A stretch of 32,301 nucleotides of DNA from an uncultured Anaerolineales bacterium (lineage in GTDB: Bacteria; Chloroflexota; Anaerolineae; UBA4142): the NCBI GenBank assembly GCA_903825565.1, contig CAIKBD010000520.1, positions 1 through 32,301 on the forward strand, read 5' to 3'. Below the pieces are notes generated by a model. It was not told the origin of the DNA. It did not search any database and saw only the letters and a program-made list of their open reading frames with translations. The translations under genes and the position numbers were made by a program. Shown here in pieces: positions 1-32,301 of this stretch (position 1 is the stretch's first letter; every line of letters starts with the position of its first letter).

Positions 1-1343
1 CCCTGGGTCGCGCCGCGCCGCACGACCAACTCGAAATCGTCGCCCCAAAATTTGACGACGGCTTTGGCGCCGGGCGCGCGTGTCACCATTTCGCGGCTCG
101 CGCTGGCGTTGCGATTGAGCGCCGGTTGCCAGTTGCCGCGCAGTTCCAGCGCACTGTTCGTTTCCTGGTACGATCCCGGCTGTGCGATCTGGGGAAACGT
201 GGCGGCTTCTTTCAAGCGCAGGTACACCAGGCGCGGCGTGAAATCCACATCCACCATTCGGAAATAGTAATCGGAACGTTCGGGCGAAATGTCGCCCACC
301 TGCCGAAAGTACCAAATGTTGAACACGCCGACCCAGTTCCATTTTGCGCGCCCCTCGGCGATGCCGCGCACGGTGTACTCGGCTTGCTGTTGCTCGGTCA
401 CGCGCCCCCACAGCAATTTTTCCTTGGTGAAATCCGGCGGCGCGGCGTTCCAGCCGTACTCGTTGATCCAAACGGCTTTGTTCGTGTCGGCGAATTTTTC
501 CATGATCTGTCGCGCGAGCACGACGCGTTGGAAATTCAACTCCTTGGGATCGGGCGGATCGTCCGGCGACGCACGCAGACCGAACGCGTTTGCGGAGAGG
601 ATGTCGAAATAATCTTTCGCGCCGGCTTTGTAGAGATCGTTGAGATAGTCCAGATCGTTCATGTGTCGCCAGAACGGCGAATTGTCCGCCCAGCCCTCGC
701 CGAGCGTGATCGCCAGCGGCGCGGACAGCACACGCACATTCGGGTCGGCGGCTTTGGCGCGTTTGTATGCCACTTCGAGTAACGCGGCGTACCCCGCCGG
801 GTCTACCGGGCGATTGCCCCATTCGGGAAAAATGTTCGGTTCGTTCCAAACCTGGATAAAGCCGACGCGTCCCTTGTACCGTTTGACGAACGCCTCGACG
901 AAATCGCCGTAATCGTTGAGATCGTCCGGCGGCGTCTGCGGAAAATTCTTGTCCTTGCGCGCCCACGCCGGCGTGCGATCCAAGCGCGCGATCACGCGCA
1001 AGCCATATTTTTCAAACGTCGCAATCATCTGATCCGGCTTGTCCCACTCGAATTGATTTTTGCGCCGCTCGATTTCTTCCCACGAGAATTGTTGTTTTGC
1101 CCACACGATGCCGGCTTCGCGCGCCATGCGCACGGTGCGGTCTCGTTTCCACTCTTCCACTTCACGGTCGAGGAAAAAATTTGCGCCGTACGGGTTTACG
1201 TCAGTGTCGGGAATCGTGCGCGGCGGCAACGGCGCGGGCAACGGGCTATCCGCTTGCACCCAACTCGCCACGCTCCACGACAAGCCAACGAGCGCGGCGA
1301 TGGCAATCCCGGCGAGGGCGGTTCGAACTAGACGCTGTTTCAA
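1..1343 (-). CDS. Secreted/membrane-anchored glycoside hydrolase-like protein (TIM-barrel, GH39/GH5-like), 3' end beyond window
   Basis: Manual minus-strand translation, TTG start at 1343 (LKQRLVRTALAGIAIAALVGLSWSVASW...), contains ...RLDRTPAWARKDK..., VWNEPN and WINEYGW motifs; absent from ORF track because it runs off the window. Confidence 0.75.
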   Translation of the reverse strand, partial: MKQRLVRTALAGIAIAALVGLSWSVASWVQADSPLPAPLPPRTIPDTDVNPYGANFFLDREVEEWKRDRTVRMAREAGIVWAKQQFSWEEIERRKNQFEWDKPDQMIATFEKYGLRVIARLDRTPAWARKDKNFPQTPPDDLNDYGDFVEAFVKRYKGRVGFIQVWNEPNIFPEWGNRPVDPAGYAALLEVAYKRAKAADPNVRVLSAPLAITLGEGWADNSPFWRHMNDLDYLNDLYKAGAKDYFDILSANAFGLRASPDDPPDPKELNFQRVVLARQIMEKFADTNKAVWINEYGWNAAPPDFTKEKLLWGRVTEQQQAEYTVRGIAEGRAKWNWVGVFNIWYFRQVGDISPERSDYYFRMVDVDFTPRLVYLRLKEAATFPQIAQPGSYQETNSALELRGNWQPALNRNASASREMVTRAPGAKAVVKFWGDDFELVVRRGATQ

Positions 1344-1360
1344 ACTATCGCTCCTTGCGT

Positions 1361-2056
1361 TTATCTATTCTCAACGCGAGCCGTTTGCCGGTGCTCGATG
1401 GAGGCAAAGGTGAGATAGCACACGAGCATGAATGCGGCAAACAAAAACGCGAAACCGAATGCACTGGGATTTTGGATCGGGTGCGCAAAGCGCGCGATAA
1501 TATCGGCAAGTACCGAGCGCGGACGGAAAAACACATCCCAGGAATTCCAATTGAGAAAGCGCCCCAGGTAAATGCCGAATCCGCACGCGCCAATCGCGCC
1601 GAGCGCGAACAGCCAGCCGCAGATGCGCCCGCAATAGTCGCGCACGACGCGGTGCATCGTGTCGAGCGATGCGACGCCCAAGAACAAGCCCGTCCACGCG
1701 AACGAAGCAAGCATCGCAATATCGTACCACATCGGAATTGGGCGGCGTTCGTCCAGGTGCCACAAATCGGTGATGATGTACGGCGCGTTGGGCAGAAAGA
1801 GCAACCACATGGCGCTGGGCATGAGCAACAACCACCAGGCGCGCGGGAACCGCGCGTGCAACGTGGCGACGAGCAAACTGCACGCGAACGGAATCCACGC
1901 GAGAAAGAGATTCCACACGAGAAAACGGAACGTCCCGCTGTGGCTCAAGTAAACGCGGCCGACAAAGATTGTGCACGCGAGCAGACTTGCCAACACGAGC
2001 GGGTACAACAAGTGGTGGACGCAAAACCGGTGCAGTGTGGCGATGGGTTTCAACAT
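1361..2056 (-). CDS. DUF1361 family membrane protein
   Basis: Multi-TM protein with LFLPNAPYIITDLWHL motif; ORF 1361..2209 trimmed to ATG at 2056 preceded by AGGAGGTCCGT. Confidence 0.85.
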   Translation of the reverse strand: MLKPIATLHRFCVHHLLYPLVLASLLACTIFVGRVYLSHSGTFRFLVWNLFLAWIPFACSLLVATLHARFPRAWWLLLMPSAMWLLFLPNAPYIITDLWHLDERRPIPMWYDIAMLASFAWTGLFLGVASLDTMHRVVRDYCGRICGWLFALGAIGACGFGIYLGRFLNWNSWDVFFRPRSVLADIIARFAHPIQNPSAFGFAFLFAAFMLVCYLTFASIEHRQTARVENR

Positions 2057-2120
2057 ACGGACCTCCTGAAAGGGACGAGCGAAAATCAAAAGGTCAGGGC
2101 GCGAAAAAATGCGCGAGCAA

Positions 2121-2148
2121 ATTATACCGTATCTGAAACAAATGGCAA
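2121..2148 (-). promoter_or_regulatory. Sigma70-type promoter TTGCCA-N16-TATAAT upstream of DUF1361 gene
   Basis: Plus strand attata 2121-2126 (-10) and tggcaa 2143-2148 (-35). Confidence 0.55.
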
Positions 2149-2154
2149 ACCGGC

Positions 2155-2952
2155 TTACCCGGCGCGCTCCCATGTTTCGCGCAACGCGTTCAAATCGGCA
2201 AACACGCAATCCGGTTGCAATGCCGATTGCGCGAGGATTGCCGGCGTCGTGACGCCGGTCATCACCAGAATCGAACGCAAGCCGGCGCGCACGCCCCCTT
2301 CGATGTCCGTGTCGAGTCGGTCGCCGAGCGTTGCAGTGAATTGCGGCGCAATGCCCATCCGCTCGACAGCGAGATCGAACATGATGCGCTCCGGCTTGCC
2401 GATGATCGTAGGCGCAACATCGCTGGCGGCGGCAAGCGCGGCGAGGATCGAGCCAGCGCCGGGCGCGAGATCGTTTTCGAGCGGAAACGTCTTATCGCCG
2501 TTCGAGCCGACGAACAGCGCGCCGCGTCGAATTTCGCGCGTCGCGCGGCGCAGTTTGTCGTACGTCAGCGTTAGATCAATGCCGGCGACGACGACATCGG
2601 CATCGGCGTCCACCAATTCATAGCCGGCGCGGGTGACCGCTTGGAGTAATCCTTCGCCGCCGACGACGAGCACGCGTTTGGCGTTTGGCGCGAGGCGCGG
2701 CAAGTACAGCGCGGTGGCTTGCGCCGAGGTGAGCACCTGGGTCTCGGCAACGGGTGTGCCCATCCGCGCCAGTTTCTCGACGACATCGGTCGCTGGCCGC
2801 GCCGAGTTGTTCGTCGCAATGGTGAAATCAATTTGGCGCGCGCGCAAAAATTCAAAGAACGCGGCGACGCCGGGCAAGGGTTGCTTGCCGCGCAAGAGCA
2901 CGCCGTCCACGTCAATGACGAGCGCGCGCAGAGTAGTGAGGTTCAAGTTCAT
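2155..2952 (-). CDS. HAD-IIA family hydrolase (NagD-like)
   Basis: LVIDVDGVLLRGKQPLPGV, ATNNSARP, GDRLDTDIEGGVRAGLRSILVMTGVT. Confidence 0.92.
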   Translation of the reverse strand: MNLNLTTLRALVIDVDGVLLRGKQPLPGVAAFFEFLRARQIDFTIATNNSARPATDVVEKLARMGTPVAETQVLTSAQATALYLPRLAPNAKRVLVVGGEGLLQAVTRAGYELVDADADVVVAGIDLTLTYDKLRRATREIRRGALFVGSNGDKTFPLENDLAPGAGSILAALAAASDVAPTIIGKPERIMFDLAVERMGIAPQFTATLGDRLDTDIEGGVRAGLRSILVMTGVTTPAILAQSALQPDCVFADLNALRETWERAG

Positions 2953-3218
2953 CGTAGCATCCCGACGAGCAGATTGTGAATGAGCGCCTGTAGCACTTGC
3001 AAAATGATCAGCGCCACGATGGGCGTAATGTCCATCATGCCGACCGGCGGCACGATGCGGCGCAACGGTTCCATAATCGGCGCGGTGATTTGTTCGAGCA
3101 CGCGCACGAGTGGATTGTTGTAGCGATCAATTGGGAACCAGGACAAGAGCGCGTCCAGAATGATCGCCAAGGTGAGGACTGTAAAGATCAGGTCAATCAG
3201 GGTTAGGACTAGAGCCAT
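2949..3218 (-). CDS. YggT family membrane protein
   Basis: 89 aa, two hydrophobic segments, LEQITAPIMEPLRRIVPPVGMMDITPIVALIIL. Confidence 0.9.
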   Translation of the reverse strand: MALVLTLIDLIFTVLTLAIILDALLSWFPIDRYNNPLVRVLEQITAPIMEPLRRIVPPVGMMDITPIVALIILQVLQALIHNLLVGMLR

Positions 3219-3247
3219 GCAGAGTTCTCCTCAAAATACTTTTTGGT

Positions 3248-3973
3248 TTACGGCGCGCGCGTGCCGAAGATGGCGCGCCCAATGCGAACAATAGTTGCGC
3301 CTTCGGCGATGGCGGCTTCGAAATCGTCGGTCATGCCCATCGAGAGATGTTGCCACGCGCGTTCCGGGAATGTGGCGCGCACCGCGTCGCGCAATTCGCG
3401 GAGCGCGCGAAACGTTGCGCGCGGGCGTGGGTCGTCCGGCGCAGTAGCCATCGGCGCAATCGTCATCAAGCCCTGGGGATCGAGATGCGGCAAGGCGAGG
3501 ATCGCGCGCGTCGCGGCGAAAAACTGTTCGCGCGGGGCGGGCGCAAAACCGGATTTGCTCGCTTCGCCGGCGATGTTCACTTCAAGCAGGATCGGCATCA
3601 CCTTGCCGAGTTGCGCCGCGCGCTGTTCGATGCGTTGCGCGAGCGCCACCGTGTCCACCGATTGGATGGCGTCGAATAGCGGCACCGCGTCGCGCACTTT
3701 GCGGCTTTGCAAGTGTCCGATCAAATGCCAGGTGGGAACGCGCGTCGCGGAGACGAGTTGCGCGGCGATGGCGGGAATTTTGTCGGTGGCTTCTTCGACG
3801 CGGTTCTCGCCAAAATGTCGAACGCCGAGTGCGTGCGCGGCGAGGACGGCGTCCGCCGGAAAAGTTTTGCTCACGGCAACGAGCGTGATCGTGCGCGGGT
3901 CGCGGTTGGCGCGCGCCGCCGCGTTGGCGATCCGTTCGTAAATGGTCTGCAGATTTTTTTCGAGTTCGGTCAT
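3248..3973 (-). CDS. YggS family pyridoxal phosphate homeostasis protein
   Basis: TLVAVSKTFPAD, FGENRVEE, WHLIGHLQSRK, SMGMTDDFEAAIAEGATIVRIGRAIFG. Confidence 0.95.
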   Translation of the reverse strand: MTELEKNLQTIYERIANAAARANRDPRTITLVAVSKTFPADAVLAAHALGVRHFGENRVEEATDKIPAIAAQLVSATRVPTWHLIGHLQSRKVRDAVPLFDAIQSVDTVALAQRIEQRAAQLGKVMPILLEVNIAGEASKSGFAPAPREQFFAATRAILALPHLDPQGLMTIAPMATAPDDPRPRATFRALRELRDAVRATFPERAWQHLSMGMTDDFEAAIAEGATIVRIGRAIFGTRAP

Positions 3974-3974
3974 G

Positions 3975-4772
3975 CTATTCCAAATTTCCAACTCGGAGCG
4001 CGATCACCGCGCCGAATCTGCCGGTGCTGCCGCGCTCGGCGCGGTACGAAAAAAACTCGGCGGTGTGATGCGCCGTGCATAGCCCGGCGATTTCGATTTG
4101 TTCGACGCCGAGCGCGCGCAGTTGCGCGGCGTTTGCCTGCCAGAGATCGAAATGCGTCGTGCCGCCGGGTTGCGCGATCAGCAACGCGTCGGCGTTGGCG
4201 AAGGTTTGGCGCACGCGTGCGATCACCTCGTCGCCGATCTGATAACAGCACGCGCCGATGGAGGGTGCGATCCCGACGATCAGATCGCGCGGACGCGTGC
4301 CGAACGCGGCTTGCAGCGCTTGAACGGTGCGCGTTGCGATGTGCAACACCGTGCCGCGCCAACCCGCGTGCGCGATGCCGACGGCGCGCTGAACTGGGTC
4401 GTAAAACAGAATGGGCACGCAATCGGCAAAGCGCAACAGGAGCGGCAAGTTGGGCGTGCGCGTGATCAGCGCATCCACATTTTGGATGCGTGTGCCGCGA
4501 TGCCGCGCGTCTACCAGCGCAACGTGATCGGCTTGCGCTTGGCTGGCGTCCACGGTGGCGGTCGCGTCAAGCGCGAGCGCGGCATGGAGGCGCGCCCAAT
4601 TCGTCGCCACGTTGGCGTCGGCATCGCCGACAAACCGGCTGAGGTTGAGCGAATCGAACGGGGACGCGCTTATGCCGCCATGCCGGGTCGAGACGGCGTG
4701 TGTGATGTCCGGCGTCGCGCGGAGCGCATCGAACGTATAGTACGCGAGATCGTGGACGAAGTGTTTTTGCAT
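3975..4772 (-). CDS. pgeF: Peptidoglycan editing factor PgeF / polyphenol oxidase (laccase domain) family
   Basis: HAVSTRHGGISASPFDSLNLS, ADCVPILFYDPVQRAVGIAHAGWRGT, IGPSI-like GIAPSIGACCYQIG; start placed at ATG 4772. Confidence 0.92.
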   Translation of the reverse strand: MQKHFVHDLAYYTFDALRATPDITHAVSTRHGGISASPFDSLNLSRFVGDADANVATNWARLHAALALDATATVDASQAQADHVALVDARHRGTRIQNVDALITRTPNLPLLLRFADCVPILFYDPVQRAVGIAHAGWRGTVLHIATRTVQALQAAFGTRPRDLIVGIAPSIGACCYQIGDEVIARVRQTFANADALLIAQPGGTTHFDLWQANAAQLRALGVEQIEIAGLCTAHHTAEFFSYRAERGSTGRFGAVIALRVGNLE

Positions 4773-4818
4773 CGCGCGCGGATTATACCACAAAACGGGC
4801 GGCGCGCCGGAATGGGGC

Positions 4819-5193
4819 TTACTCGTTGCCGATGATGCGGAAATCGCGCGGCGTGGGGATGGCGTCAATCGTCGGGGGCATGGCATACATCGCATTGGGC
4901 ATCAGCCCGTGCGCCGCTGCGGGCAAAGTGTGCGGCGGTGCGACGACAATCACCGGCGGCTGTGCCGCAAATTTGTGTGCGCCATAGTCGTACCCGATCT
5001 GTTGCGGTGCGTCCACGCGTCCCCAGTTTTGGCTGGATGCGATCACGATGGCTAACGTGATCGGGATGCTTGCGCTAATGCCGCAGATCGCGCCGACGAG
5101 CACGGCGGTCGCTTCGCTCGATAACCGGTTGCCGACGACGACAGCGAGCGCAACCGCAAAGACACTGCCGATCACGATCAAACCCTGCTTCAT
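4819..5193 (-). CDS. Small hypothetical membrane protein
   Basis: 124 aa ORF with two N-terminal hydrophobic segments; AGGAGG-like RBS upstream; no family recognised. Confidence 0.6.
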   Translation of the reverse strand: MKQGLIVIGSVFAVALAVVVGNRLSSEATAVLVGAICGISASIPITLAIVIASSQNWGRVDAPQQIGYDYGAHKFAAQPPVIVVAPPHTLPAAAHGLMPNAMYAMPPTIDAIPTPRDFRIIGNE

Positions 5194-5247
5194 TTTATTT
5201 TCCTCCTCCGGCTAACGCTTTCGCCAAATTTTCCCCGTTCGATTTTT

Positions 5248-5307
5248 ATCCGCGAATCATGCGGATCAGAAAACTAACATTAGCGAAGATTCGCGTGATT
5301 CGCGGAT
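5248..5307. repeat. Inverted repeat, 12-bp perfect arms (ATCCGCGAATCA / TGATTCGCGGAT)
   Basis: Arms 5248-5259 and 5296-5307; followed on plus strand by CGTTTTTGGG. Confidence 0.8.
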
Positions 5308-5327
5308 CGTTTTTGGGTTTGGCGAAT

Positions 5328-6416
5328 TTATTTCACGCGCCGCAACTGCGTCAACACGCGTGCGCGCAATCCTGGCGACGGAATTGCGGTTTGGGTGTGT
5401 GGCGCGCATTGTGCGGCGATGGCTTCGGCGCTGATGTGCGCCGCTTGAAAGCGGATCGTTTCGCCGGCGGCGACGAGCAAGAAATCGCCGCGCCCTGCCA
5501 ATTTTTCTGCGCCGGTGCCACCGATGCCCGCCGCCACGCGCGCGTCGTCTGTGCTGGCGACGCGCCCAACTAACCGCGCCGGAAAATTCGCCTTGATCAA
5601 ACTGCCGACCGCGCGCGCGGTTGGTTTTTGCGTACACGCGATCACCGAAATGCCGGCGCTACGTCCGCGCTGGGTGAGCCGCGTCAACAAATTTTCGAGT
5701 TCTGCGCCGCACAGTTGCAGCCAGTCCGCCAACTCATCCACGACGAGGACGATGCGCGGGCAGGTGATGGCGAGGCGCGCGCGGCGTTCCATCTCGGCGA
5801 CGAGGTAACCCATTCGCGCGAGGGTGTCCTCGGCGTTGCTCACGATTGGAAAGAGCAAATGCGGCGCGTGCGCGAATGGCGCGAAACTGTGCGCCTTGGG
5901 ATCAAAGAGCGCGATTTGCAACGTGTGCGGTTTTTGGTGCGCGGTCATCGAGGCGAGCAGCGTGCGCGCGAGTTCGGTCTTGCCGCTCCCCGTGGTGCCG
6001 GCGATCAAACAGTGCGCGATCTCCGGCGAAGCCAGGCGCAGAATGAGCGGCATCCCGGCGTTGTCGAGACCCAGGATGGCGACGCCGGGTGATCCCAGGA
6101 TGGGACGCAGGTCGGCGTGTTGGTGCAGTTGCGCGGTGAGGTCTGCGAGCGAGACGAACGACGCATCGCGGCGCGGGACCTCGAGCATGAGCGTGCCGCC
6201 GGTACGGGTGAGGCGCGCGGATGCCGCGCCCAACGCGAGTGCGATCTCTTCGGTGAGCGTTTCGAGACGGGTGAGTTTGGTTGTCGCCGCCGGCGCAAGG
6301 TGAAATTGGATTGCGCGCGGCGTCAGCTGTCCGCCGTACACGCGCGCCGGCGTTTTATGCGCCGCCAGGATCATTTCGATCCGGTCGGCTTGAAAGTTGA
6401 GCGTCCGCTTGTCCAC
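5328..6416 (-). CDS. FtsK/SpoIIIE-type DNA translocase motor domain protein (soluble, no TM region)
   Basis: Walker A GTTGSGKTELART, Walker B VLVVDELADWL, LTQRGRSAGISVIACTQKP, GRVASTDDARVAAG; GTG start at 6416. Confidence 0.85.
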   Translation of the reverse strand: MDKRTLNFQADRIEMILAAHKTPARVYGGQLTPRAIQFHLAPAATTKLTRLETLTEEIALALGAASARLTRTGGTLMLEVPRRDASFVSLADLTAQLHQHADLRPILGSPGVAILGLDNAGMPLILRLASPEIAHCLIAGTTGSGKTELARTLLASMTAHQKPHTLQIALFDPKAHSFAPFAHAPHLLFPIVSNAEDTLARMGYLVAEMERRARLAITCPRIVLVVDELADWLQLCGAELENLLTRLTQRGRSAGISVIACTQKPTARAVGSLIKANFPARLVGRVASTDDARVAAGIGGTGAEKLAGRGDFLLVAAGETIRFQAAHISAEAIAAQCAPHTQTAIPSPGLRARVLTQLRRVK

Positions 6417-6487
6417 CGTTTTGATCCTGCTTCATGCAATTGGGTTTGGGGTGCGAGTGTGGGATGGCGTATTTCCCGGGCAAATTC

Positions 6488-6511
6488 CAAACAGAACACT
6501 TGTTCTATTTG
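6488..6511. promoter_or_regulatory. LexA/SOS-box-like operator palindrome CAAACAGAACACTTGTTCTATTTG
   Basis: Arms AGAACA (6493-6498)/TGTTCT (6501-6506), core GAAC-N4-GTTC, outer CAAA/TTTG also symmetric; lies just downstream of the -10 box. Confidence 0.55.
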
Positions 6512-6512
6512 A

Positions 6513-6541
6513 ATTATAACCGAACTTGGGCGGGTTGTCAA
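6513..6541 (-). promoter_or_regulatory. Perfect consensus promoter TTGACA-N17-TATAAT for the FtsK-like gene
   Basis: Plus strand attata 6513-6518 and tgtcaa 6536-6541, 17-nt spacer. Confidence 0.75.
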
Positions 6542-6562
6542 TGGTTGACGCGTGGCGCAAAT

Positions 6563-6591
6563 GTAGAGACGCCCCGTCGGGGCGTCTCTAC
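6563..6591. repeat. Perfect hairpin GTAGAGACGCCCC-GTC-GGGGCGTCTCTAC
   Basis: 13-bp perfect arms, 3-nt loop; intergenic. Confidence 0.85.
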
Positions 6592-6613
6592 GTAATCCAA
6601 AAAAGGAGGGGCT

Positions 6614-7345
6614 TTACCGTTCGTTCAAAATATTCCGCAACACGTCTGGTTTGTTCGTCATGATGGCATCCACGCCCAGATCGTAGAGGCGGCGCATCTC
6701 GTCCGGTTCGTCCGTCGTCCAGGTGTTGATGCGGAGCCCTTGTCCATGCGCCCAGGCGACGTACTCGGCGGTGATCATCGAGCAGTGCGGGTGCATGGCG
6801 GTGGGCCGCGCGAGCGGGCGCAACCATGCGCGGCGCAAGTAAAGTGGCAGGTTGGGTGCGTAGAGTAAACCGCGCGGCACGCGTGGATCGAGTTCAGCCA
6901 TTCGCATCAAGGCGAACGGGTTGAACGACGAAATGATGACGTTGGCATACGCGCCGGTGTCTTGCATCACCGAGAGGGTTGCCGCTTCGATGCCGTCGGT
7001 TTTGAACGTCGTGCTTTTCAATTCGATGTTGACGATGCAACGTTTGCCGATCGCGCGCAGGACTTGATCGAGCGTGGGCATTTTTTCGCCGCGATAATTC
7101 TCAAACTTGAAACTCGCGTCGAGTTGTTGAATTTGCGCGAGGGTGAGGTCTTTGATGTTGCCTCGTCCGTTCGTCGTGCGATCCACCGTGTCGTCGTGGA
7201 TGACGATGGGCACACCGTCCTGGGTTAGCGTCACGTCGAGTTCGACGCCGTCCGCGCCCATGTCGAGCGCGAGGTTGAACGCGGCAAGCGTGTTTTCGGG
7301 CGCATACGCGCTTGCGCCGCGATGCGCGAGTGCGAGTGGTTTCAT
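6614..7345 (-). CDS. Glycerophosphodiester phosphodiesterase
   Basis: LAHRGASAYAPENTLAAFNLALDMGADGVELDVTLTQDGVPIVIHDDTVDRTTNG; start at ATG 7345. Confidence 0.95.
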   Translation of the reverse strand: MKPLALAHRGASAYAPENTLAAFNLALDMGADGVELDVTLTQDGVPIVIHDDTVDRTTNGRGNIKDLTLAQIQQLDASFKFENYRGEKMPTLDQVLRAIGKRCIVNIELKSTTFKTDGIEAATLSVMQDTGAYANVIISSFNPFALMRMAELDPRVPRGLLYAPNLPLYLRRAWLRPLARPTAMHPHCSMITAEYVAWAHGQGLRINTWTTDEPDEMRRLYDLGVDAIMTNKPDVLRNILNER

Positions 7346-7456
7346 AAGGTTGGCTGATTCCTCCAAACGTTGATGACTAGGCGCACACCGAACACAAACA
7401 TCGCACGCTTGCATTCGGCAGAACCGACACAAGCGTGCGATGCGTTGGGTGCGCGG

Positions 7457-8506
7457 TTACAGTTTCGTGCCGTCGTTGCTACAGAATTTTGCGCCCGCCG
7501 CATTTTCCGTGCCGCATGTTGGGCATTTCACGGTGCCCGCGCTCATCTTCGCGCCGCAACTGTTGCAGAATTTTGCGCCGACCGGATTCGCCGTGCCGCA
7601 CGCCGGGCATGCGACGACGTTCGCCGCCGGTTTCGCGGCGGGTTGCGCTTGCATCGCTTGCGCCATCATACCTGCCATCGTCGCGCCGAGGCCGGCGCCG
7701 GCGCCCAAGCCCATCCCGGCTTGCATCATACCGCCGCCCGCGCCGCCGGGCTGATTCGCCGCGTCGCCCATCGCGCGCGCCGCTTTGAATTTCATGTACT
7801 TGTCCATATCGCCGATTGCGCCCATCGCCGCGCGTTCGTCAATCGCCTTGGTCGTCTCTTCGGTCGGCGTGATCGCGCTGACGTACAACGCCTTGAGTGT
7901 CAAGCCAATCGCCGCGAAATCATCGGCGAGTTGCGCTTTGGTGCCCGCGCCGATTTCGCTGTACATGCTCGGCAAGTCAAGCACCGATTTCTTCAACTCA
8001 CCCAGCACATCCGTCATCTTGGCGATGATGATGCTGCGGAGATAATTTTCGAGCGAACTGGTTGTGTAAATGCCCTGTTGCCCAACGATGCCGTTGACGA
8101 ACAGCGGCACATCTTTGATCTGGAACGCAAAGGTGCCGAACGAGCGCAAGCGCACCATGCCCAGTTCCGAATCGCGGAAAGCGAGCGGTTCCGGCGTGCC
8201 CCACTTTTGATCGAGAAAATCTTTCATGTTGACGAACACGACTTCGGCGGGGAAGGGGGATTTGCCGCTCGTCGCCAAGCCGATGATGCTGGCGAGGATT
8301 GGAATGTTCGCGGTCGTGATCGTGTGCCGGCCGGGCAAAAACACATCCAGCGCCTTGCCGTCGCGGAAAAAGACCGCGCGCTGGCTCTCGCGCACAATCA
8401 CCTGCGAACCCAGCCGAAAATCACCGGGTCCATCCGGCGGCTCGCGGTGCACCACTTCGTTTCCCACGTTGTCGAGAAACTCGACGACATCAATGATTCG
8501 AGGCAT
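7457..8506 (-). CDS. SPFH/Band-7 domain protein with C-terminal double zinc ribbon (YdjI/virion-core-protein-like)
   Basis: SPFH-like N-terminus, Gly/Met/Ala-rich linker, CPACGTANPVGAKFCNSCGAKM and CPTCGTENAAGAKFCSNDGTKL. Confidence 0.88.
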   Translation of the reverse strand: MPRIIDVVEFLDNVGNEVVHREPPDGPGDFRLGSQVIVRESQRAVFFRDGKALDVFLPGRHTITTANIPILASIIGLATSGKSPFPAEVVFVNMKDFLDQKWGTPEPLAFRDSELGMVRLRSFGTFAFQIKDVPLFVNGIVGQQGIYTTSSLENYLRSIIIAKMTDVLGELKKSVLDLPSMYSEIGAGTKAQLADDFAAIGLTLKALYVSAITPTEETTKAIDERAAMGAIGDMDKYMKFKAARAMGDAANQPGGAGGGMMQAGMGLGAGAGLGATMAGMMAQAMQAQPAAKPAANVVACPACGTANPVGAKFCNSCGAKMSAGTVKCPTCGTENAAGAKFCSNDGTKL

Positions 8507-8523
8507 ATCAATCTCCTGGTCTG

Positions 8524-8563
8524 TTAGTCGAATAGTTGGCTAGTCAGATCGTCAAGTAGTCAA
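8524..8563 (-). repeat. Degenerate 8-bp tandem repeat (about 5 units of NNGACTAN)
   Basis: Minus strand: TTGACTAC TTGACGAT CTGACTAG CCAACTAT TCGACTAA. Confidence 0.6.
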
Positions 8564-8630
8564 AGCGGCAACCGATTTTCAGATGCGCTGACGGTTCGAC
8601 CCTGTGACTAGGGGGCTAGCGACTTGACGA

Positions 8631-9290
8631 CTATTTTCCTAATTTCTGTTTGAGCGCGGCGAGTTTTTGCTCGACGGCGTCGTCCGCACCCAACTGCTCG
8701 AACTGGGCATCGGTTGAGTCGGTTTGCAATTCGTGTTGCGCCGCGACGCGCGCTTCTTGTTCCTGGATGCGACGTTCCATGCGCGCGAGGTCGGACGAGT
8801 AATCCACGTTCGACAATTTCGCCGCCGCCGTGCTGATCTGTTGTTGCGCGGTCGCGCGTTTCGCGCGCGCGATCAGCATTTCCTTGTTGCGGCGTGCGTC
8901 GTTGTATTTCGTTTCGAGCGCGATGAGATCGGCTTTGAGCTTTTTCACGGCTTGGCTTTGCACGGCGAGTTGTTTTTCGTAAATCTCGACCTGATCCTCG
9001 TAATCGCTTTGCCGCTTCAAGCCCTCGCGCGCGAGATTATCCATCCCCTTGGCGACGGCGAGTTCGGCTTTCTTGCCCCAGTCCTCGGCGTTCTTTTTCG
9101 CCTTGTCGAGATCGGCTTGGATCATTTTCTCTTGCGCGATCTGTTCCGCGACCTGGGATTGCCCTTGCCGGAGCGATTCTTCCATGTCGCGGATGATCTG
9201 GTTCAGCATTTTCTCCGGGTCCTCGGCGCGATCCAACAGATCGTTGATGTTCGCGCGCAAGATTTGGTTCATGCGATCTAAGAAACCCAT
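8631..9290 (-). CDS. PspA/IM30 (Vipp1) family protein
   Basis: MGFLDRMNQILRANINDLLDRAEDPEKMLNQIIRDMEESLRQGQSQVAEQIAQEK; coiled-coil; ATG at 9290. Confidence 0.95.
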   Translation of the reverse strand: MGFLDRMNQILRANINDLLDRAEDPEKMLNQIIRDMEESLRQGQSQVAEQIAQEKMIQADLDKAKKNAEDWGKKAELAVAKGMDNLAREGLKRQSDYEDQVEIYEKQLAVQSQAVKKLKADLIALETKYNDARRNKEMLIARAKRATAQQQISTAAAKLSNVDYSSDLARMERRIQEQEARVAAQHELQTDSTDAQFEQLGADDAVEQKLAALKQKLGK

Positions 9291-9351
9291 TGTGTTTCCT
9301 CCTTGTGGAAATTCTAAATGGCTATTCGGAAATGCAATCAAAAGCCGGCAT

Positions 9352-10356
9352 CTACCGGCGATACACCTTGATCTCGCTCGCGCTGATCAGGTCGCCGAGC
9401 ATGACGCGCGTCTCGCCGCCGAAATCTTCCACCCAGAGCCGCTGGGAGTTGGCGAGGTAGCGCGCATAGTTCACCGTACCGCGTTTGGCGCCGCCCGCGC
9501 CTTCGACGACGGCGGTCGCTTGCCCGGTTATTTCGCACGCCCAGGTTTGGTTATCGTGCGTGAGCGAATCGGGCAAGGGCGATGGTACTACAAGTCGAAT
9601 TTCTTGACAAGCGGCGATTTCGTTTCCCGGCGCGATGCGTAACCATACCTGTTTGCCGCCATCTTGCAACAGGATCGCCCAGAACGATCCGGTCGGCGGC
9701 GTGAAAGTGATTTTGCCGGCGACAAGATAATCCACGCCGGCGAACGTCACCGCGTCGTTCAACTTGAGGTTCGTCAGTGTGACGAGATCGGCGTCCGGTT
9801 TTTTCTTCGCTTCGAGCGCGCTGAGCGGCGATGTGGTTGGAAGGTCTAGCGAGGGTTTTTTGCCGGTCGCCAAAAATTGTTCGCGCTGATCGAACTGCGC
9901 GTTCAGGTTGTCAATCATTTCGGCGCACGCGTCAATCGCCTCCTCGACACCGGCTTGCGCTTTGAGCGCGGCGGCGATGTGCTCGATGGCGGCTTTCAAA
10001 CCGGGCACGCCGTTCGCCAGCGTCGCGTCGAAACGGGTGAGCGCGTCAATATCGGTTTCGCCGATCTGCGCGGCGTTGAACCAGCCGGCATAACCGGTGA
10101 GCGCCGTATTAAAGCGCGCGATGAGTCGCTGTAATTTCTGGTCGAGATTTTCCAGGTCAACGATGTGGGCGAGCGGCGCGCGCTTTTGCACGCGCGCGAG
10201 ATACACGTCCAACTCGCTGTACTTTTGCGCGAGTTGGCGGCGCGTATACTTGTCCATTTCGCGCCGCCGATCCTTTGCCGCATAACCGACGTACTCGGGA
10301 ATCTGCAAGGCGATTTCGAGAATTCGTTGTTGGATGAGGTCCATCGAGTTGCTCAC
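9352..10356 (-). CDS. DUF4178-like domain protein
   Basis: C-terminal LVAGKITFTPPTGSFWAILLQDGGKQVWLRI... resembles DUF4178; N-terminal helical region; position beside PspA/SPFH. Confidence 0.6.
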   Translation of the reverse strand: MSNSMDLIQQRILEIALQIPEYVGYAAKDRRREMDKYTRRQLAQKYSELDVYLARVQKRAPLAHIVDLENLDQKLQRLIARFNTALTGYAGWFNAAQIGETDIDALTRFDATLANGVPGLKAAIEHIAAALKAQAGVEEAIDACAEMIDNLNAQFDQREQFLATGKKPSLDLPTTSPLSALEAKKKPDADLVTLTNLKLNDAVTFAGVDYLVAGKITFTPPTGSFWAILLQDGGKQVWLRIAPGNEIAACQEIRLVVPSPLPDSLTHDNQTWACEITGQATAVVEGAGGAKRGTVNYARYLANSQRLWVEDFGGETRVMLGDLISASEIKVYRR

Positions 10357-10447
10357 TTTTCAGAATCGCGCCATTGCGTTGCCGCGATTGTAAAGCGAAA
10401 CGGGCGGCACAACAAGGTTGGCGTCTGACGATTGCCTGACAAAACGG

Positions 10448-10975
10448 CTAGCTTTGCGGCAAGAACAATTCCACGCCGCAGTACGGGCACTTGACCAAGC
10501 CCTTGCCGACGGCATCGCGTTCGCCGCCGCAGTTCGGGCATTTGGTCGTCTGCACTTGCCCGATGTCTTTCGAGTAAAACGTTTGCTCTTGCCAGTTGAC
10601 GTACCCGCTGAACAAACCCTGGTTCACCAATTCGAGGATCGCGTTCTTGACTTGATCGCGCGTCATCTTCAGCTCGATGGCGGCGCTGGCGACGGACACT
10701 TTGCCTGCGGCTTGGATCATTCCCATCAGTCGTTGTTTCTTTTGAATGTCCACCATCTCCGCCGCTTCTTGCCCGCCCTTGATGAAGAGGAACACGCCGA
10801 CGCCGCCGAGAATCAACAGCGGCAACAAGCCGAGCAGGATAAATCCTAGCACCGCGCCCGCCATCGAAAGTTCCGCCGGTCCCTTGCCGCCAGTGAGCAG
10901 ACCCAGGAACAGCGCAACGACCATGCAGATCGCCAGCCCCGCCACGATCAACACCACACCAATAGTGCGTCCCAT
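10448..10975 (-). CDS. Membrane protein: 2 TM + winged-helix-like region + C-terminal zinc ribbon
   Basis: Two hydrophobic segments, VSVASAAIELKMTRDQVKNAILELVNQGLFSGYV (wHTH-like), CPNCGG...CPYCG. Confidence 0.75.
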   Translation of the reverse strand: MGRTIGVVLIVAGLAICMVVALFLGLLTGGKGPAELSMAGAVLGFILLGLLPLLILGGVGVFLFIKGGQEAAEMVDIQKKQRLMGMIQAAGKVSVASAAIELKMTRDQVKNAILELVNQGLFSGYVNWQEQTFYSKDIGQVQTTKCPNCGGERDAVGKGLVKCPYCGVELFLPQS

Positions 10976-11054
10976 CTATTCATTCCTCCACTTGTATTTC
11001 ATCATCCGTCATTCGTCATTTGCCATTTGTCATTTGCTCATTTATCATTTCATT

Positions 11055-12923
11055 CTATCCGAATCCCGACGAGCCGCCGCCACCGCCGCCGCCGCCGCCA
11101 CCGCCACCGCCGCTCCAGCCGCCACCCCCGCCGGAACTGGAGGGCGCGCTCGTGAACGTGGATGCGGTTGTGTTCAGCATCGTGGTCAAGCCCGCCGCCA
11201 TCGAATCCAGCCCGCGCGCCATTCCACCCGCCGCCTGGTCAAGCGAGGACAACCCACCGCGACTTGATCCGCCGCCGCCGCTACTGCCGCCAAACCCGGC
11301 ATCCGCTTCAAAATCGCGGCGATGTGACGAGCGCGGCATACCCATCGGCGGGTACGTGTCGTACCAGATTGGCGCAGGCGTGCCCACTGCGGCAAACTTG
11401 TTCACCCAGCTTTGTTGCAAGCCGAAGGCAATCGCATACGGCAAATACTTGTCGAACAATTCTTGCGCCTGATCGAGCTGGGTATACTTTTCGATGCTTT
11501 CGAGGTAGCGCTTGAACGCGATCCACTTGGCGCGTTCCTGCGCGCCCTTTTGCGTGCGGTGCGGCATAAACGGACTGATCACGATCAACGCGACTGCCGT
11601 GAGCACGAGCGAAATCGCCGGGCAGATCGCCAGTTCTGCGTACTCGGCGACGAGTCCGAATGTGCAAAAGCCAATTCCGCCGAACACGATCAGCGCGACG
11701 ACGCCCAAGCCGGCGTACTTCATCCGCACGCTGTTGGGATTGCCGGCAAAGAATCCCGCTTGCGTCACCTCTTTGTACAACTGCTCTTGGATTTTCGGAA
11801 TGGCGGTGTAGAACTTTTCTTTCAGGTCTGAAAGTTTGCGCGTCGTCCCGCTGCTAAACACGCGATCCAGCAACGTGTTTTCGTACTGGCGCAAGCCCGC
11901 CGGTCTTTCGATCAATTCGAATACGAATTCGCGGTTCGTGCCGATGCCGAGAAATCCCGGCGATTCTTGCTCGTACATCTTGATCACGCCGCGCCGCGCG
12001 AGGTCAATAATCGTCGCAATAATGTCTTGCAGGTCGGCGCGTTCGTCCACGAGTGTGCCGGCAACGCCTGGCGGCAGTTCGCTCGCCGGCGCGCTTGCCG
12101 AGGGCACGGCGATTGCCGGCGCATCGCGCCCGCGCAGGTACCACAGCAAGAACACGCCGAGCATCCCGCCAAGCAAAATCACCAAGCCAATCATCAGCGC
12201 GATCAAGTTGAAAATCGGTTTTAGATCTTCGACGGCTTGCCAGGACGGGGCGCTGGCTGTGACGACGCCGTGCGGAAACTGGACGCGGATTTCGAGTGTG
12301 TCGTCGCCCGCGAGGTTGCTCGCGCTGAACGAAACATTTTGCCCGTCGCGCACTGCCGCTTCGCCGCGCCCGGTCGTCACCGCCGCCTTGAGTTGATCCG
12401 TGACGAACGCTTGGGGCAGGCGCACGTTGATCGTCGCGCGTTGGATCGTATACGCGCGATCCGCTTCAATGATCTTCCACCAAAATTGATCGCCCCCGTC
12501 GTAAATGCGGAGCGCGCCGCGCAAGGTGTACTGGACGTTGAACGTGCGCGCTTGGTTGGTCGTTGGCGGAAAGAACCATTTGATAAATTGTTGCCCGTTT
12601 TCGGTGTACACCTTGAAGGTGTTTGCCGCTTCGTTCCCGCTGGCGGTATACGCTCTGCCGCTTTCGGATACGCGCATATCCGTGATGGCTTCGACGCGAT
12701 TCAGTGCGACGCCGCGAAATGCAAATGTAAACGGTCCGCCGGTAAATTGCACTTGCCAGGTTTCGTTGACGAGCACGTCGCCGTTTGTTTGGATCGCAAT
12801 GTCCACCGTGCGATTCGGCACGACGACGCTTTTCGTTTGCGCGTCGGCTGCGGTGAACGGGATTAGCAAAACAGCGAAGAGTGTGAACAAGAGCACCCAA
12901 CGTGCTCTGCGAGTAAATGTCAT
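11055..12923 (-). CDS. DUF2207 family membrane protein with Gly-rich C-terminal tail
   Basis: Signal peptide, NRTVDIAIQTNGDVLVNETWQVQFTGGPFTFAFRGV, internal TM segments, terminal SSSGGGGGWSGGGGGGGGGGGGGSSGFG. Confidence 0.88.
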   Translation of the reverse strand: MTFTRRARWVLLFTLFAVLLIPFTAADAQTKSVVVPNRTVDIAIQTNGDVLVNETWQVQFTGGPFTFAFRGVALNRVEAITDMRVSESGRAYTASGNEAANTFKVYTENGQQFIKWFFPPTTNQARTFNVQYTLRGALRIYDGGDQFWWKIIEADRAYTIQRATINVRLPQAFVTDQLKAAVTTGRGEAAVRDGQNVSFSASNLAGDDTLEIRVQFPHGVVTASAPSWQAVEDLKPIFNLIALMIGLVILLGGMLGVFLLWYLRGRDAPAIAVPSASAPASELPPGVAGTLVDERADLQDIIATIIDLARRGVIKMYEQESPGFLGIGTNREFVFELIERPAGLRQYENTLLDRVFSSGTTRKLSDLKEKFYTAIPKIQEQLYKEVTQAGFFAGNPNSVRMKYAGLGVVALIVFGGIGFCTFGLVAEYAELAICPAISLVLTAVALIVISPFMPHRTQKGAQERAKWIAFKRYLESIEKYTQLDQAQELFDKYLPYAIAFGLQQSWVNKFAAVGTPAPIWYDTYPPMGMPRSSHRRDFEADAGFGGSSGGGGSSRGGLSSLDQAAGGMARGLDSMAAGLTTMLNTTASTFTSAPSSSGGGGGWSGGGGGGGGGGGGGSSGFG

Positions 12924-13017
12924 GGCTTGCCTCCTTCAAACGCGAACGCCCAAATTATAAGCCAATTTCCATGAAAAGAAAAGGTGTGGTTTTTCGATTT
13001 TCGAACGGACAAAAAAT

Positions 13018-13077
13018 GCGCGGCGCATTCGAACTCCATGACGGGTGGGGGTTCGTCATGGAGGGAACACGCCGCGC
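13018..13077 (-). terminator. Two-tier hairpin followed by T-run on minus strand; Rho-independent terminator of the 13117-14088 gene
   Basis: Arms 13018-13025/13070-13077 (GCGCGGCG/CGCCGCGC) and 13034-13043/13054-13063 (CTCCATGACG/CGTCATGGAG); minus strand continues ATTTTTTG. Confidence 0.8.
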
Positions 13078-13116
13078 TTCCGAGTCACACGACTCGGCTA
13101 CCCGGTTCGTCGTCGT

Positions 13117-14088
13117 TTAGGGCACGCCATCCCAACCGGCAAGTCGTGCCATCAACCACCAATATGCTGCGCCTTTGAGTTTGCAAAATAATTTATGCGT
13201 GTGCGCGCAATCGTCCATCGCGTCGAAATTTGCACAATCCGCCGGATGTGCGGCGCACCACGCGTCGCACCACGCGCAGTACCCATCGCCATCGTTATAA
13301 TAGGGCCCGCCGCCTGCCGGATCATACGTCTCAATATCCGCAAAGTCGAACAACACCTTGTTGTGATCGCGCGCGTATTGGCGCACGAGATTGTTGTTGC
13401 GAAACAAGTCCCCGCTGGCATTAGTGCCATCCGTGTGTCCTGTCATCAAGATAAAGCGCATTGCCGGGTATTGCGTTTCAAAGGTGTTCATCTGTGCGAG
13501 GTACTGTTGCACTGTTGCCGTCGAGTTGGTAGATTGCTGACCACACCACGCCCACATCGAATAATTGAACAGCGCGGTATTGGCGACTGACCGCGTACGG
13601 TTGATGCCATCGGTCGTGCTCCAGTACAGCTCGGGCGTGATGTACGTGTCGGGGTTGTTGCCGTCGTACACGCGGAACGCCGTAGCATCGGCGGGCAATG
13701 CCGGTGCGCCACCTTCACGCACGTCGAGGTTGTACGTCGCGTTTTGCGCTTCCCACCACCACGCGCCGGTGATCAGTTGGGAGCCGTGCGACGTGTGCGC
13801 GTAGTGCATCGTCAAGCGTTTTGCCTGCGTCAACCAGTACGCCGGAATTCGGGAAATGTCCGTCATGGTGTGATCAATGATGATCGCCTGGCTGGGCGTT
13901 GTTGGCACGCCATTGGCGCGTTGAACGAGCGGAAGGTAGATGGCGGATGCGGCTTGCGCGCGTCGCGCAACTTGGTCGCGCCGGGTAACCGGCGTCAGTT
14001 GATCGGCTCGGGTGACGGTCGCGCCGCCGATCCCAATGATCGGTATCCCAATCATCAGCGCGAGCAAAAGGAAACGGAACTTTATCAT
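13117..14088 (-). CDS. Secreted protein of unknown function
   Basis: N-terminal signal sequence (MIKFRFLLLALMIGIPIIGIGGATVTRA), IYLPLVQRANG, HYAHTSHGSQLITGAWWWE, MTGHTDGT; ATG 14088 with GAGGAG RBS. Confidence 0.8.
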   Translation of the reverse strand: MIKFRFLLLALMIGIPIIGIGGATVTRADQLTPVTRRDQVARRAQAASAIYLPLVQRANGVPTTPSQAIIIDHTMTDISRIPAYWLTQAKRLTMHYAHTSHGSQLITGAWWWEAQNATYNLDVREGGAPALPADATAFRVYDGNNPDTYITPELYWSTTDGINRTRSVANTALFNYSMWAWCGQQSTNSTATVQQYLAQMNTFETQYPAMRFILMTGHTDGTNASGDLFRNNNLVRQYARDHNKVLFDFADIETYDPAGGGPYYNDGDGYCAWCDAWCAAHPADCANFDAMDDCAHTHKLFCKLKGAAYWWLMARLAGWDGVP

Positions 14089-14203
14089 CTGCGCTCCTCT
14101 GCGAAAGAAATACCCGCACGCAACTGAATCGCGTGCGGGCATTCGTCACCCCCCTAACTCTATTATGGAAACAATGGGCGGCGCGGGCAATCCCCCAAAA
14201 TGG

Positions 14204-15793
14204 CTATTGGCTTTTCTGGGTGGCGGGCAGGTGGAAATTGTATGGCGGCAGACCGATTTCTGCGAAACGGCGGTACGCCGCCAGCACATCCAGGCGTCCA
14301 GAGCCGTACACGTGATTCGGAAATTGATTCGCCGCGTCGCCGCCGCAGGTTTGCGCTGTCACCAACGGCATCGCGCTTTGCGTCAAAATGGATTCGGTGA
14401 CGTTGACGTTGCGGCGCAATGTTGGGAATGCCGACCACAGTAGCGCCACTGCGCCGGCGACATGCGGCGCTGCCATCGAAGTGCCGGACAAGGTGGTGTA
14501 CCCGTTTCCCGGATACGCCGAGCGCACGCTAACGCCGGGCGCAACGAGATCGGGCTTGCGGCGATTGCTGCCATCCACCGCCACCGGACCGCGACTGCTA
14601 AAGCCGGCAATCGCGTCTTCCGCGTCCGTCGCGCCGACTGTGATCGCCGAATCGTAAATCGCCGGCGGGTTTTGCACCGTCGCGCAGTTACTCCCTTCGT
14701 TGCCGGCGGAAATTGCCATGAACACGCCCGCCGCGCGCAAATTATCCACAGCGGTTTGCAAGCTCAACGGCGCGCACCCTTCGACGGGCGGACACACGTA
14801 CGAGTTGCCCACCACGTCGGGGCGACGCGACGGATCGGCGTTCAGTCGGTTCAAATCCCAGGGCGCGAGAAAAAATTCCAAACACTCGATGTACGTGCTC
14901 GGCGTGCCCCAGCCCTCGTCCATATTGCGACAGGCGATCCATTGCGCGCCGGGCGCAACGCCGATCTGATTGCCCGCGCCGTCGTCGCCGATGCTGGTGC
15001 CGGTTGTGTGCGTGCCGTGTCCATGATCGTCGCACGGCGCGCTCAAACTAAAGCCGCACGCGTTCGCATGGTTGCCGTTCACATCGGAATGGATTGCGTC
15101 CCACCATGCCAAGTTGTGATTTGCGCTCACGCCGTTCCACCCGCGATAGTGGGGGCGGAGCGCCGGGTGATCCCACTGCACGCCGGTGTCTGCATTTGCA
15201 TAAACGATCCCTTGCCCGGTGAAACCCAGGTTCCACAGCGCGGGCGCGTGGATGCGGCTAACCCCCCACTCCACTCCGCTGGGCGCGTTGCGCGTGCGCG
15301 CCAGGTTTTCTTCGAGCGGCACGCGGAATGCGCGATCCGATTCAATCGCCAACACATCGTTGCGCGCCGCGAGCGCATTCACCACCGCGCGATTCCCGCT
15401 TGCCGCGATGACGTTTGCCACGTAGAACACGCGGTACGGCGCGCCGAGTGCATCCAAGTGCGCGCGCACACTGGCTTGCGTCGTCGCCGCGTTCGCGCGG
15501 AGTGCATCGAACACGATCCGCCCTTGTTGCGCGCGATCCGTGTTCGGCGTGACGAGGGTGCGGGTCGCCGTTTGGGCTTGGAGCACGATGAGAAAATTGC
15601 CGGTCGCGCCGCTTGCCGTGTCCGCCAAAACGCGCGCATCCACCTGTGCCTGCCAGACGGCGCGTGTAGTTTCCGGCGCAAATGCCAAAACGCCCAAAAG
15701 CCCAAAAGCCAAAGATGCCCAACGCGCCAAACATTTCAACGATTTGGCGTGACTTGGCGTCTTTGGCTTTTGCGGCGAATGAGATGTTCGCAT
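14204..15793 (-). CDS. S8 family serine peptidase (subtilisin-like), secreted
   Basis: Catalytic triad contexts YANADTGVQWDHP, HGHGTHTTGTSIGDD, GTSMAAPHVAGAVALLWSAFP; ATG at 15793. Confidence 0.94.
   Translation of the reverse strand: MRTSHSPQKPKTPSHAKSLKCLARWASLAFGLLGVLAFAPETTRAVWQAQVDARVLADTASGATGNFLIVLQAQTATRTLVTPNTDRAQQGRIVFDALRANAATTQASVRAHLDALGAPYRVFYVANVIAASGNRAVVNALAARNDVLAIESDRAFRVPLEENLARTRNAPSGVEWGVSRIHAPALWNLGFTGQGIVYANADTGVQWDHPALRPHYRGWNGVSANHNLAWWDAIHSDVNGNHANACGFSLSAPCDDHGHGTHTTGTSIGDDGAGNQIGVAPGAQWIACRNMDEGWGTPSTYIECLEFFLAPWDLNRLNADPSRRPDVVGNSYVCPPVEGCAPLSLQTAVDNLRAAGVFMAISAGNEGSNCATVQNPPAIYDSAITVGATDAEDAIAGFSSRGPVAVDGSNRRKPDLVAPGVSVRSAYPGNGYTTLSGTSMAAPHVAGAVALLWSAFPTLRRNVNVTESILTQSAMPLVTAQTCGGDAANQFPNHVYGSGRLDVLAAYRRFAEIGLPPYNFHLPATQKSQ
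15703..15772. repeat. Imperfect inverted repeat overlapping the subtilase signal-peptide codons
   Basis: 13-bp perfect outer arms CAAAAGCCAAAGA (15703-15715) / TCTTTGGCTTTTG (15760-15772), plus inner CGCCAAA/TTTGGCG pairing. Confidence 0.7.
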
Positions 15794-15794
15794 T

Positions 15795-16757
15795 TCAGCG
15801 TTTGACAAATGGCAGGAAGGAGGCATTGCCACCGCCAATGGGTGTGCCGCCTCCGTTGCTGCACGTTTGCGTTTGCGTGTACGTGTCCGCCACCGTGCCA
15901 TCCGCGGCGATGAATTCGTACGTGATCGAATTGTCGCTTGCCGTTACGCGTTGCGCGCCGTACTTGGCGTTGTAGCGGACGACGCTCCCGGTGATGGGCG
16001 TGCCGAATGGATAGCGGCTATCGCCGCCCAACCCGTTCACCATGTACGGAAAGCCATTGCGAATGATGCGCTCGTAGTTGTGTTCGTGGCCCGCGAGAAC
16101 TACATGCGCGCCCCAACTTTGAAAGGGCCACTGCATCCAGGTGGACGATCCGTGCGAGGAGCCGGACGAGTACGGCGCGTGGTGCGTAAAGACAACCTTC
16201 CAACAACTGGTCGAAGCGGCGAGTTTGCCTTGCAACCAGCGTCCTTGCGTCGAAGTGCTCGACGTGCCATCCGGCTCGTAATCCCGATCACTGCTCACGG
16301 CGAAAAAGTGCACGGGCCCTTTGACGAAATCATAATAGCGTTCGTTGTTCGGCAAGACGAAATAATTTTTGTACGGGATTGCATCGGTGGTGTACCAATC
16401 GTGATTGCCGAGCGTCGGGAAAAACTTGTTTGTCGCCGCGCCTGCGCCGTAACTGCCGATGTAGGGATAGATGTAATCGTGATAGTATTGCCCGATGTTT
16501 TGGTCAATCGTTGCCGCCGAGCCGCTCCCCGAACCGCCATAGCCGTAATTATTGTCGCCGGTCGTGATGATGAAATCGGGATTCCAACTCTTGACGCGAT
16601 TGGCGACCGCCAGTTCATTCGTGCCTGCCAAGCCATAATCGCCGATCACCGCAAAGGTGATGGTTGCGCCCGGCGCGGCGACTGGCTCGGCGGATGCCGG
16701 CACAGCCAAAACGATCAGCCAGATGGTCAATATGATGAAGGCAAGTTTGTGGTTCAT
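15795..16757 (-). CDS. Secreted metallophosphoesterase (purple acid phosphatase-like)
   Basis: FAVIGDYG, TTGDNNYGYGG, PTLGNHDWYT, FTHHAPYSSG, VVLAGHEHNYERI; ATG at 16757 overlaps upstream stop (ATGA). Confidence 0.93.
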   Translation of the reverse strand: MNHKLAFIILTIWLIVLAVPASAEPVAAPGATITFAVIGDYGLAGTNELAVANRVKSWNPDFIITTGDNNYGYGGSGSGSAATIDQNIGQYYHDYIYPYIGSYGAGAATNKFFPTLGNHDWYTTDAIPYKNYFVLPNNERYYDFVKGPVHFFAVSSDRDYEPDGTSSTSTQGRWLQGKLAASTSCWKVVFTHHAPYSSGSSHGSSTWMQWPFQSWGAHVVLAGHEHNYERIIRNGFPYMVNGLGGDSRYPFGTPITGSVVRYNAKYGAQRVTASDNSITYEFIAADGTVADTYTQTQTCSNGGGTPIGGGNASFLPFVKR

Positions 16758-17848
16758 AACTCCTCGAAGGTGTGAAGGATTTGGCGCGCGCTGACGTGCC
16801 ACGAAAATCGCTGCAAGTTCTCGAACCCGCGCCGAATCAATTTGGCGCGCAAGCTCTCGTCCGACCAAACTCGCTCCATTGCGCCGGCTATCGCCTCCAC
16901 ATCGAGGGGATCGAAAAACAAGGCGGCGTCGCCCGCCGCTTCGGGCAAGGATGAAGTCATCGAGCAGACCACTGGCGTGCCGCACGCGTGCGCTTCCAAC
17001 ACGGGTAAGCCGAATCCTTCGTGCAAACTGGGAAAGGCAAGCAAGCGTGCGCCGGAAAGCAACGCCGGCAAATCGGACGCGGAGACGTAATCGAGAAAGA
17101 TGATTCGAGATTGAAGGTTCAGTTCGCGCACTCGCGCAAAAATCGTATCGAACAACCAGCCGCGCTTGCCTACGATTATCAACTGACAATTCAATTTCGA
17201 CAATAGTCCAATGGCACTAACCAACCGGGCATAGTTCTTGCGCGGATGAATAGTACCGATGGCGAGAACATAATCTTCGCCGATGCCGTACCGCGCGCGC
17301 ACGCGGGCAATCTCCGCATCGCTGGCGCGCTGATACGCCTGGGCGTCGAATGCCGGATACACGACGACGATCTTTTCCGGCGGCACTTGCAAGCGTTCGA
17401 CGAGATCATCGCGCGTCGCCTCCGAGTCCGCGAAAATTTTGCGCGCCGCACGCGCGCTCCAGCGCGCCGCCCAGTTGTGGTACGCGCGTTGCGCCGGCGG
17501 ATGCGCTTCCGGGAAATGCACTTGGCCCAGATCGTGGATCGTGACGAACGAGCGCGGTGGGTGCGCGAGTGGCAGGACATGCGCGGGAACCCACAACGCG
17601 TCCGGCGCGCGCGCGATCAATTCAAACGACAAACGCGCGTGCGTCCACACGCGCGGAAACGGGATCGCGCATATTTCAAAATTCGCGGACGCGCCGAAAA
17701 AATCGCGCGCCACCGGCTCGCGAGTATACAGGCGATATTCGTTTCGGTGATCCGCCGCAAGTAATGCGCGGATCAATTCGCGCGAGTAGGTCTCCGTGCC
17801 GGTTGGCGCGGGACTTGTTGCGCGCGAAGCGTCAATTCCGATCAGCAT
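16754..17848 (-). CDS. Glycosyltransferase family 4 protein
   Basis: MLIGIDASRATSPAPTGTETYSRELIRALL, LAIGTIHPRKNYARLV, FPSLHEGFGLPVLEAHACGTPVVCSMTSSLPEAAGDAALFFDP. Confidence 0.95.
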   Translation of the reverse strand: MLIGIDASRATSPAPTGTETYSRELIRALLAADHRNEYRLYTREPVARDFFGASANFEICAIPFPRVWTHARLSFELIARAPDALWVPAHVLPLAHPPRSFVTIHDLGQVHFPEAHPPAQRAYHNWAARWSARAARKIFADSEATRDDLVERLQVPPEKIVVVYPAFDAQAYQRASDAEIARVRARYGIGEDYVLAIGTIHPRKNYARLVSAIGLLSKLNCQLIIVGKRGWLFDTIFARVRELNLQSRIIFLDYVSASDLPALLSGARLLAFPSLHEGFGLPVLEAHACGTPVVCSMTSSLPEAAGDAALFFDPLDVEAIAGAMERVWSDESLRAKLIRRGFENLQRFSWHVSARQILHTFEEL

Positions 17849-17869
17849 AGTGGGTGAACGATTATCCGA

Positions 17870-18517
17870 TTACTGTTTGACCTGCCCCGCCAACACTCTT
17901 TCGATTTCCGCGACTGGGATCACGCCGACGCGACGAATGACCGGCGGTTCCACCGTGACATCAACGACGGTCGAGGGAACGTTGCCGCGCGTCGCGCCGC
18001 CATCGAGAATCAGCGGCAGGCGGCCATCCAACTGCGCCAGCACCTCTTGCGCGTTCGCCGGATCGCGCCCGCCGGAAAGGTTCGCGCTCGTCGCGGCGAG
18101 CGGCGCGCCCAGCACCTCGATCAGCGCACGCGTCGTCGGATGATTCGGCACACGCACGGCAACCGTATCGCCATCCGCGATCAAAATTTTCGGCACGCGG
18201 GCGGATGCCGGCACGACGAGCGTCAAGCCGCCGGGCCAAAATGCGGCGGCGAGCCGGCGCGCCGCGGCGGAAACGTCGCGCGCGACGCGTGCGAGATCGT
18301 CTATGCTCGCGAACAGGTACGGAATTGCTTTACCGCGTTCGCGCGCTTTGACGACGAACAATTGCTCAATCGCGCGCTCGTCGAACCCGTTCGCGCCGAT
18401 GCCGTACACCGTGTCCGTGGGAAAGGCGATCACCTTGCCGGCGCGTAGCAAGCGTACTGCGTGCGCAAAAACTTCGGTATCACTCGGAGAAAGAACTTGG
18501 GTTCGCATCTTGTCCAT
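17870..18517 (-). CDS. L-threonylcarbamoyladenylate synthase (TsaC/Sua5/YrdC family)
   Basis: GKVIAFPTDTVYGIGANGFDERAIEQLFVVKARERGKAIPYLFAS, PNHPTTRALIEVLGAPLAATSANLSG. Confidence 0.95.
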   Translation of the reverse strand: MDKMRTQVLSPSDTEVFAHAVRLLRAGKVIAFPTDTVYGIGANGFDERAIEQLFVVKARERGKAIPYLFASIDDLARVARDVSAAARRLAAAFWPGGLTLVVPASARVPKILIADGDTVAVRVPNHPTTRALIEVLGAPLAATSANLSGGRDPANAQEVLAQLDGRLPLILDGGATRGNVPSTVVDVTVEPPVIRRVGVIPVAEIERVLAGQVKQ

Positions 18518-19307
18518 TCAAAATAAATTTTTCGATCACAACCGCCGCGCCGTCTGCCTCGACCGGCGGCGCGATGTACTGCGCCAACGCCTTGACGCTG
18601 GGAATTGCGTTCCCCATCGCCACCCCCAGCCCCGCCCATTCGATCATCGAACGGTCGTTGTCGTGATCGCCGATGGCGATGACCTGCGCGCGCGGAATGT
18701 GCCACTGTTGGGCGAGCCATGCCAGCGCCGCGCCTTTCGACACGGCGCGGTGGGTGATCTCGATGAAATAATCGTGCGACTGCACCACTTGGAGCGCGTC
18801 GCCAAACCGCGCTTTGAGTTGCGGGACGAGCCGCGTCGTCGTCGCCGGGTTGTTGACGAAAACGATCTTTTGCGGCTCGGTGCGCAATGCTTCCGCAAAA
18901 TCCGGTGCGACGTGCAGATGCGACGTATAGTTTTCGACAAAAAGCAGTACATCGGGCGAAGCGTTGCGCGCGTAAAATTCCTCGTCGCGGCACACCACCC
19001 GCGAGATCGAATCGTCTGCAAACGCGATCACTTGGCGCGCGAGATCGAGCGGCACTGTTTGTTGAAACAGCGCCGTGCCCGTGCGCGCATCGCGGATCGT
19101 CGCGCCCTGATCGCAAATTAGCGCGGACTGCAAATCGAGTTCATCCACAAATCGCCGCGCCGAGCGATACATTCTGCCGGTTGCCAGCACCACGCGCACG
19201 GCGCGCGCTTGCGCGTTTTGCACCGCCGCTTTGACGCGCGGCGACGGCGATTTGAAAATTTGGCACAGCGTGCCGTCCACATCGGTAGCCACGAGACGAT
19301 AGTTCAT
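18480..19307 (-). CDS. HAD-IIB family (Cof-type) phosphatase
   Basis: YRLVATDVDGTL, VVLATGRMYRSARRFVDEL, SKGAALAWLAQQW, AIGDHDNDRSMIEWAGLGVAMGNA; ATG at 19307. Confidence 0.94.
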   Translation of the reverse strand: MNYRLVATDVDGTLCQIFKSPSPRVKAAVQNAQARAVRVVLATGRMYRSARRFVDELDLQSALICDQGATIRDARTGTALFQQTVPLDLARQVIAFADDSISRVVCRDEEFYARNASPDVLLFVENYTSHLHVAPDFAEALRTEPQKIVFVNNPATTTRLVPQLKARFGDALQVVQSHDYFIEITHRAVSKGAALAWLAQQWHIPRAQVIAIGDHDNDRSMIEWAGLGVAMGNAIPSVKALAQYIAPPVEADGAAVVIEKFILNGQDANPSSFSE

Positions 19308-20191
19308 TTGCCTTCCAGTCGCCAAGTAATTTCGAGCACGCGTTCCAAACCTTCCAGATCGCGGTGCACGGTAGTTAAGGTTTGCGGTAATACGCGCCAA
19401 ACCAATTCGAGCGCGGCGTTGCCTTGCTCTTCCGAAATTTCGCACAACGCGACCGCGCCCTGATTGGCGTGCGCGTTTAGTTGCGCGAGTAGCCGCTCGA
19501 AAACAATCAGCCCACCGTCGCCACCGTCCAACGCCAGGCGCGGCTCGAATGCGAACACTTCGCGCGGCAATTGCGCGAGCCGTTCGCGGGGAATGTACGG
19601 CAGGTTCGCCACGAGCAGATCGAACGGCTCGCCGATGCCATCGAGCAGATCGCTTTCGATAAATTCGACGCGCGTTGCCAAACCCAGGCGTTGCGCGTTC
19701 GTCCGCGCAACCGCCAACGCGTCGCGCGAAATATCGCCGGCGATGATGCGGGCGTGCGGCAAATGGTGCGCGAGTGTGAGCGCGAGCGCGCCCGACCCGG
19801 TGCCCACATCCACGATCACCGGCGAGGCGAGCTGCCGCGCGTAATCCAGCGCGAGTTGCGCGAGCGTCTCGGTTTCGTGGCGCGGAATCAGCACGCGGCG
19901 ATCCACGCTAAAATCGAGTCCGTAAAATTCTTGATGTCCCAGGATGTACGCGAGCGGCTCATTTTGTGTGCGGCGCGCGACGAGCGCGGCGTACTGCACG
20001 GCGCTTGCCGGCGCGAGCGGATCGGTCAGGCGCGCCAACACGTGTGCGCGCGATGAAGCGAGCGCATGAGCGAGCAACAGTTCCGCCTGCAAGCGTGCGT
20101 CGCGCCACGGCAACGTTGCGCCGAGTGCGCGCGTTGCGTTGACGAGAATCTCTTGAATGGTTTCGGGCTGGGAAATGAAACTGGGTGTCAC
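19304..20191 (-). CDS. prmC: Peptide chain release factor N(5)-glutamine methyltransferase
   Basis: VLIPRHETETLAQLAL, VIVDVGTGSGALALTLA, DLLVANLPYIP; GTG start at 20191 overlapping upstream stop (GTGA). Confidence 0.93.
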   Translation of the reverse strand: MTPSFISQPETIQEILVNATRALGATLPWRDARLQAELLLAHALASSRAHVLARLTDPLAPASAVQYAALVARRTQNEPLAYILGHQEFYGLDFSVDRRVLIPRHETETLAQLALDYARQLASPVIVDVGTGSGALALTLAHHLPHARIIAGDISRDALAVARTNAQRLGLATRVEFIESDLLDGIGEPFDLLVANLPYIPRERLAQLPREVFAFEPRLALDGGDGGLIVFERLLAQLNAHANQGAVALCEISEEQGNAALELVWRVLPQTLTTVHRDLEGLERVLEITWRLEGK

Positions 20192-20961
20192 TGAATTGTT
20201 CGGATCGTTGGTGTTGCGGTCCCGGTTGGCGTTGGCGTTGCGGCGAGCGTTGGCGTGCGCGTAGGTGTTTCGGTTGGACGGCGCGTGGGCGTCCACGTCG
20301 GCGTGACCACCGGGGTCACGGGGGGCCAATAGTCGAAAAAATACAAACCGTAAAACAATGCGCCGCGCGGATGATCGAGCGGTGCGCGCCATTCGATCAC
20401 CAGCACGAATTTGCCGGCGTCCACCAAGCGTTGCACGTCGCGATCCGCAAACTTGCCCGCCAGTTTAGGCGTCGCGCCGGTGCGTTCGTGCACGCCCGTC
20501 CAATAGGAATTGTCAACGTAATGCCGCGCGCCGCGCACGGGATCGCTGGTCGGGTCGGGCGCGCTCAACACTTGGCGCGCGATTTCGAGCGCGCGCGGTT
20601 CGGGCGGATCGTCTTTGTGCTCGAGATACGCCGAATACCGGTTGAGCAAATTTTGCTCGTCGGTGTAATTGGCAATCGCGCCATTCGCCGCGCTCACGCG
20701 GTTTCGCATCGTCCACGCAATCGCCGCGTACGCCTGCGATTTTTGCGGTTCGGGAAAAACTTGGGCTTCGTATGTCAGCACCACGGCGACGGCGCGCACA
20801 TCGGCATCGGTGAAGGTCGGCGTGGGTGTGCGCGAGGGCAGGAACGGCAACGCGTCGCGTAACGGTGTGTGGCGTTGCAACGCCAACCACAGCATCACAC
20901 TCGCTAGCCAGCACGCGCACAGCGCAAACGCGATCAACCCGCGCAGGAGGCGCCGCGACAC
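20188..20961 (-). CDS. Membrane-anchored protein, possible SleB-like cell-wall hydrolase, Thr/Pro-rich C-terminal tail
   Basis: N-terminal TM; VVLTYEAQ...YAAIAWTMRNRV resembles SleB-type hydrolases; TPTWTPTRRPTETPTRTPT tail. Confidence 0.6.
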   Translation of the reverse strand: MSRRLLRGLIAFALCACWLASVMLWLALQRHTPLRDALPFLPSRTPTPTFTDADVRAVAVVLTYEAQVFPEPQKSQAYAAIAWTMRNRVSAANGAIANYTDEQNLLNRYSAYLEHKDDPPEPRALEIARQVLSAPDPTSDPVRGARHYVDNSYWTGVHERTGATPKLAGKFADRDVQRLVDAGKFVLVIEWRAPLDHPRGALFYGLYFFDYWPPVTPVVTPTWTPTRRPTETPTRTPTLAATPTPTGTATPTIRTIQ

Positions 20962-20968
20962 GCCAACC

Positions 20969-22042
20969 TCAACTTACCCCTGCCGCTTTTAACTTGGCGG
21001 CTTGATCGTCGAGAATCAACGCGTCAATGAGCGCGTCAATGGCGCCGTCGAGAATTTTCGGCAGGTTGTGAATGCTCATCCCGATCCGGTGATCCGTCAA
21101 CCGGTCTTGCGGAAAATTATAGGTGCGAATTTTTTCGGAGCGTTCGCCGGAGCCGACCTGGGAACGGCGCGCTTCGGTCTGCTCACGTTGTTGCTTTTCC
21201 ACCTCGATTTCGTACAGCCGCGCGCGCAATACGCCCATCGCGCGAATTTTGTTTTGCAGCTGCGACCGCTGATCTTGGCAGGTCACGACGATGCCCGTCG
21301 GCAAGTGGGTGAGGCGCACCGCGGTCGCCACTTTTTGCACGTTCTGCCCGCCGTGCCCGGAAGCGTGAAAAATGTCCACTTTGATCTCGTCTGGCTTGAC
21401 TTGCACGTCCACTTCGTCCACCTCGGCGAGCACCGCGACGGTGGCGGTGGAGGTGTGGATGCGCCCCTGCGCTTCGGTTTGCGGCACACGCTGAACGCGA
21501 TGCACACCGCTCTCGTACTTCATCCGCGAGAACGCGCCCTTGCCGCGAATTTCAAACACGACTTCCTTAAAGCCCTTCAAGCCGGTGCGATTCTCGTCTA
21601 CGAGTTCAACTTTCCAGCCCTTGTCCTCGGCGTAGCGCGTATACATGCGGTACAAGTCCGCCGCGAATAACGCCGCCTCGTCGCCGCCCGCGCCGCCGCG
21701 AATTTCGACGAACACATCTCTATCGTCGCGTGAATCTTTCGGCAAAAGCAAAATTCGCATCTCTTGAAACAAACGGCTCTCGTCCGCTTCAAGTTTTGCC
21801 ATTTCTTCGCGCGCCATCGCGCGCAGTTCTTCGTCCGGCTCGTCGTGCACAATCGCACGCGTCTGTTCGAGCGCAGTGTGCGTTGTCTGGTACTCGCGGA
21901 ATTTGGCGACGATCTCTTCCAAGCCGCTGATCTCGCGCGTGATTTCGCGCAACCGCGTGGCGTTACTACTCACCGCCGGGTCTGCCATCAGGTTATGCAG
22001 CTCTTCGTAATGTTGTTCGATGGATGCAAGTTTGTCTAACAT
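20969..22042 (-). CDS. prfA: Peptide chain release factor 1
   Basis: RVPQTEAQGRIHTSTATVAVLAE, ASGHGGQNVQKVATAVRLTHLPTGIVVTCQDQRSQLQNK, RTYNFPQDRLTDHRIG. Confidence 0.96.
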   Translation of the reverse strand: MLDKLASIEQHYEELHNLMADPAVSSNATRLREITREISGLEEIVAKFREYQTTHTALEQTRAIVHDEPDEELRAMAREEMAKLEADESRLFQEMRILLLPKDSRDDRDVFVEIRGGAGGDEAALFAADLYRMYTRYAEDKGWKVELVDENRTGLKGFKEVVFEIRGKGAFSRMKYESGVHRVQRVPQTEAQGRIHTSTATVAVLAEVDEVDVQVKPDEIKVDIFHASGHGGQNVQKVATAVRLTHLPTGIVVTCQDQRSQLQNKIRAMGVLRARLYEIEVEKQQREQTEARRSQVGSGERSEKIRTYNFPQDRLTDHRIGMSIHNLPKILDGAIDALIDALILDDQAAKLKAAGVS

Positions 22043-22054
22043 CTGTTCCCCAGT

Positions 22055-23617
22055 TTAGGATTTTTTTGCGTGACGTTGGAAACGGCGCAACACGAAACCG
22101 ATCTCTTCCGCGCGCAGAGCGAACGCGGTCGCAAAGTAGATTGTCGCGCCGATGAGTGTGCCGAACCCCGCAACGCTGAGCGGCGGCGCGCCGGCAAACG
22201 CGTTGGCAAATGCGAGCAGCGCCGCGCCCATCGCCGTTGCCGCGACGATCATGCGCGCGGTCGAAAGTGCGATGCGCCGCGCATCAATATCGCCGATGCG
22301 GCGGCGCAACAAAATGATCAGCGTGATGGTTTCCAAAATGGTTGCCAGCGAGTTGGCGAGCGCAAGCCCACCGTGCGCCAGCGGCGCGATCAACGCAACG
22401 CTCAAGCCAATGTTCAACGCCATCGCCGCGACGCCGACGATGACCGGCGTGAACGTATCGTGCAACGCGTAGAACGCGCGCGCCAGAATTTCCAAACTCG
22501 AATGGGCGCACAAGGCAAGCGCGAAAAATTGCAATGCCCATGTTGTTTGCCGTGTGGATTCGGCGTCAAACTCGCCGCGCTGAAACAAGAGCGCGATGTA
22601 CGGCGCGCCGAGCGCGATCAGCCCGACGGATGCCGGGATCGTGAGAAACAGCGTCGTGCGCAACGTCGTCGAAAATGTGTCGCGGAATTCGGCGAGTTCC
22701 CGGCGCGCGGTCTGCGTCGAAAAGGTGGGAAACACGGCCGTCGCCAGTGATTGCCCCACGACGCCTTCCGGCAACAGCATCACGCGCCACGCGTACGACA
22801 GCGCGGCAATCGCGCCGCTGGGCAGTGCCGACGCCAGGATCGTGTTCACCAAAAAATTAATCTGTACGGCGGCGATGCCGAACGCGCGCGGCAACATCAA
22901 GCGGATCACTTCGCGCACGTCCGGCGACTGAAGATCGAAATCCCACAACTGGGCGTCTGCACTCTGTGATCGGAAACGGTAGAACCAGGGCAACTGCACG
23001 AGCAAATGCAAAAACGATCCGGCGATCACGCCAATCACCAGACCGGCTACGCCTAGCATTGGCGTGAGCCAGACTGCGCCGGCGATGATCGCCGCGTTGT
23101 ACATCACCGGCGCGAGCGCGGGCAAAAGAAAATGCTGATGCGAATTGAGAATGCCCATCACAATGCCGCTCACGCCGAACACAATCGGCGTGACGAGCAT
23201 CCAGCGCATCAAGTCGGCGGTGAGGCGTTGCTCCGCCGGCGCAAACCCCTGCGCGACTGTCGCCGCGACGAGCGGTTGCGCAAACACGGCAAAGAGCGCG
23301 GCGAGCGCCGTCATCGCGATCCCGGTGAGCGTGGTGATTGCCCTTGCGAGCCGCCACGCGCGGCGCGCGTCACCGGTGGCGAGCGCGGCGGAAAATGTTG
23401 GGATGAACGCCGAGCCGAGTGCGCCGCCGGCGATCACGTTGAAAATAAAATCGGGCACGTTGAACGCGGCAAAGTACGCGTCCAACTCGCGCGACGTACC
23501 GAACTGGTGGCTGATCACCATGTCGCGCGCCAAGCCCAGCGCGCGGCTTGCGATGAAAAAAATCATCACCATCGTCGCGGCGCGGAACAGTTGGCGCGGG
23601 CGAATTTCCGAAATCAC
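22055..23617 (-). CDS. murJ: Murein biosynthesis integral membrane protein (lipid II flippase)
   Basis: SRALGLARDMVISHQFGTSRELDAYFAAFNVPDF, GALGSAFIPTFSAALATGD, 12+ hydrophobic segments. Confidence 0.95.
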   Translation of the reverse strand: MISEIRPRQLFRAATMVMIFFIASRALGLARDMVISHQFGTSRELDAYFAAFNVPDFIFNVIAGGALGSAFIPTFSAALATGDARRAWRLARAITTLTGIAMTALAALFAVFAQPLVAATVAQGFAPAEQRLTADLMRWMLVTPIVFGVSGIVMGILNSHQHFLLPALAPVMYNAAIIAGAVWLTPMLGVAGLVIGVIAGSFLHLLVQLPWFYRFRSQSADAQLWDFDLQSPDVREVIRLMLPRAFGIAAVQINFLVNTILASALPSGAIAALSYAWRVMLLPEGVVGQSLATAVFPTFSTQTARRELAEFRDTFSTTLRTTLFLTIPASVGLIALGAPYIALLFQRGEFDAESTRQTTWALQFFALALCAHSSLEILARAFYALHDTFTPVIVGVAAMALNIGLSVALIAPLAHGGLALANSLATILETITLIILLRRRIGDIDARRIALSTARMIVAATAMGAALLAFANAFAGAPPLSVAGFGTLIGATIYFATAFALRAEEIGFVLRRFQRHAKKS

Positions 23618-23624
23618 GCGCGCT

Positions 23625-23654
23625 ATTATAACACACGCCTCTTGATCTGTGCAA
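23625..23654 (-). promoter_or_regulatory. murJ promoter TTGCAC-N18-TATAAT
   Basis: Plus strand attata 23625-23630 and gtgcaa 23649-23654. Confidence 0.6.
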
Positions 23655-23693
23655 TCGGAACGCGTGCTGTTCGCGCCGCTGGGCTGGGCTGAT

Positions 23694-23722
23694 TTGTCAA
23701 AAACCTTAAACTGTTGTATATT
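23694..23722 (+). promoter_or_regulatory. rpsT promoter TTGTCA-N17-TATATT
   Basis: -35 23694-23699, -10 23717-23722. Confidence 0.65.
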
Positions 23723-23753
23723 GCACCTGAAATAATTTCAGGAGGCAGGTCAG

Positions 23754-24029
23754 TTGGCAAACAAACACGCTGGCGAAAAGGCAATGCGTCAAAGTCTGCG
23801 CCACCGCACGCGCAACCGTACCGTCCGCGTTACCGCGCGCACCGAAGTGAAGGACGCGGCGAATTTGTTGGAGGAAGGTGCCGTAGCGGACGCAGAGCAA
23901 TCTGTCAAGCAAGCGGTCCGCGCGTTGGACAAGGCGGCGCAAAAGGGCGTCATCAAGAAGAACAACGCGGCGCGCCGCAAATCTCGCTTGATGAAAAAAA
24001 TGAACCAAGCCAAAACCGCAGCGAAATAA
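23754..24029 (+). CDS. rpsT: 30S ribosomal protein S20, TTG start
   Basis: ANKHAGEKAMRQSLRHRTRNRTVRVTARTEVKDAANLL...KAAQKGVIKKNNAARRKSRLMKKMNQ; AGGAGG 8 nt upstream of TTG. Confidence 0.95.
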   Translation: MANKHAGEKAMRQSLRHRTRNRTVRVTARTEVKDAANLLEEGAVADAEQSVKQAVRALDKAAQKGVIKKNNAARRKSRLMKKMNQAKTAAK

Positions 24030-24073
24030 AAAACTTGCGAAGGAACTTGTGTGTGCCTTCGCAAGTTTTTTAT
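24026..24073. terminator. rpsT Rho-independent terminator (bidirectional form)
   Basis: 18-bp perfect arms ATAAAAAACTTGCGAAGG (24026-24043)/CCTTCGCAAGTTTTTTAT (24056-24073), 12-nt loop. Confidence 0.9.
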
Positions 24074-24180
24074 TTCGCGGCAGCGGTTTGGGGATTCCTG
24101 CGCCGGCGCGCTAATGGAACTCCTCTTGCATTTCCGGCGTCTACTCTTCGAGCGATTCGATTCACGAGAGGAGTTGCGCT

Positions 24181-26700
24181 ATGAAAACCAAACTACTGTT
24201 CGCCGCTTGTGCCGTGCTCGCGCTGGTCGCGAGTTTTGCGCGCCAAGCCCTGCCCGCTTCCGCCGACGGTCTCATCGTTGTGGATTGTCCGCCGGTTGTC
24301 ATCACACCGGCGACCATCGTGCCGATGCCCGGCGGCATCCTGCCGATTGTGACGCCGCGCCCCATCGCCCCGCCGATTCGCCGCGATTGCTCCACGTACC
24401 TCGCGGTCAAAAACCACAACGTCAGCGTGACGATTGACAACCAGGTCGCGCGCACGCGCATTGATCAAACCTTTACGAACGACAGCACCTATGCGCTCGA
24501 AGGCACGTACATCTTTCCGTTGCCGGACGACGCCACGATTGCCGAATTCGCGATGTGGGTAGATGGCAAGCGGCTTGAGGGCAGGGTGCTCGACAAGACC
24601 GAGGCGCGCAACATTTACGAAGGGATCGTCCGCACGCAACGCGATCCCGCGCTCCTCGAGTACATCGGACGCAACGCGTTCCAAGCGCGCATTTTCCCCA
24701 TCCCGCCGAAAACGGACAAACGCGTCGAGATCGAATACTCGCAAGTGCTCAAAGCCGAGCAGGGCTTGGTGCGCTATGTCTATCCGCTCAACACCGAAAA
24801 ATTTTCGCCGACGCCGCTCAAAAATGTTTCGGTCAGCGTCGCGCTCAAATCGAATGCGGCGATCAAATCCATCTACTCGCCATCGCACAACGTCAGCGTC
24901 TCGCGCACCGGCGAGTTCGCGGCGCGGATCGGCTACGAAGAAACGAACGTTCGCCCCGACCGCGATTTCGTGCTCTACTATTCGGTTACCCAAGACGACA
25001 TCGGCTTGAATCTCCTCTCGTACCGCGCCGGGAGCGACGACGGATTTTTCCTGATGCTTGTCGCGCCCAAAGTCGAGGTGGACGCGCGCCAGGTGATCGC
25101 CAAGGATGTACTGCTCGTGCTCGACGTATCCGGCTCGATGCAGGGCGCTAAAATCGATCAGGCGAAACGCGCGCTCGATTACATCCTGGGGCAACTGAAC
25201 AGCAACGACCGCTTTAACATCGTCACGTTCAGCACCGGCACGAATTGGTACGCGTCGTCTCTGCGCCCGGTGTCCGCCCGCGACGATGGGCGCAACTTTG
25301 TGGCGCGCATCCGCGCCGAAGGTTCGACCGACATCAACCGCGCGCTCCTTGAAGCGTTGAATGCCGTGGACAGGGAACGCCCAACGACGATCATCTTTCT
25401 GACCGACGGCTTGCCGACGACCGGCGAAACGAACGCGCAAAAAATTATTGCGAACGTGACCGGCGTGACGCCCAAGAACGTGCGCCTGTTCACGTTCGGT
25501 GTGGGCGACGATGTGAACACGATCCTGCTCGACACGCTCGCCGAAAAATTGCGCGGCGCAAGTGGTTACGTGCGCCCGAATGAAAAGATTGACGAGATCG
25601 TGTCCGGGTTTTACGCCAAAGTTTCGACGCCCGTCCTCGCCGATGTGACGATTGATTGGGGCGGCGTCAGTGTTAGCGAGGTGTACCCGTACCCGCTCCC
25701 CGATCTGTTCACCGGCACGCAACTCGTCGTCGCGGGCCGCTACCGCAACGGCGCGCCGACGACGATCACGTTGCGCGGCACGGTGAACGGTGTCGCGCAA
25801 TCGTTCCGCTATTCGGATGTGGCGTTTCGCACTGCCGGCGGCGATGATTGGATTCCGCGCTTGTGGGCGACGCGCAAGATCGGTTACTTGCTCAACGAGA
25901 TTCGCTTGCGCGGCGAATCGAAAGAGATCGTGAACGAAATTGTGACGCTTGCGGTGCGGTACGGCATCGTCACGCCGTACACTTCGTTCTTGGTGGACGA
26001 ACGCCAAGATGTGTTCACCGACAAGGGGCGGAGCGACGCGGCGAAGGAAGCGCAAAAAGCGCTCGCGCCCTCGGCGATGCCGACTTCGGGTGCGGCGGCG
26101 GTGCAACAGAGCCAGCAACAATCGCAAATGCGCGGCGCGGGCGCGCTGCCGACGATGGCGCCCTTGCCGACCGCTTCGCCCAAACCCGGCGCTGCGCCGG
26201 TTCCGGCGCAACCACAAACCCAGGCATCGAACGTGCCGGTGCAGGGCATTGCCGACAAAACGTTCTTGCTGCGCAACGGTGTGTGGCTGGACGCGCAGTT
26301 CGATCCGTCGAAGGTGAAACCGACCCAGATCGAATTTGGCAGCGACGCCTACTTTGCGCTGATCGCGAACAACCCGGAGGCGAGCAAGTACCTCGCGCTG
26401 GGATCGCGTGTGATTGTGGTGCTGAACGGCATGGCGTACGAAATTACCGATGCCGGCACCGGCGCGACGAACGCGAACGCTATTCCCACCGCGCTACCTG
26501 CGACGCCCACGCCGGTCGCGCAATCGCGCGCCGTGCAAGTGGCAACGCCTGCGGCGGGGCAAACTCCGCGCGCCAGCGCGCCCGCGTCCGCGCCTGCCAA
26601 AGAAGAATCGCCTAACACCTTTCTGATCGGAGCCGGGCTGTTGGGATTGGGCTTACTTGGCAGTGCCGGCGTGATGGCGGTTGTGGCGTTGCGAAAATAG
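24181..26700 (+). CDS. VIT + von Willebrand factor A domain protein, signal peptide and C-terminal TM anchor
   Basis: VIT: NHNVSVTIDNQVARTRIDQTFTNDSTYALEGTYIFPLPDDATI; VWA/MIDAS: LLVLDVSGSMQGAKIDQAKRAL; C-terminal FLIGAGLLGLGLLGSAGVMAVVALRK. Confidence 0.95.
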   Translation: MKTKLLFAACAVLALVASFARQALPASADGLIVVDCPPVVITPATIVPMPGGILPIVTPRPIAPPIRRDCSTYLAVKNHNVSVTIDNQVARTRIDQTFTNDSTYALEGTYIFPLPDDATIAEFAMWVDGKRLEGRVLDKTEARNIYEGIVRTQRDPALLEYIGRNAFQARIFPIPPKTDKRVEIEYSQVLKAEQGLVRYVYPLNTEKFSPTPLKNVSVSVALKSNAAIKSIYSPSHNVSVSRTGEFAARIGYEETNVRPDRDFVLYYSVTQDDIGLNLLSYRAGSDDGFFLMLVAPKVEVDARQVIAKDVLLVLDVSGSMQGAKIDQAKRALDYILGQLNSNDRFNIVTFSTGTNWYASSLRPVSARDDGRNFVARIRAEGSTDINRALLEALNAVDRERPTTIIFLTDGLPTTGETNAQKIIANVTGVTPKNVRLFTFGVGDDVNTILLDTLAEKLRGASGYVRPNEKIDEIVSGFYAKVSTPVLADVTIDWGGVSVSEVYPYPLPDLFTGTQLVVAGRYRNGAPTTITLRGTVNGVAQSFRYSDVAFRTAGGDDWIPRLWATRKIGYLLNEIRLRGESKEIVNEIVTLAVRYGIVTPYTSFLVDERQDVFTDKGRSDAAKEAQKALAPSAMPTSGAAAVQQSQQQSQMRGAGALPTMAPLPTASPKPGAAPVPAQPQTQASNVPVQGIADKTFLLRNGVWLDAQFDPSKVKPTQIEFGSDAYFALIANNPEASKYLALGSRVIVVLNGMAYEITDAGTGATNANAIPTALPATPTPVAQSRAVQVATPAAGQTPRASAPASAPAKEESPNTFLIGAGLLGLGLLGSAGVMAVVALRK

Positions 26701-26716
26701 GATTGTCGCACCCCAG

Positions 26717-26759
26717 GAAAATTGGAGAGGCGAGCCGGCGGCTCGCCTCTCCAATTTTC
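26717..26759. terminator. Long hairpin downstream of VIT/VWA gene (20-bp arms, 3-nt loop)
   Basis: GAAAATTGGAGAGGCGAGCC (26717-26736)/GGCTCGCCTCTCCAATTTTC (26740-26759); extends further with one bulge. Confidence 0.7.
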
Positions 26760-26765
26760 TGGCAA

Positions 26766-26794
26766 TTGCCAACTTGGCATCGGTTGAGTATAAT
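26766..26794 (+). promoter_or_regulatory. Promoter TTGCCA-N17-TATAAT for the DsbA-like/GH3 operon
   Basis: -35 26766-26771, -10 26789-26794, exact 17-nt spacer. Confidence 0.7.
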
Positions 26795-26824
26795 CAGCGC
26801 GCGCACAAGCATTAGTAAAGGTAA

Positions 26825-26843
26825 GGCAAATTTAAAATTTGCC
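26825..26843. promoter_or_regulatory. 19-nt perfect palindrome GGCAAATTT-A-AAATTTGCC in predicted 5' UTR
   Basis: 9-bp arms around one central base, about 25-45 nt downstream of the predicted transcription start. Confidence 0.45.
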
Positions 26844-26865
26844 CCACATTTTCGCGGGAGAAGAA

Positions 26866-27621
26866 ATGGAAGAACAAAAAACACCGCTCGCCGCTCCACT
26901 TGACGAGATCGAAGCGGCGTTGCCGCCGCCGTCGCGGTTGCGGCGCAAAAAATCGCCGTTGTTTCCCACATGGCTCGTCGCCGTGACGATGCTTTTCATC
27001 GGCATTGCGATTGGCTTTTTCGGGCGACCGTTCGTCGTGCCAGCGCCTGCGCCAACTGCCGGCGGCGCGTCGGGGCTGGCGCAATCGCTCGTGTCCCAGG
27101 TGCGGCATTTCAAAGGCAACGCGAACGCGCCGATCACGATCATCGAGTTCAGCGATTTCCAGTGACCGTACTGCTCAAAGTTTTATACCGACGCGGGACG
27201 TCGGATTGATGAAGTGTACGTCAAGACGGGGCAGGTTCGGTTTGGGTATATGCACTTTGTGTTTCTCGGCGACGAGTCTGGCTGGGCGGCGGAGGCGAGC
27301 GAGTGCGCCGACGAGCAAGGCAAGTTTTGGGAGTATCACGATCTCTTGTTCGTGCGGCATGGCGGCGAAAACCAGGGCGCGTTCAACAAAGCGAACCTGA
27401 AAAAATTTGCGGCGGATTTGAAATTGAACACGACGGCGTTCAACACCTGTCTCGATTCCGGCAAGTATACGTCCGTCGTCGCCGCGGAGACGCTGTCGTT
27501 GCAATCGTTGGGGGTGCAAAGCACGCCGACATTTCTCGTGAATGATCGCCCGGTGTCCGGCGCGCTACCGTTCGAAATGTTCCAGCAGTTTATCGAGGCG
27601 GAAAAAGCGAAACGCAAATGA
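26866..27621 (+). CDS. DsbA-like thioredoxin-fold protein with in-frame TGA at codon 100 (candidate selenoprotein, U-P-Y-C active site)
   Basis: MEEQKTP...TM...HFKGNANAPITIIEFSDFQ[TGA]PYCSKFYTDAGRRIDEVYVKTGQVRFGYMHFVFLG...ECADEQGKFWEYHDLLF...LGVQSTPTFLVNDRPVSGALPFEMFQQFIE; frame open on both sides of TGA 27163-27165. Confidence 0.8.
27188..27204 (+). promoter_or_regulatory. Candidate bacterial SECIS hairpin CCGACG-CGGGA-CGTCGG
   Basis: 6-bp perfect GC-rich stem, loop with Gs, loop begins 28 nt after the TGA. Confidence 0.5.
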
Positions 27622-28829
27622 GTGGTGGAAGAGAGATGATGCGGTTTGATTTTTCGCGGCGCGATTTTTTGCGTTGGACAAGCGGCGGTGTGGCGCTGCT
27701 GGCTGGGTTGAGCGCGTGCAGTTCCCCGGCGATGCCCGCACCGCGAGCGCCGACTGCCGCGCCGATGACGCGCGCGCCTGCGCCAACTCTCGCGCCAGAG
27801 GTTCCGCTCGAAGTCAAACTTGGGCAAATGCTGATGGTCGGTTTTCGCGGCGCAACGCTTGCCGCTGATGCCCCGATCCTGCGTGACATTCGTGAGCGCC
27901 ACCTCGGCAGTGTCGTGCTGTTCGATTACGACGTGGTGACGAAAGAGTCCGGGCGCAATGTGCAATCGCCCGCGCAGTTGCGCGCGCTCACCGCCGACCT
28001 GCAACGCGCCGCAAAAATTCCGCTGTTGCTTGCGGCGGATCAAGAAGGCGGTATGATCGCGCGCTTGAAAGAGCGGTATGGTTTTCCGGCGACGGTCTCG
28101 CATGCAACGCTCGGCGCGCGCAACGATCTCGCGTTCACGCGCGCGCAAGCCGGCGCAATGGCGCAAACCCTGGCGGATGCCGGGATCAATCTGAATCTCG
28201 CGCCGTGCGTGGACGTGAACACAAACCCGGCGAATCCGATCATCGCCAAGTACGAACGCAGTTTTTCGCCCGATCCCCAAATCGTCGCGGCGCACGCGCT
28301 CGAATTTATCCGCGCGCATCACGCGCAACGCGTGCGGTGCACGCTCAAGCATTTTCCCGGGCACGGCAGTTCGACCGGCGACACACATGCTGGCGTCACG
28401 GACGTAACGCAAACCTGGGCGCGGCGGGAGCTCGATCCGTATCGCGCGATCATTCGCGCGGGCTTGGCGGATGCGATCATGACCGCGCACGTGTTCAACG
28501 CGCAACTCGACGCGAACGATCCCGCCACGCTGTCCCAGCCGATCATCGGCGACCTGCTACGCGGCGAGTTGCAGTACGCCGGCGTGGTCATTTCGGACGA
28601 TTTGCAGATGGGCGCGATCACGACGCAGTACGGTTTCGAAACGGCGATCCGCAAGGCGCTCGAAGCCGGCGTGGATATTTTGGCGCTGGCGAATAATTTG
28701 ACGTTCGACGAAAACATCGTCGCGCGCACGCTTGCGGTGATCAAGCAGTTGCTTGCGGCGGGCACGATCCGCGAAGCACGAATCGATCAAGCGTACCGGC
28801 GCATCATGGAATTGAAAAGCCGGCTGTAG
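27618..28829 (+). CDS. Glycoside hydrolase family 3 / beta-N-acetylhexosaminidase (NagZ-like), Tat-type lipoprotein signal
   Basis: SRRDFLRWTSGGVALLAGLSACSS (RR motif + lipobox), LGQMLMVGFRG, ADQEGGMIARL, KHFPGHGSSTGDTH, ISDDLQMGAI; ATGA overlap with upstream gene. Confidence 0.92.
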   Translation: MSGGREMMRFDFSRRDFLRWTSGGVALLAGLSACSSPAMPAPRAPTAAPMTRAPAPTLAPEVPLEVKLGQMLMVGFRGATLAADAPILRDIRERHLGSVVLFDYDVVTKESGRNVQSPAQLRALTADLQRAAKIPLLLAADQEGGMIARLKERYGFPATVSHATLGARNDLAFTRAQAGAMAQTLADAGINLNLAPCVDVNTNPANPIIAKYERSFSPDPQIVAAHALEFIRAHHAQRVRCTLKHFPGHGSSTGDTHAGVTDVTQTWARRELDPYRAIIRAGLADAIMTAHVFNAQLDANDPATLSQPIIGDLLRGELQYAGVVISDDLQMGAITTQYGFETAIRKALEAGVDILALANNLTFDENIVARTLAVIKQLLAAGTIREARIDQAYRRIMELKSRL

Positions 28830-28835
28830 AAAAAA

Positions 28836-28866
28836 TTGGACGTGGACGAGAATTGTCCACGTCCAA
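28836..28866. terminator. Hairpin TTGGACGTGGAC-gagaatt-GTCCACGTCCAA between GH3 and PGM genes
   Basis: 12-bp perfect arms; T-run present only on the minus-strand side (TTTTTT). Confidence 0.6.
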
Positions 28867-28910
28867 CAAAATGAATCTGGCTCCGGCTGGTCGGAGTTGG
28901 GGAGGATTGA

Positions 28911-30116
28911 ATGGATTTCAAATTGATGCAAGATTTGGTTGCGCCGAATCAGGCGAAGATTGTCATGTTGTTGCTGGATGGTTTGGGCGGCTTGCCGCGT
29001 GAGATCGGCGGCAAGACCGAACTCGAAACGGCGCGCACGCCGAACTTCGATGCGCTCGCGGCGCAAGCCGCGTTGGGGCTGGCGGATCCGGTTGCGCCGG
29101 GCATTACGCCGGGCAGTGGGCCCGGTCACCTGGGTATGTTCGGCTACGATCCGCTGCAGTACGAAATCGGGCGCGGCGTGTTGGAGGCGCTGGGCATTGA
29201 TTTTGAATTGGGTCCCAACGATGTTGCCGCGCGCGGCAACTTTTGCACGGTGGATGCCGCTGGCAACTTGACAGATCGGCGTGCGGGGCGTATCCCGACC
29301 GCGATCAATGCCCAACTCGTGCAACTGTTGCGAACGATCAAAATTGACGGCGTGGAAATTTTCGTCGAGACAGTCAAGGAGCATCGTTTCGTTTTTGTGA
29401 TGCGCGGCGAGGGTTTGGGTGACGCGTTGAGCGAAACCGATCCGCAAAAAATCGGCGTGCCCGCGTTGCCCGTGCGTGCGCTCGACCCAGGTTCCGACAA
29501 AGCGGTGCGGCTGATCAACCAGTTCATCCAGGCGGCGCGCGAAAAATTGGCGACGCAACACCCGGCGAATATGGTGCTCTTGCGCGGCTTTGCCAAGCAC
29601 CCGGCGATTCCGTCGTACCAACAGGTGTTTGGCTTGAACGCGGCGGCGATTGCGGTGTACCCGATGTATCGCGGCTTGGCGAAATTGCTCGGCATGAAAA
29701 TGGCAAAGGTCGAGGGCGAAACGATTGCCGACGAATTTACCACGCTCGAAAAAAACTGGGGCGCGTACGACTTTTTTTATCTCCACGTCAAGAAAACCGA
29801 TTCCGCGGGCGAGGACGGCGACTTTGAGCGCAAGGTGCACGTCATCGAAGAAGTGGACGCGCAATTGCCGCGCTTGCTTGCGCTCAAGCCAGACGTGATC
29901 ATTGTTACCGGCGATCACTCGACGCCGGCAGTACTCAAATCACACTCGTGGCATCCGGTGCCGGTACTTTTGGCGGCTTCGTTCGTGCGCCCAGATAACA
30001 TCGCCGAGTACGGCGAACGCGCGTGCGCGCGTGGATCGCTCGGACGATTCCCAGCGAAGGACTTGATGCCGCTGGCGTTGGCAAACGCGCAACGGCTCAC
30101 CAAGTTCGGCGCGTAG
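28911..30116 (+). CDS. 2,3-bisphosphoglycerate-independent phosphoglycerate mutase, archaeal type (ApgM family)
   Basis: KIVMLLLDGLGGLP, TARTPNFDALAAQAALGLADPVAPGITPGSGPGHLGMFGYDP, VTGDHSTPAVLKSHSWHPVPVLL. Confidence 0.93.
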   Translation: MDFKLMQDLVAPNQAKIVMLLLDGLGGLPREIGGKTELETARTPNFDALAAQAALGLADPVAPGITPGSGPGHLGMFGYDPLQYEIGRGVLEALGIDFELGPNDVAARGNFCTVDAAGNLTDRRAGRIPTAINAQLVQLLRTIKIDGVEIFVETVKEHRFVFVMRGEGLGDALSETDPQKIGVPALPVRALDPGSDKAVRLINQFIQAAREKLATQHPANMVLLRGFAKHPAIPSYQQVFGLNAAAIAVYPMYRGLAKLLGMKMAKVEGETIADEFTTLEKNWGAYDFFYLHVKKTDSAGEDGDFERKVHVIEEVDAQLPRLLALKPDVIIVTGDHSTPAVLKSHSWHPVPVLLAASFVRPDNIAEYGERACARGSLGRFPAKDLMPLALANAQRLTKFGA

Positions 30117-30121
30117 AGTGT

Positions 30122-30183
30122 TTTTCGATTTTGGATTTCCGCTGTCCGCGCGGCGGGCTTGGGCGGAAATCCAAAATCGAAAA
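30122..30183. repeat. Long inverted repeat with 21-bp perfect arms
   Basis: TTTTCGATTTTGGATTTCCGC (30122-30142)/GCGGAAATCCAAAATCGAAAA (30163-30183), 20-nt loop. Confidence 0.85.
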
Positions 30184-30198
30184 TCGAAAAGGGATCGT

Positions 30199-31305
30199 AT
30201 GCGAATCGAACACATCGAACTGCGGCAGATTACTATGCGGCTCGTCGCGCCGTTTGAGACGTCGTTCGGCGTTGAACTTGACGAGGAACACATCATCGTG
30301 CGCGTGGATGGCGAGGGGCTGACCGGGTGGGGCGAGTGCGTGGCGAGCCGCGATCCGTTTTATTCGTACGAAACCAATCAAACCGCGTGGCACATCTTGC
30401 GCGATTATCTCATCCCGGCGATTCTGAGCCAAGACTTGGCAAGCGTGGACGATGCCAGCACGAAATGGGCGCGCGTGCGCGGACATGAAATGGCGAAAGC
30501 CGGCATCGAGTCGGCGTTGTGGGATTGGTTTGCCAAAGCGCGCGGTGTTTCGCTCGCGCAATTGCTCGGCGGAACGCGCGACCGAATTGCGGTTGGCGTG
30601 AGCGTGGGCATCCAGGCGTCGCCCGCCGCGCTCGTTGCGCGCGTTGAGAATTATCTGCGCGAAGGGTACGCGCGCGTCAAGTTGAAAATTGCGCCGGGGC
30701 GCGATCTGCCGTTTGTTGCGGCGGTGCGCCGTGCGTTTCCCAACCTCTTGTTGCAAGTGGATGCTAACTCGGCGTATACGCTCGCCGACCTGGCGACATT
30801 GCGCGCGCTCGACGATTTCGATCTGCTGTTGATCGAGCAACCCCTGAGCCACGACGATATTTTCGATCACCACAAATTGCAGCGCGAACTCAAAACGCCG
30901 ATCTGTCTCGACGAGAGCATCCTCTCGCTTGCCGATGCGCGCGCGGCGATTGAATTGAACAGTTGCCGCATCATCAACATCAAGCCGGGGCGTGTGGGTG
31001 GATTTACCGAATCGAAGCGCATCCACGATTTTTGTGCGGCGCACGGTGTGCCGGTGTGGCACGGCGGCATGTTGGAATCGGGAATTGGGCGCGCGGGCAA
31101 CGTGGCGCTGGCGTCGTTGCCGAATTTTACCTTGCCGGGTGACATTTCCGCGAGTAAGCGGTACTATGTGGAGGATCTGGTCGAGCCGGAATTTACAGTG
31201 GACGCGCGCGGCACAATGGCGGTGCCGACGCAACCCGGCATCGGTGTGACGGTGATCGCAGAGCGGTTGGAGCGCGCGACGACACGGCGCGAGGAATTCA
31301 AATAG
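30199..31305 (+). CDS. Enolase superfamily, o-succinylbenzoate synthase (MenC)/N-succinylamino acid racemase-like
   Basis: APFETSFG, GWGECVAS, KLKIAPGRDL, LQVDANSAYTL, LIEQPL, ICLDESI, NIKPGRVGGFTES, WHGGMLESGIGRAGN; start at ATG 30199. Confidence 0.92.
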   Translation: MRIEHIELRQITMRLVAPFETSFGVELDEEHIIVRVDGEGLTGWGECVASRDPFYSYETNQTAWHILRDYLIPAILSQDLASVDDASTKWARVRGHEMAKAGIESALWDWFAKARGVSLAQLLGGTRDRIAVGVSVGIQASPAALVARVENYLREGYARVKLKIAPGRDLPFVAAVRRAFPNLLLQVDANSAYTLADLATLRALDDFDLLLIEQPLSHDDIFDHHKLQRELKTPICLDESILSLADARAAIELNSCRIINIKPGRVGGFTESKRIHDFCAAHGVPVWHGGMLESGIGRAGNVALASLPNFTLPGDISASKRYYVEDLVEPEFTVDARGTMAVPTQPGIGVTVIAERLERATTRREEFK

Positions 31306-31344
31306 ATCGAGGACGAAAATTGTTTGACGAGGAGGTCACAAACC

Positions 31345-32301
31345 ATGTCTTTCGAGCAAACCGAATTTATTTACCACTTACTCGGGATAGATGATCCCGA
31401 TCAGATTGCGCGCAATATTCAAGCGTCCTTGGCTAGGGGACGCCCACGCCTGTTCGATATCGGCGGGCTGTGTGCGGGCTATCCTCTAATGCCAGCGCCG
31501 AATGAATATTTTGTCGCGCACGAGTTTAGCGCAGAACGAATCAATGATTTGCGAAGCGCATTGGCGCAGGGCTTGGCATTCACACGTCTGCATCCCTACA
31601 CTGCGGATCAAGATATGCGCCCGGGCCACATCCTCTGCAAGATTGCCGCCAAAATTCAAACTACGGCGTTTAGTATTTTCGATCTGCCCGAATCGCAAAA
31701 TCGTAACGTTTACCTCGAACTGGGAATTGCTATCGGTCTGGGCAAGCCATTTATTCTAACCAAAACCGCCAGAGCCGAGTTAGCGTCGTTCGTAAAAGGA
31801 TTGAATTATTTTGGCTTTGCCAGTTATCGGGGCTTGCGCCGTGGCTTAGAAGAGACAGAAATTCAAATCGGACAATTTGCCAACATTTTGCCGCGCCAAG
31901 ATTTGCCGATTAAGGATTTCTACTTTTTGGCGGATGGTGAGTTTGAACAAGAAGATTTTAGAGAGGCAATTTGTCAGGCATTGCAAGGATATCCTGTGCA
32001 ACCACTCTATATGAGCGAGGAGCAAATCGGATCAGGCTTGGCGTTGGCACAGTTGATTGAGGATATTCAAACAACATGCTTTGGTATATACCGGATTGAT
32101 ACGGAAGCGTCGGCAAATACGTTTTTGGCGTTAGGGATTGCAATTGGCTTGAACAAGCCCTGGCTCTTGATTGCGCGGAGCGGTACGAAAATTCCCGCCG
32201 ATCTTGCGGGATTTATCAGTGCTGGTGGGCGAGGAAGTACCTGTTCAGGCGATGCTCGACGCCATCAATGGCGCCCGTCCGGCGGCGGTTCAGGAGGTCA
32301 A
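31345..32301 (+). CDS. Tandem-domain protein with two NDT/TIR-like (nucleoside-deoxyribosyltransferase-fold-like) repeats; runs off window, possible frameshift near 32.2 kb
   Basis: Manual translation from ATG 31345 (AGGAGG upstream): ...IQTTAFSIFDLPESQNRNVYLELGIAIGLGKPFIL... and ...IQTTCFGIYRIDTEASANTFLALGIAIGLNKPWLL... Confidence 0.65.
   Translation, partial: MSFEQTEFIYHLLGIDDPDQIARNIQASLARGRPRLFDIGGLCAGYPLMPAPNEYFVAHEFSAERINDLRSALAQGLAFTRLHPYTADQDMRPGHILCKIAAKIQTTAFSIFDLPESQNRNVYLELGIAIGLGKPFILTKTARAELASFVKGLNYFGFASYRGLRRGLEETEIQIGQFANILPRQDLPIKDFYFLADGEFEQEDFREAICQALQGYPVQPLYMSEEQIGSGLALAQLIEDIQTTCFGIYRIDTEASANTFLALGIAIGLNKPWLLIARSGTKIPADLAGFISAGGRGSTCSGDARRHQWRPSGGGSGGQ

What the first reader, a model, noticed from the sequence alone, without database searches (positions are those of the whole stretch)
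26866..27621. Candidate selenoprotein: DsbA-like oxidoreductase with TGA at the first active-site cysteine
Two ORFs in the track (ending 27165 and starting 27214) are one continuous frame interrupted by a single TGA at 27163-27165. The TGA falls exactly where DsbA/BdbD-like proteins carry the first Cys of CPYC: EFSDFQ-[TGA]-PYCSKF. The rest is intact, including the TPTF cis-Pro loop, ECADEQGKFWEYHD and FNTCLDSGKY, with an ATGA-coupled downstream gene and a strong promoter. A random nonsense mutation hitting this one codon while everything else stays coding is less likely than Sec insertion. TGA is used as a normal stop elsewhere in the window (e.g. 15795-15797, 16754-16756), so genetic-code reassignment is unlikely. 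Sec-containing DsbA-like proteins are known as a class, but this one would be missed by standard annotation.
Basis: partly seen in the sequence, partly recalled or inferred. Interest (0 to 1): 0.82.

Follow-up and report, generated by a model that had tools for sequence, protein, structure and literature searches.

The report
Selenocysteine DsbA/BdbD-like oxidoreductase gene
A gene that looks broken by a stop codon very probably encodes an intact membrane-anchored redox protein that reads that stop codon as the rare amino acid selenocysteine; this is a well-supported new member of an already known kind of selenoprotein.

Summary
Window 26866-27621 (+) is one 251-residue frame with a single internal TGA (27163-27165) at the first active-site position of a DsbA/BdbD-like protein (SDFQ-U-PYC). 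The Sec reading passed every test available. The host genome carries selA, selB, selD and tRNA-Sec (anticodon TCA), and its selD has its own TGA at the known Sec site. Two adjacent paralogs in the same genome have TGA at the same position. Of 92 family members examined, 61 have TGA exactly there and 31 a Cys codon; no other codon occurs. Directly downstream (27188-27204) lies a 6-bp/5-nt hairpin that meets the published bacterial SECIS model. It is complete in 54 of 61 TGA genes, with compensatory changes, and in 0 of 31 Cys genes. Selection downstream of the TGA is strongly purifying. TGA is also a normal stop here, so the code is not reassigned. It is not novel in kind: DsbA-like and DsbG-like UxxC selenoproteins, including a curated family (NF041057), are already described. 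This protein scores below that family's cut-off and has a membrane anchor and no lipobox. Selenium incorporation itself is not shown.

The parts
26766..26794 (+). sigma-70-like promoter match, TTGCCA-17-TATAAT
   Evidence: 11 of 12 consensus bases; 1 found versus 0.3 expected in shuffles. A consensus match only.
26856..26860 (+). likely Shine-Dalgarno GGGAG, 5 nt before ATG 26866
   Evidence: read from the sequence
26866..27621 (+). selenoprotein gene: membrane-anchored DsbA/BdbD-like thiol (seleno)oxidoreductase, 251 aa with Sec100
   Evidence: translation; Pfam Thioredoxin_4 E=2.1e-34 and DSBA E=8.2e-17; BdbD 3eu3 E=6.7e-21
26971..27024 (+). single hydrophobic N-terminal segment (residues 36-53) after RLRRKK; predicted membrane anchor with the catalytic domain outside the cytoplasm
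   Evidence: read from the sequence; no topology program was run
27163..27165 (+). in-frame TGA, codon 100 = predicted selenocysteine, first position of the UxxC motif
   Evidence: TGA in 61 and Cys codon in 31 of 92 examined family members
27172..27174 (+). TGC, Cys103, the resolving cysteine of U-P-Y-C
   Evidence: a Cys codon in 90 of 92 family members
27188..27204 (+). bacterial SECIS hairpin CCGACG-CGGGA-CGTCGG: 6 bp, 5-nt loop with G at loop position 2, loop starts 28 nt after UGA
   Evidence: MFE -8.1 kcal/mol; complete in 54/61 TGA relatives and 0/31 Cys relatives, with covariation
27523..27534 (+). TPTF cis-Pro loop (residues 220-223) of the thioredoxin fold
   Evidence: invariant among the three paralogs; aligns with the TPT of BdbD
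27619..27621 (+). TGA used as the real terminator of the same gene
   Evidence: next gene starts at ATG 27618 in another frame

Best explanation
Window 26866-27621 is an intact selenoprotein gene of a bacterium related to Anaerolineae (Chloroflexota). The UGA at codon 100 is decoded as selenocysteine by the host's SelA/SelB/SelD/tRNA-Sec set, directed by a SECIS hairpin that begins 22 nt after the UGA. The product is a DsbA/BdbD/DsbG-like thioredoxin-fold protein held in the membrane by one N-terminal segment, with its catalytic domain outside the cytoplasm. Sec100 acts as the attacking residue and Cys103 as the resolving residue (UxxC), next to a cis-Pro loop, exchanging disulfides with extracytoplasmic proteins. 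Shown by computation: the frame, the machinery, the conserved TGA/Cys column, the covarying hairpin, and purifying selection after the TGA. Inferred: that Sec is actually inserted, the membrane topology, and whether the protein works as oxidase, isomerase or reductase.
For: (1) One TGA in an otherwise open frame, at the first active-site Cys position. (2) Own genome has selA, two tRNA-Sec genes over the Rfam cut-off with anticodon TCA, full-length selB, and selD with its own TGA in the known UxxK position, SSCAG-U-ASK. (3) Two adjacent paralogs on contig C142 carry TGA at the same site. (4) Across the class, the column is TGA 61, TGC 16, TGT 15 and nothing else. (5) SECIS hairpin complete in 54/61 TGA genes and 0/31 Cys genes. 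Stem pairs swap, for example C-G/T-A/A-T at pair 1, C-G/T-A at pair 2, A-T/G-C at pair 4, G-C/T-A/A-T at pair 6. Shuffling the arms gives a mean of 16 complete stems (maximum 24) against 54 observed; sliding the arms by 1-3 nt gives 0. (6) It meets the published bSECIS constraints (PMC13188914): loop 5 nt, stem 6 bp, G in the first two loop positions, spacing 28 nt, MFE -8.1 kcal/mol. (7) After the TGA, pN is about a quarter to a third of pS against eight relatives, a lower ratio than before it in every case. (8) 10 of 11 same-family genomes with TGA copies have a clear tRNA-Sec.
Against: No protein-level or selenium evidence exists. The genome is a 530-contig assembly with 4.6% estimated contamination, so the sel genes lie on other contigs that could in principle be foreign. 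Seven TGA relatives lack the complete stem at this position (four have no candidate by a simple 6-bp rule; L075 is only one pair short). Eight of 43 TGA-bearing genomes, some 95-98% complete, show no clear tRNA-Sec. About 5% of all TGA triplets in the window have a similar hairpin by chance (40 of 796), so the hairpin in this one gene is weak alone; the weight is in the covariation.
Confidence: 0.96

Rival explanations
1. Pseudogene: a Cys codon mutated by one base to TGA and the gene is no longer translated past it.
For: Cys codons TGC and TGT are one step from TGA, and 31 of 92 relatives have Cys here.
Against: 61 relatives in many genera share the TGA at the same codon, mostly with no other stop. 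Non-synonymous change downstream of the TGA stays low, lower than upstream. The hairpin covaries only in TGA copies.
Confidence: 0.02
2. Assembly or sequencing error at 27165 (A for C or T).
For: The window comes from a fragmented genome assembly, and reads could not be inspected.
Against: The same TGA occurs in two paralogs of this genome and dozens of independent assemblies. The SECIS stem is complete here, and no Cys copy has it.
Confidence: 0.01
3. UGA is reassigned to an ordinary amino acid (Cys, Trp or Gly) in this genome.
For: TGA sits at a conserved Cys position.
Against: TGA ends this same gene (27619-27621) and six other gene-like ORFs in the window. In the genes looked at, internal TGA was seen only at the active-site position of this redox family and in selD. 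A dedicated Sec system is present.
Confidence: 0.005
4. Split gene or programmed early termination: the 99-residue N-terminal piece or the GTG-27214 piece is the real product.
For: The two ORFs exist mechanically.
Against: Neither piece is a complete fold: the GTG start lies 16 codons after the TGA and loses the UxxC motif and the first strand. Cys relatives encode one continuous protein.
Confidence: 0.005

Closest known systems
NCBIfam NF041057, Rcas_1661 family thioredoxin-like (seleno)lipoprotein; listed as 'DsbG-like protein, UxxC' in PMC13188914
   Same: Best curated hit over residues 71-245 (E=7.9e-41); Sec in UxxC; thioredoxin fold.
   Different: 140 bits against a cut-off of 190, so not a member by the curators' rule; a hydrophobic anchor and no lipobox in this copy.
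DsbA-like UxxC selenoproteins of the Sargasso Sea and Global Ocean Sampling sets (PMC1088965, PMC2398784)
   Same: Sec at the first active-site position, Cys homologs, bacterial SECIS directly downstream.
   Different: Those were marine metagenome sequences; this one lies in a lineage related to Anaerolineae with three Sec copies in one genome. Their sequences were not compared directly here.
BdbD (Bacillus DsbA-type protein, PDB 3eu3)
   Same: Nearest solved structure by sequence (E=6.7e-21, residues 83-246), with the catalytic motif and TPT loop aligned.
   Different: Cys instead of Sec.
E. coli formate dehydrogenase-type bacterial SECIS (from general knowledge, not aligned here)
   Same: Hairpin in the coding region just after UGA with G in a small apical loop.
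   Different: Here the loop is CG[GT]NN closed by 6 bp and begins 28 nt after UGA.

Membership tests
Bacterial selenoprotein gene | In-frame UGA aligned with Cys in homologs | tested here: met
   TGA 61, TGC 16, TGT 15 of 92
Bacterial selenoprotein gene | bSECIS: 3-9 nt loop, 4-16 bp stem, G in the first two loop positions, loop 16-37 nt from UGA, MFE <= -7.5 kcal/mol (PMC13188914) | tested here: met
   5 nt, 6 bp, CGGGA, 28 nt, -8.1 kcal/mol
Bacterial selenoprotein gene | SECIS supported by compensatory changes | tested here: met
   54/61 TGA genes have the complete stem; arm-shuffle maximum 24; slid arms 0
Bacterial selenoprotein gene | selA, selB, selC, selD in the genome | tested here: met
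Bacterial selenoprotein gene | Selenium present in the protein | not testable with these tools
   needs 75Se labelling or mass spectrometry
NF041057 Rcas_1661 (seleno)lipoprotein | Score above the curated cut-off (190 bits) | tested here: not met
   140.2 bits; no protein in this genome passes
NF041057 Rcas_1661 (seleno)lipoprotein | Lipoprotein signal (lipobox) | tested here: not met
   no lipobox by inspection, hydrophobic anchor instead; the C142 paralog P0003 does have LVAC
DsbA/BdbD-like thioredoxin-fold proteins (PF13462, PF01323) | Score above Pfam gathering cut-off | tested here: met
   119.5 against 23.2 and 62 against 25.6 bits
DsbA/BdbD-like thioredoxin-fold proteins (PF13462, PF01323) | CxxC-type motif plus cis-Pro loop | tested here: met
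   UPYC and TPTF, aligned with BdbD
DsbA/BdbD-like thioredoxin-fold proteins (PF13462, PF01323) | Dithiol oxidase or isomerase activity | not testable with these tools
   needs purified protein

The most novel reading that the evidence does not exclude
This lineage uses an expanded set of extracytoplasmic Sec-dependent Dsb proteins (three per genome here) with repeated Sec/Cys exchange, served by a duplicated decoding set: a second tRNA-Sec and a second SelB that lacks the C-terminal part expected to bind SECIS, which may decode a separate group of UGA codons.
Probability: 0.05. Interest if true: 0.6.

Novelty: new member of a known kind. Interest (0 to 1): 0.3.

Why it matters
It corrects an annotation that would show a broken gene or two fragments. 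It also adds a Sec-containing branch of extracytoplasmic disulfide-exchange proteins that a curated model misses at its cut-off. The family is a useful set for studying Sec/Cys exchange: the tree of 92 members needs at least 14 switches, at least 12 of them forced by well-supported branches, and the SECIS stem is absent from the Cys copies.

Tried and rejected
Folding 60 nt after the UGA as one piece gave an unremarkable energy (z -0.81), because the hairpin is short; the isolated hairpin and covariation carry the signal. Rfam at gathering threshold found nothing in the window. Presence of tRNA-Sec as a discriminator between TGA and Cys genomes failed: 35 of 43 TGA genomes and 32 of 37 Cys genomes have a clear one, so most of the class decodes Sec. 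The C82 'selB' match was rejected as EF-Tu-like. The single genome-contig scan named the best relatives as Anaerolineae/Chloroflexota, candidate phyla and archaea, but did not identify the exact source genome. Two scripts failed because gapped alignment rows were loaded by mistake.

Full report
Observation. The stretch 26866-27621 on the + strand is a single reading frame of 251 codons broken only by TGA at 27163-27165, codon 100. A GGGAG sequence sits 5 nt before the ATG and an 11-of-12 sigma-70-like site lies at 26766-26794. The frame ends with TGA at 27619-27621, overlapping the ATG of the next gene at 27618. The read-through protein matches Pfam Thioredoxin_4 (E=2.1e-34) and DSBA (E=8.2e-17) over residues 80-245. 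Its nearest solved relative is BdbD (3eu3, E=6.7e-21), with the catalytic motif and the TPT cis-Pro loop aligned. Codon 100 is the first position of the CxxC motif; Cys103 is retained. The N-terminus has a basic stretch followed by one hydrophobic segment (residues 36-53), so a membrane anchor with the catalytic domain outside the cytoplasm is likely (inspection only).

Machinery. The genome that holds the window (6.37 Mb, 530 contigs, 93% complete, 4.6% contamination) has selA (C7, E=6e-138), full-length selB (C39, E=1e-107), selD next to it (C39, E=2e-109), and two genes over the Rfam tRNA-Sec cut-off, both called tRNA-Sec with anticodon TCA by ARAGORN. The selD gene has its own in-frame TGA in SSCAG-U-ASK, which fits the UxxK motif given for selenophosphate synthetase in PMC13188914.

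Paralogs and relatives. The same genome has two adjacent paralogs on C142, 47% and 41% identical to the query, each with one TGA at the same position (SDFQ-U-PYC and SDFQ-U-SFC). A search of 396 genomes of the class found matches in 363. I examined 92 sequences: this gene, its two paralogs and 89 of the best class-wide matches. The codon aligned with codon 100 is TGA in 61, TGC in 16 and TGT in 15, with no other codon. A Cys codon at position 103 is present in 90 of 92. Other stops inside the aligned part occur in only four sequences, three of them near the ends of the alignment.

SECIS. At 27188-27204 lies CCGACG-CGGGA-CGTCGG, 6 bp around a 5-nt loop that begins 28 nt after the UGA, with MFE -8.1 kcal/mol. 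It meets the bacterial SECIS constraints quoted in PMC13188914. In 54 of 61 TGA sequences all six pairs form at exactly this offset; in the 31 Cys sequences none has more than four. Pairs exchange freely: pair 1 is CG, TA or AT, pair 2 CG or TA, pair 4 AT, GC or GT, and pair 6 GC, TA or AT. Dealing the 3' arms out anew gives on average 16 complete stems (maximum 24 in 2000 shuffles), and sliding the arms by one to three bases gives none. As a control, 40 of 796 TGA triplets in the window are followed by some such hairpin, so the structure in one gene alone would have been weak evidence.

Selection. Against eight relatives, pN downstream of the TGA is 0.18-0.24 with pS 0.57-0.84, and upstream pN is 0.28-0.43. 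The part after the TGA is therefore the more constrained part of the protein, which argues strongly against a dead gene.

Code reassignment. Of 25 gene-like ORFs chosen in the window, 7 end in TGA, this gene included. TGA is therefore also a normal stop.

Limits. tRNA-Sec presence does not separate TGA from Cys genomes: 35 of 43 and 32 of 37 have a clear one. Ten of the eleven same-family genomes with TGA copies have one; the exception is 70% complete. Eight TGA genomes, some 95-98% complete, show none, which may be missing sequence or unexplained. Seven TGA relatives lack the complete stem at this offset. Raw reads and protein data were not available.

What is known. Sec-containing DsbA-like and DsbG-like proteins with UxxC motifs were reported from the Sargasso Sea (PMC1088965), from bacterial genomes in 2006 (PMC1794560; 4 DsbA-like and 2 DsbG-like) and from Global Ocean Sampling (PMC2398784; several DsbA forms). 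NCBIfam NF041057, the 'Rcas_1661 family thioredoxin-like (seleno)lipoprotein', is the best curated match, but all three proteins of this genome fall below its cut-off (140, 121 and 115 against 190 bits). The protein is therefore a relative, not a certified member, of that family, and a new member of the known kind 'DsbA/DsbG-like UxxC selenoprotein'. On a tree of the 92 sequences the Sec/Cys label needs at least 14 changes, at least 12 forced by supported branches. That suggests repeated exchange, but the sample is of best matches, mixes paralogs, and the tree was not rooted.

Verdict. The finding is sound but of a known kind, so the interest is moderate to low.

Noticed in passing
G000:C188:10719-11890 (L198) and G000:C39:5518-7413 (L197): A second SelB, 61% identical to the full-length one over its first 377 residues, stops at about 391 residues without the C-terminal part; the contig continues beyond it.
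   Followed up: partly
G000:C347:3035-3126 and G000:C435:1037-1130 (L003, L004): Two different tRNA-Sec genes in one assembly, while most same-family relatives show one; duplication or a contaminating contig.
   Followed up: partly
L061, L074, L085, L088 (G150, G021, G135, G116): TGA-bearing relatives with no SECIS candidate by a 6-bp rule, although these genomes have tRNA-Sec. Possibly another SECIS form or a sequence error.
   Followed up: partly
L113 (G217) and L116 (G137): Same-family paralogs next to TGA copies have Cys at codon 100 but Ser at codon 103 (CPYS), suggesting a changed role for one of the pair.
   Followed up: no
window 26719-26757: A long near-perfect palindrome (AAAATTGGAGAGGCGAGCC..GGCTCGCCTCTCCAATTTT) between the upstream gene and this one; its core occurs nowhere else in the genome, so it is more likely a terminator than a repeat element.
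   Followed up: yes
G000:C142:12994-14423 (L014): The two tandem Sec paralogs differ in export signal: one has a hydrophobic anchor, the other a lipobox (LVAC).
   Followed up: partly
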